In this document: positions 1 through 53,808 of the stretch, one piece after another | Layout: each line of letters begins with the position of its first letter | Position numbering within the stretch: the stretch's first letter is position 1 | Virus record (IMG/VR): IMGVR_UViG_3300027522_000002 | Coordinates: 1 to 53,808 of that record | Source of the DNA: a virus | Length of the DNA: 53,808 nt | Reading direction: 5' to 3' (one strand) | Notes under the pieces: generated by a model | What the model was told of the DNA's origin: nothing | The model's input: only the letters and a program-made list of their open reading frames with translations | Databases searched by the model: none | Translations under genes and position numbers: made by a program

Positions 1-76
1 ACAAAAAGGCTTTGACAGGGAATGTAGAATCCGCGCCTGATCCAGGCCAAAAATTGCCGAAGACCGTTTCACCAGT
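1..76. repeat. terminal direct repeat (circle-closing overlap), left copy
   Basis: The first 76 bases are identical to the last 76 bases of the window (53733-53808). Joining the ends restores one open reading frame through the junction, giving a 214-residue protein. That is expected if the molecule is circular or circularly permuted and the repeat is an assembly overlap. A real 76-bp terminal repeat is less likely because it would cut a structural gene. Confidence 0.95.
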
Positions 77-310
77 AGTCGAAGAGACATACTCGCATCC
101 GCCAAAAACACCCACGATTGACACGTTACCACCGGCCGCAGCCTGTAGATCGTCAATCACACCACCAGCTAACGGGATAACCGCCATGCCGCTGAAGATT
201 GGGTTAGTGTTGCCGGCCGCAATTCTGTACTCAGTCATACCAGTAGAATTAGTCGATTGACCAATCTTACCAATGGGACGTAGCCCAAAAGCTCCGTTAG
301 AATTTGCCAT
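1..310 (-). CDS. capsid-associated virion protein, N-terminal part (gene spans the circle junction)
   Basis: The gene starts with ATG at 310, preceded by a good ribosome site (GAGGTG), reads to base 1 and continues at 53732 down to the stop at 53398, for a total of 214 residues. The protein begins MANSNGAFGLRPIGK and is Gly/Ala/Thr-rich without membrane segments. It lies between the 153-residue protein downstream of the scaffold and the major capsid gene, 13 bases upstream of the latter. A head decoration or second capsid component is inferred from this place and from similar proteins next to capsid genes in marine phages. No catalytic motif is visible. Confidence 0.8.
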   Translation of the reverse strand, partial: MANSNGAFGLRPIGKIGQSTNSTGMTEYRIAAGNTNPIFSGMAVIPLAGGVIDDLQAAAGGNVSIVGVFGGCEYVSSTTGETVFGNFWPGSGADSTFPVKAFL

Positions 311-326
311 AATAGCACCTCAAAAA

Positions 327-788
327 TTACTCGGAGTCTCTTCGTGAGCCTCCGAAGGATACACGACTTTGCCGACTATTGGTTATCGGCATAGAAGGAT
401 GTTGGTCCTTCATTAAATCCTGATCGACTGATACCATTTGTTCGCGGGTCCGGGTCCCGTAATACTCGGATCTTTCATTGGCGGTTTCGACAGGTATGCG
501 ACACAACATAAGTCCCCCTTGCCCGATGATTCCCTCAAAACGACCTTCGTCAATTGTGGGGGCTTCGTAGTCTGGATACTCGTCCTTACGAACAGGTTCC
601 CATCCTTCGCGTAGTTTAGTGTTGACGTTCATCTTATCGTCTTCACCACGCATTGCGGTACGAATCCAACGATGCACATAGCCCTCTGGGGCGTCAGGTG
701 CAGCAAGGCGGCTGGGCGGAGCCCAAGGTTTTCTGCGAGTTTCTGTTTCTCGAGTTGCGTTTTTTCGCGGTGTTCGGTTGTCAGTCAT
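327..788 (-). CDS. conserved virion-region protein between scaffold and capsid genes
   Basis: A 153-residue basic, polar protein with an Arg-rich N-terminus and no membrane segment or enzyme motif that I recognise. It sits 4 bases after the scaffold gene and 16 bases before the capsid-associated gene, in the same minus-strand operon, so it is almost certainly made with the head proteins. The motif APEGYVHRWIR near residue 33 and the Gly-rich stretch IIGQGGLML near residue 87 look like conserved blocks. A head assembly or minor capsid role is inferred from position only. Confidence 0.75.
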   Translation of the reverse strand: MTDNRTPRKNATRETETRRKPWAPPSRLAAPDAPEGYVHRWIRTAMRGEDDKMNVNTKLREGWEPVRKDEYPDYEAPTIDEGRFEGIIGQGGLMLCRIPVETANERSEYYGTRTREQMVSVDQDLMKDQHPSMPITNSRQSRVSFGGSRRDSE

Positions 789-792
789 TTTA

Positions 793-1689
793 TCAATCCT
801 TCACAAATTTAGCGTATTCTTCAAGAGGTACGCCTAGCTTTTTAGCAATCGCAACTTGTGAGTGCGTTAACTTGACCGTCCTGCGCCCCTGTTTAGTACT
901 GCGGGATGCGGAGTTGCCAGCGGATGCGACCTGACTACCTCCTCCCGATCTTTTCGCGGGTTGGAACTTGTGTGGAAATTCCGACCTGATGCGTTTATCC
1001 ACTTCAGTATAGTACTCAGTTGACTCTGAGTCAAACCCCTCATCGTTAGTCAACTGTGAGTGGATTGCAAATGCTGCGGCAGTCATCACCTTATCTTCAC
1101 CGAACCAAGTGTTCTTAGCCGCCCATTTCTCCGCTTGAGGATCTGCTTGAGGTCTTTGCTGCTGCTGCTGCTGTTGAACAGGCTGGACTTGTTCCTGCGG
1201 TTGAACTTGAACCTTCGCCTGCTGCTCTTGCCGAGACTTAGCGGTGTTGTATCGAGCCTGCTCATTAGTAACTTGAGCTAAAGCCTGCTGCGCTTCCACC
1301 ATCTTGTCGGTGTCACCATTTTCGTAGGCTTCTTTGTAGATTCTCTTAATCTCTTCAGTCTGCGCCTGCAGACGAGTGCCAAACTCAGATAGATACCCAG
1401 TGTCTAAAGCCTGCATTCGGGTCTTTAGCTGTTTATTTTCATTAATCAATTCTTGTGATAAACGAACAGCTTCAGATTTATCTCGCTCTTCTTTGCGATA
1501 CTTTTCAGTCAGTTTTTTAATTCTGGACTGAACCCCTTTACTATAACTGTCGAGCTCTTCGTCCCCGTTAGAAGTCTCTACTTTTGTTTCTGGGGTAGTT
1601 TCCCCCGAGGCACTCTCAGACTCAGGTTCAGTGTCAATATACACTTGCTCCTGTTCTTGATCTTCGGCCACCATTTTTTCTTCTGACAT
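793..1689 (-). CDS. capsid scaffolding protein (putative)
   Basis: A 298-residue acidic protein. The first 50 residues are Glu/Ser/Thr-rich. They are followed by a long predicted coiled coil (about 50-165), a glutamine-rich linker with seven Gln in a row (near 175), and a basic C-terminus. This composition, and the place just upstream of the capsid genes, fits a phage scaffold. The start is ATG at 1689, not the ATG at 1695, because AGGAG lies 8 bases before 1689 but only 2 before 1695. A CTG/CAG triplet tract near 1158-1176 encodes the Gln run. Confidence 0.75.
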   Translation of the reverse strand: MSEEKMVAEDQEQEQVYIDTEPESESASGETTPETKVETSNGDEELDSYSKGVQSRIKKLTEKYRKEERDKSEAVRLSQELINENKQLKTRMQALDTGYLSEFGTRLQAQTEEIKRIYKEAYENGDTDKMVEAQQALAQVTNEQARYNTAKSRQEQQAKVQVQPQEQVQPVQQQQQQQRPQADPQAEKWAAKNTWFGEDKVMTAAAFAIHSQLTNDEGFDSESTEYYTEVDKRIRSEFPHKFQPAKRSGGGSQVASAGNSASRSTKQGRRTVKLTHSQVAIAKKLGVPLEEYAKFVKD

Positions 1690-1700
1690 AATCATGTCTC

Positions 1701-2189
1701 CTATACTTGCTTAACATCGTCTGGCTCAAGAAGAGTCGCGATAACTTCATCATCATTGATGATGCGAACTTCCCCTCCATCGATCTTAAATCTAGAACCC
1801 GAGTAACGGCCAATACATACCCATTGACCTTCTTTGCACCAAGGCTGCGGATTTGGGCCAAACTTGGCCGAATCCCTGTAAGCCAAGGGGCCAAGACGCA
1901 TAACGTAGGCCACAACCGTAGCCACCGTTTCACGTTCTCGAACTTCGTCTGGGATATAAAGACCCGATGCTGTCTTGGCTTTGCCTTGGTACGGCATAAC
2001 CAAAAGACGCCAACCTGTCGGCTGCGGCAATCGATCGAGCAATGGTTTTTCTAAAAGGTTTGGGTCTAACACCCGGTCTTCTGATGTCACATACGCGCTA
2101 TCCAAAGACGAAGATGGGGCTGCGGTTGCAGCTTTCTCTTTGTTCATTTTCTGCGCAACGGAATCAGGAAGATATAAAGTCTTCGACAT
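1701..2189 (-). CDS. GroES-like co-chaperonin
   Basis: A 162-residue protein. Residues 57-155 match the Cpn10/GroES fold block by block: PTGWRLLVMP (first strand), TASGLYIPDE (mobile loop, equivalent to the GGIVL segment that binds GroEL), GQWVCIGRYSG, and INDDEVIATL at the end. The first 56 residues are an extra polar extension not found in bacterial GroES. The family caps the GroEL chamber; T4 Gp31 is the known phage example and is needed to fold its capsid protein. The gene sits directly upstream of scaffold and capsid genes, so help in folding the head protein is likely. No groEL is present, so it would use host GroEL. Confidence 0.85.
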   Translation of the reverse strand: MSKTLYLPDSVAQKMNKEKAATAAPSSSLDSAYVTSEDRVLDPNLLEKPLLDRLPQPTGWRLLVMPYQGKAKTASGLYIPDEVRERETVATVVAYVMRLGPLAYRDSAKFGPNPQPWCKEGQWVCIGRYSGSRFKIDGGEVRIINDDEVIATLLEPDDVKQV

Positions 2190-2376
2190 CGTCTACGTTT
2201 CTTTCCAGCAGGGTCTTGATTTCTTCTCTAGCAAGAGAGAGTCCCCGTATCTCTCCGACAGACATTTTGTATTGCTCCCAATCCTTCACAGCACCGAGAG
2301 AAAGAGCATTTGCAATATCTTTTTCACGCTCTTCAATTTTCTTGTATAGATGTTTTGCCAAGTCTACAACATCCAT
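2164..2376 (-). CDS. small helical protein of unknown function
   Basis: A 70-residue, charged, mostly helical protein beginning MDVVDLAKHLYKK. An in-frame extension to 2436 exists, but the start at 2376 is preferred because its ATG overlaps the stop of the upstream gene as TAATG. This is the usual coupling in this operon. It overlaps the GroES-like gene by 26 bases. No domain was recognised. Confidence 0.7.
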   Translation of the reverse strand: MDVVDLAKHLYKKIEEREKDIANALSLGAVKDWEQYKMSVGEIRGLSLAREEIKTLLERNVDDVEDFISS

Positions 2377-2735
2377 TATAGTATGTCCTTGTATTCTTCT
2401 TGTGCTTCCGATGTAATCGGGCCACCGCTGGCCCATATGTCACAGACATACTCTGTGGAACATACAAATTTCAGAACTTGACAGTACCCTAAGTCCCCTG
2501 AGTCTGTTTCGATGCAATTCATTATCTCATCCGTTTGGTTATAGTTGGCACAAATCCCACAATACTCATCCGTGTCCGCTTCACGGTAGTTATGCTCATA
2601 CTCCGCCATATCCATGTTTTCCATATTGGCGTCAGGATCTTGAGTCGGCAAAGGACAAGTGTACCCTTGTTCTGTTTCTTCCATTTTATCGACGGGCATA
2701 CCGTCTGGTAAAATAGTGATCATTATCGTAGTCAT
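2376..2735 (-). CDS. cysteine-rich acidic protein, possible metal-binding
   Basis: A 119-residue protein. Seven cysteines are present, six of them in the C-terminal half arranged as CGIC near 59-62, then NC, GYC, VC and VCDIW. A zinc site or small iron-sulfur cluster is possible, but no named family could be assigned. The N-terminal half is acidic and Met-rich. A strong AGGAAGGA ribosome site precedes the ATG at 2735. It lies between the endolysin and the 70-residue protein in the late operon. Its function is unknown. Confidence 0.7.
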   Translation of the reverse strand: MTTIMITILPDGMPVDKMEETEQGYTCPLPTQDPDANMENMDMAEYEHNYREADTDEYCGICANYNQTDEIMNCIETDSGDLGYCQVLKFVCSTEYVCDIWASGGPITSEAQEEYKDIL

Positions 2736-2757
2736 GTTGGGTCCTTCCTCAAGTGGT

Positions 2758-3369
2758 CTATTTTAACCAAGCATAGACCTTGTTCGTCTCTTTAATTCTA
2801 TGATCCAACCCCGTATATCCGCCGTTTATTTTTCGAGTTAGACGTTTAATTGTGTCATCGTTAACACCTTCGTCACAGATTTTCCACAGGTTGTTGGATT
2901 TAAAGAACCAGACTCCTGTGTCAAAGGCATAATCTTCTTCCAAAAGTGAGGGATCTGTCATCACCTCTGGAACTCGCATGTCTGTGGCAAAAGCTTTAAC
3001 GTTGTTATACCCGGTCAACTGAAGAAATCCACGACCTATCCACTTGTGGCCTTCGCCCTCGGGAATGCCCATACGACCACTGTACACCTTGTCCGCCAGT
3101 GCTTTAGGGTTTCGTTCATAGGGCTTTGCGCTCTCTTCTGTGGGAAAACGGCTAGGCCAAACCTTCATCATTGCGTCAACACTATAGTTCAAGTTTTCAC
3201 GAACATACTTAAACGTACCAGATTCATGGATAATTTGACCCAACAGATGAGCCCCGCGTTCTGGGGATAGCTCGTAATGCTCTGCGATACCTCGAGCCGT
3301 GTTCGGTCCAAAAGATCCGTCCGGTGTACACCCGCATTTTTTCTGCAGTATCTTTAGAGCGTCACTCAT
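2758..3369 (-). CDS. endolysin, GH19 chitinase-like lysozyme with peptidoglycan-binding motif
   Basis: A 203-residue protein with no signal peptide. Residues 4-28 resemble a short peptidoglycan-binding repeat (LQKKCGCTPDGSFGPNT). Residues 40-200 form a GH19-type lysozyme domain: HESG at 48-51 with Glu49 as likely general acid, and GRGFLQLTGY at 112-121, the family signature. The family cuts the glycan of peptidoglycan, so this is the lysis enzyme. It overlaps the upstream 60-residue gene by 8 bases and follows the holin-like genes, forming a lysis cassette. Confidence 0.9.
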   Translation of the reverse strand: MSDALKILQKKCGCTPDGSFGPNTARGIAEHYELSPERGAHLLGQIIHESGTFKYVRENLNYSVDAMMKVWPSRFPTEESAKPYERNPKALADKVYSGRMGIPEGEGHKWIGRGFLQLTGYNNVKAFATDMRVPEVMTDPSLLEEDYAFDTGVWFFKSNNLWKICDEGVNDDTIKRLTRKINGGYTGLDHRIKETNKVYAWLK

Positions 3370-3544
3370 TTTCGTTCACCTCAACTATTGTTTGAACACA
3401 TGCAACCGTGATGTTAATCTGAGTGATCATCACCCTTGCTTTCTCTTGCTCCTGTAGACAAAGAGCCTTGCTTTCGTATGCGCCTAGTTGAAAGTACTGC
3501 AACCCGTGTAGGTTAGTTACAGTCAGCCAGACTAAAATCCACAT
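3362..3544 (-). CDS. small lysis-cassette protein with hydrophobic N-terminus
   Basis: A 60-residue protein starting MWILVWLTV, with a short hydrophobic or signal-like N-terminus, a central charged stretch and two cysteines. Its ATG overlaps the stop of the holin-like gene (TAATG), and its end overlaps the endolysin start. The place suggests a role in lysis, such as an accessory holin or small spanin-like protein. No lipobox is visible, so a spanin call would be a guess. Confidence 0.6.
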   Translation of the reverse strand: MWILVWLTVTNLHGLQYFQLGAYESKALCLQEQEKARVMITQINITVACVQTIVEVNENE

Positions 3545-3933
3545 TATTTATTTCGGCCAAAGAACTTGGTAGCGGATCTCACGGCGAAGCTACTTGCTAC
3601 GATCACACCTAACGTATATTGATACCACTCGGGCATATTGGACAACGCACCGAAACCATCCGCCACAGCCGTTCTGCCCCACTCCCCGGTGAACGAAAGT
3701 ATAAGAGGTATACTAAAAAGTATTACCAAATACTCGTCCTTCCAACTGTTCTGCGTACCTTGGGCCATGATCTTTTCCCAATCCGCTTCTGACGTGGCAG
3801 CAGACAACATAATTTTTGCTCTCGCGTCTGCCTCGCTAACCTTCATCCTCGTCTCGGCCTGCTTGGTTTCGACTTTCGAGTTCAACCAAGTCCCCGCCAG
3901 ATTTGCAATAGGTCCTAAAAATGCTTGTATCAT
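3544..3933 (-). CDS. putative holin (similar to gene-transfer-agent-type holins)
   Basis: A 129-residue protein. The N-terminus to about 65 is helical and charged. A hydrophobic segment at about 66-84 (EYLVILFSIPLILSF) and a second at about 105-122 are followed by a basic end. The layout (soluble helix, W-KDEY, membrane helices) resembles the 3-TM holins known from gene transfer agents and marine phages. Holins form the membrane lesions that let the endolysin out. It is coupled to both neighbours by TAATG overlaps. Confidence 0.7.
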   Translation of the reverse strand: MIQAFLGPIANLAGTWLNSKVETKQAETRMKVSEADARAKIMLSAATSEADWEKIMAQGTQNSWKDEYLVILFSIPLILSFTGEWGRTAVADGFGALSNMPEWYQYTLGVIVASSFAVRSATKFFGRNK

Positions 3934-4241
3934 TATTTTTTCCCCATGTTAGTTACGCCGAAGAACACTCCAACGATACCCGCAACACTGACAAAGTAAA
4001 CGCCAGCGATAGATGACAGGGCGGACACAGCCTCATGCAACCCACCCAAGGCCGTAACCATAATCGCAAACGGGTAAAGAAGCATTCCGCACAAAGCAAA
4101 CCAAACCATCTTGCGCTGTTGGTCCCGTTTGGAATCCTCATCGTCAAGCCGTCTGCGCCTGTCCTCATAGTCAAGAGCATCCCATTCGGACTTCTCCACT
4201 ACGCCACTTCCGTTAGTGTCAACTTTCTCAAACTCTGTCAC
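3933..4241 (-). CDS. EF-hand-containing membrane protein, possible holin or antiholin
   Basis: A 102-residue protein starting with GTG at 4241, preceded by GGAG. Residues 8-19 fit a canonical EF-hand calcium loop (D8, N10, S12, G13 and E19 all in place). A very charged linker (about 25-43) is followed by two hydrophobic segments (about 46-66 and 75-97). It lies directly before the holin-like gene in the lysis block. The EF-hand is a sequence match only; calcium binding is not shown. Confidence 0.7.
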   Translation of the reverse strand: MTEFEKVDTNGSGVVEKSEWDALDYEDRRRRLDDEDSKRDQQRKMVWFALCGMLLYPFAIMVTALGGLHEAVSALSSIAGVYFVSVAGIVGVFFGVTNMGKK

Positions 4242-4374
4242 GGTTTTGTCTCCGTCTTGCGTAACTCAAAGCAATGTCTTTGTAGCGTGTTATTATAATG
4301 ATTTTCCCGTTTTTGTCTACAACAGACCAGTGCGGAGTCTTTACTCGGCCTATATAAGTCACATAGATGTACAT
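4228..4374 (-). CDS. 48-residue protein of unknown function
   Basis: An open frame from ATG at 4374 to TGA at 4228 fills the gap between the 156-residue protein and the EF-hand protein. It overlaps the latter by 14 bases. The product begins MYIYVTYIGRVK, carries a beta-strand-like DKNGKIIIITRYKD segment, and ends in a basic Arg-rich helix. The amino acid pattern looks protein-like, whereas another frame in the same gap is rich in Cys/His and looks random. The ribosome site is weak, so confidence is moderate. Confidence 0.5.
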   Translation of the reverse strand: MYIYVTYIGRVKTPHWSVVDKNGKIIIITRYKDIALSYARRRQNRDRV

Positions 4375-4395
4375 CAGAACCCATCCGGACTTGCA

Positions 4396-4866
4396 TTACC
4401 ACTTACCTTGATTTGCGCCAATAATGTACACAACAACAGCTAAGATGCCGAGCCCAGAAAAAGCCGCAGAAAGCCCAACTGCCCAGTTGATGCATTTGTC
4501 TATAAACTCCTGCTTGGCGTATACCAACTCCCGTTGTTCTTTACGTTGCTGGGCCTCGATCCTGACAATTTCTTCCCACGCTTTTGGCCCGTAATTCCAA
4601 CTGATAAACGCACGAATCTCCTCTCTCATTTCGTCTAGTTTTTTCTTTTGGGTCCATATCTCCAATGCGCTCGACTGAGTGTCAGTGAACATCTTATACA
4701 TTGGGGGTTTTTTAGCTTTGTCTTCTAAAAAGTTTAAATCACTGACAGCCTTACTCCACGACGATATGGATTTTGACATGTCACTTAGCTCTCGGCCAAG
4801 TTGAACGCTTTTCTTTATTCCGTTATAAGCAGCAGTTGCAGCCGCCATGGCAGTAAATGGATCCAT
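4396..4866 (-). CDS. conserved phage protein with C-terminal membrane anchor
   Basis: A 156-residue protein beginning MDPFTAMAAATAAYNGIKK. Residues 1-120 are helical and charged, and residues 128-150 form one hydrophobic membrane segment. Proteins with this start and a C-terminal anchor are widespread in marine T7-like and T4-like phages, but their function is unknown. It stands between the portal gene and the lysis genes, so it may belong to the lysis block or be a minor virion component. Confidence 0.75.
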   Translation of the reverse strand: MDPFTAMAAATAAYNGIKKSVQLGRELSDMSKSISSWSKAVSDLNFLEDKAKKPPMYKMFTDTQSSALEIWTQKKKLDEMREEIRAFISWNYGPKAWEEIVRIEAQQRKEQRELVYAKQEFIDKCINWAVGLSAAFSGLGILAVVVYIIGANQGKW

Positions 4867-4881
4867 AATTCAAACCCTAAC

Positions 4882-7362
4882 TTAGCCTCGCTGCAATTTC
4901 TGTCGCTGGATGTCGATGCGCTCACGATTAACCTCGTTCCGATTATCCGCAATTTCTTCTTGGCTTTCGATTCTCGCAGAGTCAGTGGTTGCACGTTGCT
5001 GCATTTTCTGGAGCTCAACCAACATCTGACCCTGATCTTCTTCCGTCTTACGAAGTAGATCTTTTTCTTTAATTTCCAACTCTTGCATACGAATCTGCAC
5101 CAGAGGATCGTCCATAGGGCTGTTGCCTTGAGGCATAAGCTGCGGCATCACCTCAGTCATTAACTGCTCCATCTGCATGGATATCAGTTTTTCCATCTGG
5201 GCTGGGTCTTGCATATCCTGCTGAACTTGCGCCATTTGTGCTTGAGCAGCCTGTGGATCAAGCTGTCCCGCGCTTACAGAGGCTTGCGCCTGCTTCATGA
5301 TCTCGGAAATCTCTGTCTCAACCATCATACGGGCCTTCTGAGATAGGTGCTCCATGACATGAGCATAAAACGTACCCATGACTGTCGGAGACGTCGACAC
5401 CAAGGGAGTCTTCATAAACATCAAGTGAATGCGGATGTGGGCATCGTGATCCTGATCTGGAAATGTTGTCAGAATCTCGCCCATTAACGCACGGGCGTTC
5501 TCGATAGCTGGATCCAAAGGCTTGGGTTGAGGAGGAGGGGGCAACACCTCATCAATATTCTGGACCTCAAGTGCTTGGTACATACGTTTGTACGCAGCGT
5601 GGAGGTTATGCATTTCCGGATTAGACTGCGCCAATTGCAACTGCGTTTGTGCCAAGGTTACGCGCTGGGCCATCGAGAATATGTTGGGGTCACTGACCGG
5701 AACAACATCAACACGATTGTCAAAGTCCGAAGCCATGATCTGACGTTCGCCGCCTTGAACATCGTAAGGGTATTCTTGGGGCAGATTGTCTCTGAATATC
5801 CTAGCTAACACTCGGAACTCTTGCTTCTGAGCATAGTGCAGACGTTTGTGTATAGCGGACATAACTTTCATGCCGCGCTCTAGGAGAGCCACAGTGGTCC
5901 CTACAGGGGCTTGAGAGTTAGCATCGCCTGTCTGTTGGTCAGCAAGCTGTACGAAGCGTCTACCGCCCTCTATGAGCGTCCCAAGTAGGTTTGCGAGAGT
6001 TCCCGAAGGCTCTTTGTACGGAAGCGGGATAATTGCATCCCGTATGTTTCCACCAGGAGCGTCAATATCTCGCCATTCTCCGGGCTGTAAGGGCTCATCG
6101 TCATTCCGAACCCTTACACCCCGAGCCTTGAAGCCAGCGGGGAGGTTCGCCAGCGTTCCGGCATCGATCAACTGGCGAAGAATACTTGTAGCCGCACGAC
6201 CCAATCCACCAATCATGTGAATTAAACCAAAGCCATAGAATCCCAAACCAGGCATAAACTTGTAGTGAACAAAGTACTGCTGCTTCTTGGCAAGAGGACT
6301 GTCTTCTTCAAAGTTTCTGCGAATAGACAGAATGTGTCCCGAGCCTTCATCAACAGAAACAATATACGGGAGAGCAATTCCAGTAGGCTCTCCGTCCGGA
6401 GACATATCCTCGAAACCCTCGATATCTAAATCGACGTGCATTTCTAAAATAGTGTATATATCGTCCATGTATGTTTTGGACGTGCCTTGAATCTCGTCAA
6501 CTTTTTGACGGACCTCATCAGCATCGCCCTCAAAGGTGCTTAACTCTACATCACGGTACATCCCCGCAATCTGCAACTTGCGTATGGCATTAGCATCCAT
6601 TTTAAGAACGTGGGTAACCCTAGAAGCGGTAGCCAAGTCCGATGCTGCGTAGGGTACAACCAAGTCTTGCGCAGGAATAAACTGAGCGACAGCCCGTTGT
6701 TTAGCCTCATCGTAGTAAACTTTTTTGAAACATGATCCCGAAAGTGGTAAATAAAACAGAAGCTGATCCATATCCGGATCAAACTCTTCCATGACTTCCA
6801 TGATCTGGTAGTTCATGTAGTTCTTAACTCGAGTAGCCTGCTCTTCTCTCTCGGCATCCTGTAGACCAAGTACCTGTGTCTTGACAGGGCCACCGGACGG
6901 TAGGAGCTCCTTGTAAGCCTGTGCTTGGAATTGGGTAACACTCTCCGCTATAAGCGGGTGAGTGACGCCTGACGCGCCTGCAAACGGCTGTGTGCGCTCC
7001 ATGTACTTAATGCCAAGTTGATCCAAGCCTTTAGTGTAAGCTTCCTCCCACTCAGACCTAGACTCCATGTCATCTTCGAAAGACTGACGAAGCTCAGAAG
7101 AAAGCTCTCCTAAGTAACCATCCTCGAGATGATCCGCCAAGTTAACGGAGTGTTCTAGGGGCTCTTCCATGACTTCCCCGTTAAGAGAGTCCAGAAGAGA
7201 TTGGATAACTGCGCCACCTTGGCCGTCTTCTATAACCTCGGCCCCGCCTTCAAACGCCTCGGGCTCCATTACATCTATATTAACAGACGCCTCGCTGGGC
7301 ATCATGTCTTCCATTGTAATTCCAGCATCTACTGGGCCCATTGGGCGAGGTGGCAAAGCCAT
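4882..7362 (-). CDS. portal protein
   Basis: An 826-residue protein. The N-terminal 80 residues are acidic. A core with PFAGASGVTHPLIAESVTQ (about 125) and a long Gln/Met-rich helical C-terminus (about 690-826) fits the large portals of podoviruses. The portal forms the ring at the capsid vertex through which DNA is packed and ejected and to which the terminase docks. It follows the large terminase directly (TAATG overlap at 7362), the classic terL-portal order. Confidence 0.85.
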   Translation of the reverse strand: MALPPRPMGPVDAGITMEDMMPSEASVNIDVMEPEAFEGGAEVIEDGQGGAVIQSLLDSLNGEVMEEPLEHSVNLADHLEDGYLGELSSELRQSFEDDMESRSEWEEAYTKGLDQLGIKYMERTQPFAGASGVTHPLIAESVTQFQAQAYKELLPSGGPVKTQVLGLQDAEREEQATRVKNYMNYQIMEVMEEFDPDMDQLLFYLPLSGSCFKKVYYDEAKQRAVAQFIPAQDLVVPYAASDLATASRVTHVLKMDANAIRKLQIAGMYRDVELSTFEGDADEVRQKVDEIQGTSKTYMDDIYTILEMHVDLDIEGFEDMSPDGEPTGIALPYIVSVDEGSGHILSIRRNFEEDSPLAKKQQYFVHYKFMPGLGFYGFGLIHMIGGLGRAATSILRQLIDAGTLANLPAGFKARGVRVRNDDEPLQPGEWRDIDAPGGNIRDAIIPLPYKEPSGTLANLLGTLIEGGRRFVQLADQQTGDANSQAPVGTTVALLERGMKVMSAIHKRLHYAQKQEFRVLARIFRDNLPQEYPYDVQGGERQIMASDFDNRVDVVPVSDPNIFSMAQRVTLAQTQLQLAQSNPEMHNLHAAYKRMYQALEVQNIDEVLPPPPQPKPLDPAIENARALMGEILTTFPDQDHDAHIRIHLMFMKTPLVSTSPTVMGTFYAHVMEHLSQKARMMVETEISEIMKQAQASVSAGQLDPQAAQAQMAQVQQDMQDPAQMEKLISMQMEQLMTEVMPQLMPQGNSPMDDPLVQIRMQELEIKEKDLLRKTEEDQGQMLVELQKMQQRATTDSARIESQEEIADNRNEVNRERIDIQRQKLQRG

Positions 7363-8828
7363 TAGTAATACTCCCGTTTACGAGGAACAAAGTTTTCTTC
7401 CCCATCGTCCTCTCCGTTCAACGAGATAAACCCGCCTTGTCGAAAACGCATCAGTGCTAAAGTCATACTATCACAAAAGTCATCGTTGTCACCATTAGGA
7501 AATGAAACAACCTCTTCGATAACTTCATCCGCAAATTTCTTGTCGTGTGGGGCCCACACCATTCCAGATTCAAACATGGGGGCCACCATGTGCATTCGGG
7601 TAACCTTATCGTTTCCTTTGCCCGGAGAAAACCCTAAAGCTGGAATACCTTTTAGCCGAAGTTCTTGGATCAAAGGAGTACCTGTAGCTTTGGCCTCGAT
7701 AAGAACCATATCAGGCTCCCAATACTCGTATTCCTTAAACGCCTGCTCTTTTAACTCAGGGAAATTCCACCTTCCGCGCTGGGCATCAAGTAAAATAATA
7801 TGGTCCGGACCACCCTCCTCGGGTTTAAACACACCCCAAGTAGTAATCGCAGAATAATCCGCCGTTTCTTTCTTGGAAAACGCCGTGTCGTAAGACTGAA
7901 GAATGTAGTCTAGCCGAGGAACCGTCTCTTCCTCCCACCGTTTCCACCACTCGGTCTTAATAATCGCGGATGCGGAACCTGTTGGGTTCTGCTGCCACTG
8001 AGCGTTCCATTTTCCAACAGGCAACGAAGCTTTAATCGACAGCAGAGCGTCTTTTGCCCAGAACTCAGGCCACAACGGCTTGTCACTAGGCATAATCGCA
8101 GGAAATTCCACAACCTCCCACTGGTCAGACATCACATCGCTGCCCTGTTGGGCCAACAAACGGCCCGTCAAATCCTTTTTACCCCACCGAGTCATAACAA
8201 TTATGATGGCACCGCCCGGTTGAAGACGCTGGCGAGGACCAGAAGTGTACCACTCGTAGGCATTATCAAACGCAGATGCACTTAGGGCGTCTTGCTCCGA
8301 ATGAGGGTCATCAATGACAAGTAAATCCGCGCCACGGCCTGTGATAGCCGCTCCCACACCCGCCGCAAAGTACTCTGCACCCAAGTCAGTGCCCCAAGTA
8401 CCCGCTCCTTTATTGTCTTCTTTAAGGTTTGTGTTCGGAAATATAGTTTTGTACTCTGGATCATCAATTAAATCCCTTACTTTACGGCCAAAACGCACAG
8501 CCAACTCTGTGTTGTGAGTGGCTTGAATGATTTTTAACTTAGGGTTTCTACCTAGAAACCAAGCAGGCATCAAGTAAGACGCAAACTCGGACTTAGAATG
8601 ACGAGGCGGCATGTTTATAATCAAACGTTTGAGCTCTCCTCGCGCAACACGTTCAAGTTTTTCCGCAATAACTCGGTGATGCCGACCCTCGATGAAGTTA
8701 TCGTACACATGGTGGACAAAAGGCATGAAGTTCTCATGCGCTTTCTCCCTTAAATCCATGCGTTTCTTGGCCTCAGTTAAGGCCAAGATCTCCTTTAGAG
8801 CGTCCTCTGGTAGTGCCTGTAGGTTCAT
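7362..8828 (-). CDS. terL: terminase large subunit
   Basis: A 488-residue DNA-packaging motor. The N-terminal ATPase has a variant Walker A PPRHSKSE at 74-81 and Walker B LLVIDDP at 169-175; the MTRWG motif at 212-216 fits the coupling motif. The C-terminal RNase H-like nuclease shows its acidic residues at D314 (SYDTA), E378 (LIEAKATG) and D450/D453 (DDFCDS). It begins inside the stop of the 1,419-residue gene (ATGA) and is coupled to the portal gene. The small subunit is encoded about 9 kb away. Confidence 0.95.
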   Translation of the reverse strand: MNLQALPEDALKEILALTEAKKRMDLREKAHENFMPFVHHVYDNFIEGRHHRVIAEKLERVARGELKRLIINMPPRHSKSEFASYLMPAWFLGRNPKLKIIQATHNTELAVRFGRKVRDLIDDPEYKTIFPNTNLKEDNKGAGTWGTDLGAEYFAAGVGAAITGRGADLLVIDDPHSEQDALSASAFDNAYEWYTSGPRQRLQPGGAIIIVMTRWGKKDLTGRLLAQQGSDVMSDQWEVVEFPAIMPSDKPLWPEFWAKDALLSIKASLPVGKWNAQWQQNPTGSASAIIKTEWWKRWEEETVPRLDYILQSYDTAFSKKETADYSAITTWGVFKPEEGGPDHIILLDAQRGRWNFPELKEQAFKEYEYWEPDMVLIEAKATGTPLIQELRLKGIPALGFSPGKGNDKVTRMHMVAPMFESGMVWAPHDKKFADEVIEEVVSFPNGDNDDFCDSMTLALMRFRQGGFISLNGEDDGEENFVPRKREYY

Positions 8829-11800
8829 GCTGCAGGTGTCGCTGCGGTGTAAGTCCTTCTATCGATGACTTTCCTGCGTTGGCCGGGGCCAGTGTCCCCT
8901 GGACGTATAGTTTGTCCGGTGTAGGGTCGAGTACTTGCTCCTGCCCGTAGACGATATGACTCCTCAATCTTAACACAAGTAGGTCCGTTTGGCCCATCCA
9001 CAAGCTCGTAACCCTCTGGGCATTCCATTGTAGGATCACCCGCCACATTCGTGCCAAGAACAGGAGCAACGCCGTCACCGCCATCCGATGGAAGACCAAC
9101 CGTTACGCCGTCATCCGTTGTAGTGAATGTTGGGATGCTAGGATCGTCACCGCCATCGTCGCCAAACACCTCTGGAGGAACGTATGCGGTATTAAACGGA
9201 ACAAACGGCCTGTTTGTTTTTTTCTCAACAGGGACTTCAACTGCAACAGGGACTTCCTGATTAGTTAGCAATGGTGGGTTCTCAACTACCGTCTTCATAG
9301 TTGACGCTGGCTCCTCCTCAGTAATCACTACCTCTTCCGTAGGCACCGCCACGTCTACGGTTTTAGCAACAGTGGGTAACTGATCTTCCACAATGACCTC
9401 TGTTCCCGTTTGGTTAGAAGCGTCGAGCATATCTGCTTTAGCTTCGGACAAAGCCACATCGGTTCCCGTCTCCGGAACATCAACTTCCACAAAATCTGTT
9501 TGCAGGTCGTTGTCTACTACCGTGCCTTCATCAATCTGGCTCTTCCCGTCTCCAACAATGCCTCTAAGATACTTAGCCGAGTCCGACAAAGCTGCATCGT
9601 AGGAAGGCGTTGCTTGAATTTCACTAACCTCTGGAGCATCCACCTCAACAAACGTGTCATCAATCGGAGTCTCAAGGTCCAAAGCTAGTTGCTCTTCGAC
9701 AGGTACTTCAACTGCGAACTGATCCGCAACGTCCGTAATCGAAGGCTGAACACCAAGCATGTCAGAACGGCGAGTATCAATCGGCTGATCCGTAGTACTC
9801 ACCATGGGCGCAGTCATGTCCGCCGGAGCAACCATCTTTGGGGTGTCGTACATAGCCGCAAGGTCTGCAATCGAAGGTTTAAGAGGAGCAACGTTGTTAA
9901 CAGTTACAGAGCCGTCCGCTTCCGGTGCACTAAGTTTTGGAGCAACAGCGTTGTCATACGCTGCATTCCCCGCTGCTTCCGCAGCCATCGCATCCCCAGT
10001 TTCCGTTAATGTCTGATTGTATGCCGCCTCTTGGGCCGCTATCGCGTCATAGTTCTCTTGAGCTTGAAGATTAGAAACCTCGGTTGTAACACTCGGAGCC
10101 TCTGTTCCCGTGATGATGTCCTCCGCAACGTTAGATCCGCGTGACCCATCGTCAGGTCCTTTTCTTTCCGCTGCCATGGGCGCAAGTTCAATGCCGCTCA
10201 TGGACGAAAGAAGCTGGGCGTCTGCGGTTGCTTTAGCATTTTCCGCTGCTGAAATTCTATCTACTGCCTGTCGTTTAGCCGTGGCAGTGTTGATGTCCTC
10301 CTCCAAGAATAAATCCAGCGCAGTCTGACCGTCCAGACTTTCGTTGGCGTTGGCCTGATCGATAACGTCCGTTGCCATTTCTTCTGACAACATAGCGTTG
10401 ATCTCGGCAAGAGTCTCCGCGTTAATGCTGCCTGTCGTTGCAACCTCGTCACTGGCGATTAAACCAAGCATATCCGCTTTGTTACGCTCTGCTTCTTTGG
10501 ACACCTTGGTGGCAACCTCAATCGCATCGGTCATAGGGAGCTCTAGTTTCGAGGCCAACTCAGCAATGTTACCTGTTGTGGCAGACTGCTCAAACGCTGC
10601 ATCGTCCAAAATCATCTCAGATAGCAACGCTGCGCTGTCATCCTTAGACTTCTGCAATAACTCCTGCTCCATCAAGGTCGTTTGGTCCGCAACCTGCGTG
10701 TTGTTGTCCGTCCGAGGGGTTACAATAGGGCCTGATTGGAACTTAGTAGGATCGTTAATAGTGCCATCAACCGTGTTGTTATATGCAGTATCAACCGTTG
10801 AACTCGCAAGCTGACCAGCAGTAGGACTCAACAAAGGATCTAATACCTGACCGTACATCGTTCCGGGCTCTTGGTTGGTCAAAGGACCACCTTCTGTTAC
10901 AGTCCCAGATCCGTCTCTCCTCGCGCCCGAAGTATTTGCACCCGAAGCAAGAGTCCCCCCAAATGCACCAAGAGCAGCACCTGTGATTGCTCCTTCCTTA
11001 TCAATATCGAGAGTAGGGACTATATTTTGTCCGCCACCCGCGAGAGCAGAAGCAACAAGAGAGGGTTCTCCGACCCCTTCACTCAAACCTCCTTCTAACA
11101 TAGTAGCACCAAGTTTTGATTTAAATCCCGGTAAGAATTTGCTGCCGAGGCCATAGGTTAAACCTTCAACTACACCCATACCAGCCGCGTAAGGCGTGAT
11201 CGTTTGAACATAATCAGTTACCAACTGACGCTGTTGATCTTTACTAATAGGACCATATTCTCCTTTAGCGATCCTTGCGTCCATCCTGTTTTCAATTTCA
11301 GAAGTAAGTTCCCCTGTGGTCATCGTTGCACCAAGAGCCGCACCCGCAACAGGATTAGCCACCGAAGTTGCGACAATCCCCGCAACAGTAGGAGCACCAT
11401 ACACGATTTCCGAAAAGAGGGCCTCCATATCCGGACCAAGTTTCCCAGTTCCAAGTATATCTCTGTCTTTGGCGGCTTTAGCGCGTGTACCTGTAAGGTT
11501 GCCAAGAGTGCGGTCTTTCAATCGGCCAAGAGTGTCTGCAACTCCCCCGACCTTGTTAGCAAATTGGTTTTCCGTTCCCGCAACCATGCCCCGTCTGTTT
11601 GGATCCGCGCCCAACGCCTTGGCAAAGCCCATGTCAATCTCAGGAATAATATTCCCGCTAGAATCTAACTGATCAAGGCCAATCGATGAGTCGCCAAACT
11701 TGTACTGATCCGCCGGATCAAAGTACTTAATTCCCTTTTCAACACCACGTCCAATTAACTCGGCACCTTGCAGAAAACCCGCGCCTAATAATCCACCGTA

Positions 11801-13084
11801 CCCAGTGCCCTGATCGGCATCATTACGACCAAGAGGGAATGTAAGGTCCGGCATTGCTCTAGGGCCAAGTTGAGCGTTTGGATCAGTGTTAAATACTGAT
11901 GGAAACTCCGCTCCAGGGAACATGTCCCGATATGAAACAGGCTCCGGCGCGTTACTTGTCTCCGTGAAATCTGTTGCGTTGGGATTCTTTCCTTGTCTCT
12001 CCAACTCTGCCAACTCAAGCATGGTCAATGCATCGCTGGCAACACCACTATTTTGAGCCATCTGAACGCCGCCAGCGTCAAGAGCAGCTAACTTAGCCTC
12101 AAACTCCTCGGGAGTGGAAGTCGCGGTCCGGAAATCATAGCCCCCCCTATCAGGAACAGGAGAAGGGATGTTATTACCGGGAGCAAGGCGATCTCCAATA
12201 CCAAAGTCTAATTGAGTAATGCCCCCTGATGTAGGGGTGTAATTTACCGCTGAACGATCCCCAAGGGCCTCAACAACGTTGCCGCGACCACCCCCCACAG
12301 AGGGAACGCGATTTGGATCCAAGAAAGGATCTCCGCCGCCCAATGTAGGAGTGTAATCAACAGGACGAGTTCCAACGTCAATAGGATCAAATAAGTTGGC
12401 CTGCGGATCACCCGTCATAGTAGGTGCCGCCGCAGGACGAAGCTGCGGACGTAAACTTGTAGCAGGAGCCGCAGGAGCAACAGGAGCGTAGTCCGTAGTA
12501 TAACTCTTGCCCTGATAATCAAACGTCTTCCCTGGGCCACCAGACTTACGAGCCGCCGAAAACGCATCGCCAAACGAACCAGAGCTGTCTGAACCGCCAG
12601 TGAACCCCGTGATCTGAGGAGTGTAGTTGTTATTTCCCTGCTGTGCCGCGTAGGAAGGACTACTGCCAAAACTGCCCGTTTTTAAAAAATTACCAATGCT
12701 GCCGTCAGTAGAAGAAGACTTAGAACCCGCGTAACGACTACCCTCGTTTAACGAAATCTGCGCGATTCTGTTCTTAGTTTTGTTGTCCGAACCACCAGCC
12801 GAAGTAACATCCTGCCCCAAACCAGCGTTCTTGTTTGCCCCAGTGTACGTCCGAGTAAGCATCTCACTGCCGTTCTCGTTCGTGCCGTGCGACTTCCACT
12901 CAAACCCGTCACCAGCATACTGACCAGTTGACGAAACAGAACCAACGTTCTTTGTCGGAGATCCTTTGCTTAAATTACCAGTAGACTTCTTCTGTTTCTT
13001 ATCATCCCCGCCGCCGCCAGAACCGCCGCCATCAGAATCAAACACCGGAGTCTTGTGGCGCAATGGCCCAAATAAATTGATCAT
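8825..13084 (-). CDS. large internal virion protein (putative)
   Basis: A 1,419-residue protein of low complexity. The N-terminus is Gly/Ser/Lys-rich and disordered-looking up to about 430. A middle part (about 550-700) has hydrophobic Ala/Gly-rich helices that could enter a membrane. A long acidic Ala/Thr-rich stretch runs to about 1,330. The end carries CPEGYELVDGPNGPTC. No enzyme motif was recognised. It is placed after the transglycosylase-like and HlyC-like genes and before terL. Size, composition and neighbours suggest a protein ejected with the DNA, as with the T7 internal core proteins. Confidence 0.7.
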   Translation of the reverse strand: MINLFGPLRHKTPVFDSDGGGSGGGGDDKKQKKSTGNLSKGSPTKNVGSVSSTGQYAGDGFEWKSHGTNENGSEMLTRTYTGANKNAGLGQDVTSAGGSDNKTKNRIAQISLNEGSRYAGSKSSSTDGSIGNFLKTGSFGSSPSYAAQQGNNNYTPQITGFTGGSDSSGSFGDAFSAARKSGGPGKTFDYQGKSYTTDYAPVAPAAPATSLRPQLRPAAAPTMTGDPQANLFDPIDVGTRPVDYTPTLGGGDPFLDPNRVPSVGGGRGNVVEALGDRSAVNYTPTSGGITQLDFGIGDRLAPGNNIPSPVPDRGGYDFRTATSTPEEFEAKLAALDAGGVQMAQNSGVASDALTMLELAELERQGKNPNATDFTETSNAPEPVSYRDMFPGAEFPSVFNTDPNAQLGPRAMPDLTFPLGRNDADQGTGYGGLLGAGFLQGAELIGRGVEKGIKYFDPADQYKFGDSSIGLDQLDSSGNIIPEIDMGFAKALGADPNRRGMVAGTENQFANKVGGVADTLGRLKDRTLGNLTGTRAKAAKDRDILGTGKLGPDMEALFSEIVYGAPTVAGIVATSVANPVAGAALGATMTTGELTSEIENRMDARIAKGEYGPISKDQQRQLVTDYVQTITPYAAGMGVVEGLTYGLGSKFLPGFKSKLGATMLEGGLSEGVGEPSLVASALAGGGQNIVPTLDIDKEGAITGAALGAFGGTLASGANTSGARRDGSGTVTEGGPLTNQEPGTMYGQVLDPLLSPTAGQLASSTVDTAYNNTVDGTINDPTKFQSGPIVTPRTDNNTQVADQTTLMEQELLQKSKDDSAALLSEMILDDAAFEQSATTGNIAELASKLELPMTDAIEVATKVSKEAERNKADMLGLIASDEVATTGSINAETLAEINAMLSEEMATDVIDQANANESLDGQTALDLFLEEDINTATAKRQAVDRISAAENAKATADAQLLSSMSGIELAPMAAERKGPDDGSRGSNVAEDIITGTEAPSVTTEVSNLQAQENYDAIAAQEAAYNQTLTETGDAMAAEAAGNAAYDNAVAPKLSAPEADGSVTVNNVAPLKPSIADLAAMYDTPKMVAPADMTAPMVSTTDQPIDTRRSDMLGVQPSITDVADQFAVEVPVEEQLALDLETPIDDTFVEVDAPEVSEIQATPSYDAALSDSAKYLRGIVGDGKSQIDEGTVVDNDLQTDFVEVDVPETGTDVALSEAKADMLDASNQTGTEVIVEDQLPTVAKTVDVAVPTEEVVITEEEPASTMKTVVENPPLLTNQEVPVAVEVPVEKKTNRPFVPFNTAYVPPEVFGDDGGDDPSIPTFTTTDDGVTVGLPSDGGDGVAPVLGTNVAGDPTMECPEGYELVDGPNGPTCVKIEESYRLRAGASTRPYTGQTIRPGDTGPGQRRKVIDRRTYTAATPAA

Positions 13085-13494
13085 GCTACTTTCCTATGCC
13101 ATTTTTCGTCGCGCCGACTTCCGTCAGGATATAACCGTAATCCCTCCGCAGTGGCAATTTCTGGGTGATTATCCCACATAAACTGCTGAATGTCTCGTAT
13201 AAACCGTATTACCTGACGCCTGCCAGCCCTACACTGGAACTTCGGGAAGTACAAAATTCCCTCCTTCCTAGAGAAAACCTCGTCGCCAACCCACAAATCA
13301 GTGTCAATCTCCTCGCGGGTGAAAAACCCCCAAGTGCAATAACCAACAACCTCGCCACCATCACGATGAATAAAACAACGGTCATGACGTAACGCCGATA
13401 GTATCGAGTTCCGAGCACCGCCAATCGTCCGATCCTCGTAATAATCATCCTCCAAAACCAAAGTCATAACCCGACCCAGAAGATCATAGCTCAT
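13081..13494 (-). CDS. RTX toxin acyltransferase (HlyC)-like protein
   Basis: A 137-residue protein. By eye it follows the HlyC/RTX_C order: RCFIHRDGGEVVGYCTWGFF resembles the HlyC strand with PVAYCSWAN, a middle strand-helix (RRQVIRFIRDIQQFM) follows, and GLRLYPDG resembles IRVDP. HlyC enzymes are GNAT-fold enzymes that move fatty acyl groups from acyl carrier protein to lysines of RTX toxins. However, the catalytic His23 and Asp92 of HlyC have no clear counterpart here, so activity is doubtful. It is coupled by ATGA overlaps on both sides to virion genes, so it may modify or assist a virion protein. Confidence 0.6.
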   Translation of the reverse strand: MSYDLLGRVMTLVLEDDYYEDRTIGGARNSILSALRHDRCFIHRDGGEVVGYCTWGFFTREEIDTDLWVGDEVFSRKEGILYFPKFQCRAGRRQVIRFIRDIQQFMWDNHPEIATAEGLRLYPDGSRRDEKWHRKVA

Positions 13495-14186
13495 CCTTTT
13501 AAACTCCCAATGCCGCCCGGTGTGGAATACTTCTGTATCATGTCAGCATTAGGTAACGCCGTAGCAAGGCCACCGCTTAAAGGACTCATCTGACCACCCC
13601 GCTGAAAAGTGCCCGGAGGTGTAAGGCCCTTGGGCCGAGGAGCACTCGGCCTGCTCAACAACTTTCGTGCCGCCGCCATCAATCCACCGTCCTTCTCCGC
13701 AACCTGCGGAGTCAACTGCATACTGTCACGAGCCATGCGCTGTAAATCCTGCTGCTCCGCAGGTAACTGCTTACTAGGGATCTTCGAGGCATAATCCGAT
13801 AACCGTGTGCCATTGGAATCAGACGGATTATACTCCCCGTCAGTCTCAATAAACTTCTTCATTCCAGACTTGCCGCCTAAATGAGCCATTGCTAACATCG
13901 CCTCGGGAGAAATAATAACCCCGCCAACCTGCTGACCTATGTACTCATCTAAACCCTGATCAGCAACATACGATAAAATATCGTCCTCATGCCAACCCTG
14001 TACCTCTTCCTGTAATGCAGGGCTGTTCTGAAACTGAGACATGGAAAACTTCTTGCCTGTAGATGACATGAAGTCCGTTAAACGATCCGCACCAAACTGA
14101 TACTTCCCAACAAAACCCTCGTCATTACGAGCAGAGTAATCACCCCCACTCTCAAACTCAGCTAAACGTTCTCTAAAATTAGACAT
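13491..14186 (-). CDS. lytic transglycosylase-like virion protein
   Basis: A 231-residue protein. The N-terminus FESGGDYSARN (Glu12) followed by GKYQFGADRL, and later LAMAHLGGKSG and LSDYASKI, fits the lysozyme-like transglycosylase domain of phage virions, with the Glu before SGG as likely acid. The last 80 residues are Pro/Gly/Leu-rich and unstructured. As the first gene of this late operon, followed by the large internal protein, it probably cuts peptidoglycan locally during DNA entry. The start ATG at 14186 is the first one in the frame. Confidence 0.75.
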   Translation of the reverse strand: MSNFRERLAEFESGGDYSARNDEGFVGKYQFGADRLTDFMSSTGKKFSMSQFQNSPALQEEVQGWHEDDILSYVADQGLDEYIGQQVGGVIISPEAMLAMAHLGGKSGMKKFIETDGEYNPSDSNGTRLSDYASKIPSKQLPAEQQDLQRMARDSMQLTPQVAEKDGGLMAAARKLLSRPSAPRPKGLTPPGTFQRGGQMSPLSGGLATALPNADMIQKYSTPGGIGSLKG

Positions 14187-14338
14187 TCAATGATGCTCCG
14201 TGGCTCTCGGTCCTCTATACAACATTCCCGAATGAAATTACACCCACGATTTTTCTTGGGCCTTGGAGCTTGGGCACTGGGAACAAGTGGCAATGGAATT
14301 ATACTCAAATGATTTTACGACACCAACTAAACAGGCGC

Positions 14339-14378
14339 GGGGGGCGCGAGTAGGGGGGCCAAATAAGGGGGGTGGGGG
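14339..14378 (+). other. G-quadruplex candidate
   Basis: Four runs of 6, 6, 6 and 5 guanines start at 14339, 14353, 14367 and 14374. They are separated by 8-, 8- and 1-base loops on the plus strand. This meets the usual rule for an intramolecular G-quadruplex if the first loops are allowed up to 8 bases. It lies in the gene-free divergent region. Formation is not shown. Confidence 0.6.
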
Positions 14379-14478
14379 TCGCGAACCGGTGCGATATCGA
14401 GCGCGATCCGGCGCAGTTACCCCCGTCCTTGGCGCTGCACTGCAGCATGGTCGCTGCATCGCGGCATAGATTGCCTGT

Positions 14479-14510
14479 GATCCGGTGCGATCCGGTGCGA
14501 TCCGGTGCGA
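14479..14510 (+). repeat. tandem 10-bp repeat GATCCGGTGC, three copies (iteron-like)
   Basis: GATCCGGTGC occurs three times head to tail at 14479, 14489 and 14499, followed by GA. Degenerate copies lie upstream at 14384-14395 (AACCGGTGCGAT) and 14405-14415 (GATCCGGCGCA). The array is about 40 bases upstream of the early promoter. An operator or a replication iteron are both possible. Confidence 0.85.
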
Positions 14511-14550
14511 AATAAAATGGTATGGCATGCAATTAATTGTATTTTACCTG

Positions 14551-14579
14551 TTGACTATATTAATTGCATGGACCATAAA
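14551..14579 (+). promoter_or_regulatory. early promoter, TTGACT - 17 bp - CATAAA
   Basis: A TTGACT box at 14551-14556 and CATAAA at 14574-14579, spaced 17 bp, form a sigma70-type promoter reading into the first early gene at 14629. The surrounding sequence is AT-rich, unlike the GC-rich repeats upstream. Confidence 0.65.
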
Positions 14580-14628
14580 GAATTTATGGAAGCAATAAAG
14601 CTTCCATTCAATTAAGGAAGTTTCAACC

Positions 14629-14853
14629 ATGAATATCAAAGATCAAATCGAAAAGATCGAGGCAAAGATCACCAAGCTTAACGCTCAAAAGGCCGCGCTT
14701 CGGTCCGAGGCCGTCGAGACCGGATTTGCCGAATATGTTGTTACCGTCCGGACACTGGCCCCGAACCTCACATGGTGGAAAGAGAACCGCCCCACAGTCT
14801 GGCAGCGGTACGCAAAAGAGTCCAAGGTCAATAAGTTTACTTGGATCGGCTAG
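14629..14853 (+). CDS. small early protein with N-terminal coiled coil
   Basis: A 74-residue protein. Residues 1-30 form a charged coiled coil (MNIKDQIEKIEAKITKLNAQ), followed by a Trp-rich part (WWKENRPTVWQRY). No family was recognised. It is the first gene of the early cassette module. Its leader carries ATTCAATTAAGGAAG at 14606-14620, a variant of the leader element shared by the early genes. It is followed by a strong GC-rich hairpin. Coding sequence is rich in GATC sites. Confidence 0.75.
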   Translation: MNIKDQIEKIEAKITKLNAQKAALRSEAVETGFAEYVVTVRTLAPNLTWWKENRPTVWQRYAKESKVNKFTWIG

Positions 14854-14864
14854 AGCTCATCTGC

Positions 14865-14888
14865 ATCGCCCCCCGAGCGGGGGGCGAT
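14865..14888 (+). terminator. GC-rich hairpin after first early gene, no T-run
   Basis: A perfect 10-bp stem (ATCGCCCCCC with GGGGGGCGAT) closes on a 4-base GAGC loop 11 bases after the stop codon. No T-tract follows, so it is better seen as an RNA-protecting or pausing hairpin than as a full intrinsic terminator. Confidence 0.6.
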
Positions 14889-14928
14889 CGAGATGGACTT
14901 TCCCATCATTCAACTAAGAGGACTTAAT

Positions 14929-15156
14929 ATGTCAGTTCAACTACCCCCGCCCCCCGCTTCGATCACTCTTACCCCCGCGCTAAAAGAGGCCGGAGACAAG
15001 GCCGACCTACTGGCTAAGGTCGATCGGTCAAAGAGCACCGGAAACCGGATCAAGTTTCAACTTGAGTTTATGTTTATGATGCTGGCCGCAGATCGGCAGA
15101 AAGAGGCCGGACAAGCCTATGATCGGATCATAGCAATGCTGGACGATCTTGCTTAA
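14929..15156 (+). CDS. small early protein of unknown function
   Basis: A 75-residue protein beginning MSVQLPPPPASITLTPALKE, Pro-rich at first, then helical with FQLEFMFMMLAADRQKEAG. The start at 14929 is chosen over an in-frame ATG at 14893 because AAGAGGA lies 6 bases before it, within the repeated leader element (ATTCAACTAAGAGGA, 14908-14922). It is followed by another GC hairpin. No domain was recognised. Confidence 0.75.
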   Translation: MSVQLPPPPASITLTPALKEAGDKADLLAKVDRSKSTGNRIKFQLEFMFMMLAADRQKEAGQAYDRIIAMLDDLA

Positions 15157-15162
15157 CTTAAC

Positions 15163-15181
15163 GCGGGGGCTTGGCCCCCGC
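15163..15181 (+). terminator. GC-rich hairpin after second early gene
   Basis: An 8-bp perfect stem, GCGGGGGC with GCCCCCGC, has a 3-base loop 7 bases after the stop codon. No T-run follows. It lies just before the ribosome site of the next gene. Confidence 0.6.
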
Positions 15182-15199
15182 ACCACCGGAGGAAATACA

Positions 15200-15382
15200 A
15201 TGAACGACAACATCAAAAGCTTTAAAGATATCGACATCGATGGAACTAATACATATCGCACCCTGCTATCTGTTCTTAATGAAGCGGCATATGCGGCATA
15301 TCGCAAAGCACCACCGGAGGACCGCGATGTCTTGATAAGTATGCTCAAGACAACAGACCGTCTTGTTGACGATCTAGACTAA
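15200..15382 (+). CDS. small early protein of unknown function
   Basis: A 60-residue acidic helical protein starting MNDNIKSFKDIDIDG. The start at 15200 is chosen because CCGGAGGAAATACA gives a strong ribosome site. The longer in-frame start at 15149 would read through the GC hairpin. It contains the repeat-like AAYAAYRKAPPEDRD. No domain was recognised. Confidence 0.7.
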   Translation: MNDNIKSFKDIDIDGTNTYRTLLSVLNEAAYAAYRKAPPEDRDVLISMLKTTDRLVDDLD

Positions 15383-15386
15383 GAAC

Positions 15387-15414
15387 TTGTGCTCCGGTCA
15401 CAGTCTGCTATGAT
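15387..15414 (+). promoter_or_regulatory. early promoter, TTGTGC - 16 bp - TATGAT
   Basis: TTGTGC at 15387-15392 and TATGAT at 15409-15414 are 16 bp apart. The same arrangement with matching flanks (CTTGTGC, CCG, TGCTAT, then AACTTTCAAYTAA) recurs at 16352-16379. This makes a repeated phage early promoter likely. It reads into the gene at 15452. Confidence 0.65.
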
Positions 15415-15451
15415 CGGGGCACTATCAACTTTCAATTAAACGGAGGCTAAC

Positions 15452-15754
15452 ATGCCAAGAACTACATTCGGAAAGACCCGCCCACAGGATAACCCTTACG
15501 CGACCTATACGAACGCCCAAGGTTGGACTTGGAAAGTTTTAAAAACCTATAAGCATTCGAGCTCGGAGGATAATTATTCTCGGTGGTTTGTGGCGGCGAC
15601 ATCGCCCATGATGCATGGCGGGGCATACGAGCTCGGAGATACCTACGCCCATGATATCAAGAACTATGGCACTCTGATCCAAGGCGACCCGCTCTGGATC
15701 GAGCAATACCATAAAGCTTTTGACCTCGACGACCACAACAAAAACCAAGCGTGA
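15452..15754 (+). CDS. early protein of unknown function
   Basis: A 100-residue, Trp/Tyr/His-rich soluble protein starting MPRTTFGKTRPQDNPYATYTN. It has the block WTWKVLKTYKH and the end AFDLDDHNKNQA. No known family was recognised. It has its own promoter (15387-15414) and leader element (TTTCAATTAAACGGAGG, 15430-15446). It is followed by two hairpins, so it looks like a self-contained transcription unit. Confidence 0.75.
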   Translation: MPRTTFGKTRPQDNPYATYTNAQGWTWKVLKTYKHSSSEDNYSRWFVAATSPMMHGGAYELGDTYAHDIKNYGTLIQGDPLWIEQYHKAFDLDDHNKNQA

Positions 15755-15759
15755 CAGCA

Positions 15760-15828
15760 AGGGCCCCCGCGTGGGGCCCTAAGACCCCCGCCCATGCGCT
15801 CCAATATATTGGGTTTCCGCGCATGGGC
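15760..15828 (+). terminator. two consecutive hairpins after the 15.45 kb gene
   Basis: The first hairpin has 8-bp arms AGGGCCCC and GGGGCCCT (15760-15780). The second has 10-bp arms GCCCATGCGC and GCGCATGGGC (15790-15799 and 15819-15828) around a 19-base loop. Neither has a T-run. They precede the first GGCCGCAG cluster. Confidence 0.55.
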
Positions 15829-15837
15829 TTTCCGCTT

Positions 15838-15910
15838 GGCCGCAGGCCGCAGTGCAACGGGGCCGCAGGCCGCAGAGACGGGGCCGCAGGGCCGCGCAGC
15901 AAGGCCGCAG
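15838..15910 (+). repeat. GGCCGCAG repeat cluster A (six exact copies)
   Basis: Exact copies of GGCCGCAG start at 15838, 15845, 15861, 15868, 15882 and 15903, and one altered copy lies near 15890. The cluster lies between the tandem hairpins and the promoter of the next gene, in non-coding sequence. The same octamer makes clusters at 16296-16327 and 17207-17325. Confidence 0.9.
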
Positions 15911-15933
15911 GGATCTGACTTGTGTTTAACTTG

Positions 15934-15962
15934 TTGACCTGGACCAAGTCTTTTGATATTCT
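15934..15962 (+). promoter_or_regulatory. early promoter, TTGACC - 17 bp - TATTCT
   Basis: TTGACC at 15934-15939 and TATTCT at 15957-15962 with a 17-bp gap read into the gene at 16003. The spacer contains TGGACC, also seen in the promoters at 14551 and 18461, so a shared operator half-site is possible. Confidence 0.6.
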
Positions 15963-16002
15963 GATCTTGCCAATCAAGGCATTCAACTAGAGGAAACGAA
16001 CC

Positions 16003-16206
16003 ATGCGTAAATCTTATGTCAACGAAACATCGATGACGGTCCAGCTTGTGATCGAGCTCGATGAGGTCCAAGGTCTGATCGAGATCATAACCAAGATCGA
16101 GGATCCGGACCACCGAGCCAAAGGTATATTGACCAGCCTCAAGACCGTCAAACGAGAGGCGGCGATCGAGGCGCACCGAACGTTCGAACACATGATGAAC
16201 GAGTAA
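16003..16206 (+). CDS. small early protein of unknown function
   Basis: A 67-residue protein starting MRKSYVNETSMTVQLVIELDE. It is beta-strand-like at first, then helical. It has its own promoter, the leader element ATTCAACTAGAGGA (15981-15994), and a following hairpin. The DNA carries five GATC sites within 16050-16105. No family was recognised. Confidence 0.7.
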   Translation: MRKSYVNETSMTVQLVIELDEVQGLIEIITKIEDPDHRAKGILTSLKTVKREAAIEAHRTFEHMMNE

Positions 16207-16211
16207 GAACG

Positions 16212-16229
16212 GGGGCCCTGCGGGGCCCC
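16212..16229 (+). terminator. GC-rich hairpin after the 16.0 kb gene
   Basis: A 7-bp stem (GGGGCCC with GGGCCCC) has a 4-base loop and lies 6 bases after the stop codon. No T-run follows. Confidence 0.5.
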
Positions 16230-16295
16230 TTACTACATCCGAGCCCCCGCGCTGCTGCTGCGCTGGCGATCGATACAATATAAAGAATAAGACGG

Positions 16296-16327
16296 GGCCG
16301 CAGGGCCGCAGAGTAACAAGGCCGCAG
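16296..16327 (+). repeat. GGCCGCAG repeat cluster B (three exact copies)
   Basis: Exact copies start at 16296, 16304 and 16320, in the non-coding gap just before the promoter at 16352. This is the same relation to a promoter as in cluster A. Confidence 0.9.
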
Positions 16328-16351
16328 AGATTTATCTTTTGAAAAAAAGAC

Positions 16352-16379
16352 TTGTGCGCCGCTTGTGTCCTGCTATTAT
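16352..16379 (+). promoter_or_regulatory. early promoter, TTGTGC - 16 bp - TATTAT
   Basis: TTGTGC at 16352-16357 and TATTAT at 16374-16379 with a 16-bp gap form a near copy of the promoter at 15387. It is followed by the leader element TTTCAACTAAGAGGA (16392-16406) and the gene at 16416. Confidence 0.7.
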
Positions 16380-16415
16380 GTAGTAGTTAACTTTCAACTA
16401 AGAGGATTTATACTA

Positions 16416-17111
16416 ATGAAAAGCGGAGTCATATACAAAGGGCCAAGCCTATTGGATGGCAAGCCTATAATCGCGATCGCAACATGGTCCAATCGCAACA
16501 CAAAAACGGGCGCGGTGGTCCAGACTTACATCTTGTGCGATGATGGAATTAATCCATTGGAAGCAAGCAAGACGGGCGCGGATGTTAGCATTTGCGGCGA
16601 CTGTCCTATGCGCGGAGAAGTAACAACGGATCCGGTGCGCAAACAAGCAAAGGCGCGGCGCTGCTACGTTAACCTAGGGCAAGGCGTCCTGATCGTTTGG
16701 AAAGCAAATCAGCGCGGAGTGTATCCAATGGCAAACACAAACGAGGCGCGGCGGACACTAGGGCGCGGCCGCTTTGTAAGGGTTGGCACGTATGGGGATC
16801 CAAGCGCGGTGCCTGATTTTGTTTGGACGCAATTACTTGCCGAGGCGGACACGTTCACAGCCTACACACATTCCAGCGGATGGAATCCAGAAATTGCCAT
16901 GCAAAGCGCGGACAACAAGGCGCAAGCAATCGCCCATTGGAAAGCAGGACGGCGCACCTTTCGAGTCATCGCGGACCTTGGGGAATTAGACAAGGTAAAC
17001 GAGGCCCTGTGTCCTGCGTCAAAAGAGGCCGGACGCCGCGTCCAGTGTACCGCCTGCAAATTATGCAAGGGATCCAGCAAGGGGAAATCTATCGCAATTG
17101 TAGAGCACTAG
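16416..17111 (+). CDS. conserved cysteine-rich phage protein (DUF7227-like)
   Basis: A 231-residue protein. The start at 16416 follows AAGAGGA in the shared leader. Cysteine blocks include SICGDCPMR (near 58), RRCYVNLGQG (near 82) and CPASKEAG followed by CTACKLCKG at the end. Such proteins are common in phages of marine and other proteobacteria and have been grouped as DUF7227; assignment is by memory of the pattern. The Cys sets suggest zinc or iron-sulfur binding. The DNA is unusual, with nine GCGCGG hexamers, unlike the replication genes. A full terminator follows. Confidence 0.8.
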   Translation: MKSGVIYKGPSLLDGKPIIAIATWSNRNTKTGAVVQTYILCDDGINPLEASKTGADVSICGDCPMRGEVTTDPVRKQAKARRCYVNLGQGVLIVWKANQRGVYPMANTNEARRTLGRGRFVRVGTYGDPSAVPDFVWTQLLAEADTFTAYTHSSGWNPEIAMQSADNKAQAIAHWKAGRRTFRVIADLGELDKVNEALCPASKEAGRRVQCTACKLCKGSSKGKSIAIVEH

Positions 17112-17117
17112 CCGCAA

Positions 17118-17150
17118 GGGCTCGGGGGAAACCTCGAGCCCTTTTCTTTT
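17118..17150 (+). terminator. intrinsic terminator with GAAA tetraloop
   Basis: A 10-bp stem (GGGCTCGGGG with CCTCGAGCCC, one G-U pair) closes on a GAAA loop and is followed by TTTTCTTTTT. It lies 7 bases after the DUF7227-like gene and ends early module I. Confidence 0.9.
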
Positions 17151-17206
17151 TATCGGGGGAAACCCGCCCAGAATCGAAGCCTCCAGGGCAGCGAACCAAT
17201 AGTCGA

Positions 17207-17345
17207 GGCCGCAGACCCGCAGGGCAACGGGGCCGCAGGGCAACGGGGCCGCAGGGCCGCAGAGCTATAAACTAGACCGCAGAGCGCAGGGCCGCAGAGT
17301 ATCGGGCCAAGATGCGAGGCCGCAGACCCAAGAACAAAGCCGCAG
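17207..17345 (+). repeat. GGCCGCAG repeat cluster C (six exact copies plus variants)
   Basis: Exact copies start at 17207, 17231, 17247, 17255, 17290 and 17318. Variants (GACCGCAG, AGCCGCAG, ACCCGCAG) lie between and after them. The right half runs into the 3' end of the minus-strand nuclease gene and encodes its last residues. Confidence 0.9.
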
Positions 17346-17694
17346 AGCTCTCGAACCTCTCCCCTTGGGTGCCGGACAGCCCATTCTCGACAAGCTGACC
17401 GCTCTGATTCCCGTCAAATAAAAGTAGGTCACGCTCCGAGGACCTCTTTACTAAGATAAAATTTGCGCCACCTCTAGCCCAATATACTGTGTTCCAAGCG
17501 ACTTGATGAGCCGAGAGATTTACCCCGTTGCCTTTGGATACCTTGAGTTCGACCCAGCAAGCGAAGCCGTCCCAGATGAGGTGAACGTCAGGAACGCCAC
17601 CCCCGTGCTTGTTTTCAATCCTTGTCGCTTGGCATTTCGGGGGTAGATTCGATCTCAATGTGTTCCAAAAGTTGGCCTCTGGTCCCTTGCTCAT
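17272..17694 (-). CDS. PD-(D/E)XK nuclease (VRR-NUC/Holliday resolvase-like)
   Basis: A 140-residue protein. With the start MSKGPEANFW at 17694 the catalytic core is clear: GGGVPDVHL with Asp36 and WVELKV with Glu49 and Lys51, followed by SAHQVAWN and a strand NFILVKR. This is the PD-(D/E)XK fold of small phage endonucleases. Possible roles are resolving branched DNA before packaging or degrading host DNA. It overlaps the upstream terS by about 80 bases. Its C-terminal tail (RILARYSAALRSAV) is read from the GGCCGCAG repeat region. Confidence 0.8.
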   Translation of the reverse strand: MSKGPEANFWNTLRSNLPPKCQATRIENKHGGGVPDVHLIWDGFACWVELKVSKGNGVNLSAHQVAWNTVYWARGGANFILVKRSSERDLLLFDGNQSGQLVENGLSGTQGERFESSAALFLGLRPRILARYSAALRSAV

Positions 17695-18241
17695 GTGGCG
17701 TGATATCCTTTGCTGTTCCCTCGATCTCAAAAGCTTGAGGATATTTCTTTTGTAGGTCTGCCAAACGTCCGACAATTTCATCCCGCGAAAGCTGATCGAT
17801 GCTGTTGACCTGTTCTCTTCTGTCCACAGTCAGACCTCCCAATGCAGACCGAATCTTCTCCGCATTGATGGCTGCTGAAAACTGGCCGTTCTCTTCTGCG
17901 CCGAGGGATAGTTTATGCAACCGTTCAAGCTGTCCGATTGTGGTGACAGCATACCTGCGCTCCCGCTCTTCCCGCATCTCTTGGATGTACTCAAGGACAT
18001 GAGGATAGTCTCGACCATTCAGCAAAAGAGATGCATGTTTGGCCGCAGTGGTTTCAGCAAAGCCAGCCTTACGAGCGGCCTCTGCATTGGAGTAGATGCC
18101 TTCCACGATAAAACGAGAGAAGGTCTTTTGTCTGTTGGTCAGGACCCTTTCGGCCCCGTCTTGCGTAGTTTCTTCTATCGACATATGTTCGCCCCATTGT
18201 GCTCTACCAACAAGATAAACTATAGACATGAAATTGTCCAT
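17615..18241 (-). CDS. terS: terminase small subunit
   Basis: Up to 208 residues. LTNRQKTFSRFIVEG at about 34-48, then NAEAARKAGFAETTAAKHASLLL, is the helix-turn-helix start of the Terminase_2-type small subunit, which recognises the packaging site. A long helix (about 80-100) and an acidic C-terminus follow. Two starts are possible: 18241 (AGGA close before) and 18184 (MSIEETTQD); both keep the domain. The gene is about 9 kb from terL and lies among early plus-strand genes, with only the nuclease on its strand. Confidence 0.8.
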   Translation of the reverse strand: MDNFMSIVYLVGRAQWGEHMSIEETTQDGAERVLTNRQKTFSRFIVEGIYSNAEAARKAGFAETTAAKHASLLLNGRDYPHVLEYIQEMREERERRYAVTTIGQLERLHKLSLGAEENGQFSAAINAEKIRSALGGLTVDRREQVNSIDQLSRDEIVGRLADLQKKYPQAFEIEGTAKDITPHEQGTRGQLLEHIEIESTPEMPSDKD

Positions 18242-18524
18242 CTTTCCTATATAGGGACTTTTTCCCAGATAAACGTACTACCGTCCTCAGAGTGTACTAT
18301 TTTATGGGCTACTTAGAAGGTTGTAAACAAACAAGTTTGTTACTTGATAGTACGTTTAGTACGTTTATTACATCATATTTGAATGGATAAAAACTTTTTT
18401 ACTTTTTTTCTGGAGAATATGCCTATAAGGGTACTCGGCGTACTTTCCCCAAAATATTTCTTGACCCATGGACCGAGGTCCTATAGCTTGTGGTCTATCA
18501 ACAATTCAATTATGAGGTTTAATT
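18242..18524. other. divergent regulatory region with operator-like repeats
   Basis: These 283 bases carry no convincing gene. TAGTACGTTTA occurs at 18348-18358 and again, overlapping, at 18357-18367. Its inverse TAAACGTACTA lies at 18270-18280. A palindrome AACAAAC-AA-GTTTGTT lies at 18326-18341. A plus-strand promoter is at 18461-18489. The pattern suggests repressor binding between terS and the SymE-like operon. Confidence 0.7.
18461..18489 (+). promoter_or_regulatory. promoter of early module II, TTGACC - 17 bp - TAGCTT
   Basis: TTGACC at 18461-18466 and TAGCTT at 18484-18489 have a 17-bp gap containing the palindrome GGACCGAGGTCC. The leader ATTCAATTATGAGG (18504-18517) then supplies the ribosome site of the gene at 18525, as in the other early cassettes. 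Confidence 0.6.
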
Positions 18525-18839
18525 ATGAGAGATACTTTAACGAAGACTTATAAGGTAGGCACCAACCGTGGACACAAGCGCGTATGGATCGAGGGCAATA
18601 TTCTTTTGTCTTTTGGTTTCACACGGGGGCTCCGGTTTGCTCGGACCATGCGCGATGGTAAGATGTATTTGATCCAAGACCCACAAGGCAAGCACCGTGT
18701 TGCGGGGACCGAGGCCCGTCCGATCATTGACTTGAACGGTCAGTATCTGGATGATTTTTTTCATGGCTACACTCACTACGATGCCACGTTCAATGCGTTT
18801 GGCAATGCGTTTCTTGTGATCGAGGGGGTGAACACATGA
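18525..18839 (+). CDS. SymE-like (AbrB-fold) small protein
   Basis: A 104-residue protein. Residues 19-50 (RVWIEGNILLSFGF, then GLRFARTMRDGKMYLI) follow the SymE/AbrB pattern of beta strands around G-W/I-L-x-x-x-G-F-x-x-G. SymE of E. coli is an SOS-induced nucleoid-binding toxin of AbrB fold; other family members bind DNA. The C-terminal 50 residues do not match SymE. Its stop overlaps the methyltransferase-like start (ATGA), so the two are made together. Function here is inferred only. Confidence 0.55.
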   Translation: MRDTLTKTYKVGTNRGHKRVWIEGNILLSFGFTRGLRFARTMRDGKMYLIQDPQGKHRVAGTEARPIIDLNGQYLDDFFHGYTHYDATFNAFGNAFLVIEGVNT

Positions 18840-19558
18840 GCACGGTGATAAGTTTATATGATTTCACGGGCGAGGCATTGAAGCCATGGGCTGATGCCGG
18901 ACACGAATGCTATGCGTTTGACATCCAGCATGACCCGCATGAGATCACGAAGGAATATTCTCGCAAGCACATGGGTGGCTCGATTGAGTATCGTCACGCT
19001 GACTTGCATGACCCTGAGACTTTGCGAGATATTAAGTTGGCCTTCGAGGGTTATGCGTGTTTTGGCATGGCGTTTCCTGTCTGCACAGACCTCGCGGTTT
19101 CGGGCGCGGCATGGTTCAAGAAGAAGGCCGAGGCCAATCCATGGTTTCAAGACGAGGCTGTTGGTCACGCCATGTCCTGCGCTCGATTGTTTGAGGACAT
19201 GGGCGTCCCGTATTTCATTGAGAATCCTGTCAGTGTTTTGGCTACCAAGTGGCGCAAGCCTGACTATTCGTTCCACCCATATGAGTATGGCGGGTACATC
19301 CCTTACGATGAGATGAACCACCCCCGCTGGCCTGAGTACATAGCCCCTCGCGATGCATACAAGAAGAAGACTTGTTTGTGGACTGGTGGTAACTTTCGTA
19401 TGCCTACCAAGGTATCGGTTGACCCAGAGGGTTATCACGGTAATGGTTACAGCACCGCTATGATGAAGCTTGGTGGCAAGTCCAAGCGGACCAAGGACAT
19501 ACGCAGCGCAACCCCTCGAGGCTTTGCTGCGGCGGTTCAACAGTTTAACGGGAGGTAA
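18836..19558 (+). CDS. DNA cytosine methyltransferase-like protein
   Basis: A 240-residue protein, shorter than typical C5 methyltransferases (about 300 or more). LYDFTGEALKPWADAGH at 7-23 is a degenerate SAM-binding motif I; PVCTDLAVSG at 81-90 carries the likely catalytic Cys83; IENP at 128-131 is the ENP motif; KKTCLWTGG at 177-185 matches the C-terminal core block. No clear target-recognition domain is left. Such short forms are common in phages and may protect phage DNA from host nucleases. It lies between the SymE-like and sigma-like genes in one operon. Confidence 0.75.
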   Translation: MSTVISLYDFTGEALKPWADAGHECYAFDIQHDPHEITKEYSRKHMGGSIEYRHADLHDPETLRDIKLAFEGYACFGMAFPVCTDLAVSGAAWFKKKAEANPWFQDEAVGHAMSCARLFEDMGVPYFIENPVSVLATKWRKPDYSFHPYEYGGYIPYDEMNHPRWPEYIAPRDAYKKKTCLWTGGNFRMPTKVSVDPEGYHGNGYSTAMMKLGGKSKRTKDIRSATPRGFAAAVQQFNGR

Positions 19559-19560
19559 TT

Positions 19561-20205
19561 GTGGAAGAAGATTTCAACATCAAGGTATCGGTCAGGAACG
19601 GCAGGTTGTTGAGGGCGATCAGGGACAGGTATGATTCGGTTGCTGAGTTATCGCGTCAATTAGTCAGAGGTAAGTCGCAGGTAAATGCTCTCGTTACTAT
19701 GAAGTTGAAACCATTTAACCACAAGGGTTGGACAGATTTAGCTTTGGATGTTGCGGCGATGGTTGGCAAGGAGCCCGAAGACTTATGGCCTGATCATCTT
19801 CGTGAGTTGCAGTTAGCCAAATCCACATCTGAAATGGAAGTTGGTTTGGACAGCGTCAAGCGATTAATTCAAGACGGGACTACCGAGAAGACTTTATCTC
19901 AGATCAGTGCGGTCTCAACGTTATCTGAAGCACTGACGCCGAGAGAAAGAAGGTGCTTGGCAATGCGTTTTGCATTGGGGCATTCTTTAGAAGAGACTGC
20001 CAGAGTCTTGGGAGTTACGAGGGAGAGGGCGCGTCAGATAGAAGCCAAGGCTATCCGAAGGATGAAACGTGCAGCTACGGTACACGGTTACCGCAAGGAA
20101 GACGTTTGGGCCAACGTCTTTGACCCAGAACATCAGATGAAAATGACAACAAAGATAAGCAGTGAGCGTATAACCAACAAAGGTTTAGACCTTTTCAACG
20201 ATTAG
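19561..20205 (+). CDS. sigma70 region 4-like transcription regulator with N-terminal HTH
   Basis: A 214-residue protein starting with GTG at 19561 after GGGAGG. Residues 125-170 match sigma70 region 4 closely: LTPRERRCLAMRF, then SLEETARVLGVTRERARQIE, then AKAIRRMKR. That part would contact the -35 element. Residues 10-80 look like a separate helical DNA-binding domain. No region 2 is visible, so it cannot melt DNA like a full sigma factor. It is a candidate for redirecting host polymerase to late promoters. The pairing of the two domains is unusual. Confidence 0.8.
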   Translation: MEEDFNIKVSVRNGRLLRAIRDRYDSVAELSRQLVRGKSQVNALVTMKLKPFNHKGWTDLALDVAAMVGKEPEDLWPDHLRELQLAKSTSEMEVGLDSVKRLIQDGTTEKTLSQISAVSTLSEALTPRERRCLAMRFALGHSLEETARVLGVTRERARQIEAKAIRRMKRAATVHGYRKEDVWANVFDPEHQMKMTTKISSERITNKGLDLFND

Positions 20206-20219
20206 CCAAGGAGGAAACA

Positions 20220-20663
20220 ATGCCTAATCACACCGCACAACAGGTTCACTTTACTGGGCCACAATATCTCATGGAGCATTTATATCAGGCCGTAAAGCTT
20301 GGCACTTTATGCCAGACCGTTTGCCCCATGCCTTTCGAGGTTTGGGCGCAGGAGGCAACCACTTCTTCTCCAGCATGGTATCAATGGCGTCTCGATAACT
20401 GGGACACCAAGTGGGATATTTATAGCGTCGATATCAACGACGAACTTACAACCCGCGAGGGCTCCGGTTCTCTTGCGGAGGTCAGCTTTTCATTCACATG
20501 CGAGACTGCGTGGAGCCCCCCGATCAAGGTTTGGGAGAAGCTCCACGACATGGGTATCTCTATTGACGCATCATACCAAGACGAGGGCATGATGTACGAA
20601 GGCACGTTCATCGATGGGGTGGACACAACTTGGACACCAGAAGAGGAGGAGGAACATGAGTAA
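20220..20663 (+). CDS. Api92/DUF1281-like protein
   Basis: A 147-residue acidic protein. The block LDNWDTKWDIYSVDI, then FTCETAWSPPIKVWEKL and SYQDEGMMYEGTF, fits the ferredoxin-like domain of Api92-type proteins seen in phages and plasmids. The family has no established function. GGAGG precedes the ATG, and the end overlaps the next gene by 8 bases. Confidence 0.65.
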   Translation: MPNHTAQQVHFTGPQYLMEHLYQAVKLGTLCQTVCPMPFEVWAQEATTSSPAWYQWRLDNWDTKWDIYSVDINDELTTREGSGSLAEVSFSFTCETAWSPPIKVWEKLHDMGISIDASYQDEGMMYEGTFIDGVDTTWTPEEEEEHE

Positions 20664-20853
20664 GCGCAAAGTTAGGGTCAAGGTTACCCGCGAAGAGACT
20701 TGGTATCCAACGTACATGGTTCCGGAGCATATGACTGCGGACGAGGCCCACGAATACATTATCAACGAGGCCCCTGATCAAGTGTTCGATGAGTACTTAC
20801 ACAAGGACACGTTGGACACAGACACATCAATAGAAATTCTGGAGGATAAATAA
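20656..20853 (+). CDS. small early protein of unknown function
   Basis: A 65-residue protein starting MSKRKVRVKVTREETWYPTY. It has a basic strand followed by an acidic helical part. The start at 20656 is preferred over 20614 because GAGGAGGAAC precedes it. Conserved-looking block: TYMVPEHMTADEAHEYI. No family was recognised. Confidence 0.75.
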   Translation: MSKRKVRVKVTREETWYPTYMVPEHMTADEAHEYIINEAPDQVFDEYLHKDTLDTDTSIEILEDK

Positions 20854-20854
20854 G

Positions 20855-21373
20855 ATGGCACTTCAACTACAATTAAAAGCGATTAAGTATTCTGGCTGGG
20901 CAAGCCAAGAGACTGCATGTTACGAGGCCAAGCTTTATGTGGACGGTAAGTCGTTTGCATATGTTAGCAACAATGGACACGGTGGCCCTGATCGGATTGA
21001 CAATGACCCTAAGTTCAAGGGCGATTGGCGCAAGGTTTATGACCAGATTATTGAGGAGTTTAATGACGAGAAACTGTATCCTCGGGACGAGCCGTGCGAG
21101 TATTTTCCGGACGGGTTTGCCCAGACTTTGGAGACATGGTGCGGCAAACGTTTGGACGAGCACCTTGCTCGGAAGGACATGAAACGCTCGATGAAAAGGA
21201 AGTGTTTGTTCCTGCTTGAGAACGAGGAGGGTGTATACGAATCCGATTGGCATCCACCTGTGACCAAGGGCGATTGGACCTTGTTTAATAATCAGAAGGT
21301 TCGACGCAAGATACTGAATGATTTGCCAGAGGACATTGCTTTGATGTATTATATGGGGAAGGTTAAGATATGA
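20855..21373 (+). CDS. conserved phage protein of unknown function
   Basis: A 172-residue soluble protein starting MALQLQLKAIKYSGWASQE. The block FAYVSNNGHGGPDRI is typical of a conserved hypothetical protein found in diverse phages, with a beta-rich start and a helical, basic C-terminus. A strong GGAGG precedes it. The end overlaps the next start by 4 bases (ATGA). Confidence 0.75.
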   Translation: MALQLQLKAIKYSGWASQETACYEAKLYVDGKSFAYVSNNGHGGPDRIDNDPKFKGDWRKVYDQIIEEFNDEKLYPRDEPCEYFPDGFAQTLETWCGKRLDEHLARKDMKRSMKRKCLFLLENEEGVYESDWHPPVTKGDWTLFNNQKVRRKILNDLPEDIALMYYMGKVKI

Positions 21374-21618
21374 AAGTTAATGGAGCGGAGCGCGGATACA
21401 ACCCCCCGTCAGCGGAGAGATTATCGGACAGTGTGGTCAACACGGTCCATCACTGGACTATAAATAAGATGCACACTGATCCTGCACATCGCGCTCGATA
21501 TCAAAATTTGCCATACAACCGAGCGTACCGTCAAATCTTTGCGATTGAGTTGGATAGAATTATGGAGTCCATCGAAGAGGCCGGAAACAAATGGATGGAA
21601 ATTAACAGGGAGGGATAG
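21370..21618 (+). CDS. small early protein of unknown function
   Basis: An 82-residue, mostly helical protein starting MKVNGAERGYNPPSAERLSD. It is rich in Arg/Asn and ends with an amphipathic helix. No known domain was recognised. It is coupled to the gene before by an ATGA overlap, and the next gene starts at the base after its stop. Confidence 0.7.
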   Translation: MKVNGAERGYNPPSAERLSDSVVNTVHHWTINKMHTDPAHRARYQNLPYNRAYRQIFAIELDRIMESIEEAGNKWMEINREG

Positions 21619-21831
21619 ATGATGGAACAGGCAGAGAGCATGATGCCTTGCCCCGAATGCTGGGGTGAGGGCAAGGTCGAGGTTGAGTACGCTGTGCCTC
21701 ACAATATAAATCGGGACGTAGGGTATTTGGATACGAGGCTCGAGGATTGTGATTATTGCAGAGGTTCTGGTGAGGTAGAGAACGATGGGATTGAGGATTT
21801 CGAATTAGAGGAGGACCCTGATGATGTTTGA
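21619..21831 (+). CDS. DnaJ-type zinc-finger protein (two CxxCxGxG motifs)
   Basis: A 70-residue protein. CPECWGEG near 11-18 and CDYCRGSG near 44-51 are the CxxCxGxG repeats of the DnaJ central zinc finger, here one pair instead of two. The C-terminus is very acidic. There is no J domain, so it cannot stimulate DnaK by itself; binding of an unfolded protein or a plain structural zinc role are options. The start may be 21619 or the next ATG at 21622. Confidence 0.75.
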   Translation: MMEQAESMMPCPECWGEGKVEVEYAVPHNINRDVGYLDTRLEDCDYCRGSGEVENDGIEDFELEEDPDDV

Positions 21832-21973
21832 TCAGAAGGATAAGAACCTTGCTGCCATGCATTCCAAGATAGTTGAGCTGACTGCCGAGGCAGACGTACT
21901 ATTGAGGGCGTTGGAAAAAGTAACGGCTGAAAAGCTAGAGTTACTCGAGAAAATCAGAGGAGGTGGTAAGTGA
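21821..21973 (+). CDS. 50-residue coiled-coil protein
   Basis: An open frame from ATG at 21821 to TGA at 21973, with GAGGAGGA just upstream. It overlaps the zinc-finger gene by 11 bases. The product is a short coiled coil (LTAEADVLLRALEKVTAEKL) ending in GGGK. Tight packing with neighbours and a strong ribosome site support it despite its size. Confidence 0.65.
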   Translation: MMFDQKDKNLAAMHSKIVELTAEADVLLRALEKVTAEKLELLEKIRGGGK

Positions 21974-22164
21974 AAGTACAGAATTGGGACCATATGCGCG
22001 GTTGGAATTTCCCAACACATAAGCACCGACCAAGCAGCAATCGATACCGAGAGCCCACGTCACCGTGCAAGCATCTCGGAGTTGCGATCTCAACGAGCAA
22101 TCGATACCGCGACATCAAGCCCCCGACTTTGGCGATCCCGCCATGGGGAAAACAGAAGGAATAA
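21970..22164 (+). CDS. small basic protein of unknown function with internal repeat
   Basis: A 64-residue Pro/Arg/His-rich protein starting with GTG at 21970 (GTGA overlap with the previous stop, after AGGAGG). It contains SNRYR twice, encoded by identical 14-base copies of AGCAATCGATACCG at 22036 and 22096, 20 codons apart. Composition is unusual and no family was recognised. Confidence 0.5.
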   Translation: MKVQNWDHMRGWNFPTHKHRPSSNRYREPTSPCKHLGVAISTSNRYRDIKPPTLAIPPWGKQKE

Positions 22165-22166
22165 AT

Positions 22167-22571
22167 ATGTACCAAGTAACAATGAAGACTCACAAGGATG
22201 GGGTCGAGGTCCTGTTCATGGACCGATGGTCCGAGGTGATCGATTGGGTTGCCGACCTCGAGCTTGGAGATAAGATCCAGAATCCATTCGAAGAATACTA
22301 CACCATTGCTTTGGTGTTCGAGGGTTCTCTCGATACGCACACAGAGTTCTATCCGGAAGACTCAAAGGAGAAGGGCAACCTGATCAACAATATGGTCAAG
22401 CTTTTGCCGGACAGGATGGGACAGGATGAGATAGTCGCAACGATAATGACTACGGCTTCGACGTATTGGAACCCTGATGAAATGGCGCAAGGGTTCGACA
22501 CACTTTCACAGATAGCTGACACCGTTAAGGAGCAGGGCAAGAATGCAGGACACAAGCGAAAGCTGCACTAA
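22167..22571 (+). CDS. early protein of unknown function
   Basis: A 134-residue acidic protein starting MYQVTMKTHKDGVEVLFMDR. The start at 22167 after AGAAGGA is preferred to a longer frame from 22065 that would overlap the preceding gene by 100 bases. It is alternating strand and helix in look, ending in a basic tail. No known family was recognised. Confidence 0.7.
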   Translation: MYQVTMKTHKDGVEVLFMDRWSEVIDWVADLELGDKIQNPFEEYYTIALVFEGSLDTHTEFYPEDSKEKGNLINNMVKLLPDRMGQDEIVATIMTTASTYWNPDEMAQGFDTLSQIADTVKEQGKNAGHKRKLH

Positions 22572-22749
22572 GAGTTTAAATCCGGCGGAGCAAGCACATC
22601 TTACATACCTTCGCCAACGTGTGGATAATTTACAGGAGGAGAGGTTTCGTCGGGACGCCCGACTATCAATCAACAACGAGATACATGCCGCAGTAAACGA
22701 GCTACGGCAATTCACTAGCAATCTTAGAAAAGAGGGACGTAGAATATGA
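22543..22749 (+). CDS. small helical early protein
   Basis: A 68-residue, highly charged helical protein (LRQRVDNLQEERFRRDARL) with one Cys. The ATG at 22543 follows AAGGAG and overlaps the previous gene by 29 bases. The end overlaps the next start (ATGA). No known family was recognised. Confidence 0.65.
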   Translation: MQDTSESCTKSLNPAEQAHLTYLRQRVDNLQEERFRRDARLSINNEIHAAVNELRQFTSNLRKEGRRI

Positions 22750-23057
22750 AATGGACTCCGGCAAAGGAGGAGAGGTTTCTTGACATGTGGATGAGACAAA
22801 ACAGGAAGGACGTAATTGATCGTCCGACTGTAGCTAAATACCACAACCAGGAATTATTAAAATCATCAGCCCGTAAAACGCAGGGCCCATACGAGCATCA
22901 GTCTGAAAGACGTAGTAGACGCGCCGAGCAGATCAACGCTTTGCTGCTGAAGGACTTGGACATAGAGACTATTTCAGAAGTTCTGGCGATCACACAAGCA
23001 ACCTGCATAAACATCATCAACCGCAACAACCTGCCCATAGAAGGGACATCACCATGA
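22746..23057 (+). CDS. possible HTH DNA-binding protein
   Basis: A 103-residue, strongly basic protein. The end (ALLLKDLDIETISEVLAITQATCINIINR) reads like a helix-turn-helix. The N-terminus MKWTPAKEERFLDMW resembles a Myb/SANT-like helix start. A DNA-binding role is inferred from pattern only. It is coupled on both sides by ATGA overlaps. Confidence 0.6.
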   Translation: MKWTPAKEERFLDMWMRQNRKDVIDRPTVAKYHNQELLKSSARKTQGPYEHQSERRSRRAEQINALLLKDLDIETISEVLAITQATCINIINRNNLPIEGTSP

Positions 23058-23524
23058 CCGATGCTACACACTTCACCTACAAGTCTTTCAGCACCACTGA
23101 TTTCTATGTCATGATTGAAGACATGACTACTGCTAACTCTGCATTCGGTGTGACCGATGAGGGCGAGACAGTGTTTTTCGGTCAACGTATAGTTGACAAA
23201 ATAAACATAAACTCTGGAGATTTTGTCGAGGCACAGTGCGTACCTAACTATGCGGACAAGAGGGACCACATACCGTGGCGGTGTGTTCGAGCCACTAAGA
23301 TCAAGGTCGAGAGTCCTGCGGATGCGGTGGACCACATACAGCTTACTGACTTCAATGTTATCGCAGATACCATGAGATCGGAGGAAGGGTGGTGGACCCA
23401 GGTTGAACTGGAAGAGCACTTGTCTGATGAAGGTATTTCTGCAGCTAGGATTGACGAGTTTCTCATGGACGAGAACCAACCGCTCGAGCAAGCTGTTGCT
23501 TTCCGCATACTCCCAAGGGAATAG
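23054..23524 (+). CDS. early protein, possible OB-fold plus winged-helix
   Basis: A 156-residue acidic protein. Residues 25-82 (GVTDEGETVFFGQRIVD, then SGDFVEAQCVPNYADKRD and PWRCVRAT) look like a beta-barrel OB fold. The C-terminal part (WWTQVELEEHLSDEG and later helices) looks like a small winged helix. A nucleic-acid role is a guess from this pattern; no known family was recognised. Confidence 0.65.
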   Translation: MTDATHFTYKSFSTTDFYVMIEDMTTANSAFGVTDEGETVFFGQRIVDKININSGDFVEAQCVPNYADKRDHIPWRCVRATKIKVESPADAVDHIQLTDFNVIADTMRSEEGWWTQVELEEHLSDEGISAARIDEFLMDENQPLEQAVAFRILPRE

Positions 23525-23538
23525 CTAACACTTGCATT

Positions 23539-23591
23539 CAGCCCCCAACTTGTGTATGTGAGGTCAACATACTTAGTACAACTGGGGGCTG
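23539..23591 (+). promoter_or_regulatory. long imperfect hairpin upstream of the RHH gene
   Basis: CAGCCCCCA at 23539 pairs with TGGGGGCTG ending at 23591, and GTATGT pairs with ACATAC closer in. Together they make a long interrupted stem that ends 2 bases before the ATG at 23594. It would hide the translation start of the RHH protein, so it may be an operator or an RNA control element. A TTGCAT - 17 bp - TATGTG promoter overlaps it. Confidence 0.6.
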
Positions 23592-23593
23592 AC

Positions 23594-23767
23594 ATGGCTA
23601 GAAAAAAGATGGAAGAAGATAAGAAACAAAAATTTCAGAACGTAGGTCTGATAAAAGAGGACCATGACTTACTTCGTGAGATTGCAAGTAAAGAACAGAG
23701 GTCCATGGCGCGACAACTATCGGTGTTGATACGTCAAGCTCATGAGTTTCAAGCAAAAAGTGTTTGA
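23594..23767 (+). CDS. ribbon-helix-helix (Arc/MetJ-type) DNA-binding protein
   Basis: A 57-residue protein starting MARKKMEEDKKQKFQNVGL. A basic N-terminus is followed by a strand (FQNVGL), helix A (EDHDLLREIASKEQ) and helix B (SMARQLSVLIRQAHEFQ). This is the ribbon-helix-helix pattern of small phage repressors. The start at 23594 is chosen because the longer frame from 23552 would be read out of the upstream hairpin. It is the last plus-strand gene before the terminator and likely controls its own operon. Confidence 0.7.
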   Translation: MARKKMEEDKKQKFQNVGLIKEDHDLLREIASKEQRSMARQLSVLIRQAHEFQAKSV

Positions 23768-23783
23768 CTTGATTGGCTTGATA

Positions 23784-23798
23784 GGGATATTATATCCC
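23784..23798. promoter_or_regulatory. palindrome GGGATAT-T-ATATCCC
   Basis: A perfect 7-bp palindrome with a 1-base centre lies in the convergent gap between the RHH gene and the minus-strand helicase partner. It overlaps a TTGACT - 18 bp - TATTAT match (23764-23793). It could be an operator for the RHH protein. Nothing downstream on the plus strand needs a promoter. Confidence 0.45.
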
Positions 23799-23823
23799 CA
23801 CCACTTGCATGTTTTCTGCTCGA

Positions 23824-24078
23824 CTAGGCTTCTCTTAATTTGAGGAGCCTTTTTTTCTTCTTGCCTTCGATCTGATAGGGTTTTTCCTTTGAGTACCCCC
23901 TGATCTGCGTGACGGTTGAGTAGGATTTGTTCATGCCTCTAAGCAGCGCACGGGCAACATCTTCCTCGAGTCCGGTCTGCTCGGCAAGAACCTTGGTCCC
24001 TGTCTCGAGAGTCCGGAGCCCTTTCTTAAAGTCCACCATCGTTTCTATTATTTCTTCGTGGGCTTCAAACTTAGCCAT
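23824..24078 (-). CDS. small helical protein translated with the SNF2-type helicase
   Basis: An 84-residue protein starting MAKFEAHEEIIETMVDF. The central block KVLAEQTGLEEDVARALLRGMNKS is HTH-like, and the end is Lys/Arg-rich. It overlaps the helicase gene by 31 bases and has a GAGGCACGGG ribosome site. Its last codons lie inside the plus-strand terminator at 23826-23856. No known family was recognised. Confidence 0.65.
   Translation of the reverse strand: MAKFEAHEEIIETMVDFKKGLRTLETGTKVLAEQTGLEEDVARALLRGMNKSYSTVTQIRGYSKEKPYQIEGKKKKRLLKLREA
23826..23856 (+). terminator. intrinsic terminator ending early module II
   Basis: A 9-bp stem (AGGCTTCTC with GAGGAGCCT, one G-T pair) with a TTAATTT loop is followed by seven T. 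It stops plus-strand transcription before it runs into the minus-strand helicase genes, and it lies within the 3' end of the minus-strand 84-residue gene. Confidence 0.85.
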
Positions 24079-25517
24079 TCCCGTGCCTCTTCTCCGAGGA
24101 CCTTGGCCCCGATACTGATCTTGTTTCTCAGAGACTCAACGATCTTCTCGTCTATCGTGCCTTCAGTAATCAGATCGATGTACGTCACGTTGTGCTTCTG
24201 TCCGATCCGGTGGGCTCGATCCTCTGATTGGATGCGTGTCTCCAAGTTGTAGTCGTTGGCATAGTACACCACAAGATTGGCCTCGGTCAACGTCAGGCCA
24301 TAGCCAGCGGTAGCAGGGTTGCCTACAAAAAATCGGAGAGGATGGTTTGGATTCTGGAAGTTAAGAACTGCCGCCGCCCGATCATCGTCTGATGTATCTC
24401 CAAAGTATGCCACCGCAGTGCCTTTGCCAAATTTCTTGTTCAACATTTCTGTGATCTGCTTGATGTCGTATCGGAACCGAGACCAGATGATAGCCTTCCC
24501 CTGGTGTTCTTCCATGATCTCATCGAGCGCATCCATTCGGCGCGAGGAAAAGTATTTCATTGTGCCATCATCAGTCTTGAGGTGACCGGACATAACCTGC
24601 TGAAGCCGAAGCATCTGTGTTATGATAGCTGGAGCCGACACCATTTCACCATCATCGAATAGGATCAGGGCCTGCTGCTGTAGTTTCTCGTACATCTTTA
24701 GCTGTTCGTCGGTCAGCGTAACGTACCGAGCCGTGTATATTTTGTCAGGAAGATCGAGGCAGTCTTTCTTGAGCACTCGATAAGCAAACATGTCGATCTT
24801 TTTTGTAAGCTCATCGATGTTCTTGTATCCTACGATCTGTTGAAAAGCTTGAGCACCCATAGACCTGCGTTGTGTGACAGCGTACCTTCCTTGAAAAGCA
24901 TAGTATGATTCGTATCCGAGCAGACCTTTCCGCATGAACTCAAACTGCGAGTAGATATCCATTGGACTTTTTGTAACCGGAGAACCTGTCAACAGTCTTC
25001 TGTAGTTAAAACCGTCAGCGATTTTCATTAGGTGTTTACTGCGCTTGGCTTTGTGATTCTTTATCGTTGTTGATTCGTCTATTGCAATTAACCCATAGGG
25101 TCCGAGCGCACGACTTAACCACTGACCCGCTGCATTTCCTTTGACCGAGGAGAAAGCTTCGACGTTCATTACAAAGATTGTTAGACCAGCGAAGGGTTGC
25201 TTTACAGACTGCACTTCTGCCTGTTGTTTCTTTGTGCCGCCAGACACCCATCGAATCACACGGTGCGGGACATCGTCGGACATATGCTCGGGGATTTCTT
25301 TGGCTACCCAGTTCCTATAGACGCCCTTGGGTGCGATGATTAAAGCGAAGTTAATTTTTCCTGCTAGGAACAACAAGCCGATGTTATCGATAAGAACTTT
25401 AGACTTCCCAGTTCCCATCTCCATGAAGTAACCGAACTCTTGCCGATCCCAACCTTGTTCCAGCGCAGTCACCTGGTGATCAAATGGTTTTAATTTATAT
25501 TTGTAGTTGACAGTCAT
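24048..25517 (-). CDS. SNF2-family DNA helicase
   Basis: A 489-residue protein. Motif I MGTGKS (GTGKS at 35-39), motif II DES at 147-149 in LIAIDEST, motif III LLTGSP near 175-180, and motif VI RAHRIGQ near 440 define an SF2 SNF2-like helicase or translocase. The start at 25517 follows GGAG 7 bases upstream; a GTG at 25520 is possible. It has its own strand and probably its own promoter between early and replication genes. Phage enzymes of this type are thought to help replication or recombination. Confidence 0.9.
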   Translation of the reverse strand: MTVNYKYKLKPFDHQVTALEQGWDRQEFGYFMEMGTGKSKVLIDNIGLLFLAGKINFALIIAPKGVYRNWVAKEIPEHMSDDVPHRVIRWVSGGTKKQQAEVQSVKQPFAGLTIFVMNVEAFSSVKGNAAGQWLSRALGPYGLIAIDESTTIKNHKAKRSKHLMKIADGFNYRRLLTGSPVTKSPMDIYSQFEFMRKGLLGYESYYAFQGRYAVTQRRSMGAQAFQQIVGYKNIDELTKKIDMFAYRVLKKDCLDLPDKIYTARYVTLTDEQLKMYEKLQQQALILFDDGEMVSAPAIITQMLRLQQVMSGHLKTDDGTMKYFSSRRMDALDEIMEEHQGKAIIWSRFRYDIKQITEMLNKKFGKGTAVAYFGDTSDDDRAAAVLNFQNPNHPLRFFVGNPATAGYGLTLTEANLVVYYANDYNLETRIQSEDRAHRIGQKHNVTYIDLITEGTIDEKIVESLRNKISIGAKVLGEEAREWLSLKPTKK

Positions 25518-25536
25518 CACATATCTCCACTATTGT
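25507..25536 (+). promoter_or_regulatory. promoter of the replication operon, TTGACA - 18 bp - TATTGT
   Basis: TTGACA at 25507-25512 matches the consensus -35, and TATTGT lies at 25531-25536 with an 18-bp gap. It reads into the gene at 25594 and overlaps the start of the divergent helicase gene, so the two units may compete. Confidence 0.55.
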
Positions 25537-25593
25537 CTTTCTTGTGGATAGCATGAGGCTCCCACACAAATCAACCCTGAAGAGGAAAAACTT

Positions 25594-26154
25594 ATGAGCG
25601 AACTATTTGAAGACTTTTTCGACGAGGCTTACGCGGTAGGCAAAGTCGATACTGGGGTAACTAAAAACCTTAGTCATCTGGTGCGGACGTTACGAAACGT
25701 TGAGTCCCAGATCGAGGATGCGGAGTCCCATCTTAAAGCACTCAAGCAAGAGAAGCACAAACTGTCTGTCGAAGGTATCCCTGCCTTGATGGATGAGATG
25801 GGCGTCGAGCGTTTGGATGTAGACGGTATGACCGTCGAGCGTAAAATGATTGTCGCTGCGTCAATCCCTGCGGCGAACAAAGATCAAGCTTTTGATTGGC
25901 TCCGGTCCAATGGTTTAGATGATATCATCAAGAACGATATCACTGTGTCCTTTGGTAAGGGCGAGGACAACTTAGCTGGGGATGCTGTCGGTATCCTGCG
26001 TGATCGAGGTTTCGATCCTAAGACTAAGACACACGTCCACCCATCAACACTGAAAGCATTCGTTAAAGAACGGATCACTGATGGAAAACCAATCGATCTC
26101 GATATGTTCGGGGCATTCATTTCAAACACCGCAGTTATCAAGAGGAAAGTATAA
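25594..26154 (+). CDS. replication-operon protein of unknown function
   Basis: A 186-residue protein. Residues 25-60 form a coiled coil (NVESQIEDAESHLKALKQEK). The remainder is mixed, with RLDVDGMTVERK and the C-terminal block HPSTLKAFVKERI then LDMFGAFISNTAVIKRK. This form is common as a conserved phage protein beside SSB-like genes. Its place as the first gene, overlapping the SSB-like start (TAATG), suggests a partner in DNA replication. Confidence 0.75.
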   Translation: MSELFEDFFDEAYAVGKVDTGVTKNLSHLVRTLRNVESQIEDAESHLKALKQEKHKLSVEGIPALMDEMGVERLDVDGMTVERKMIVAASIPAANKDQAFDWLRSNGLDDIIKNDITVSFGKGEDNLAGDAVGILRDRGFDPKTKTHVHPSTLKAFVKERITDGKPIDLDMFGAFISNTAVIKRKV

Positions 26155-26948
26155 TGGCTAACGCAGTAGCAACTAAGAAAGAAACCGCAATCTCAACCGA
26201 TATCATGGACGATATCTTAGAGTTCGCGGGTGAAGGTGCAACCTTTGACAGTTCCGAAATGCAGATCCCGTTCATCCGTATCTTGCAAGCGATGTCTCCC
26301 CAGCTAAAGAAGCGGGAAGCAGAGTACATCGAGGGTGCGGAGCAAGGTGATATGTTCAACACAGTCACTGGTGACAAGTTCAAAGGTGAGGATGGTATGA
26401 TTGTACTGCCCTGCTACCAGACAGTGAAGTACCTTGAGTTCGTGCCCCGTGATTTGGGTGGCGGGTTCCAAGGAGAGATCAGCCCGACTGATCCTGTTCT
26501 CCAGAAGACAACTCGTAATGGCTCCAAGGAGATACTTCCCAACGGTCACGAACTGGTTAAGTCGGACCAACACTTCTGCTTGGTGATCGATGCAGACGGT
26601 ATCACACAGCCTGTTGTGATTGACATGAAGTCAACACAGCTAAAGGTTAGCCGCCGTTGGAAGACAAAGATTGCAATGCAAAAGGTCAAGCACCCCAAGA
26701 CAGGTGCCATGGTTCTACCGCCGCTGTTCGCAACCCAGTGGAAATTCTCCACTGTTGAGGAGAGCAATGACCAAGGCTCATGGTTCAACTACGCTATTGA
26801 GAAGATTGGTTTGGTCAATGACCGTGACCTTCTTCAAGAGGCTCTCACCTTCCGCACCAGTGTTGCTGCGGGAGAACTAAAAGCTGCTAAAGATCCAGAA
26901 CATCAGCAGAAACGTGCTGAAGAGGATGCTGATTCCATCCCGTTCTAA
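26154..26948 (+). CDS. single-stranded DNA-binding-like protein
   Basis: A 264-residue protein. The core is beta-rich (EGAEQGDMFNTVTGDK, VVIDMKSTQLKVSRRWKTK) and the C-terminus is acidic, ending EEDADSIPF. That end is the hallmark tip of bacterial SSB proteins (DDDIPF), which docks replication partners. The core is not the OB fold of E. coli SSB as far as I can see; a phage-specific SSB family is likely. It is followed by an intrinsic terminator, then the primase, so it should be made in excess over downstream proteins. Confidence 0.75.
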   Translation: MANAVATKKETAISTDIMDDILEFAGEGATFDSSEMQIPFIRILQAMSPQLKKREAEYIEGAEQGDMFNTVTGDKFKGEDGMIVLPCYQTVKYLEFVPRDLGGGFQGEISPTDPVLQKTTRNGSKEILPNGHELVKSDQHFCLVIDADGITQPVVIDMKSTQLKVSRRWKTKIAMQKVKHPKTGAMVLPPLFATQWKFSTVEESNDQGSWFNYAIEKIGLVNDRDLLQEALTFRTSVAAGELKAAKDPEHQQKRAEEDADSIPF

Positions 26949-26956
26949 GTAGCTTT

Positions 26957-27002
26957 GGAGAAGGTTAACAAAAGTATCTTGATTGTTAACCTTCTCCTTT
27001 TT
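26957..27002 (+). terminator. intrinsic terminator between SSB-like and primase genes
   Basis: A perfect 14-bp stem (GGAGAAGGTTAACA with TGTTAACCTTCTCC), a 13-base loop and TTTTT lie within the replication operon. Partial stopping here would set the ratio of SSB-like protein to replisome enzymes. Confidence 0.9.
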
Positions 27003-27016
27003 CCAAGGAGACACGC

Positions 27017-28549
27017 ATGACACAGGCAGAAAGACTGCTTGCCTCTTTTGCTGGGGCTCATAACGCACACGGTACAACAACCGTTGGTCGCGTTGGCCGC
27101 AATGGAAAGGCAGAGTCAAAGAGTATGATTGTTCGGGAGCCTCTGACACAGGAGCTAGTTCAATCCCACATAGATGGGAAGAACGGCGTTGGGGCAATAC
27201 CGATCAACGACCAGAACAAATGCCAGTTCGGGGCATTGGATATTGATGTATACGATTTGAACCAAGATGAACTACAGGCTAAGATTAAAAAGTTGAAGCT
27301 TCCTTTAATCCACTGCCGATCTAAATCAGGTGGGGCTCACCTCTACCTGTTCATGAAGGATTGGGAGCAAGCTGCGGACATAAGAGATTACCTGACAGAA
27401 ATGTCGATAGCCTTGGGTTACAGTGGTTGCGAAGTATTTCCGAAGCAAGACACAATTATTGCAGAGCGTGGAGACGTGGGTAACTTTATTAACATGCCCT
27501 ACTTCAACGCCGAACTTCCACAGAGATACGCCTTCAACAAGAAGGCCGAGGCAATGGAACTGGATGAGTTCCTAGACGCGGTGAAAAAGGCTAGGGTTTC
27601 TTTGTCAGACCTCGAGGGTCTTCGCCTGTCCAAGCCTCGAAAGCATTTCACAGATGGGCCTCCCTGCCTTGAGCACTTGTTCTCGGACGGACCTGTCGAG
27701 GAGTTCCGCAACAACACTCTGTTTAACGTGGCTAGATACTGCAAGATGAAGAGCCCTGACCAGTGGCAACAAGAGTTCGAAGGGTACAACCGTACACTTG
27801 CAAGCCCTCCCCTTCCATCCAGTGAGATCGTAAACCTCACCAAGCAGCATGAGAAAAAAGAGTATCTCTACACCTGTAAGGATGAGCCGATGCGGGGATA
27901 CTGTGACCCTGCAGTATGTGCCACCAGGAAATTTGGTATAGGCAACGATGCGCCAGATGCTGTTTCGGTTGGTGGTCTTACAATTATGTTGTCCGAGCCA
28001 CGCCTGTTTTTCATGGACGTGGATGGAGACAGAATACAGTTGAGCACTGAGCAACTACAGAATCAAACGCTGTTTCAACGTGCTTGCATGGATCAAAAGA
28101 ACATGATGCCTCCGCCGATGAAACCTCAGAAGTGGCAGCAACTGGTCAACAGTTTGATGCAGGGTGCGACCTTCTTAGAAGTGCCGCCGGAACTGACAAC
28201 CGCAGGACAGTTCAAAGATCACTTGCGTAGTTACTGCACAAGCCATGTACGAGCCATGTCCCCAGAGGAAATGGATATGGGAAAGCCATGGACGGATGCA
28301 GGTACAACGAAGTTTAAGTTAGATGGTTTGTTAGAGTATCTTCATCACCGTAGATTCTCGGGCCCGACCAGAGGACAACTCATGCAGATGATTCGAGACT
28401 TGGGGGGAGACACTGGTAAGCAGAACATTGTTAAGCGCAGCCCGAAAGGCGAAGTCAAATCAACTCTTAGGTGTTGGATAATTCCTGCCTTTGACGAAGG
28501 CGAAGTTGAACTACCAATTAAGGAGATATCAAATGACATCCCGTTCTAA
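27017..28549 (+). CDS. archaeo-eukaryotic-type primase
   Basis: A 510-residue protein. ALDIDVY with Asp75/Asp77, RSKSGGAHLY at 101-110 and GNFINMPYF at 155-163 form the AEP primase core (metal site, nucleotide site). Cys217, Cys287, Cys296 and Cys301 could bind an iron-sulfur cluster or zinc in a PriL-like lobe. The C-terminus ends EISNDIPF, an SSB-like tip. The gene starts after AAGGAGAC and is in the same operon as helicase and polymerase. It would make RNA or DNA primers for the phage polymerase. Confidence 0.85.
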   Translation: MTQAERLLASFAGAHNAHGTTTVGRVGRNGKAESKSMIVREPLTQELVQSHIDGKNGVGAIPINDQNKCQFGALDIDVYDLNQDELQAKIKKLKLPLIHCRSKSGGAHLYLFMKDWEQAADIRDYLTEMSIALGYSGCEVFPKQDTIIAERGDVGNFINMPYFNAELPQRYAFNKKAEAMELDEFLDAVKKARVSLSDLEGLRLSKPRKHFTDGPPCLEHLFSDGPVEEFRNNTLFNVARYCKMKSPDQWQQEFEGYNRTLASPPLPSSEIVNLTKQHEKKEYLYTCKDEPMRGYCDPAVCATRKFGIGNDAPDAVSVGGLTIMLSEPRLFFMDVDGDRIQLSTEQLQNQTLFQRACMDQKNMMPPPMKPQKWQQLVNSLMQGATFLEVPPELTTAGQFKDHLRSYCTSHVRAMSPEEMDMGKPWTDAGTTKFKLDGLLEYLHHRRFSGPTRGQLMQMIRDLGGDTGKQNIVKRSPKGEVKSTLRCWIIPAFDEGEVELPIKEISNDIPF

Positions 28550-28757
28550 TAAGCTGATGAGGGTATCCGAAGTAGCCGATCTGCTTGGGGTATCTAGGTC
28601 CTATGTCTACAAGCTGGCGCAAACAGATCCAAACTTCCCGCAGCCTATTGTGCTGGGCAGTGAGCACAGCAAACGATCCGCCAGCCGCTGGGTTCTACTG
28701 GAGATCGAGGATTGGGTTAACAACAGACCAAGAGGAAAAGATTATGATTCCGAATAG
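28533..28757 (+). CDS. AlpA/excisionase-like HTH protein
   Basis: A 74-residue protein starting MTSRSNKLMRVSEVADLLGV. The block RVSEVADLLGVSRSYVYKLAQ followed by FPQPIVLG and the C-terminal EIEDWVNNR is the AlpA-type MerR-like HTH. Such proteins act as small regulators or excisionases; no integrase is present, so regulation is more likely. The perfect ribosome site AAGGAGATATC lies inside the primase end, and the gene overlaps both neighbours. Confidence 0.8.
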   Translation: MTSRSNKLMRVSEVADLLGVSRSYVYKLAQTDPNFPQPIVLGSEHSKRSASRWVLLEIEDWVNNRPRGKDYDSE

Positions 28758-30273
28758 TAAGCTCTTGTTGGGTCCCCCTGGATGCGGGAAAACATTTCGT
28801 TTGATACAGGAAATACAGAACGCTCTTGACTCAGGAGCCCACCCCTCAAGGATTGGGGTGATCTCATTCACTCGAAAAGCAATCGAGGAAATGATCTCAA
28901 GGTCCTGTGCCAAGTTTAATCTGGAGCCCAAAGATTTTCCTTACATGAAAACATCTCATGCGTTCGGGTTCCATGGGCTGGGACTCAAGACTACGGACAT
29001 CATGAGCCCCGAAGACTATGCCAACATAGGCCGTGAGATTGGGCTAACGTTCGAGGGCAAAGACTACACGTCATTGGATGGTGGGGTCACACTGCCTACA
29101 GTGGGCGGGTCAGGAGCACGGTACTTGCAGCTAGACAACAGGGCTCGGCTCCGGAAGATCGAGATCGAACAGGAGTATAACGAGGAAGCGGATTGGAGTT
29201 TGTTTTTTGCCAAGCTGAAACAACTATCCGAGCAGTTGGTCGAGTACAAAAGATCAACAGACAAGTACGACTTTGTTGATATGATAGAACAGTACATCGA
29301 GCACGGCGAGACTCCGAATCTGGACTACCTGTTTATTGATGAGGCCCAAGACTTCACCCCGCTGCAGTGGGAAATGGCTCGTAAGATTGCGTCGAGCTCC
29401 GAGAATGTTTGGGTTGCTGGAGACGATGATCAAGCTATCCACCGATGGACAGGCGTGGATGTTGCGGAGTTCAACAACTGTTCGACTAACATCGAGGTGC
29501 TGAGTCAGTCGTTTCGGATCCCTAAGTCTGTCCACCGTCTTGCGCTGTCTGTATCAAAAAGAATTTCGGGACGCCATGAAAAGACGTTCACCGCTCGGGA
29601 GGAAGAGGGCAAGGTCGAATACATAAACTATCTTTCAGAGGCCCCGCTGCACGAAGGATCATGGACGTTGATGGCGCGGACCAACGGGTACGTCTCAGAG
29701 ATGGCGAATTATCTGCGAGGGCAGGGCTACAAGTACTCTCGCAATGGTAGGTCCAGCTTGTCAGAGATCTTGGTGCAAAACCTTTTGACTTGGGATGAGT
29801 TGTGCAAGGATGGATCAGTTCCTTTGCCTGACGTTAAGCGTTTGTACGACTCAGTAAAGAAACAGGGAGTGGACGCTGTTGTCCGAAGGGGCGCGATGCA
29901 ACTGCTTGACGCTCTACCTGCAGATACTACGCTGTCAATGAAAGAACTGGTAAAGGACTACGGTCTGTTGAAGGACTCGGCTTACGGCGCATACGAGATA
30001 CTAAACGTGCCGAGCTCCGAGCAAGAGTACATCGATGCTATCTTCCGAAGAGGAGAGAATCTTTTATCTAAACCTCGGATCAAAGTCTCTACGTTCCATG
30101 CTATGAAGGGCGGGGAAGATGATAACTGTATGGTCTGGACTGCATCGACCAAGGCGTGTGACCGCAGTAAATTTCCTGACGATGAGCATCGAGCTTTTTA
30201 TGTCGCAGTAACTAGGGCGAGGCATAACTTATACATCCTGCAGTCCAGCAACAAATATAGGTACACGTTATGA
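28744..30273 (+). CDS. UvrD/Rep-like superfamily 1 DNA helicase
   Basis: A 509-residue protein. Walker A GPPGCGKT at 10-17, motif Ia VISFTRKAIEEM near 39-50, DEAQD at 199-203, GDDDQAIHRW at 226-235 and SQSFRIP at 254-260 are present, with late motifs STFHAMKG and FYVAVTRARHNL near the end. This is a compact SF1A helicase (E. coli Rep/UvrD are about 670-720). The start at 28744 after AAGAGGAAAAG is chosen; a longer frame lacks a ribosome site. It unwinds DNA for the phage polymerase. Confidence 0.9.
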   Translation: MIPNSKLLLGPPGCGKTFRLIQEIQNALDSGAHPSRIGVISFTRKAIEEMISRSCAKFNLEPKDFPYMKTSHAFGFHGLGLKTTDIMSPEDYANIGREIGLTFEGKDYTSLDGGVTLPTVGGSGARYLQLDNRARLRKIEIEQEYNEEADWSLFFAKLKQLSEQLVEYKRSTDKYDFVDMIEQYIEHGETPNLDYLFIDEAQDFTPLQWEMARKIASSSENVWVAGDDDQAIHRWTGVDVAEFNNCSTNIEVLSQSFRIPKSVHRLALSVSKRISGRHEKTFTAREEEGKVEYINYLSEAPLHEGSWTLMARTNGYVSEMANYLRGQGYKYSRNGRSSLSEILVQNLLTWDELCKDGSVPLPDVKRLYDSVKKQGVDAVVRRGAMQLLDALPADTTLSMKELVKDYGLLKDSAYGAYEILNVPSSEQEYIDAIFRRGENLLSKPRIKVSTFHAMKGGEDDNCMVWTASTKACDRSKFPDDEHRAFYVAVTRARHNLYILQSSNKYRYTL

Positions 30274-30593
30274 ACAGAGATGAAGTCTTAGACTCCGCAA
30301 AAGAGTTGATCAATGGGCAGAGGGCCAAGGATTATGGCGATGCATACGAGAACTTCTCGCGTATTGCTGATGGATGGAATATAATTGTAAGAGAATCACA
30401 GCGCACCCATGGGTTCATTACCCCACAACACGTTGCGCTAATGATGGATTGGATGAAGTCTGCCCGTCTGTTGAATGGCATCGACCATGAGGACTCTTGG
30501 ATCGACAAGTGCGGGTACAGTGCATTGGGTTCAGATTTCTCTGAGCGTGAGGCTAAGATCCTTGAGAGGCTAGGAAAGGTGTTAGCTAAATGA
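30270..30593 (+). CDS. conserved phage protein (DUF6378-like)
   Basis: A 107-residue protein with the block LINGQRAKDYGDAYENFSRIADGW, then TPQHVALMMDWMKSARL and DSWIDKCGYSALG. This pattern is common in phages beside DNA metabolism genes (named DUF6378 as I recall). It is helical; a MazG-like nucleotide role has been suggested for look-alikes but is not established. It is coupled by ATGA overlaps to helicase and polymerase. Confidence 0.75.
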   Translation: MNRDEVLDSAKELINGQRAKDYGDAYENFSRIADGWNIIVRESQRTHGFITPQHVALMMDWMKSARLLNGIDHEDSWIDKCGYSALGSDFSEREAKILERLGKVLAK

Positions 30594-32524
30594 GTCAGAA
30601 GTTTTTGTTTACAGATGATAGTGGTGATTCCAGTGATCTCAATTACCAACTCAAGGGTGAGATGAACGTGATCGAAAGCGATTGGAACATCCCTACGGAG
30701 TTCCCTGACCTTACTGCGTACAAAGAGGTTGCTGTCGATCTGGAAACAAAGGACCCCCACCTGACTACGCTCGGCCCTGGATGGGCTACGAACAACGGAC
30801 ATATCATTGGGATTGCTGTCGCTGCAGGAGAATACAAAGGGTATTTCCCCATGCGGCATGAGAACGGTCACAACATGGACCCGAGGATCACGCTCAAGTG
30901 GATCAAGAAGCAGCTATCTGTCCCTGATATGGACGTGATTATGCACAACGCAACCTATGATGCGGGTTGGTTGAGGGCAGAAGGTGTGGAGATCAAAGGC
31001 CGAATCATTGACACGATGGTTACTGGTGCTTTGGTGGATGAGAACCGCTGGTCCTTTGGCCTCGATGCTATGGCCCGTGACTACGCTGGGGTACGGAAGA
31101 ACGAGCAGTTGCTCAAGGCGGCGGCGGCGGACTTTGGCGTGAACCCTAAGTCGGAGATGTACAAGCTTCCCCCTAAGTTTGTTGGCGCATATGCCGAACA
31201 GGATGCAGTTGCCACGCTCAAGCTTTGGACCGCTCTAAAAGTACGACTCGATCAAGACGAGCTCTGGGACGTTTGGAACATGGAGACAGGGTTGATTCGT
31301 TGTATTCTGGACATGCGTACCAAGGGTGTGCGGGTAGATCTTGATCGAGCGGACCAAAACAAAAAGGCTTTGCAGTCCCAAAGCAAACTTCTTAGGGGGC
31401 TACTGGAGAAAGAAGCTGGTATGGAAGTGGACATCTGGGCGTCTGCGTCTATCCAAAAGATGTTTGATAAGTTGAAGTTGGAATATCCCCGCACAGAGAA
31501 AGGGGCTCCATCGTTTACCAAGAACTTTCTCAATGATCACCCCGAGAAGATTGCCCAGATTCTGGTTAAGCTGCGGGAGTTTGACAAAGCGGACAGCACA
31601 TTTATTGATAGCATTCTTCGCCATGAACACAACGGCAGGATCCACACCGAGTTGCACTCTACGCGAAGAGATGCAGGGGGAACTGTGACGGGTAGATTTT
31701 CATCGTCTAACCCCAATCTTCAGCAGCTTCCGGCGCGTGACCCTGATATCAAGCGGTACATTCGAGGCATCTTTGTACCAGAGGAGGGCCAGAGGTGGGG
31801 ATCGTTTGACTACTCGAGCCAAGAGCCAAGGCTCCTCGTTCACTTCGCCTCGATGATACCGTCCACTATCCGTCATCCAATCGTGGATCAGATCGTGGAA
31901 GAGTTTCACACAGGTGACGTTGATCTTCACCAGATGGTTGCGGACCTTGCGAACATCACTAGGAAGCAAGCGAAGACCGTGAACCTCGGCATTATGTACG
32001 GTATGGGTGTGGCTAAACTGGCCGACCAGCTTGGCATTTCAAAGGAAGACGCTAAGGATTTAATCGGTAGACACCACTCTAAGGTTCCTTTCGTTAAGGG
32101 ATTGGCAGACCTAGCCAGTAAGCAGGGCGAGAAGAACGGGCAGATACGCACTGTAATGGGCCGTAAGTGCCGATTCCATCTTTGGGAGCCTGTCACCTAC
32201 GGAGTAGGCAAGCCACTGCCCTACGAGGAAGCTATGAAGGAGTACGGGGGCCCTGGAGGTAAAGGCATACGCCGAGCGTTCACATACAAGGCTCTGAACA
32301 AGCTTATCCAAGGCTCCGCTGCCGATCAGACTAAGAAGGCAATGCTTGATTGCTACAATGAGGGGCTCACCCCTATGCTAACGGTGCATGACGAGTTATG
32401 TTTTAGTATCGAAAGTGACGAACAAGCTTCGCGGATTAAGGAGATCATGGAGACAGGAATGCCTCTTGCTATCCCATCCAAAATTGACGTTGATATCAAA
32501 GAACACTGGGGAGACATCGAATGA
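30590..32524 (+). CDS. family A DNA polymerase with 3'-5' exonuclease
   Basis: A 644-residue protein. The exonuclease has VDLET (Asp50, Glu52), HNATYD (Asp124) and YAEQD (Asp205). The polymerase has motif A FDYSSQEPR (Asp407), motif B RKQAKTVNLGIMYG at 458-471 and motif C VHDE at 599-602. No 5'-3' exonuclease is present, as in other phage PolA. The residue at E. coli 762 is Leu466. This is the replicative polymerase of the phage. A start at residue 25 (MNVIES) is possible. Confidence 0.95.
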   Translation: MSQKFLFTDDSGDSSDLNYQLKGEMNVIESDWNIPTEFPDLTAYKEVAVDLETKDPHLTTLGPGWATNNGHIIGIAVAAGEYKGYFPMRHENGHNMDPRITLKWIKKQLSVPDMDVIMHNATYDAGWLRAEGVEIKGRIIDTMVTGALVDENRWSFGLDAMARDYAGVRKNEQLLKAAAADFGVNPKSEMYKLPPKFVGAYAEQDAVATLKLWTALKVRLDQDELWDVWNMETGLIRCILDMRTKGVRVDLDRADQNKKALQSQSKLLRGLLEKEAGMEVDIWASASIQKMFDKLKLEYPRTEKGAPSFTKNFLNDHPEKIAQILVKLREFDKADSTFIDSILRHEHNGRIHTELHSTRRDAGGTVTGRFSSSNPNLQQLPARDPDIKRYIRGIFVPEEGQRWGSFDYSSQEPRLLVHFASMIPSTIRHPIVDQIVEEFHTGDVDLHQMVADLANITRKQAKTVNLGIMYGMGVAKLADQLGISKEDAKDLIGRHHSKVPFVKGLADLASKQGEKNGQIRTVMGRKCRFHLWEPVTYGVGKPLPYEEAMKEYGGPGGKGIRRAFTYKALNKLIQGSAADQTKKAMLDCYNEGLTPMLTVHDELCFSIESDEQASRIKEIMETGMPLAIPSKIDVDIKEHWGDIE

Positions 32525-32778
32525 TGGAAATGGAAGACTTCAAAACTATTGGCTTCAAACAAATGCACCAGATGCAAATCGATACACTGATCAACTACAT
32601 CTCTACCACCGTAGAGATTGCCGCGTCACTCGGAGATCAGGCTGTATTGGCTGAAGTTGAGGAAGAGTCAGACGAACTTATTAAAATGTTCGGTGGAAAA
32701 GGACTGTTCGTCACCGTAACAACAGGGGAGCTTGTTGTTCGGGAGATAAACACGCATCCGAATAATGGAAAAAGATAA
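32521..32778 (+). CDS. small protein of unknown function at end of replication operon
   Basis: An 85-residue acidic helical protein starting MMEMEDFKTIGFKQMHQM. Residues 26-60 form a helical bundle, and the last part is strand-like (VTVTTGELVVREI). It starts inside the polymerase stop (ATGA). No known family was recognised. Confidence 0.7.
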   Translation: MMEMEDFKTIGFKQMHQMQIDTLINYISTTVEIAASLGDQAVLAEVEEESDELIKMFGGKGLFVTVTTGELVVREINTHPNNGKR

Positions 32779-32974
32779 CGTAATCCGCCCATGGTGTTGG
32801 TTGCATCCTCTCGACGGCTTCGAGCTCACGCAAGCGGACTTAGTGGAGCAGCAATGGGATACTCTTTTGCACGACGAAGAACAAGCTATCTGGGATCAAT
32901 ACTACAAGCTTGAGGCTCAGAAAGAACTGATCCGACAACAACTGCAGAAGATTACTGATTCAAGAAAGAGTTAG
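32765..32974 (+). CDS. small Trp-rich protein of unknown function
   Basis: A 69-residue protein starting MEKDNVIRPWCWLHPLDG, Trp-rich at first, then a charged helix (WDQYYKLEAQKELIRQQL). It overlaps the gene before by 14 bases and is the last plus-strand gene. Its 3' end overlaps the 3' end of the convergent 1,376-residue gene by 23 bases. No known family was recognised. Confidence 0.65.
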   Translation: MEKDNVIRPWCWLHPLDGFELTQADLVEQQWDTLLHDEEQAIWDQYYKLEAQKELIRQQLQKITDSRKS

Positions 32975-35900
32975 CTGCTCGTTCCGCTGGAGTTCCTCCC
33001 AACAACTCAGGGTTCACGGGCCCTGGGGCTCGGGCTTGAATGATTGGTGAAGCCGCCGGAGTCAAACTCCCCTCCTGTTGAAGGTACGGGTTGACAGGGC
33101 TTGGTGCCTGCGGAGCAAGATCTAAGTATGGATTTGACCTTGTCGGTGGAGCAGGCGGATTAATCTCAACGGGTTTCATCTGCCGATCATCTTCTACCTG
33201 CGGATCCAACGGGCGTCCAAAGTAATTATCCTGCACGTTTTGAATAGCTGCCCTTGGCAAACTATCCAGGGCATCAACTCTCAATAGTTTTTTGTACACG
33301 TCTGGTGTGATTTTAAAGGGCTCGAACTCTCCGCGCATAATTCCTTTGATCCCACCGATGTTGTTCTCTTTAAGAGTCCGGCGAATTTCAGACTCGCTGA
33401 CACCCATGGTCCGAAGGTCTTGGATCATGCGGTAGTAGCCACGGTCATTGCGATACTTGGCGGCGTTAGCGTCTTCATAGCCCTTCAACAGTTGGTCCGG
33501 AGTAACGCCGAAGTCATCTGTCAGGCTGTTGAACATGCGCTTTGAGTCCGTCTGTCCACGTTGAAATCCGTATGCTGCAAACCGAAGGCCCTGCTTTGGG
33601 TCAAACGTTTGTTCCGAAACACCTGTACTAAGTCGAGCTAATTCTTGTTTCCAAGTCCGCTCACGGCCCATCTTATCTTGAGAGGCGATGGCATCGATAC
33701 CAAGTCCGTCACCCGCAACGCCGCGCAAGAAACGGCTGGCTTCGATTTTACCACCGGATATATCCGCCGCCGCCAGAACGTTTGGAATCATTGTGTTTGC
33801 CACATGCCCTGCCATCTTAAACAGCTTTGTGGCACCATCGTCCTTTGGATTATAAACTTGCGCCCCAGTTGATGTGCGTCCGCCACGGTATGTGATATCT
33901 AAAAGAGCATCTGTTAGCATGGCTTCGTCTAAGAACGGAGCAAACGCTTCGCCCAAGGTGCCAAATCCTACGTCCACAATAAATTGATCGAGGTCCTTTC
34001 CCTCTGCCCTAGCGGCATCAAATTCTGTAATGGCACGGTTGGCAAACCGAGACAGCACATCGTAAGGGTTCGAGGTACTGTAGTTGATGTATTTAATTTC
34101 CCCGTCTTTTGTTTTTCCCGTAGGAATCAAGGTTGCGCCCTTCATCCAAGGAGCAGCAAAGGATCTCTTAAGGGCTTCCATTTCTTCTCGAGTCACGTCT
34201 GAAATTGCATACGCGCCTTCCAGTACCGCAGCGGGAACAATCGCCGTTGTAGTAGCAAAGCCCAACAAACGCTGTTTGCCTCGTCTTTGAACGGCCTCAA
34301 TCGGAGAGGCCATATCGTCCAGACCCTGCCTCACAATGTTAAAACTTGTACGATACATCTCTGCAGGGAACGTGATGAAGTTACCAAACGGAAGCTTACG
34401 CCCCAACTTAATGAACTCAGACGCACCCTTGTTGTAGTTTGGCACAGTGTCCCGCACGATCTGTGACGCTCGGGTCTTGATAAGATCATCAATGTCCGCC
34501 GTTCCAGACCGTATCAATTGTTTTGCTTCGATTGAAACATCGTCCATGTTCTTGGTCAGGTACTTAATCTTGTCAGCCTCTGACGCACCGTCCAGCATGT
34601 GCCGTATCTTGGCTTGCTCCGAATGGTACGAGAAGTATTTCCAAATATCATCCGACCCTTGGTAGGCTTTCTCAAAACCCGCCGCAACTTTGCCGACACT
34701 TTTTGCCAGCTTACTGTCTACGGGCTTGCCTCTGACAGCCTCAATGAAGTTCTTTGGCCGAGGTTCTGCAGCGTTAGAGTACCCAATACCTTTGCTTAAC
34801 TGGTCTTGGATCTCCCTTAACTCTGCATTTGTTCCCAAGACTCCACGCCGTTGTGCGTCAGCTAGGTCATCAAATACAGCTTCACTGCCTTTGTTAAAGA
34901 TATCCGATGTGACCGCAGTCACAGCATCTTTGAAGTTGCTGCCTCTGCCAAGGCCCGGCCAATTACCGTTAGCCGTTGCAAAAGCAACAGCCGTTGTAAA
35001 GTTTCGTACCTGAGTGATGGGAGACAGAACAGTCTTGGCGTATTGAGATAAACCTTTACCCTTCAACGCTACACCTAAACCACCTCGCAAGAGTTCAACC
35101 CCAAAGTTTGACTCGCCCATAATTTGGTTGGTCAAATCTTTGTAAATTTGTTTTGGAACGTAGTGTCCGTCCAAGCTGCCCCAGCCTGTTCGCCCAATAA
35201 GCTTTTCTACTTGATCTGCGTCCTTGCCTACGGCTCCGACAACACTTGCTGCGCCGTCATCTCCGCCCAATTTAACATAGCCACGGCGAACTAATTCTTT
35301 TTTCTGTGCCGCACTAAGGTCCGCTCCGTCACGAAAGAACTTTCCAATGCCTGTGTTTGTTTTAGCCATCTTAGCGACAGTGCCGAAGTAATCATCAATG
35401 GCGTTGAACTGAGCAAGGTCGGCAACAGTGCCAAGGACAGCGGCCCGTGGATCATCGATCTCTCCAAGAAGAGCGCGAAGCTGTGGGGCTATCTTTTCCC
35501 TGGTAATGAACATGCCTGTGTCCAAACGGTCCTTCGCCACAAAGCCACCCTTTAGCTTTTCGTTTTTCTTCAAGGCGTATTTGTTCAAGAACCCTTCCCG
35601 AGCCATCTTAACTACAGTGTCGGTGGGACTGCCTCGTACTATAATTTTCTGTTTGTCCCCCGTCCCCGAACGAGCCAGACCATTTGATCGCAGGAACTGA
35701 TCGTTGAATACGTTATCAACGTCCGCTCGAGCCAGAGCGGAAAGCTCTTTCCCGATTAAGTTTTTGTTTCTCCGGAAGAAACCGTCTGCTACTCTAAGGG
35801 TCTTCTCATCAGGGACATACTTCGCATCCTCAAAGATTTTATAACGCCGACGAACGTAGCTTCCCAGCCCGTCTTGAATAACGTCCTTAATCATACGACC

Positions 35901-37082
35901 ATCTTTGGTCATAAAATTGTTATCACTTAGGAACTTACTGTCCAAAACACCTTGGCTCAGTGTGTCCACATGCTGGCGAATCTCAACTGCATCCCGTCTG
36001 ATCTCTCTTGGGAGAGCTCTTAATGCCGTAGCCTTGTCCGCAGGGTCCGCGATGCGTAGGAAATCCAACACTTTGTTAAGGGCGTTTGCTTTCTCTAACG
36101 AACCACCGTCCGGCAAAGACTTCATAGTTTTGTCCAGAGACTTCTCTATCTTGTTCATCATCCGCCCAGCTTTATCCAAGTCAGGCTTGATCTGTCCGTC
36201 CAGCAACAAACGTTTGTCTGCAATTTGTTCCGGAGTAGCACCGCGATATCTAGTAAAGACAACCGCGTCCGCAATACCTTTTTGGAACCCAGACAGGTCA
36301 TCTCCCGGTGCGTTCAATGTGCGTTTGTCCACCAGATCATCGAAATACTTACCCGCTGCGTCAATCTTTTTCTTGGTTCCCGCTGCAATATCCTTAGAAA
36401 CCTTTGCATCACCAATAGTTTTACCCGCCGCAGACAACCCACCTTGGATTGCCCCGCCAACAACACCAGCTTCTGCCAAGACCTTTAGGCGGTTTCCTGC
36501 CCGAGCAAGAGATTTCTCAGTGCCTTCCAGACCGATGAGATCTGTAGTTTGAGTAGGTCCTGCCTCGACCCAATCACCAATGGTGGTTGAGTTATCACCG
36601 GACACGGCCATTTCTATGCCAGCAACTGCGCCAAGTTCCCTCAGTGCAAGGTTAGTGCGCTCAGTCTTAGAAAGCTTGCCTGTCTTACCAGCAAGCTGAC
36701 GAGCTTTCATAAATCCTTTGCCGACTTTGCCAGCAATACCAACACCTGGAACAACAAACTGTGTTATTACTTCTGCACCAACACCAGCAATACCCTCGGG
36801 ATCAAAACCCGCCAAGTCTCGTAGGTACTCAGCCTTTTCGGTTACACTGTCTGTGTAGTTAGTGCCTGCAACAAGGTCCACGCCAAGTGTTCCAAGGCCA
36901 ATCACACCTTCACCGATGCCGATCAACCCAGAGCCAACGCCCTCGAACACTTCACGGCCTATGGAACCTTCCATGAACTGTTCTCTATTACGCCCAGTTT
37001 CTTCTTCCGGCTGTAGATAAGGGTTAGAATTTTCAACAGGGGCTTGGGGTTTGTCCAAGTCTAGGTAAGGATTAGTAGCCAT
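32952..37082 (-). CDS. large internal virion protein (putative)
   Basis: A 1,376-residue protein, basic and helical over most of its length. A hydrophobic Gly/Ala-rich region at about 45-130 could enter membranes. The ends carry the same motif pair: NPYLDL at 4-9 and NPYLQ at 20-24, and again NPYLDL at 1317-1322 and NPYLQ at 1331-1335, with NPELL at 1357. No enzyme motif was seen. It is the last late gene of its operon, with three other virion proteins before it. Role in DNA ejection is inferred from size and position. Confidence 0.75.
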   Translation of the reverse strand: MATNPYLDLDKPQAPVENSNPYLQPEEETGRNREQFMEGSIGREVFEGVGSGLIGIGEGVIGLGTLGVDLVAGTNYTDSVTEKAEYLRDLAGFDPEGIAGVGAEVITQFVVPGVGIAGKVGKGFMKARQLAGKTGKLSKTERTNLALRELGAVAGIEMAVSGDNSTTIGDWVEAGPTQTTDLIGLEGTEKSLARAGNRLKVLAEAGVVGGAIQGGLSAAGKTIGDAKVSKDIAAGTKKKIDAAGKYFDDLVDKRTLNAPGDDLSGFQKGIADAVVFTRYRGATPEQIADKRLLLDGQIKPDLDKAGRMMNKIEKSLDKTMKSLPDGGSLEKANALNKVLDFLRIADPADKATALRALPREIRRDAVEIRQHVDTLSQGVLDSKFLSDNNFMTKDGRMIKDVIQDGLGSYVRRRYKIFEDAKYVPDEKTLRVADGFFRRNKNLIGKELSALARADVDNVFNDQFLRSNGLARSGTGDKQKIIVRGSPTDTVVKMAREGFLNKYALKKNEKLKGGFVAKDRLDTGMFITREKIAPQLRALLGEIDDPRAAVLGTVADLAQFNAIDDYFGTVAKMAKTNTGIGKFFRDGADLSAAQKKELVRRGYVKLGGDDGAASVVGAVGKDADQVEKLIGRTGWGSLDGHYVPKQIYKDLTNQIMGESNFGVELLRGGLGVALKGKGLSQYAKTVLSPITQVRNFTTAVAFATANGNWPGLGRGSNFKDAVTAVTSDIFNKGSEAVFDDLADAQRRGVLGTNAELREIQDQLSKGIGYSNAAEPRPKNFIEAVRGKPVDSKLAKSVGKVAAGFEKAYQGSDDIWKYFSYHSEQAKIRHMLDGASEADKIKYLTKNMDDVSIEAKQLIRSGTADIDDLIKTRASQIVRDTVPNYNKGASEFIKLGRKLPFGNFITFPAEMYRTSFNIVRQGLDDMASPIEAVQRRGKQRLLGFATTTAIVPAAVLEGAYAISDVTREEMEALKRSFAAPWMKGATLIPTGKTKDGEIKYINYSTSNPYDVLSRFANRAITEFDAARAEGKDLDQFIVDVGFGTLGEAFAPFLDEAMLTDALLDITYRGGRTSTGAQVYNPKDDGATKLFKMAGHVANTMIPNVLAAADISGGKIEASRFLRGVAGDGLGIDAIASQDKMGRERTWKQELARLSTGVSEQTFDPKQGLRFAAYGFQRGQTDSKRMFNSLTDDFGVTPDQLLKGYEDANAAKYRNDRGYYRMIQDLRTMGVSESEIRRTLKENNIGGIKGIMRGEFEPFKITPDVYKKLLRVDALDSLPRAAIQNVQDNYFGRPLDPQVEDDRQMKPVEINPPAPPTRSNPYLDLAPQAPSPVNPYLQQEGSLTPAASPIIQARAPGPVNPELLGGTPAERAANSFLNQ

Positions 37083-38129
<1,047 letters not shown>

Positions 38130-38137
38130 GACTATCC

Positions 38138-39349
38138 TTACCTGAGAGCACCAAGCCCACCGAAAATGTTCCCTTGCCCTTGTGCGCCACCGTAAATATT
38201 AGCTCCCGCCATAACATTTGACATGGGGCTGGCCTGTGGTGTTGCTGCTGCAGCGAGAGAGGTTCCGCTGGATGGTACGCCGGACAAGACATCTCTCATG
38301 TAAGAGAACCGTGAGAAGGGCTCGTAAGCTTCTTCTAGTTGTCCAGCACGTTGCACATCGTATTCTTTTTGTAGTTGGTTTTGTTCTAGCTGACCAACGT
38401 TAAACAAAGAGTTTATGTCCGTCATGCCCAAACTTTGAGTTGCCTCTCCTAAAGCCCCGATGCCTGTGCCTAAACCTTGGAACAGTTGGCCTGCATTTTG
38501 ACCTCTTTTCTGTTGGTTTTCAAAAGCACTCTGCGCTTGATTCTGTGCTCCGGTATACGCTGCGGAACGAAGCTGAGATCCAGTACGAGCTTTTTGATCA
38601 ATGAGGTTTCGTTGTAACTCGGACTCTTGAAGGGCCTGACGAGATCCGCCAAACGCTCCTGCACCAACAGACTGTGCGCGTTGCCCAACATTCTCTATTG
38701 CGCCAGCACGATCAATGTCAGCATAGGTCGCGTCGATAACGTCCTCAACAAAGGGGTCGTAGAAATCTTTGTAGCCGCCTGTGCGAACAGGATTGCCTTG
38801 ATCATCGAGCCGAGGAGTTCGGACAACTTCCCCTGTCGCAGGGTCAACCGATTCGTCGTATTGAATCTGACCAAGAGGGTCGTATTGAGCGGTGCTTGCG
38901 TCTAAAGAAGCAATGCCTTTGTCATAAGTGCTTTCAGCTTTATCAAGGTAATCTTTGTATGCCCCAATGCCACTCTCGTATACAACCTCCCCCGTCTCAG
39001 GGTCGGTGTATCCGGTCATACGGCGAAGAGCTTCAGTCTGTGCGTCTGTAAAACGCATAACATCTGGAGCAGCAACGCCGCCCTCAGTTCCCTCAATCGG
39101 AGTTCCGTACTGATCCGTCTTCGCCAAAGAAACATCCGAAGTAAAACCGCCGCCATCAGCGGCCTCGTACATAGGATTGCCTTCTTCATCTAAAACCGGA
39201 TTGCCAAACAAAGGAGATTGTGAAGCTATGCCTGAGACTTCGCCCGTGGTTTCATCTGTCTGATAGATGTTTGCCAAAAGATCTTTAAGATACTTCTCCT
39301 GATACTCAGGTAGAAGATTCATACTCTTGGTGATATACTCTTCGGCCAT
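38138..39349 (-). CDS. virion structural protein
   Basis: A 403-residue protein starting MAEEYITKSMNLLPEYQEKY. It has repeated Pro-x-Thr-Gly-Glu turns (DPETGEVV, DPATGEVV) and a Gln/Ala-rich helical part, AGAFGGSRQALQESELQRN. The end is Gly/Ala-rich. Proteins of this type lie in the tail/internal region of many marine podoviruses. No enzyme motif was seen. It lies 5 bases after the Gly-rich 257-residue protein. Confidence 0.7.
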   Translation of the reverse strand: MAEEYITKSMNLLPEYQEKYLKDLLANIYQTDETTGEVSGIASQSPLFGNPVLDEEGNPMYEAADGGGFTSDVSLAKTDQYGTPIEGTEGGVAAPDVMRFTDAQTEALRRMTGYTDPETGEVVYESGIGAYKDYLDKAESTYDKGIASLDASTAQYDPLGQIQYDESVDPATGEVVRTPRLDDQGNPVRTGGYKDFYDPFVEDVIDATYADIDRAGAIENVGQRAQSVGAGAFGGSRQALQESELQRNLIDQKARTGSQLRSAAYTGAQNQAQSAFENQQKRGQNAGQLFQGLGTGIGALGEATQSLGMTDINSLFNVGQLEQNQLQKEYDVQRAGQLEEAYEPFSRFSYMRDVLSGVPSSGTSLAAAATPQASPMSNVMAGANIYGGAQGQGNIFGGLGALR

Positions 39350-39354
39350 TAGGT

Positions 39355-40128
39355 TTATGCCCTCCGCTCGAATTGGTTCATCATTTCGTACATTTTAGCT
39401 GCGCCAGCACCACGATTACCGCTGCCAGCACCCTTGACTGCGTCTGCCGTCATAACAAACTCTCCGTCTGAAAGCCTAGCCTCTTGAACGGGGCCACCGT
39501 TTTGGTAAATAGTCGCAGGAATGGAATCACTGGTCCCCGTTCCGGGGCCCTCGATCATACCGCCCATGGCTCGAGTCTGGACTCTTGGAGTACCTGGGAC
39601 CGCTGTCCCTTTGTAATCAGGGCGTCTTTCGCCTGTGTTGTACTGAGCTAATTCTGTGTCGGACATAAGGTTCTCGAACCGAGGTCGGCGTTGTTGATAC
39701 AACATCTCTCTCATTATCCCACCCATGATCGGATTTGTTTGCCCGTTGGCGTCACTAATTCCAATGCCCTGCATTAAGTTCTGAGCTAGACCGCCCTGCA
39801 TTGGACCGAAACTACCGCCCGTGCCACCGCCCGTGCCACCGCCCGTGCTTGCTATTGTACTCATAGGGCCACCCATGCCGCCCATGGATCCACCGAACAA
39901 CGAAGCAATCCCCGCCGCTTGGTTGTTCCCACCACCGCCAAGAACGTTTCCTATCATGCCAGCCTGACCCATGGTCCCTGCTGTTATCGCGTTGCCTATA
40001 CCTGATTTAAACGCATCAGACATTGACCCGCCTTCTCCCAAGGACCCAATGCCGCCACCAATAGCGGCCCCCATAGGACCACCAACCGCCATGCCTACAA
40101 GACCACCTAACGAAGATAAAAGACCCAT
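39355..40128 (-). CDS. Gly-rich virion protein with C-terminal GPGTGTSDSIPA motif
   Basis: A 257-residue protein from ATG at 40128 (a TTG two codons upstream is less likely). The first 140 residues are Gly/Met-rich with a long hydrophobic start. The C-terminus has GPGTGTSDSIPATIY, then LSDGEFVMTADAVKGAG, a block that recurs at the ends of virion proteins in many phages. The ATG overlaps the stop of a 12-codon upstream frame (TAATG). Function in the particle is unknown. Confidence 0.75.
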   Translation of the reverse strand: MGLLSSLGGLVGMAVGGPMGAAIGGGIGSLGEGGSMSDAFKSGIGNAITAGTMGQAGMIGNVLGGGGNNQAAGIASLFGGSMGGMGGPMSTIASTGGGTGGGTGGSFGPMQGGLAQNLMQGIGISDANGQTNPIMGGIMREMLYQQRRPRFENLMSDTELAQYNTGERRPDYKGTAVPGTPRVQTRAMGGMIEGPGTGTSDSIPATIYQNGGPVQEARLSDGEFVMTADAVKGAGSGNRGAGAAKMYEMMNQFERRA

Positions 40129-40166
40129 TACCAATTACCCCCGCCGTTTTTGTTTTCATTTGCCAT
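40128..40166 (-). CDS. 12-residue leader peptide (possible)
   Basis: ATG at 40166 preceded by a strong CAGGAGAAACCT ribosome site opens a 12-codon frame encoding MANENKNGGGNW. Its stop overlaps the ATG of the Gly-rich protein (TAATG). The downstream gene has a poorer site of its own, so translation may be fed through this mini-frame. It could also be a chance frame. Confidence 0.45.
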   Translation of the reverse strand: MANENKNGGGNW

Positions 40167-40240
40167 TAGGTTTCTCCTGAGATAGCTTATACTTCGTTTT
40201 TCCGCCCCTGTCCAAGCCAAAACTTGATTTAAACTTATGG

Positions 40241-40555
40241 TCACGATATGCTCACGGTAACCGCCCCCACTCCACCCGTCGAAAATATCCCCAATAAGTT
40301 AGGTTGGTTCGCTGTTGTTATCTTAACAACTCCCATTGTTCCCGCCGCATCTCTGTATTGAAACAAGGATCCAACCTCCAACCCTTGGTCACTTAAAGGC
40401 AAGTCCGTAAGGACAAGGCGAGTGTTCCGCCCTTCCCCTGGGTTCTGCATTTGCTCCAAATACAAAGAAAACGAAAGCACAACTTGCTCCATGTATCCTT
40501 TGTTATACGTTTCCGGCGCAGTAGGAAAAAACGGTTTAATTAAATTCCTAGACAT
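40241..40555 (-). CDS. small virion-region protein
   Basis: A 104-residue beta-rich protein starting MSRNLIKPFFPTAPETYNKG. Its start overlaps the nozzle gene stop (TAATG). Proteins of this size after a nozzle gene are common in marine phages. No motif was recognised; a minor tail role is inferred. Confidence 0.65.
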   Translation of the reverse strand: MSRNLIKPFFPTAPETYNKGYMEQVVLSFSLYLEQMQNPGEGRNTRLVLTDLPLSDQGLEVGSLFQYRDAAGTMGVVKITTANQPNLLGIFSTGGVGAVTVSIS

Positions 40556-42675
40556 TATCTACGTCCGTCTTTTTGAAGATCAACTCTAGGAGTTCCTAAT
40601 CTCCACCCAACCCCCACGCCAGTAGACTCTAGCTTTAAAGCAAAAGCGCGTCCGCGAAGACGCAAATTAACCTGCTCCGTCCACTGTTCAATGGGCGTTG
40701 TAGATGTTCTTGTAACTGACTTTTCCTGTGTCTGAAGATACAATCCACCGGGGTAGTTCCTAGCAGAAAGCGTCATGGTAGCTGCAGGAGCCCCCGCAGT
40801 TGAATCTCTAAATGTTAGGTCAGGAATCATTCTGTTAATAAAAACAAAATCTTCTCCGTCCCCAATATCTATCTGACTGCTTTGAACAAAAGCCGAGATG
40901 GCAGAACTGGGAGAGGTGCTACCATCGTCAAAACCTGTTTCGTGGCTATACATAAAATGGTCTGTGGACGCGGCTAACGGCAAGTTAATAATGCCTCGAT
41001 CAAGCCAAGCTGTCCTTTCTATAGATCCGTAAGACCAAACCTGCTCCATGTAGTTGTAGGTTACATAGCTGTCGTTCTCTTCACTACCGGCAGAAGGATA
41101 GAACCACCAGATTTCGCCAAACGCTGTGTTGGAACCCGCAGTAATTTTTTCAAGCTGCGCCGTGTTTAGGTTATCAAACACATAATCCCGCACAGTGCAG
41201 GGAAGTCGCTGCACCTGACCAGAATAAGCATAGAACTCGTTTCTGCCCATCCAGTAGACCGTGTCCTCAACGTTAATAGCGGACAAAGGACTCGCAATAG
41301 TAATGTTTTCGGACACCACGTTAATACCGAATGTAAAAGGTGGCCCAAGAAATTGCATGGCATGAAGAGAAACATCAGTAAAAACAACAACCTGTTGTTT
41401 GGTTTCAATTGCAGCAATAATTTGAGAACCAGAGCCAATACTTAAATCACCTGCAGTGTTGGTAGGTTCCGGCAACCATTTTGCAGGAGAAGACTGATCA
41501 CTAAATCGAATAAGCAAAGGATCTTCAACAGTTGATCCAATTGGGTTGCAACCAAAAGCTATAACATGTCGATCTTTGTCAGACACAATAACAATTTTAG
41601 CTGAGACGGGAGGGCTCTGGGGATCGGATAATGCGCTTAAAAAAACTGCGCGTGTGGTTACGCCATTAGTTTTGTCCCAGTAAAAAATCCCCTCGTCTCG
41701 AGCGTTCAGCACTAAATCCTCTCCGAAATTGTCGTGGCTCCAGATACGAAGGCTTTGCCCTGGAGCCGAAATGTCTGTTGCCGATCCCCAAGTCCCACGA
41801 CTCCAAGCCCCTGCGTTCCAACCGTTTCCGGTGATTGTTGTGTCAAGACCAGTGTTTATTTGGTACGTACCTACCGCAGAAGAACCCCCGCTTCCGCTGT
41901 CAGAGGCGTTAGCAAACACAAGTGTGGGTTCAAGACCATTGGTTGTAGTAATAGCGGAAATAGGTGCCACGGTTCTTGCTTCGATTAAATAAACGTTACC
42001 ATCAACAATAGTTTTAATTTGGTACTCTTGGTTAAGAACTGCGGCACTAATAGCACCGCCACTTGAGAACAAAGAAGCGGCACCTGTAAACGTTACAAAG
42101 TCGTTGTCTAACGCGCCGTGCGCTGTGTCCGTCACCGCGATTGTTGCACAAGTTACAGCAGCCCCGTCCGCATGACTTGCGGCAGTAGTTCCATTCTGGC
42201 CTCTAGCACAACCGTTTAATGTAGCCGAAGTGATCGAAGCATATGTTATTTCTTCGTTATCTATTTTTATAGTTCCCGTTGTTGGAAACCCAGAAGCACT
42301 ATCTAAAACAATAGTTTCAACCGCGGCGTTAATTGCTCCGTCAAGAGTGTCAGCCCCCGTGACAAACGTCACATCTCCTGCTGAAGTAGTAAGTCGAATT
42401 GGTGTAATGTCGTAAAACCCGCCACCCTCTAAGATATAGTACTTTAAATTAGTACCTACCCCAACGTATTGAGTACCGTCGAGAGCGACCCACGGATGCA
42501 ACGCTCGGCATGTCCCTAAAAAATTAGTACCAGAGTTTTTTACCCACCCGCCAATTTTTTCTGGAAAACCAAACCGGAACCTAACCTTGTCCATGTCAAA
42601 CCAACCACCCTTATTACTGTAAGAGGTGGTTTCTCGGTTGATTCCCGGCTTGAACTGAAGTTTGGTTAAGGGCAT
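40555..42675 (-). CDS. tail nozzle/stabilisation protein (T7 gp12 / P22 gp10-like)
   Basis: A 706-residue beta-rich protein. The start LQFKPGINRETTSYSNKGG then WFDMDKVRFRFGFPEKIGG is typical of the large tail hub proteins of podoviruses, and the rest is propeller-like with repeated strand blocks. It would form the end of the short tail below the adaptors. It is followed by internal virion genes. A second possibility is the P22 gp10-type plug; the sequence does not settle which. Confidence 0.75.
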   Translation of the reverse strand: MPLTKLQFKPGINRETTSYSNKGGWFDMDKVRFRFGFPEKIGGWVKNSGTNFLGTCRALHPWVALDGTQYVGVGTNLKYYILEGGGFYDITPIRLTTSAGDVTFVTGADTLDGAINAAVETIVLDSASGFPTTGTIKIDNEEITYASITSATLNGCARGQNGTTAASHADGAAVTCATIAVTDTAHGALDNDFVTFTGAASLFSSGGAISAAVLNQEYQIKTIVDGNVYLIEARTVAPISAITTTNGLEPTLVFANASDSGSGGSSAVGTYQINTGLDTTITGNGWNAGAWSRGTWGSATDISAPGQSLRIWSHDNFGEDLVLNARDEGIFYWDKTNGVTTRAVFLSALSDPQSPPVSAKIVIVSDKDRHVIAFGCNPIGSTVEDPLLIRFSDQSSPAKWLPEPTNTAGDLSIGSGSQIIAAIETKQQVVVFTDVSLHAMQFLGPPFTFGINVVSENITIASPLSAINVEDTVYWMGRNEFYAYSGQVQRLPCTVRDYVFDNLNTAQLEKITAGSNTAFGEIWWFYPSAGSEENDSYVTYNYMEQVWSYGSIERTAWLDRGIINLPLAASTDHFMYSHETGFDDGSTSPSSAISAFVQSSQIDIGDGEDFVFINRMIPDLTFRDSTAGAPAATMTLSARNYPGGLYLQTQEKSVTRTSTTPIEQWTEQVNLRLRGRAFALKLESTGVGVGWRLGTPRVDLQKDGRR

Positions 42676-42740
42676 TCATCTACTCCAATAGCCTAATCCG
42701 TTAATTACCGTCTAATAGGATGAAACTGTTCGTTTGTCCA

Positions 42741-43085
42741 TTATGTCGCCTCAACCCAGCGTGTTGTGTCTTCATTCCAAGTGTATCTTTTATCTTCACT
42801 AGCATCACTAGGATACGCAACAGGGCAATTCCAGATACAAGTATCTTCATTTAATACCCAACTTAGATAAGGCTGTGGAAGATAAAAAGCATCCCTTGTG
42901 GTATCATACATGTAGCCAATACCTGCATAGTTTTTGCGTAATGGTGTACCTCCCAACAAGTGTTTACCGCCCGTTGTGTTGTATGATGTTTGAACCCAAG
43001 TGCCTTCCTGAGTGTCAATAAAATCTTGCTCTGCCACAATCACGCTTGTAACAATCCCATCCTCAATTTTTGCATAATGTGCCAT
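42741..43085 (-). CDS. conserved tail-region protein (fibre assembly-like)
   Basis: A 114-residue protein starting MAHYAKIEDGIVTSVIVAEQ. It carries GGTPLRKNYAGIGYMYD, and the end CIWNCPVAYP then YTWNEDTTRWVEA. This is a very common small protein next to fibre genes of marine phages, often noted as fibre-associated. It lies 8 bases after the Gly-rich tail protein. A chaperone or tip role is inferred from position. Confidence 0.75.
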   Translation of the reverse strand: MAHYAKIEDGIVTSVIVAEQDFIDTQEGTWVQTSYNTTGGKHLLGGTPLRKNYAGIGYMYDTTRDAFYLPQPYLSWVLNEDTCIWNCPVAYPSDASEDKRYTWNEDTTRWVEAT

Positions 43086-43093
43086 AATTAATC

Positions 43094-43987
43094 CTACGCT
43101 GTTGTAAACGTGCCAGAAGATGTGAATACATGATAGGTGTAACCACCGCTTTCTGTTACCGATCCACCTGTCGCAGTTTGTGAACCACTATATCTAATAG
43201 CAACAATGCCCGAACCACCCGCACCTGATGAATAGCTACCTGTACGTGTACCGCCACCGCCACCGCCACCGCCTGTATTTGCTGTGCCAGACGTTGCATT
43301 CCCAGTGGTGCCGCCAGCACCGCCGCCACCAGCACCGCCAGCACCTGTCTGACTGGTGGCATCATAACCGCAACCACCACCGCCGCCACAAACAGATGAA
43401 ATACCGGGATACGAAGAATATGTACTTATTCCTGCACCACCATCACCAGCTTTGGAACCTGTCGCATCTTGACCAACCGCACCAGCACCACCGCCACCAC
43501 CGCCGCCGTAAGAATTGCCAGCGTTAGTAGCATCACCACCAACATTACCTTGACCGGAAGATGGAGTTGTAGCAACGGAAGTACCAGTTGCAGCACCACC
43601 ACCGCCAGATGAACCACCTGTTCTACCTTTGGCACCAGAATTTGGAGAATAAAACCCTTGTCCACCGCCACCACCCCCGACACTAGAGGTGTTTACACTA
43701 GCAATTTGGGAAGAAGTGCCGTCATTCCCAACTCCACGACCAACATTAGCATCAGAAAGCAACGCCCCACCAGCGCCAATAGTGACAGTATATGCAGTTG
43801 AAACATCAAGTGTTTGTGTGCCTGTAACGTGTCCTCCTGCGCCACCGCCACCAGACTGATAGTCTGTGTGTGCTGCTTTCCCGCCGCCACCGCCACCAGC
43901 AACAATAACATAAGTAATGTCATAATCAACGCCAGCACCCCTGTTTGGGAAGCTGCCGAAACCTAAAACAGAATAACCAAAGCTCAT
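43094..43987 (-). CDS. glycine-rich tail protein / receptor-binding adhesin
   Basis: A 297-residue protein. After an N-terminal VIVAGGGGGG there are repeated Gly-rich blocks (GGGGAGG, GGGGGGAG, GGGGCGYD) and then a beta end (YTYHVFTSSGTF). Runs of Gly can form polyglycine II helices as in the T4-like adhesin Gp38, so a receptor-binding role is likely. The high Gly content may be prone to recombination and host-range change. It lies between fibre and assembly-like genes. Confidence 0.75.
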   Translation of the reverse strand: MSFGYSVLGFGSFPNRGAGVDYDITYVIVAGGGGGGKAAHTDYQSGGGGAGGHVTGTQTLDVSTAYTVTIGAGGALLSDANVGRGVGNDGTSSQIASVNTSSVGGGGGGQGFYSPNSGAKGRTGGSSGGGGAATGTSVATTPSSGQGNVGGDATNAGNSYGGGGGGGAGAVGQDATGSKAGDGGAGISTYSSYPGISSVCGGGGGCGYDATSQTGAGGAGGGGAGGTTGNATSGTANTGGGGGGGGTRTGSYSSGAGGSGIVAIRYSGSQTATGGSVTESGGYTYHVFTSSGTFTTA

Positions 43988-43996
43988 TGCTATCTC

Positions 43997-45355
43997 CTAC
44001 GCATCATTGGCTGCATCTGTCGTGAAGAATAGTTTGATGCCTAGCAAGCGAGACACACCAGTAAACGTATCGCCACCCGCATTTGCATCCCTAAATATTT
44101 GAAAGTACGATTGCGTATCAACCGCTGCATTTGTAAGGGTAACTTCTCCGCTTAATGGAGAAACCTGCTGATCTTCTACCGTGCCTATCCCTGCGTCTGT
44201 AACTGTTACGGCTGTACCAAACGCAACATCTATAGTGGCACCATCGGCAACCGAAACTCCCTGCAAGCCCCAGATGCAATCCCCAGTATTTGTTGTGCTA
44301 GGCGTCCAAAAAACTTGAAATTTTATTACTCCTTCATTCCAACTTTTTGGAAATCCGATTGAGAACTGAGCAAAGTCATCCGCCGCTGCCGCAAAATCTA
44401 AGACTTTCATGTCAGGCCGTAACGCGGTTGTTTCCACTTGAGTAAGGTCTGAGCATGGGTTTGTTGTGCTGGGATACATCGCAGCGGCAGGAACCCAAAT
44501 TGTTTCCAAGCCTGCGACTTTAGCCGCAACACCACCAACCGTAAGTCCGTCTGTTTCTAACGTTCCATCAATATCAGCGTCTCCTGATATGTCTAAACTT
44601 GCAGCGATAATTTCACCACTAGCGTTTATCGCGCCGTTAATGTCGATTGTAGTAGCCGCAATTTGAATTTCAGTGTCTGCTACAATATCAAGCTGCCCGT
44701 CAGTAGATGAGTTAATATAAATAGCGGCGTCACGAAACTTTATCTTTTTGTCGGTTCCAACAAGAGAATCTGCGTTACTAGCAAATCCACCATTGAAGAC
44801 CGTAGCCGCTGTAGTTGTCAGAACCCCCGTAACGCCAAGAGTTTCACCGATTGTGACCAATCCAGTAACTCCTAGATCATCGCCAACAACCAGATCGTCA
44901 CTAACTACCAAGTCATCAACAGTGGTTGTTCCAGCTAAATTAACAGCCGTAAGAAGATCGTGAACCACGCCACCTGACCCGAGGCCGTCTGTCGCAATAA
45001 CTTTAGTCTGATTCGCAGGAATGATTACATTAGCTCCGCTGCCGCAAGTAAAAGTCAAAGCCGCAGCCGTTGCGTTATACATGAACCAAGTTTTGGAACT
45101 GGTGTTGGGCAAAAGAGTGACCGTGCAAGCCTGACCGCCGCCCGTGAGCTTCAGCCCAAGGCATCTATCTGCGTCCAGCGCACCGTCTGCAATCGTAATG
45201 TTGTCCGTTGAGGCGTTCGCAATAGCTCTGGTTCCCCAAGCAACGGCCTGCCCAATTATTTCTAGGTTAGTGTTAGTCGTATCGCCCCAAGAACCAGATT
45301 GTTCTCCAGAACCGATTTCTTCTAACCGTAAATTGTTTACATATGTGCTTGCCAT
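43997..45355 (-). CDS. tail fibre protein
   Basis: A 452-residue protein. The start MASTYVNNLRLEEIGSGEQS then GSWGDTTNTNLEIIG is typical of phage fibres attaching to the particle. The middle has repeated beta elements (DDLVVSDDLVVGDDLGVTG). The C-terminal domain at about 290-452 is beta-rich, fitting a receptor-binding head. It is followed by the Gly-rich tail protein. Confidence 0.8.
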   Translation of the reverse strand: MASTYVNNLRLEEIGSGEQSGSWGDTTNTNLEIIGQAVAWGTRAIANASTDNITIADGALDADRCLGLKLTGGGQACTVTLLPNTSSKTWFMYNATAAALTFTCGSGANVIIPANQTKVIATDGLGSGGVVHDLLTAVNLAGTTTVDDLVVSDDLVVGDDLGVTGLVTIGETLGVTGVLTTTAATVFNGGFASNADSLVGTDKKIKFRDAAIYINSSTDGQLDIVADTEIQIAATTIDINGAINASGEIIAASLDISGDADIDGTLETDGLTVGGVAAKVAGLETIWVPAAAMYPSTTNPCSDLTQVETTALRPDMKVLDFAAAADDFAQFSIGFPKSWNEGVIKFQVFWTPSTTNTGDCIWGLQGVSVADGATIDVAFGTAVTVTDAGIGTVEDQQVSPLSGEVTLTNAAVDTQSYFQIFRDANAGGDTFTGVSRLLGIKLFFTTDAANDA

Positions 45356-45364
45356 TTTTCCATC

Positions 45365-45877
45365 CTATGCCGCAATGTTCGTCCAAGACGGTGACTGCGA
45401 GGGAGTAATCCCTGAGAAGTTTGGGGTCAGGGCGGGTATAATCTGCCCCCACGGTTGTTGCAGGATGCCAATCTCGCCAGTTGCTGACAACCCGGTTACA
45501 TGTACATTAGCGGTTCCAACGATGGCTGTCGATGCACTATTCACCGATGCCGTCATTGCCACCATTGTATTGGTGGTAAAGAAACTTCCGAGCGTTGCTG
45601 TTCCTACAACTCCGGTAACAAAAGCATTATCGCCTCTTGTTGTAGAAATTGCTCCAATGGAAGTGGTGGCACTAACACCCATGTTTGTGGTAAAGGTGTC
45701 ACCTACCGCTCCAGTACCTGCAACCCCTGTAACAGATACTACAGCATCGCCTTCTTGAACCGCCTGTCCAACACTACCTGTAGCAGTAAGCGCAAAAGCA
45801 GGACTTGTGTTCCAAGTGCTTGTATTCCAAGCTCTTGCTGAACTGTTCCAGCCTACAAACGCTACAGTAGAGGACAT
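45365..45877 (-). CDS. beta-repeat tail-region protein
   Basis: A 170-residue protein starting MSSTVAFVGWNSSARAWNTS. It is Thr/Val/Gly-rich with about six short repeats of the form G(T/V)A-x-x-G-x-x-(F/V), so a solenoid of beta strands is likely. The ATG overlaps the previous stop (TAATG). Minor tail or fibre part by position. Confidence 0.65.
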   Translation of the reverse strand: MSSTVAFVGWNSSARAWNTSTWNTSPAFALTATGSVGQAVQEGDAVVSVTGVAGTGAVGDTFTTNMGVSATTSIGAISTTRGDNAFVTGVVGTATLGSFFTTNTMVAMTASVNSASTAIVGTANVHVTGLSATGEIGILQQPWGQIIPALTPNFSGITPSQSPSWTNIAA

Positions 45878-46311
45878 TAGGCTATCCTAATAATCGCGTT
45901 AGACGCATCCGCAGTTGGGAAAATAATAGTAAAGTCCCCGCTACTAGCAGCTTTATCTGCGCCAAAATCCAAAACACAAACGGTAGGATCCCCAGATGCA
46001 GGGGCATTATAAATTAACGCGCCACGAACTGCCGAAATACTTACGTTAGAAAACACTTCATCCGCAAAGTCTGTTAAAGCGGTAGTTCCACTTGCCACAG
46101 GCGTTACACTGGTGAGGAATTGTCCGCCAGCACCGTAGTTTGTGCCACTAACCTCGTTGGTAGCAGTGTACGCAGTAGTCGCAGCCGTAAAGGTTGCGCT
46201 GTTAGTGTACAGAGCTAACTTAAATACGTTGCTTGCTGCTGTAAAATTGTGGACGCTCTTCATTAGTTCTACTTTGAACGAGGTACACAGAAAGTTTCCA
46301 TTAAATGCCAT
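45877..46311 (-). CDS. conserved marine-phage virion protein
   Basis: A 144-residue beta-rich protein starting MAFNGNFLCTSFKVELMKSV. It has YTATNEVSGTNYGAGGQ and ends with TIIFPTADASNAIIRIA. This pattern is common in the tail region of marine phages. No enzyme motif was seen. It is coupled to the next gene by TAATG. Confidence 0.75.
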   Translation of the reverse strand: MAFNGNFLCTSFKVELMKSVHNFTAASNVFKLALYTNSATFTAATTAYTATNEVSGTNYGAGGQFLTSVTPVASGTTALTDFADEVFSNVSISAVRGALIYNAPASGDPTVCVLDFGADKAASSGDFTIIFPTADASNAIIRIA

Positions 46312-46611
46312 CTACATTTTCCTTATATATTCGGCCAACGTAGGCTGACCAGCATCTTTTATTGCATTATATACCGTAGTTCGGTCACTTTGTATAGCTT
46401 GGCGCATATAGACGGCGACAAGCTTTTCGATCTCATTACGGTACTCAATTGTCTGAGCGCGAATAGTAGGATGCGCGGTTTCTGAAACAGACACAATTTT
46501 GTTCACGCAACGGTTCGCAACTTCCTCGGGAGTAGAACCTCGGTTGTTGGTCGTAGCGACTTCAACTTTGAAGTCGTTAGACATTGTAACTGGAAAAGAC
46601 ATGTTGTTCAT
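46312..46611 (-). CDS. small helical virion-region protein
   Basis: A 99-residue helical protein starting MNNMSFPVTMSNDFKVEVAT. It lies between the second adaptor and the 144-residue protein with no gap. No motif was recognised. Confidence 0.7.
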   Translation of the reverse strand: MNNMSFPVTMSNDFKVEVATTNNRGSTPEEVANRCVNKIVSVSETAHPTIRAQTIEYRNEIEKLVAVYMRQAIQSDRTTVYNAIKDAGQPTLAEYIRKM

Positions 46612-46622
46612 ACGATACCCCC

Positions 46623-47480
46623 TTACGATTTGTTTCGGATAAGTTGACCTGTGCGGTACTCATCCGTTACCTCTAGGGCCTCACCTAAGTTTTTCAAACG
46701 AGATACCGACTCCCCAAATTTTTGCGTATACAACTGCATTAGAGTGGGATCTCCTTTCATGTAAGTGTAAGCCTCCGTTAAAGACCCGTACAGCATCGCT
46801 AATTCTGCGTTCTCACTAAGCCATGTTAATGTTGTATCCGCACCAATAGCCGAAATTACGCCCGTAGCCCCACTCGGACTAGCTGTAATTGTCTCACCAA
46901 CAACATAGTTGCTGCTAGGAATTACCACCACCAAGGAGGTGCCCGAAGGAACCAAATCTACGCCACTGCTTTCCCCGCTGGTGCCCCCAGTAATAGTGTC
47001 GCTTGTGGTAAACGTTCCAACAACACTTGTTAAGGTTAGCGTGTAGCTGCTTTGAGTTAGACTTTCGGGCCTGTAGAAATAATGAAGTTCTGCACTATAA
47101 CTACTATTAGGTGTAGGTCCCAAGATGAAGTTGTTTAGATCAAACATCCCATAGTATTTAGGAGCTCCAGTTGTAGCCGAATTTGGAGTGTACATCTGAA
47201 TAAACTCAGGGTCTTTGTATTCCACAAAAGATGTGTTGCTGTCGCTGTCTGTAAAAGACAGGGCAAACGGAGCTAAAAAATCACTCGGAACAGCTAAGTA
47301 TTTGTTGTTCTGAGTCATGGCTCCTGCGGAGTTCTTTCGAAACAAACTTAGTTGAACGTTTTTAAGAATGCGTTCCTCGGTAAGACGAATAAACAAAGGC
47401 AGGTTTCTTACAAAAGAAGTTTCATTGTTCTCAGTGTAATCTTCTATTGCCGTTTTCAACTGTGTGTATGTAAAACTCAT
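46623..47480 (-). CDS. head-tail adaptor (SU10-type)
   Basis: A 285-residue protein. The start FTYTQLKTAIEDYTENNETSF then FIRLTEERILKNV, and the end NAELAMLYGSLTEAYTYMKGD, are typical of the SU10-like adaptor family of podoviruses. A beta-rich insert lies at about 150-215. Adaptors bridge portal and tail nozzle. Its start overlaps the stop of the cupredoxin-like gene (ATGA). Confidence 0.75.
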   Translation of the reverse strand: MSFTYTQLKTAIEDYTENNETSFVRNLPLFIRLTEERILKNVQLSLFRKNSAGAMTQNNKYLAVPSDFLAPFALSFTDSDSNTSFVEYKDPEFIQMYTPNSATTGAPKYYGMFDLNNFILGPTPNSSYSAELHYFYRPESLTQSSYTLTLTSVVGTFTTSDTITGGTSGESSGVDLVPSGTSLVVVIPSSNYVVGETITASPSGATGVISAIGADTTLTWLSENAELAMLYGSLTEAYTYMKGDPTLMQLYTQKFGESVSRLKNLGEALEVTDEYRTGQLIRNKS

Positions 47481-48301
47481 GTGTTAATCTGACCTCCCAT
47501 ACCGCTATGATTTGTGCAATAGTAGTACAGGGTAGGAGCCCCAGAAGCAACTTCAATTTGACTATATGCTCCAGCACTCCCTGGCGTTCCGTTAATGGTT
47601 ACGCCTGTGGTGTACGCACTTCCACCCCCCCACGTTCCGTTAGAGGTAATAGAAAATCTTAAAGGGTGGTTGGAATTAGAAGAATTTGATTGATCGAATC
47701 TATAGATGCTACCTTCTGACAAGTTAAGGGTAGCTGCCCTTGAGCCATCAATATAATAATAGTTAGCTCCGGAATAAGAGGCAACTGTTACCGCGTAAGT
47801 AGCCGTAATGTCCGATGTTGTTGTAGTCGACACCGCGCCAACAGACGATGTTAAAGCCGCTAATGTAGGATATGCTTTGTTCTCTGCCTCTGGGGCTGTA
47901 GACGTTGCAGTACCAACAGACGATGTTAAAGCTACTAATGTAGGATATGCTTTGTTCGCTGATTCATCTGGGTTTATAACGCCAGTTACTGTTACTGTGC
48001 CTATCGCACCAACAGGTGCTAAATTACTCAAAGGTGTTATACCAGGGATACTATTAAACCCAACAGGATTAAAACCGTACTGTATGTTTCTTTGTTCCGC
48101 CAGATTATGTTCTGGACGGGGCCCTTTCAAAGCCTGTGGGTCAGGTCCAACTTTAGGAGCGGACAGTTGCGGTTGTTTTGGATCAAATTCGTCCGGCCCA
48201 ACTTTAGCTCCCGTCCATTCTACCATCATGTCACGAAGGCGGTATCGCCGCCCTGATCTATCAGATATCCCCCAAGCATGTTTTCCACTAGCGTATGTCA
48301 T
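47477..48301 (-). CDS. virion protein with cupredoxin-like C-terminal domain
   Basis: A 274-residue protein. Residues 1-80 (KHAWGISDRSGRRYRLRD, GPDEFDPKQPQL) are a block common in phage head-tail genes. Residues 116-130 and 141-155 are a near-perfect repeat (NKAYPTLxALTSSVG). Residues 165-274 are a beta domain ending YYYCTNHSGMGG: with His212, Cys262, His265 and Met268 it has the C-x2-H-x2-M order and spacing of type 1 copper sites such as amicyanin. Similar ends are seen in marine phage proteins. Copper binding is not shown. Confidence 0.75.
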   Translation of the reverse strand: MTYASGKHAWGISDRSGRRYRLRDMMVEWTGAKVGPDEFDPKQPQLSAPKVGPDPQALKGPRPEHNLAEQRNIQYGFNPVGFNSIPGITPLSNLAPVGAIGTVTVTGVINPDESANKAYPTLVALTSSVGTATSTAPEAENKAYPTLAALTSSVGAVSTTTTSDITATYAVTVASYSGANYYYIDGSRAATLNLSEGSIYRFDQSNSSNSNHPLRFSITSNGTWGGGSAYTTGVTINGTPGSAGAYSQIEVASGAPTLYYYCTNHSGMGGQINT

Positions 48302-48966
48302 TACACCCTCAAATAACTCAAGCTGGGTTGTAGCTTCAAAGGAGTTCGTCCGGAATCTTCGTCTGCAGCCCGTTGAAACTCTTCTTCGTAAACCGATTTT
48401 AACATCTGGATTCGGTCAGGTACTCGTTTCATGGCAAGATAATACGCCAAACCTGCCACCATGCAGGGGAAAAACCTAAACGGCATATCCGCAGTGTTTA
48501 CTAACGCACCAGCATCTTCAATTCTTTGGACGTAGTAGTAAATTATCTGGTCGGTGGAGTTGTCCGGAACAGACCACAAGTTTATAATTGGGTCAATTTG
48601 TCTATTAAGCCAGTACTGACTTGGTCTTCCTTGGGTAGTTTTATTCGGGAGATTAGCATAGTCCCCACGGCTGATGCGCTCTACCTCGTAATCAGTGTTG
48701 TTGCGACGAAGAACAACGTCTAACAAATCAACCACATCATCCGTCAAGGGTTCTTGCGCCTTACCCTGAGTTAAGTTGATTGTGCCTTGTCGAACAGTCC
48801 ACAAGTTTAAACCTCTGTTGGCCCACTCTGCAAACATAAGATTCAAAGATCTACGCGCTGTTTTAGCATCGTAGCCCGTGCGAACCTCAAGTCCACAACG
48901 CTCATAAGCTTCTTCGATGACTTCAGCAACGTCAAGGTTAAAGTCTCTTGTTCCAGATGTTGCCAT
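48301..48966 (-). CDS. head-tail connector (P22 gp4/T7 gp11-like)
   Basis: A 221-residue helical protein. FNLDVAEVIEEAYERCG, then TARRSLNLMFAEWANRGLNLW, and MVAGLAYYLAMKRVPDR near the end fit the first connector ring under the portal in short-tailed phages. It starts two bases after the 47-residue gene and is coupled by TAATG to the cupredoxin-like gene. A structural role at the neck is well supported by pattern and position. Confidence 0.75.
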   Translation of the reverse strand: MATSGTRDFNLDVAEVIEEAYERCGLEVRTGYDAKTARRSLNLMFAEWANRGLNLWTVRQGTINLTQGKAQEPLTDDVVDLLDVVLRRNNTDYEVERISRGDYANLPNKTTQGRPSQYWLNRQIDPIINLWSVPDNSTDQIIYYYVQRIEDAGALVNTADMPFRFFPCMVAGLAYYLAMKRVPDRIQMLKSVYEEEFQRAADEDSGRTPLKLQPSLSYLRV

Positions 48967-48968
48967 AA

Positions 48969-49112
48969 CTAAACTAACTTCGGTTGTTGATTAGTTCTAG
49001 TCATAACACAGCCACCTTTTTTGTAACCCATTTTAGCCACCGCCGCTGGGGCCACTTTTTTCAACTCTGTTATGCCCTTACCTTTGGGTCCGCTAGGTAT
49101 CGGTTTTTTCAT
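48969..49112 (-). CDS. 47-residue basic protein
   Basis: An open frame from ATG at 49112 to TAG at 48969. The product MKKPIPSGPKGKGITELKK, then VAPAAVAKMGYKKGGCVM, is of a type very common in marine phage head-tail regions (ends of the form KMGYKKGG). It overlaps the 232-residue gene by 20 bases and fills an otherwise empty gap. GAGG lies about 9 bases before the ATG. Confidence 0.7.
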   Translation of the reverse strand: MKKPIPSGPKGKGITELKKVAPAAVAKMGYKKGGCVMTRTNQQPKLV

Positions 49113-49791
49113 CTCCATCGTCCTCGTTATAAAGATTATCAAACACTCTATTCACATCCAGTGTATAGTCTAAATCACTTTTTGAATAGTGTATATGTTG
49201 GGATGGTCTGAAGTCTGGAGCACCCTCACCTAACGCAAACCAAGCAGGATGCGTCACACGCACTCGATTGTTAGGTAAAGCAACAATGTTGCCTGTCCAT
49301 TCTCCTGCGTCTAACAATTGCAAAACATGGCTTTGTTTATGCTGTGCAGGATCATCTGCTATTTCAGAGTCAGTGTAGTCAACCGTAAACAAATACTTTG
49401 CGGGAAAGAACTGACCATCAATCTTTGCCATCCAAGGACAAGGTGTAGCTCTGTCCAAAACGTATACTGCGTGGTGGTGCGAAGCACAGTCCCAAGGTTG
49501 AGCATCGTGTGTTGCCATTGGAGTAGGCCATTCCGATAACGGGATATCTGCGACCAACGCCGTAAGAGGCATCCGAGCCCACATTGCACCACCATGAACT
49601 GTGTCCTCTTCCTCGTCTTCGGCTTCGCAACCCGTAAAGATTACTTGAAAACTTAGGGACCTATTCGGCATACTTGTTACAGCTATGACCATCGCGTGTA
49701 AAAACTCTCCATGATATTTCTCATGGTTATGAGTGTACTCGCGACGAACCCAGCATTTAAAGTATGGTATGTTGCTTTGTAAATAAGACAT
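49093..49791 (-). CDS. conserved virion-region protein
   Basis: A 232-residue protein starting MSYLQSNIPYFKCWVRREYT. It is beta-rich with an acidic EAEDEEEDTVHGGAMWARMPL block and a SHHHAV His cluster. It looks like a conserved marine phage protein of unknown job. No catalytic motif could be fixed. It lies between small basic proteins and the connector genes. Confidence 0.7.
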   Translation of the reverse strand: MSYLQSNIPYFKCWVRREYTHNHEKYHGEFLHAMVIAVTSMPNRSLSFQVIFTGCEAEDEEEDTVHGGAMWARMPLTALVADIPLSEWPTPMATHDAQPWDCASHHHAVYVLDRATPCPWMAKIDGQFFPAKYLFTVDYTDSEIADDPAQHKQSHVLQLLDAGEWTGNIVALPNNRVRVTHPAWFALGEGAPDFRPSQHIHYSKSDLDYTLDVNRVFDNLYNEDDGDEKTDT

Positions 49792-49796
49792 CTACG

Positions 49797-50057
49797 CTAG
49801 AACACCCCCCTAAAACCAAATCCTTTGACTTGACCGCCAGCCCTCATGCCTTTGACTTGACCGCCAGCCCTCATGCCTTTGACTTTGCCACCAGCCTTCA
49901 TGCCTTTGACTTTACCACCAGCCTTCATACCTTTGACTTTGCCGCCAGCCTTCATGCCTTTGACTTTGCCGCCAGCTTTCATGCCTTTGACTTTTCCACC
50001 AGCTTTCATGCCTTTGACTTTGCCGCCAGCCTTGTAACCTTTTTTCTTCATTTTCAT
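49797..50057 (-). CDS. Lys/Gly-rich repeat protein (eight 9-residue repeats)
   Basis: An 86-residue protein made almost entirely of eight copies of KAGGKVKGM; the last two read RAGGQVKGM. The repeat unit is 27 bp. The net charge is very high. Small KAGG/KKGG proteins are typical of marine phage late regions. DNA compaction in the head or membrane or RNA contact is possible. The perfect repeats suggest copy-number change by recombination. Confidence 0.8.
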   Translation of the reverse strand: MKMKKKGYKAGGKVKGMKAGGKVKGMKAGGKVKGMKAGGKVKGMKAGGKVKGMKAGGKVKGMRAGGQVKGMRAGGQVKGFGFRGVF

Positions 50058-50069
50058 TTTATCTCTCCT

Positions 50070-50297
50070 TTAAAAGATTCGGACTAATCCGCCACTTGCT
50101 TTCCAATTTATACGCTTAGAAGACTTTTTCTTTTTAGACGCCGAAGTACACTGAGACATAGTTGGTCTACACGCTGGATAACCTTTTCGCTTCTCGCCCT
50201 TCTGGCGACCACAAGGCTTCCCTGTTTTACAGTCAACCCATCCTTTACCATCGTTTTGGCTAAACCATTCTTGCAAAGAGTTTTTCTTTTTAGCCAT
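50070..50297 (-). CDS. small Cys/Lys-rich late protein (WF-DCKTGKPCGR motif)
   Basis: A 75-residue protein starting MAKKKNSLQEWFSQNDGKGW. The block VDCKTGKPCGRQKGEKRKGYPACRPT is common in marine and algal viruses and has four Cys in the conserved part, so metal binding is possible. The start at 50297 overlaps the stop of the next gene upstream (TGATG). In larger viruses a similar motif is found fused behind a YASG block (see the neighbouring gene). Confidence 0.75.
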   Translation of the reverse strand: MAKKKNSLQEWFSQNDGKGWVDCKTGKPCGRQKGEKRKGYPACRPTMSQCTSASKKKKSSKRINWKASGGLVRIF

Positions 50298-50572
50298 CAG
50301 TACGTCCTTGTAACCTTGCGGCGAGGTTCTTCTACTTGACCGCAACCCGCAGCGATAACACCGCCACTATTGTAATTACGAGCAGGACGTTTGGGTTTGT
50401 CTATAGCCGAAATGATGCCACCTGTAGCAGCCTTCTTAGTAGAGTTTCCCCAGTTTGCGGCCCCCACTTTTCGACACTTGGCTACCGCTCCGCTTGCGTA
50501 TGCGCTGGGCCACACCTTGTACCGAGCCTTTACCTTTTTGGCGCAAGCGTCGAGCTTTTTCTTTTTTGCCAT
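50297..50572 (-). CDS. small basic late protein (WPSAYASG motif)
   Basis: A 91-residue protein. CAKKVKARYKVWPSAYASG then AVAKCRKVGAANWG is a conserved motif of phage and giant-virus proteins (DUF5872-like as I recall). The rest is Lys/Arg/Gly-rich. It starts inside the stop of the membrane protein gene (TAATG). Function unknown. Confidence 0.75.
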   Translation of the reverse strand: MAKKKKLDACAKKVKARYKVWPSAYASGAVAKCRKVGAANWGNSTKKAATGGIISAIDKPKRPARNYNSGGVIAAGCGQVEEPRRKVTRTY

Positions 50573-50805
50573 TACTTGTCCTTTCTGGAGGTGTGGAAAC
50601 TTGAAAACTCATCGCCCCACGATTCATCATTTCTTGCGCTCCTGACCAAAAAATCCTGCCACATAGGCTTTATCATATCGTAATTTTCTTCCACTTTGTA
50701 AGAAATTAAACTTACACTAGCGTTCATCTGGTAAACTTGCAAAGATGCCCAGCCCAACATTCCCAAGGCAACCGCAGAAAAAACACTTTGCAAATCTAAT
50801 TTCAT
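50572..50805 (-). CDS. small membrane protein
   Basis: A 77-residue protein with one hydrophobic segment (about 8-26, VFSAVALGMLGWASLQVY) and a charged helical C-terminus (VEENYDMIKPMWQDFLVRS). It could be a pinholin, a spanin-like protein or a virion membrane factor. It is not near the lysis block. No lipobox was seen. Confidence 0.65.
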   Translation of the reverse strand: MKLDLQSVFSAVALGMLGWASLQVYQMNASVSLISYKVEENYDMIKPMWQDFLVRSARNDESWGDEFSSFHTSRKDK

Positions 50806-50809
50806 TACG

Positions 50810-51055
50810 TCACCACGCCTTACATGACCAGTATTTGGCCTTTAGTTTATCCAAGGTGCCTTTGTCACAACCATGTCTTGCACGAAACGATTTTCTGCGC
50901 TCGGGGTTAGACTTCTTAATTGTCATGTTGGCATCGCCAAACCGAACAATCTTTTCTTTCCCCTTGTCGCAAGCCTTAACAACAGACTTTTTGCCGCCGG
51001 ATATTTGGCGTTTCGGCTTGTTGCATTTCATTTTGGACTTGTCGATCTTAGCCAT
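50810..51055 (-). CDS. small Cys/Lys-rich conserved late protein
   Basis: An 81-residue basic protein with CNKPKRQISGGKKSVVKAC, then GKEKIVRFGDANMTIKK, and RRKSFRARHGCDKG ending in KAKYWSCKAW. This order of blocks is conserved in many marine phages, where it lies near structural genes. Four Cys suggest zinc binding. Function unknown. Confidence 0.75.
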   Translation of the reverse strand: MAKIDKSKMKCNKPKRQISGGKKSVVKACDKGKEKIVRFGDANMTIKKSNPERRKSFRARHGCDKGTLDKLKAKYWSCKAW

Positions 51056-51066
51056 TTTAAATCGCC

Positions 51067-51678
51067 TTATGCGTGGTAAAACATCATAAGATCAAATTGC
51101 GGAACAACGAATGTAACGTAGCAACCATCCTTAAACAAAACACCCTCATCTGGTATAAACGGATCGTCCGAGGAGTTATCAGTTCCAATCGAGCGGAACT
51201 GTATGACTTCTGTTCCCGTAACACCACCGTTACGCAAGTTAGCTATCCCAGCAGTTCCACCGGAAACAAAAGAAAACCCTTGCAAACGAGTGCGCCCCGC
51301 AAAAACTACCCCCGCTGCGTTGGCGTTTATACCAGCAGACACGTTTCCTGCGGGGTTGCCAACTGCGGTTATGCTTGCAATTGTTTTAAAATATCCGGTA
51401 CTGGTTGCCGTTCCATCATTAGCCCCCGTAAGGTTTTCGGTAAGAGCCGCACCATTTACATCTGTGCCGACTATATTAAACGACTTTGAAGAATCGTTAC
51501 CTGCTGACAAAATGGTTACTTGCCTTGCAGAAGCGTTTGTAACGCTGCCGCCAGAAGCTAAAGCCCCGCCAATAACCAAGGCTGCGTTGTTTCCCACTGA
51601 AGTGGCTGTTGAAATTCCGTCCGCATCTAATGCCACCTCATCGCTGATGATGACCGGGGTTACGTCTGATCCTGCCAT
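51067..51678 (-). CDS. virion decoration-like protein
   Basis: A 203-residue beta-rich protein, Gly/Ala/Thr/Asn-rich with VGTDVNGAALTENLTG and the C-terminal block AGRTRLQGFSFVSGG, then CYVTFVVPQFDLMMFYHA. It is placed 3-4 genes after the capsid protein. A head decoration or small fibre is inferred. A GC-rich hairpin precedes its ribosome site. Confidence 0.7.
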   Translation of the reverse strand: MAGSDVTPVIISDEVALDADGISTATSVGNNAALVIGGALASGGSVTNASARQVTILSAGNDSSKSFNIVGTDVNGAALTENLTGANDGTATSTGYFKTIASITAVGNPAGNVSAGINANAAGVVFAGRTRLQGFSFVSGGTAGIANLRNGGVTGTEVIQFRSIGTDNSSDDPFIPDEGVLFKDGCYVTFVVPQFDLMMFYHA

Positions 51679-51698
51679 TTTGGCCTCCTATAAATGAA

Positions 51699-51718
51699 GG
51701 CGGGGCGTTAACCCCGCC
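51699..51718 (-). terminator. GC hairpin between the two 203-residue virion genes
   Basis: A 7-bp stem GGCGGGG with CCCCGCC around a 6-base loop lies between the genes at 51729 and 51678. Only a mixed AT tail follows on the minus strand, so partial termination or RNA end protection is more likely than a full stop. Confidence 0.55.
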
Positions 51719-51728
51719 AAATTAAACA

Positions 51729-52340
51729 TTAGGCTGCAAAAGCAAACGTACCTGTAGTACCCGCGCCAAGATGCTGGAAGTTAAACGAAACATTCCACAG
51801 ACCCTTTGTTGTGCAGGTGAAGTAGATATATGAGCCAATGCTCATCAAGTTCGTTGCTGCGCCTGCTGGAGTAAACTTCAACAAAGTTTCTCCCGCAGCA
51901 GACGTATCGAACACAACTGCGTTGCTTGTACGGCTTTCTATAACGCTGCCTGTCTCATAAGCATCACTACCCGCGCAATCAAAGCTCAAGAAAGCAGTTC
52001 CGCCAGTAGTGTCTACGGACTGAGCGTGTACAACAACAACACCTGCTGTCGCTGCTGGCAGAGTCGTGATCTGCTGGGCACCGCCAGTGAATGGGTTGAC
52101 GTTAATTCCAGCAACATAAGTAACTGTAGCACCAGTGGCTTTAGCCGTTACAGCTAGACCGTTTAGCGTGGGGTGAGCACCACCAGAAAGGACAGACCCA
52201 AGTACCGTAAGATCCCCGCCAATCGTAGCGTTGGTTCCGTATGTAGAGTTAGTGGTATCAACGCCAGTTGTAGCGTTGGTTGTAATGTCTTGAAAACCGT
52301 TTTGCGAACGAACTGGTCCGCTAAAAGTAGAATTGCCCAT
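51729..52340 (-). CDS. virion structural protein following the capsid gene
   Basis: A 203-residue beta-rich protein starting MGNSTFSGPVRSQNGFQDIT, a start typical of small head or fibre proteins of marine phages. Thr/Gly/Ala-rich throughout. It is the first gene after the capsid terminator. A decoration protein is likely. Confidence 0.75.
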   Translation of the reverse strand: MGNSTFSGPVRSQNGFQDITTNATTGVDTTNSTYGTNATIGGDLTVLGSVLSGGAHPTLNGLAVTAKATGATVTYVAGINVNPFTGGAQQITTLPAATAGVVVVHAQSVDTTGGTAFLSFDCAGSDAYETGSVIESRTSNAVVFDTSAAGETLLKFTPAGAATNLMSIGSYIYFTCTTKGLWNVSFNFQHLGAGTTGTFAFAA

Positions 52341-52418
52341 GAGAATCTCCTGTCTTGGGTTAAGTCAGCCACAGAATGCGACTGTCAGGGATATCTCTAC
52401 AATACAACAGGTCTATTC

Positions 52419-52449
52419 AAAAAGAAAGGGGCAACCGAAGTTGCCCCTT
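52419..52449 (-). terminator. intrinsic terminator with UUCG loop after the capsid gene
   Basis: On the minus strand a 10-bp stem (AAGGGGCAAC with GTTGCCCCTT) closed by TTCG is followed by TTTCTTTTT. It starts about 24 bases after the end of the capsid gene. It would protect capsid mRNA ends and lower expression of downstream tail genes. Confidence 0.9.
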
Positions 52450-52472
52450 GTCCCCCTTGGAAGTAGAGGGTC

Positions 52473-53384
52473 TTAGGCTCCAGGGGAGCCAAAGATACAA
52501 CGGGGATCGCTGAAGCCGAAGCTATAACGTTCCCGTGCTTTGAAGCGCATGTTACCCGTGTCGAAATCAGCTTCCATGTTAGTGGAAAGAGGAGTCCGCT
52601 CAAAGTGAACAAAGCCGCGAGGCGCGTCAGTTTTGATGAAGAACGCATCTGGATCAGTAAGGAAGTCGTTGACGGCATAGCCTTCTGGCAACATCCCCAT
52701 GGAACGGATTGCGTTAGTGTCATTGTCCGAAGTACCAACACGAAGGTTAGAGACCATCAGACGTTCGGCAACGAATTGCAACTGACGAGGGATCATCAAC
52801 TTTATGCCACGAAGAGCAACCTTCAAACCACGTTCGTCAACATAACCAGCGATGTTGATCAAAGCATCTTCAAGAGATGTTTCATTCAAATCCGCAGGAG
52901 TTGATGGTTCGTTGGCAAAAGTCCCACCGTTTGTAAGTGGGTGATCCGTAGCACAAAGTGCAACACCGTCACCGCCAGCAGAAGCACCCGCAGTGAACGC
53001 ATTGTTCAGCACAGCGGCAGCTTTAACCTGCTTAGAGTGAGCCATTGAACGAGCGAGGGCTTTCGTGTAACGACTGCCGAGGCGGTCATACAAGTTGTCC
53101 TCGATTGCTTCCTCAGTAATGGAGAACGCAAGCGCAACGGTTTCGTGGTTGTAACGAGCTGTGTATGCTTCGTTAGCATCGTCAAAGTTAATCGCAGAAC
53201 CTTCTGACTTAGTAGGTGCTGCGCCAAACCCGGCCAACATAACCTCTTCTTCGAATGCACGATCCGATGATTCAGTTGTGAAGATCTCAGCGTGTTGGTT
53301 TTCGTAACGATTGTACTCCATACCAAACAGCGCGTTGAGGCCCGGTTCTAGCTCTTTCGCTAGTTGTGCGCGTGAAATAGCCAT
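52473..53384 (-). CDS. major capsid protein (Mu gpT-like, HK97 fold)
   Basis: A 303-residue protein. The start ISRAQLAKELEPGLNALFG then FEEEVMLAGFG, ALAFSITEEAIEDNLY, ALARSMAHSKQ, CATDHPLTNGG, KLMIPRQLQFVAERLM and the end RFKARERYSFGFSDPR are all typical of the Mu gpT-like group of HK97-fold capsids. It lies 13 bases after the capsid-associated protein and is followed by a strong terminator. The GroES-like protein upstream may help its folding. Confidence 0.9.
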   Translation of the reverse strand: MAISRAQLAKELEPGLNALFGMEYNRYENQHAEIFTTESSDRAFEEEVMLAGFGAAPTKSEGSAINFDDANEAYTARYNHETVALAFSITEEAIEDNLYDRLGSRYTKALARSMAHSKQVKAAAVLNNAFTAGASAGGDGVALCATDHPLTNGGTFANEPSTPADLNETSLEDALINIAGYVDERGLKVALRGIKLMIPRQLQFVAERLMVSNLRVGTSDNDTNAIRSMGMLPEGYAVNDFLTDPDAFFIKTDAPRGFVHFERTPLSTNMEADFDTGNMRFKARERYSFGFSDPRCIFGSPGA

Positions 53385-53397
53385 TTTTTAGACCTCC

Positions 53398-53808
53398 TTA
53401 TACGCCAGTTGTAGAAACAGAACCAGCCGCAATAGAACCCGTAGGCGCATTGAAGTGGTTGTTTATACGAACGATTAATGGGATACCCGCAGCGGTAAAG
53501 TCAGCATTGTCGGGGTCATTTTGGACACCCATAATGCGTAGAGCCAATGTGTTGGTAGCTGCGATTGTGTTCAGATCCGCTGTAGCAGAAGACATGCCAG
53601 TAGAAGTAGTTCCACTGTTGCCTGTTGCAAACGCGATGTTCGCAAATACGGCAGCACGAATTTCCGTTTCAGTGTTGGCCCCAGCCACTACGTTAGACGT
53701 AGCAATTGTGAACAACTGATTTGGGTCATCATACAAAAAGGCTTTGACAGGGAATGTAGAATCCGCGCCTGATCCAGGCCAAAAATTGCCGAAGACCGTT
53801 TCACCAGT
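53398..53808 (-). CDS. capsid-associated virion protein, C-terminal part (gene spans the circle junction)
   Basis: This is the continuation of the gene that starts at 310. From 53732 down to the stop at 53398 it encodes the last residues of a 214-residue protein, including KAFLYDDPNQLFTIATS at the junction and RIMGVQNDPDNADF and VRINNHFNAP near the end. Bases 53733-53808 repeat bases 1-76. The next gene is the major capsid protein, 13 bases away. Confidence 0.8.
   Translation of the reverse strand, partial: TGETVFGNFWPGSGADSTFPVKAFLYDDPNQLFTIATSNVVAGANTETEIRAAVFANIAFATGNSGTTSTGMSSATADLNTIAATNTLALRIMGVQNDPDNADFTAAGIPLIVRINNHFNAPTGSIAAGSVSTTGV
53733..53808. repeat. terminal direct repeat (circle-closing overlap), right copy
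   Basis: Identical to bases 1-76. Removing one copy gives a circle of 53,732 bp with an intact reading frame through the junction. Confidence 0.95.

Follow-up and report, generated by a model that had tools for sequence, protein, structure and literature searches.

The question raised by this locus is why one octamer, GGCCGCAG, should be crowded into three clusters within a short part of a phage genome. The window, i.e. the whole stretch of DNA that was analyzed, is a 53.8-kb viral record carrying portal, large terminase, capsid, and ejection genes on its minus strand and a block of primase, UvrD-like helicase, and polymerase A genes on its plus strand. Its kin are the Pelagibacter phages HTVC027P and HTVC023P together with phage 023Pt_psg01 (68-71% for the capsid and about 48-53% for the polymerase), and HTVC023P-type and related phages have been described among the most abundant in the ocean (PMC9599517, PMC10149686). 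The octamer occurs in 18 exact copies in the window, all on the plus strand, and 15 of these fall inside 15838-17325 (six at 15838-15910, three at 16296-16327, and six at 17207-17325). Our recount agrees with the initial annotation, which had reported 15 exact copies in three clusters where one or two would be expected: 100 dinucleotide shuffles gave a chance level of 1.29 copies per window with a maximum of 5, and the best 8-mer in simulated sequence reached only 3-4 copies per 1.5 kb, versus 15 here. The arrays are lengthened by degenerate units (CCCGCAG, GACCGCAG, AGCGCAG, and GGCAACGG), which carry the third cluster to about 17345-17347. When both strands of the rest of the window were searched for the CGCA(A/G) core, no comparable cluster was found, the sole other site with four cores in 120 bp being at 44993. 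Other short repeats at 37881 and 43181 (TGGGC every 6 bp and ACCGCC) lie within late structural ORFs and are presumably coding repeats. The arrays themselves occupy a small region of early-type cassettes, with late genes on one side and the terminase-small gene and its neighbor on the other. Its features are as follows.

15761-15779 and 15790-15828: terminator-like hairpins before array A, from the sequence
15838-15912, plus strand: array A, six exact GGCCGCAG copies and degenerate units, preceding the predicted promoter that would serve the 67-aa gene at 16003-16206; conserved in L087 and L088
15934-15962, plus strand: predicted sigma-70-like promoter after array A, TTGACC-N17-TATTCT, by sequence match
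16003-16206, plus strand: F3-family gene, 67 aa, function unknown, predicted helical hairpin
16211-16229, plus strand: terminator-like hairpin of the F3 gene
16296-16329, plus strand: array B, three exact GGCCGCAG copies, with a -35 box 23 bp further downstream
16352-16379, plus strand: predicted sigma-70-like promoter after array B, TTGTGC-N16-TATTAT
16416-17111, plus strand: phrog_2554 gene, 231 aa, GP88/DUF7227-like, with arrays B and C on either side
17118-17151, plus strand: terminator-like hairpin and T-run after phrog_2554
17207-17347, plus strand: array C, six exact GGCCGCAG copies and degenerate units, the longest array, with no promoter after it
17272-17781, minus strand: convergent ORF, 169 aa, phrog_2165 (annotated DNA helicase)
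17615-18241, minus strand: terminase small subunit-like gene, whose orientation relative to the arrays differs between branches

All three clusters had been placed in noncoding gaps, each between a hairpin or terminator and the next transcription unit. This description fits arrays A and B, each of which is followed by a predicted promoter, but not array C, which lies between the phrog_2554 terminator and the 3' end of the convergent gene and which, from 17272 onward, is inside the 3' end of the minus-strand ORF 17272-17781. From its context in the HTVC027P branch and the annotation style of CRP-901, and without Pfam confirmation, this ORF may be called VRR-NUC-like. A promoter-like TTGTGC-N16-TATGAT at 15387-15414, before the gene at 15452-15754, is nearly identical to the promoter of array B and is free of any array, indicating that the arrays are not needed for promoter function.

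Misassembly is excluded as the source of the clusters, since L087, a contig assembled from a different metagenome, is identical to the window and the arrays are also present in a relative with 98% identity in the flanked protein (L088). In the latter, array C is shorter by exactly 24 bp, which corresponds to three units. Insertions or deletions of whole repeats between isolates had been set beforehand as a test, and this is such a case. The arrays are neither an assembly artifact nor a repeat private to one genome.

To follow the arrays in the near branch, i.e. that of the window, loci were gathered mainly through the phrog_2554 or terminase-small protein rather than through the array, with a minority coming from an octamer scan. 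A flank was scored as array-bearing if it held at least three CGCA(A/G) in 400 bp, against a background of about 0.96 per 400 nt per strand. On the strand of the gene, phrog_2554 qualified upstream at 105 of the 110 loci with enough sequence on that side and downstream at 108 of 118, versus a single locus in each set on the opposite strand; the contigs counted are kin, so these are not independent loci. Near-branch units such as GGCGCAG, GGCGCAA, and AGCCGCAG follow one another in steps of 7 or 8 bp and share the consensus RRNCGCARR, and the CGCA(A/G) arrays are kept even in genomes with AT-rich flanks. Gene-order strings place them mainly before the F3 family, before phrog_2554, and after phrog_2554, amid variable surrounding gene content. 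In the long relatives G018 and G021, CGCA(A/G) clusters are confined to the phrog_2554 array region. One locus (L134) has an array of >20 units. The genome G016 lacks phrog_2554 and retains only two CCGCAG units beside the convergent gene (L471, 6240-6400); the adjoining CTCG-rich stretch is a possible degenerate array of the opposite strand. No arrays were seen in CRP-118/403, whose gene is 57% identical, or in the stretches of HTVC023P and CRP-901 that were scanned. An exact-octamer scan of polymerase-related contigs likewise found no paired octamer, because the relatives use variant units and many of the contigs stop short of the locus; a generic repeat scan recovered arrays in relatives where the exact-octamer scan had not. 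Scans for octamer triples in viral and cellular collections returned many GC-rich sequences from unrelated organisms, among which only those carrying the terminase-small/phrog_2554 locus proved informative.

A second version of the arrays exists in the HTVC027P branch. In HTVC027P, 7-bp arrays occur before gp34, before gp33, and between gp33 and the convergent gene, which are the same positions as in the window, and a whole-genome scan detected just one further, looser run, within a late gene. A scan by the array pattern alone yielded 120 viral stretches, about 99 of which carry an HTVC027P-type terminase-small gene and 90 a gp33 homolog; among the matches listed, the arrays are on the strand of the gp33 homolog. 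Each unit in this branch consists of a CAAGC core and two letters that are almost random (CAAGCNN); the units are spaced at strictly 7 bp, in runs of mostly 3-9. By Pfam, gp33 is a GP88 protein, and the phrog_2554 protein of the window matches GP88 and DUF7227 models by fold. Thus, the arrays of both branches probably flank the same kind of gene, and fold matches, a short cysteine motif, and weak Pfam matches make common ancestry of phrog_2554 and gp33 likely but not firm. Between the branches, the terminase-small gene changes its orientation with respect to the arrays, whereas the flanked and convergent genes keep theirs. Phage 023Pt_psg01 (L230) has looser AGCG/AGCA and CAAGC runs at the same two positions (5415-5530 and about 4600-4670), possibly a third version of the array. 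In HTVC027P, the annotated ORF of gp32 runs through array C (L229, 5032-5280), such that its C-terminal half is repeat-encoded and may not be a real protein end.

With the units of both branches at hand, we could consider whether the arrays act through RNA or DNA secondary structure such as a G-quadruplex. G-runs such as GGGGCCGCAGGGCAACGGGGCCGCAGGG do occur in the window arrays. However, it is the would-be loop (CGCA) that is conserved and not the G-runs, as L098 has AGCCGCAGAGCCGCAG and CAAGCNN contains no G-run at all, and arrays A and B sit upstream of promoters. The G-quadruplex was dropped for this conservation of loops over G-runs, and we attach next to no probability to such structures.

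In the HTVC027P branch, arrays are fused directly to predicted promoters. Among 386 distinct CAAGCNN arrays of at least three units, 68 run straight into a TTGACA hexamer, as compared to an expectation of 0.19. A TATAAT-like hexamer follows at a spacer of 17 in 55 of the 68, and in 67 there is an ORF downstream, with its start 27-59 bp away in all but one. The ORFs behind these fused arrays comprise 36 of GP88 type, 12 of gp34 type, and other small genes for the remainder. In the window branch, the last unit lies a median of 79 bp ahead of the start codon, and the intervening sequence contains an AT-rich gap and a TTG-type -35. The arrays thus form parts of promoters, all of which are predicted from the sequence.

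Direct repeats near early genes could also form an iteron-type replication origin, in which an initiator bound to the repeats melts adjacent AT-rich DNA, arrays B and C bracket the origin, and the promoter overlap reflects autoregulation or chance. Consistent with this, array B of the window branch lies beside an AT-rich stretch, the layout is array-gene-array, the window has a local GC-skew minimum near 14-18 kb, and SPP1 offers a precedent in gp38, which acts at oriL and oriR (PMC6316719). In HTVC027P, however, the skew tracks gene direction with no turning point at the arrays, and the arrays of its branch abut the -35 boxes of several different small genes without any separate AT-rich stretch. 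The replication genes are also located elsewhere, and we regard an origin as unlikely. The proximity of array C to the terminase-small gene (about 0.3-1 kb in both branches) could point to a pac packaging site, where a ring of terminase small subunits would sit on the repeats. Identical subunits arranged in a ring would be well placed to contact co-oriented repeats, and the SPP1 pac site has both direct repeats and promoter overlap (PMC4737164, PMC6316719). Yet two of the three arrays are tied to the promoters of other genes, the orientation of the terminase-small gene with respect to the arrays differs between branches rather than staying fixed, and the DNA-binding domain of SF6 shows little sequence preference for pac repeats (PMC4737164). 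Moreover, G016 has nearly no array despite a terminase small subunit that is 77% identical. A packaging site is accordingly improbable in our estimate.

Two further explanations concern how the repeats came to be there. They could be neutral tandem repeats created by replication slippage or spreading, and unit numbers do vary, with exactly three units missing from array C of L088 and >20 units in L134. However, copying from a neighbor would make adjacent NN pairs agree too often, and neighboring copies in CAAGCNN arrays are less alike than shuffling would predict. Identities between adjacent NN pairs numbered 40 among unique arrays, versus 67.6 in within-array shuffles, none of 5000 of which was as low; once related arrays were collapsed, the count was 37 versus 53.7, which 2 of 5000 shuffles matched and which is about the rate expected from overall composition. 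This test covers the CAAGCNN branch, whose arrays show no sign of slippage and in which perfect repeats are probably avoided. As the NN letters differ between neighboring units, slippage probably did not make the CAAGCNN arrays. Strand, position, and core are additionally held across large divergence, which leaves neutral repeats a very slim chance. Spreading repeats, as proposed in the initial annotation, are likewise disfavored, because the arrays stay at two or three fixed places and neighbors in the HTVC027P branch lack shared variable letters. The same annotation had suggested recombination sites for the exchange of early cassettes. Gene content near the arrays does vary, with a unit of F3 plus array being present or absent, and the sequence of L088 departs from that of the window shortly before array A. 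Recombination sites would leave the fixed promoter distance and the -35 fusion unexplained, though, and many gained genes lie beside the arrays rather than between them. The differing free letters of neighboring units also lower the homology between copies. Because genes come and go, often to one side, while the arrays keep their promoter or 3'-end position, recombination sites are not needed to explain the data, and we give them little credence.

Of the explanations first offered, protein-binding arrays are the best. Their support is indirect: >100 relatives preserve the same strand, position, and core, and arrays of the HTVC027P branch merge directly into -35 boxes. We consider it fairly probable that the arrays are a multi-site operator, to which a DNA-binding protein docks every 7-8 bp at early promoters to time the genes behind them, with array C in an auxiliary role. 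A row of one short site, repeated in one direction every 7-8 bp, would constitute a cis-acting multi-site element, and arrays A and B, positioned just upstream of sigma-70-type early promoters (or fused to them in the HTVC027P branch), could thereby determine when those genes are expressed. Each unit would take up one protomer or dimer of a sequence-specific protein that loads cooperatively along the row, and the loaded protein would then repress or activate the adjacent promoter. Co-oriented 5-bp cores, stepped by 7 bp and abutting a -35 box, are suited to the requirements of such loading. We lean slightly toward repression, given the near-consensus promoters of the distant branch. The promoter-less array C might be an auxiliary site for the same protein, serving as a loop partner of array B, a titration site, or a boundary separating the convergent genes. 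We infer both that a protein binds the arrays and that those of the window work like those of HTVC027P.

Published RNA-seq of HTVC027P infection is consistent with such an operator. In this dataset, gp33 and gp34 are grouped in a temporal cluster of their own, apart from the early, middle, and late ones, with high expression 6-9 h after infection (PMC12753301). They are also precisely the two HTVC027P genes that follow promoter-linked arrays, a correlation seen in one isolate. The main text of that study mentions no promoter, motif, or repeat, and it describes HTVC027P as having no RNA polymerase of its own, depending on that of the host, and carrying early genes of unknown function (PMC12753301). 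The same study assigned a Pdase_C33_assoc domain to gp34, an assignment that we did not reproduce, as we detected this domain only weakly and in gp33.

The protein that would occupy the arrays could be encoded by the phage, and a host protein is possible as well. A Pfam search of the small ORFs scanned found no ribbon-helix-helix domain. F3 was rejected as a ribbon-helix-helix regulator, since its protein is modeled as a helical hairpin and matched nothing in the PDB significantly; its nearest fold matches, which are not significant, are to the helical hairpin of the anti-Thoeris protein Tad1. The phrog_2554 protein has no PDB relative by sequence or by fold and matches only GP88/DUF7227 phage models, and it was therefore dropped as a known enzyme or initiator. 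Further downstream, a protein with a sigma-factor region-4-like helix-turn-helix (phrog_351, 19561-20205) is a possible phage transcription factor and is rare, occurring at 5 loci among the fetched relatives. In addition, a perfect 12-bp inverted repeat, ATAAACGTACTA / TAGTACGTTTAT, with an extra GTACGTTTAT, lies at 18269-18368, where the terminase-small gene and the rightward early block diverge, and looks like the operator of a different regulator.

If true, a conserved promoter-fused operator array would provide a concrete handle on gene timing in these phages, offer a cause for an expression class that was published without one, and make co-regulated genes predictable directly from metagenomic sequence, while the array DNA would serve as bait for the missing regulator. 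We found no report of such arrays in the literature searched, which mostly excludes subscription journals, and within it a promoter-fused repeat code common to a marine phage group, with an expression match in one isolate, is new. More tentatively, the arrays may belong to an uncharacterized system of abundant marine phages, in which a phage or host protein forms a continuous filament or wrap on rows of 7-8-bp units and gives array-bearing early genes their own time slot, the promoter rows being joined to a larger promoter-less row across the gene. Its core would have been swapped between lineages (CAAGC vs CGCARG) and its layout kept.

Several known systems invite comparison. The operators of MetJ are contiguous 8-bp met boxes bound by a ribbon-helix-helix protein, and they share with the phage arrays the use of contiguous short units; unlike these arrays, they are near-palindromic, host-encoded, and usually 2-5 units long. 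The stoperators of L5-type mycobacteriophages are asymmetric single 13-bp sites spread over the genome. Like the phage arrays, they are asymmetric, lie in short intergenic gaps, and are oriented with transcription, but they are single and genome-wide, whereas the phage arrays are contiguous rows at few fixed places. In contrast to iteron origins, the phage repeats are promoter-fused, and occur in several places, and their composition gives no indication of origin activity. SPP1 oriL and oriR are similar in being direct repeats in a phage early region, where in SPP1 they are bound by a phage protein (PMC6316719). The closest parallel comes from omega, the ParB of pSM19035, whose sites are rows of asymmetric 7-bp units with a 5-bp core that overlap the promoters of a few genes (PMC9499535). 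Omega binds cooperatively with one dimer per unit, requires at least four contiguous units for full activity, and has 7-10 units per site (PMC9499535). We found no omega or ParA homolog, and the phage appears lytic. The omega core, WATCACW, does not match the CAAGCNN or RRNCGCARR units, and omega sites are found in both orientations, whereas the phage arrays are found in only one. The period is strictly 7 bp in the HTVC027P branch, with its runs of mostly 3-9 units, and a mix of 7 and 8 bp in the window branch. Promoter overlap is common to both systems, with 68 phage arrays fused to the TTGACA boxes of predicted promoters. Thus, while we do not claim membership in the omega system, the phage arrays appear to resemble its design, and omega heptads, as contiguous asymmetric units with a 5-bp core, are the nearest documented one.

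Follow-up and report, generated by a model that had tools for sequence, protein, structure and literature searches.

The C-terminal tip of the E. coli single-stranded DNA-binding protein (SSB) is DDDIPF (PMC5872125), and the helicase-binding domain of DnaG is a receptor of the SSB tip (PMC6783573). Even for E. coli, there is debate on how a new primer is handed from the primase to the polymerase when the DNA is covered by SSB, with competition for SSB tips under discussion (PMC6783573). In phage T7, the SSB and the priming enzyme each finish with an acidic tail whose last residue is F (gp2.5 ...DEDGDF and gp4 ...SNDTDF, respectively). The gp2.5 tail makes use of gp5. The same protein is contacted by gp4, whose acidic C-terminal tail binds basic patches of gp5 (PMC12593628). 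Tails of the T7 type are similar in Syn5 and VP4.

We analysed a viral DNA of 53,808 nucleotides (IMG/VR record IMGVR_UViG_3300027522_000002, positions 1 to 53,808, taken as a whole and called the window hereafter), in which an SSB-like protein of another family and a primase end in closely similar tips. The features concerned are the following:

26154-26948, plus strand: SSB-like protein of 264 aa (PF23977, Pam3_Gp34, E 5.7e-66; phrog_2402)
26931-26948, plus strand: SSB-like tip DSIPF and stop codon, as read in the sequence; the tip is kept in homologues
27017-28549, plus strand: AEP (TOTE-like) primase of 510 aa (PF22548, E 5e-14; phrog_21866 'primase', E 3.6e-92)
28532-28549, plus strand: primase tip NDIPF and stop codon, as read in the sequence; P509 and F510 are nearly invariant in the homologue alignment
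28533-28757, plus strand: AlpA-like HTH gene with its ATG at 28533 (PF05930, E 6e-9), given for context and outside the tip system

The SSB-like and primase ORFs terminate with ...AEEDADSIPF and ...KEISNDIPF, respectively. As the initial annotation had pointed out, both tips end on identical bases: the 12-base sequence ATCCCGTTCTAA is present in exactly two copies in the window, at 26937 and 28538, with 0.00 copies expected in shuffles of the window. The window has 141 ORFs of 80 aa or more, and a -PF ending was observed only for these two proteins (2/141).

The SSB-like protein is a member of the Pam3 phage gp34-like family (PF23977, 223 bits for a cut-off of 27), its sole Pfam match up to E 0.1, and no match to the bacterial SSB domain PF00436 was found in the window record. 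Its AlphaFold2 model (pLDDT 82) shows a beta-rich core, while residues 251-263 have pLDDT values below 50, as expected for a disordered tail; an OB-fold core of approximately residues 36-240 followed by a disordered C-terminal tail is thus predicted. The best match of the model among solved structures was phiC31 gp3 (Z 8.1), and the gp32 cores of T4 (Z 6.7) and RB69 (Z 6.5) were matched over 154-159 residues with Foldseek E values not below 0.001. Further structural matches were BRCA2 OB folds and many SSBs. The model supports an OB-fold SSB identity, although such Z values are no proof of kinship. A search of solved structures with the single sequence gave nothing useful. phiC31 gp3 is a recombination directionality factor, and the gp3 and SSB-like families may have a common origin in an OB-fold SSB; neither phiC31 gp3 nor the phiC31 primase has a tip. 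The Pam3_Gp34 family was matched in 504 phage records, and public records label its genes inconsistently as 'structural protein', 'ATP-binding protein' or 'primase' (L168, L157 and L160).

The primase belongs to the AEP-TOTE family, as judged by its PF22548 score (52.8 bits for a cut-off of 27) and by the presence of the catalytic DxD and histidine; D75, D77 and H108 are invariant in the homologue alignment. Its Pfam matches up to E 0.1 are limited to AEP-TOTE and a sub-cut-off DUF6994. The closest solved relative of the catalytic domain is the CAPP Prim-Pol 7nqe (Foldseek E 9e-10), and a search of solved structures with the single sequence returned weak CAPP matches only. With 35.8 bits for a cut-off of 200 in NCBIfam NF040561 (PrimPol_Msp), the protein falls outside the CAPP/PrimPol_Msp equivalog. 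Confidence in the primase model (pLDDT 83) is low for the last 20 residues, and the models suggest flexible tails bearing the tips in both proteins.

A scan of viral contigs with the window primase retrieved 77 homologues of 100 to 32% identity, 75 of them with an intact 3' end. All 75 end in -xPF, preceded in most by acidic residues, and both the residues preceding the tip and the downstream arrangement vary among them. The -xPF tip is likewise kept in SSB-like homologues. The initial annotation had singled out a lack of conservation in primase homologues as evidence against a role of the tip; the primase tip is instead kept across homologues of 100% to 32% identity. The pattern of an acidic residue followed by xPF matches 293 of the 3211 ORFs in the relatives' loci, 150 primases and 143 SSB-like proteins, and no other ORF. 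The terminal residue is hydrophobic in 98% of SSB-like proteins and 95% of primases, and D or E occupies position -4 in 52% and 61%, respectively. These ends have the sequence features of the SSB-Ct class, in which acidic residues precede a hydrophobic C-terminus, most often PF. When viral sequences were scanned with the Kokobel2 primase, no hit was obtained. The SSB tip is kept with a primase devoid of tip in Nanhaivirus R26L and Pan1 and in pelagiphage HTVC023P (L161, L162 and L164), as well as in L478 and Vibrio phage VP2. Since some lineages keep the SSB tip alone, the primase tip is dispensable or replaceable in these lineages, a point against the shared pocket proposed below. In the primases of R26L, Pan1 and HTVC023P, the tip was either lost or never present.

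Beyond the -PF form, the tips of relatives take several other forms, and these recur in both proteins. Pairs (SSB/primase) include DIV/NIV in the pelagiphage HTVC027P clade, NY/NY (L333), SF/SF (L364, L397 and L399), VF/VF (L384), DIM/DIM (L392), EY/EY (L419), TY/MY (L436), TL/EL (L420-L422), IPV/EPI (L363), PY/PY (L455 and L468), SII/DII (L470) and EF/EF (Kokobel2 and Bhz9). Acid-less forms, GPAPF/RSPF among them, also occur in pairs, as in the freshwater DSL-LC04 clade (APF/SPF). In L163 (MW202510, 5206-5955), the tips IPFA (SSB-like) and PPFV (primase) are each one residue longer; this record annotates a minus-strand ORF at 5206-5955, although the SSB-like gene of that region is on the plus strand.

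This co-variation was evaluated on 111 loci, thinned to less than 80% primase identity. In 85 of the 111 loci, both proteins share their last residue (shuffles: mean 59.5, sd 2.6, max 71); they share their last two residues in 69 loci (shuffles: mean 36.7, sd 2.7, max 48). When the set was reduced to 30 lineages of at most 45% identity, 12 had identical last two residues for 2.4 expected, with a maximum of 9 in 10000 shuffles. In a position control, match z values were 9.9, 11.0 and 4.4 at positions -1, -2 and -3, and ranged from -1.6 to 2.4 at positions -4 to -12. Matching of the SSB and primase tips is local, being limited to the last three residues.

For a phylogenetic control, the primase tree was computed after removal of the last 25 residues. 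Twelve independent pairs differ in the SSB terminal F; the primase differs in the same way in 7.0 of them, in the opposite way in 0.04, and shows no difference in 4.9. The corresponding sign test gave a median p of 0.016 with all 111 rows, about 0.06 on the primase tree when four doubtful rows were dropped, and 0.07-0.13 on the SSB tree. Opposite changes averaged 0-0.6 in every version of the terminal-F test. This tree-controlled test is therefore modest and underpowered, with a constant direction. The same net score calculated over about 2476 core columns of six proteins reached a maximum of 3.7.

The replication block of the window contains four further genes of interest:

24048-25520, minus strand: SNF2-type helicase of the same replication block (PF00176, E 1e-19)
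25594-26154, plus strand: Pam3 gp33-like protein (DUF7307; PF23984, E 4e-29), a candidate accessory or partner protein without tip
28744-30273, plus strand: UvrD-like SF1 helicase (PF00580, E 4e-25), a candidate socket with a covariation lead at R435
30590-32524, plus strand: family A DNA polymerase (PolA; PF00476, E 2e-58), a candidate socket with basic residues near the T7 front basic patch

The gp33-like, UvrD, PolA, SNF2 and DUF6378 families, used as neighbour controls, showed neither PF ends nor matches of the last two residues. A shared tip as a general trait of the replication block was rejected on this basis, the five neighbour families being without tip.

Phages that use a primase of another family mostly still share a tip between the two proteins. 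With primases of the RepB_primase/DUF5906 type, the SSB-like protein and the primase end in KKTPF and KKDPF in Pseudomonas phage RaNi and in KPVF and KPPF in Bordetella phage FP1, respectively. With VapE-type primases, the corresponding ends are AEEF and GEDF in Pbunavirus SCUT-S1, AEEF and KDEF in Wifcevirus 4M-7, and AEQF and EGAF in Serratia phage Hera. By BLAST and HMM comparison, none of these five primases was significantly related to that of the window. In the RaNi, FP1, SCUT-S1 and 4M-7 records, only the SSB-like protein and the primase carry that ending among ORFs of at least 100 aa. Vibrio phage VP2 (L554) departs from this rule: its Pam3_Gp34-like protein ends in DEM and its primase in TEE, with no matching tip, and it additionally encodes a canonical SSB ending in DDDIPF.

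We infer that both tips probably dock in one pocket of a phage-encoded replication protein, the SSB and the primase holding or exchanging the same partner, for which the tails of T7 gp2.5 and gp4 on gp5 provide a precedent. The two proteins would carry interchangeable C-terminal docking tips, with a hydrophobic end (usually F after P) on a mostly acidic flexible tail, and a single phage-encoded pocket would accept both. SSB-coated DNA and the primase would hold the same partner, together or in turn, and this partner would thereby be brought to single-stranded DNA and then to the fresh primer, a scheme that would entail physical docking, competition between the tips and primer hand-off. A change in the pocket would force a change in both tips, and the tips would match lineage by lineage because one pocket reads both. 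Of the two roles that the initial annotation had suggested for the tips, sharing of one pocket receives strong although indirect support, since the tips co-change in their last three residues and primases of other families carry matching tips. The other, use of host SSB partners, gained no support as the main role.

According to this host-based explanation, the tips would bind the proteins that host SSB recruits (DnaG, RecQ/PriA-like helicases, chi, exonucleases), the primase mimicking host SSB. In its favour, the window and its close relatives have canonical DIPF-like tips near the E. coli SSB DDDIPF (PMC5872125), and host contact of the window's own DIPF tip is possible. However, the tips of relatives include DIV, II, DIM, PY, EF, TL and acid-less forms (APF/RSPF). 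In SAR11 single-cell genomes with a phage contig, the host SSB ends in DDEIPF (L455), DDDIPF (L468) and DDEIPF (L472), whereas the phage tips are PY/PY, PY/PY and PY/AF, respectively. With SAR11 host SSBs ending in DD(D/E)IPF and their phages in PY, the tips do not track host partners. Provided that the phage contigs come from the sorted cells, phage tips have departed from the host SSB form, which a phage-encoded socket would explain most simply. A host pocket would have kept the tips host-like, and it leaves the mutual match of the phage tips without reason; we therefore consider docking on host partners improbable. A match without any functional cause, resulting from shared ancestry, gene-end conversion or the constraint of an overlapping start codon, is scarcely credible. 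The two genes usually adjoin, and in the window the tip codons do overlap the next gene: over 17 bases (28533-28549), the end of the primase gene also provides the opening codons of the AlpA-like HTH gene, so that the NDIPF codons are dual-coding, and the Shine-Dalgarno-like AAGGAG of the latter (28520) encodes the KEI preceding the primase tip. Nevertheless, -xPF is kept in homologues with other downstream and overlap arrangements, and the tip as a by-product of gene overlap was rejected. Among 18 non-redundant loci whose SSB and primase agree in their last three residues, the same nine bases are found in only two. Codons differ in the other 16 of the 18 although the residues are identical, which places the signal in the protein and not in the DNA; gene conversion or a DNA-level repeat as source of the match was rejected. 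The restriction of matching to the last three residues, and the sharing of the tip by primases of other families whose genes are distant from that of the SSB, likewise argue against a match without function.

A pocket located on the SSB-like core itself is a more serious contender, if still an unlikely one. The protein's own tail would fold back on this core, as the tails of T7 gp2.5 and T4 gp32 have been proposed to do on their DNA-binding cores, and the primase tip would bind the same core, so that primase would be recruited to SSB-coated DNA or would clear SSB from the priming site. The co-change would then be explained without a third protein, and the SSB-like protein is present in every phage compared, whatever the type of polymerase or primase. 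SSB core columns T122, V87, F43 and P101 are among the higher scorers, yet the SSB core, with scores of at most 3.4, does not exceed the other proteins. A pocket on the core also fits poorly with the conservation of SSB tips in R26L, Pan1 and HTVC023P, where the primase is without tip.

For the single phage-encoded pocket that we favour, a socket was searched for by covariation of core columns with tip class (about 2476 columns); no column stands clear, and the UvrD and PolA leads are not significant. A UvrD-like helicase gene is present in 97 of the 111 loci and in 13 of 15 records checked, most of which correspond to loci where it had been missing. Position R435 of this helicase is R in 57 of the 73 F-tip phages vs 3 of the 24 others, other leads being Y367 and N313 (residue numbers for UvrD and PolA refer to trimmed sequences and shift with the alignment). 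The PolA leads are K507, K234, R552 and K26. K507, among the top PolA columns and not significant, aligns with K600 of T7 gp5, about ten residues past KWKRR 587-591, which we take to be the T7 front basic patch. Core columns of SNF2 and of the gp33-like protein gave nothing better. The gp33-like (DUF7307) gene is present in 104 of the 111 loci and immediately precedes the SSB-like gene in the window and in most named relatives; its product may be an SSB loader or mediator. L421 and L422 encode PolIII alpha and have no PolA match, yet show matched TL/EL tips; tip class may have changed there together with polymerase type. No single partner stands out, and among the socket candidates we prefer the SF1 (UvrD/Dda-like) helicase, followed by the DNA polymerase, then the SSB core, and lastly the gp33-like or SNF2 protein. 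The structural matches of the SSB-like model include the solved gp32-Dda helicase complex (8gme).

In these phages, evolution has exchanged the tips of two proteins in parallel many times, and since both proteins are needed together at primer hand-off, this offers a genetic handle on the step. The tip codes (PF, DIV, PY, EF) could provide a route to the missing partner by indicating who must match whom. They could also help to assign replication roles to phage proteins labelled 'hypothetical' or 'structural', such as those of the Pam3_Gp34 family.

Compared with known systems, the locus is T7-like in that the SSB and the priming enzyme of one phage share their tip. The proteins are different, Pfam matches up to E 0.1 giving no homology to gp2.5 and gp4: a Pam3_Gp34 SSB and a stand-alone AEP primase are used here, and the partner is represented by candidates only. 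Moreover, the tip is usually -PF instead of -DF, and changes jointly in both proteins to Y, V, M, L or I forms. With bacterial SSB-Ct (DDDIPF) it shares a terminal -IPF after acidic residues on a disordered tail, and thus the motif class. However, the bacterial primase receives the SSB tip whereas here the primase bears it, the phage SSB is not of PF00436, and many relatives have tips that depart from the bacterial form. The SSB-like core has a predicted fold reminiscent of the T4 gp32 core (Z 6.7 over 154 residues, a value below 8 being no proof of kinship). CAPP is the nearest solved relative of the primase catalytic domain, from which the window protein is set apart by its PrimPol_Msp score (35.8 for 200). 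In the open literature searched, we found no description of an AEP primase bearing a tip of the SSB type. T7-type shared tails and SSB-Ct docking are already known kinds; to our knowledge, and within that open literature, neither the matched co-evolution of such tips nor their occurrence on primases of other families has been described. The shared tip may reflect a general rule of phage replisomes, in which the SSB and any primase used share a co-evolving C-terminal tip, gained repeatedly (AEP-TOTE, VapE-type, RepB/DUF5906-type, T7 gp4) and serving as a replaceable docking code for one phage-encoded socket, insulated from the host SSB network.

Follow-up and report, generated by a model that had tools for sequence, protein, structure and literature searches.

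Cyanophages carry the plastocyanin gene petE as an auxiliary metabolic gene, so that a cupredoxin from marine phages has already been described (PMC3037559, available portion of the text). That gene stands alone, is derived from the host and serves photosynthesis in the infected cell, whereas the domain described here appears to be part of a particle protein: it is fused to an ORF of the virion module that has an N-terminal domain of its own, and it does not share the stand-alone form of petE. Metal in phage tails has been discussed for marine phages in the case of iron (PMC11705849, available portion). The iron-binding HxH tail fibres, among them T4 gp37 and that of Alteromonas phage R22Y, resemble our case in having metal ligands in a phage tail protein and differ from it in fold and metal, the iron being held between paired histidines of the fibre (PMC11705849, same portion). 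A literature search, with most subscription papers outside its scope, returned no paper dealing with a cupredoxin domain as part of the phage particle, and in the accessible sections of two cyanophage cryo-EM papers copper is mentioned only for the sample grids (PMC10966104; PMC10575957).

The window, by which we mean the whole stretch of DNA that was analysed, is a viral record 53,808 bases in length and has matches to portal, large terminase, major head protein, DNA polymerase, primase and helicase. The gene of interest is a 274-aa ORF on the minus strand, the middle one of three (Table 1). In the Pfam search the ORF gave no PF24175 match at E up to 1, unlike both of its neighbours, and neither Pfam nor NCBIfam returned a family over cut-off for it; since the two neighbours match this SU10 adaptor family, we read the ORF as a probable neck gene. 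Relatives of its N-terminal part stand in a similar gene order in pelagiphage HTVC023P, Roseobacter phage CRP-901 and phage 023Pt_psg01. The neighbour gene in CRP-901 is annotated as 'tail adaptor' and also matches PF24175; where Pfam matched nothing, the kinship of the neighbours in these three phages with those of the window was judged by eye.

Table 1. Features of the presumed neck module and of its cupredoxin-like domain, in window positions
Feature	Position	Strand	Basis or remark
274-aa ORF with cupredoxin-like domain at C end	47477..48301	-	middle of presumed three-gene neck module; flanked by SU10_adaptor matches
Cupredoxin-like domain, residues 163-274	47480..47815	-	AlphaFold2 pLDDT 95-98; copper proteins matched in Foldseek and VIA
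His212 codon, putative copper ligand 1	47666..47668	-	ORF translation
Cys262 codon, putative ligand 2, sole Cys of the 274-aa protein	47516..47518	-	ORF translation
His265 codon, putative ligand 3	47507..47509	-	ORF translation
Met268 codon, putative axial ligand	47498..47500	-	ORF translation
N-terminal domain, about residues 1-58	48128..48301	-	phrog_28581 over 3-83; pLDDT 62-89 for residues 1-40
Linker, residues 59-161, mostly low confidence	47819..48127	-	pLDDT <50 for 59-84 and 91-161
Upstream neighbour, SU10-adaptor-like	48301..48966	-	PF24175 E 1.8e-10, 42 bits (cut-off 27)
Downstream neighbour, SU10-adaptor-like	46623..47480	-	PF24175 E 3.5e-17, 63.9 bits

Several features of the module and its surroundings deserve mention in their own right. 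Among the relatives of the N-terminal domain (L001-L080), 43 of 68 have both pairs of a zinc-ribbon-like CxxC...CxxC arrangement, and 19 of 68, the type to which the window ORF belongs, have SxxS and no second pair; this seems to be a second metal site, lost as a unit. The linker contains two copies of an internal repeat, NKAYPTL[VA]ALTSSVG. In the same region a 232-aa ORF (49093-49791, minus strand) matches phrog_3704 ('ferredoxin', E 4.5e-28) but nothing in Pfam at E up to 0.01; the 'ferredoxin' label seems doubtful. An 86-aa ORF (49797-50057, minus strand), very rich in lysine and glycine, is built of KAGGKVKGM repeats, and the ORF at 45365-45877 (minus strand) has VTGVAGTGAVG-like repeats in a style resembling the tail of the middle neck gene of CRP-901. 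Two long minus-strand ORFs, 8825-13084 (1419 aa) and 32952-37082 (1376 aa), matched nothing in PHROG or Pfam at E up to 0.01.

The first-pass annotation had seen, in the span 47477-47786, which is the final ~103 residues of the ORF, the ligand pattern of a blue copper protein. In the translated ORF His212, Cys262, His265 and Met268 do stand at those positions, in a protein with one Cys, four His and four Met. The C-x2-H-x2-M motif occurs in one of the 151 stop-to-stop frames of at least 90 codons in the window, namely this ORF, and 200,000 shuffles of the 274-aa protein reproduced it 34 times; the pattern is therefore no common accident, although its conservation, described below, argues this far more strongly. 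Amicyanin has its ligands at C92, H95 and M98, with 38 residues between the first His and the Cys. The proposed likeness to amicyanin in order and spacing thus stands for C-x2-H-x2-M and fails for the distance from His to Cys: in the window domain the first His lies 49 residues before the Cys, which is longer than in amicyanin and closer to plastocyanin. The residue after the first His also differs, being Pro in the window domain where classical cupredoxins have Asn; among the aligned sequences (alignment A4 for the cellular ones), Pro was found in 71 of 78 complete phage copies and Asn in all ten cellular cupredoxins. The replacement of His-Asn by His-Pro may matter.

The whole-protein AlphaFold2 model, built with 80 aligned sequences, comprises a small N-terminal domain, a linker of low confidence and a C-terminal part, residues 163-274, with pLDDT 95-98. 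When this model was compared with the PDB, copper proteins made up 48 of the 50 Foldseek matches listed, the other two being SO1698 of Shewanella, with modest E-values (best 1.3e-3, and 8.4e-4 for an earlier domain-only model). With the VIA aligner, all 50 matches listed were copper proteins, over about residues 163-274 of the model and with Z of 9.3 to 8.1, only just above the value of 8 below which Z can reflect merely a common arrangement. The best VIA match was 2dv6 (Z 9.3, rmsd 2.6 over 96 residues). The top solved structures, and the closest ones structurally, were the N-domain of Hyphomicrobium nitrite reductase (Z 9.3) and rusticyanin (Z 8.8), both from cellular copper proteins and about 15-18 percent identical in the region aligned, while in BFVD the best structural match was a virion protein of phage S-TIM5. 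The domain-only model, made from close relatives with a mediocre pLDDT of 75.7, had matched the same structural families before it was replaced. The beta domain and cupredoxin likeness proposed earlier are thus borne out by a confident model for which copper proteins come top in both aligners, and residues 163-274 are predicted to adopt cupredoxin topology. Membership of the multicopper oxidases or nitrite reductases does not follow, because those proteins have several cupredoxin domains and additional type 2/3 histidines, and the 274-aa ORF has one such domain and four His in all.

The relationship to copper proteins emerged at the sequence level from the family and its distant members and not from the window domain alone. 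The latter had no match to a Pfam copper family at E up to 1, and a search with PF00127 across the window record gave none; the window protein alone (P0001) retrieved a single, unrelated row from PDB sequences, and a profile of close relatives (A1) retrieved 17 rows with no cupredoxin among them and with weak matches to antibody chains. A wider family profile (A3), composed of 36 rows including distant phage relatives, 29 of them preselected for all four ligands, gave copper proteins in 32 of 38 rows, the best being nitrite reductase (E 0.0026) and plastocyanin (E 0.0051), and in its alignments with plastocyanin the His, Cys, His and Met were all in register. The distant relative L099, searched alone, retrieved only cupredoxins (18 of 18 rows, best E 0.018). 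The cut-off of PF00127, Copper-bind (21.2 bits), was exceeded by L098 (22.7), L099 (22.4) and the tail spike of P-SSM2 (23.3); four of the 36 members of A3 matched this family, two of them above the cut-off, and L261 stood exactly at the cut-off of SoxE, or sulfocyanin (21 vs 21 bits). As Pfam recognises a few distant members, database annotation may already link these to cupredoxins. Profile-profile comparison with ten cellular cupredoxins (A4) was weak, for A3 (hhalign probability 2.8, E 0.016) as for A1 (probability 0.4), yet the Cys-His-Met end was aligned.

Because PF00127 gave no match at E up to 1, we assign the window domain to the cupredoxin fold and not to that family, whose cut-off of 21.2 bits it does not reach and whose Asn after the first His it does not have. 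What it shares with the plastocyanin, azurin and amicyanin family is the predicted fold, the His...Cys-x2-His-x2-Met arrangement of amicyanin and a Tyr-x-Cys strand; it differs in lying within a virion ORF, in the Pro after the His and in the 49-residue stretch from His to Cys.

Conservation of the candidate ligands, proposed as a check on the first-pass reading, was examined in 301 distinct instances of the domain, taken from viral contigs and 12 phage regions with no selection for ligands. Leaving aside the 46 cut off by a locus end, all four ligands were present in 249 of 255 judgeable instances; among the six without the site, one keeps the first His and one is probably a false match. These figures are biased toward intact copies, as the scans that supplied most of the instances used short peptide patterns, one of which spans the Cys-His stretch. 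In the alignments A2 and A3, both thinned by identity, rows from L094 onward were admitted only with the four ligands, so that ligand invariance in the distant rows is there by construction.

A count over whole records is fairer, even though the profile that located the copies was built on intact ones: 25 of 27 phage records had the domain, in 63 copies, of which 42 were complete, 16 lacked the first His together with the triad and five had the first His only. Read by eye, each of the 21 incomplete copies keeps at most one of the four ligands. On a tree made without the ligand columns, at least five changes were needed for the triad and at least eight for the first His, and the ligand pattern was phylogenetically clustered; the 63 copies are mutually related, with independent pairs too few for a formal test of joint loss. 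The ligands are thus kept together or lost nearly together, as a metal site predicts, and the Met268 column, intact in 250 of 251 filled rows, is as strictly kept as those of Cys and His, a pattern more in keeping with copper than with zinc. At the DNA level, 73 distinct neck-type copies show only synonymous changes in their His and Cys codons (first His, CAT 57 and CAC 16; Cys, TGT 51 and TGC 22; second His, CAT 39 and CAC 34). The putative ligands His, Cys, His and Met, in type 1 order, can therefore be called conserved.

Departures from the common pattern were of several kinds. Three residues separate the second His from the Met in P-HM2 and MED4-213, both counted among the 42 complete copies, and in one contig, the loop-variant sequences being CTVHGIGM, CETHGATM and CYVHGIGM (L284, L332 and L261). 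Copies on contigs from bacterial MAGs were complete in 11 of 12 cases; these contigs (L290-L300) may be phage sequence binned with bacteria. In one of them, from a Poribacteria MAG (L300:2586-2882), Ser replaces the Cys ligand and His, His and Met are retained, making it a possible natural non-blue variant. The fold is kept in copies that have lost the site, namely that of cyanophage PSS2, the second copy of gp7 and a structural protein of T4-like cluster 345. The PSS2 copy (L086:2992-3330) is a stand-alone domain gene of 112 aa after the tape measure gene, has neither the His nor the Cys ligands and is annotated as a baseplate wedge subunit.

It had been stated earlier that similar ends occur in other marine phages, and this proved to be so on a large scale. 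Out of 50,697 phage records searched by tblastn, 274 have the domain at E up to 1e-5, and 337 when E may reach 0.01; almost all are phages of marine Synechococcus and Prochlorococcus, with a few of Pelagibacter and Methylophilales. The carriers include tail fibres, the tail spike of P-SSM2, the T4-like baseplate proteins gp9 and gp7 of S-CAM22, the former with the Pfam T4 gp9/10 N-domain, and the S-TIM5 virion structural protein, whose domain is 62.5 percent identical to that of the window; a phage genome may have up to five copies. In gp7 of S-CAM22 (L089:3300-6281) the cupredoxin-like copies adjoin a YHYH domain (PF14240, 59 bits). Within the neck genes the position also varies: the domain is at the N-terminus of the first neck gene in 023Pt_psg01 and at the C-terminus of the middle one in the window, while in HTVC023P and CRP-901 the N-domain of the middle gene is present and the cupredoxin-like domain is absent from the entire records. 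Judged from gene sequences, the domain moves among virion genes. The downstream neighbour in the window (46623-47480, minus strand) has an insert at residues 146-217 with a weak match to phrog_693 (E 0.0017), and in three of the 80 closest loci (L020, L026 and L030) an additional cupredoxin-like domain lies within the third neck gene, at about the site of this insert.

Four other explanations have to be weighed against these results. The pattern could have arisen by chance in an unrelated immunoglobulin-like beta-sandwich serving as a decoration domain, as the antibody-chain matches of profile A1 alone and one BFVD match named as immunoglobulin domain-containing would suggest. Copper proteins rank first in every structure search, the ligands are conserved and the shuffles seldom reproduce the motif; conservation and structure together argue strongly against a chance pattern, which we regard as very improbable. 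Less remote, though still unlikely, is that the fold is indeed cupredoxin-like and the four residues form a structural cluster without copper, held by zinc or by hydrogen bonds only. The Pro after the first His and the weak profile-profile score are what such a cluster would lead one to expect, but the ligands are lost together, and Met268 is conserved to the same degree as Cys and His, better suited to copper than to zinc.

Two further explanations accept copper and differ in what it would do. That the domain is a redox-active blue copper centre, exchanging electrons at the host surface or sensing redox state during adsorption or genome release, is in keeping with the intact type 1-like ligand set and with nearest solved matches that include the electron carriers rusticyanin, plastocyanin and amicyanin. 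We nonetheless hold it to be improbable, more so than the non-copper cluster, given that there is no known redox partner and no second copper site in a protein with four His, that the likely neck position is away from the host surface in the window phage, that His-Asn is missing and that site-less copies persist at gp7. Somewhat less doubtful, and about as unlikely as the cluster without copper, is a bait or scavenger in which copper bound to the virion docks on a metal-uptake or copper-handling protein of the host surface, in the manner of the iron Trojan Horse. The recurrence of the domain in tail fibres, spikes and gp9 suits such a role, and a similar action has been proposed for the iron of tail fibres (PMC11705849, available portion); here the carrier is a neck gene, however, and the iron precedent is itself a hypothesis.

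The reading that we prefer, and consider fairly probable, is that the C-terminal domain is a module of cupredoxin fold whose type 1-like His-Cys-His-Met site is intact, and that it serves marine phage particles as a mobile decoration. That the putative site would bind copper in vitro seems quite likely, indeed likelier than this reading as a whole. The domain would decorate the neck in the window phage and baseplate proteins, tail fibres and spikes in others, presumably on the particle surface, and its main role may be adhesive or structural rather than electron transfer. Copper would lock the ligand loop and the fold, stabilising them, and perhaps tune binding. As some lineages keep copies of the fold that have lost the site, the domain can be of use without metal, for instance in decorating the surface as a rigid unit. 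Our best guess is therefore that it acts at the surface or in adhesion, with copper stabilising the fold. It is a good deal less likely that virions carry working blue-copper centres in which the metal or a redox change aids attachment or the trigger of genome release, so that copper supply would affect infection in the surface ocean.

Cupredoxins have been known as proteins of cells and as metabolic genes of phages; here the predicted fold, with its ligand set, lies within proteins that make up the particles of common marine phages. Should the sites hold copper, these particles would count among the copper-binding constituents of sea water, and copper would join iron as a metal of phage tails. 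Even without copper, a fold can be named for a large group of proteins so far called 'hypothetical', 'virion structural' or 'tail fiber'.
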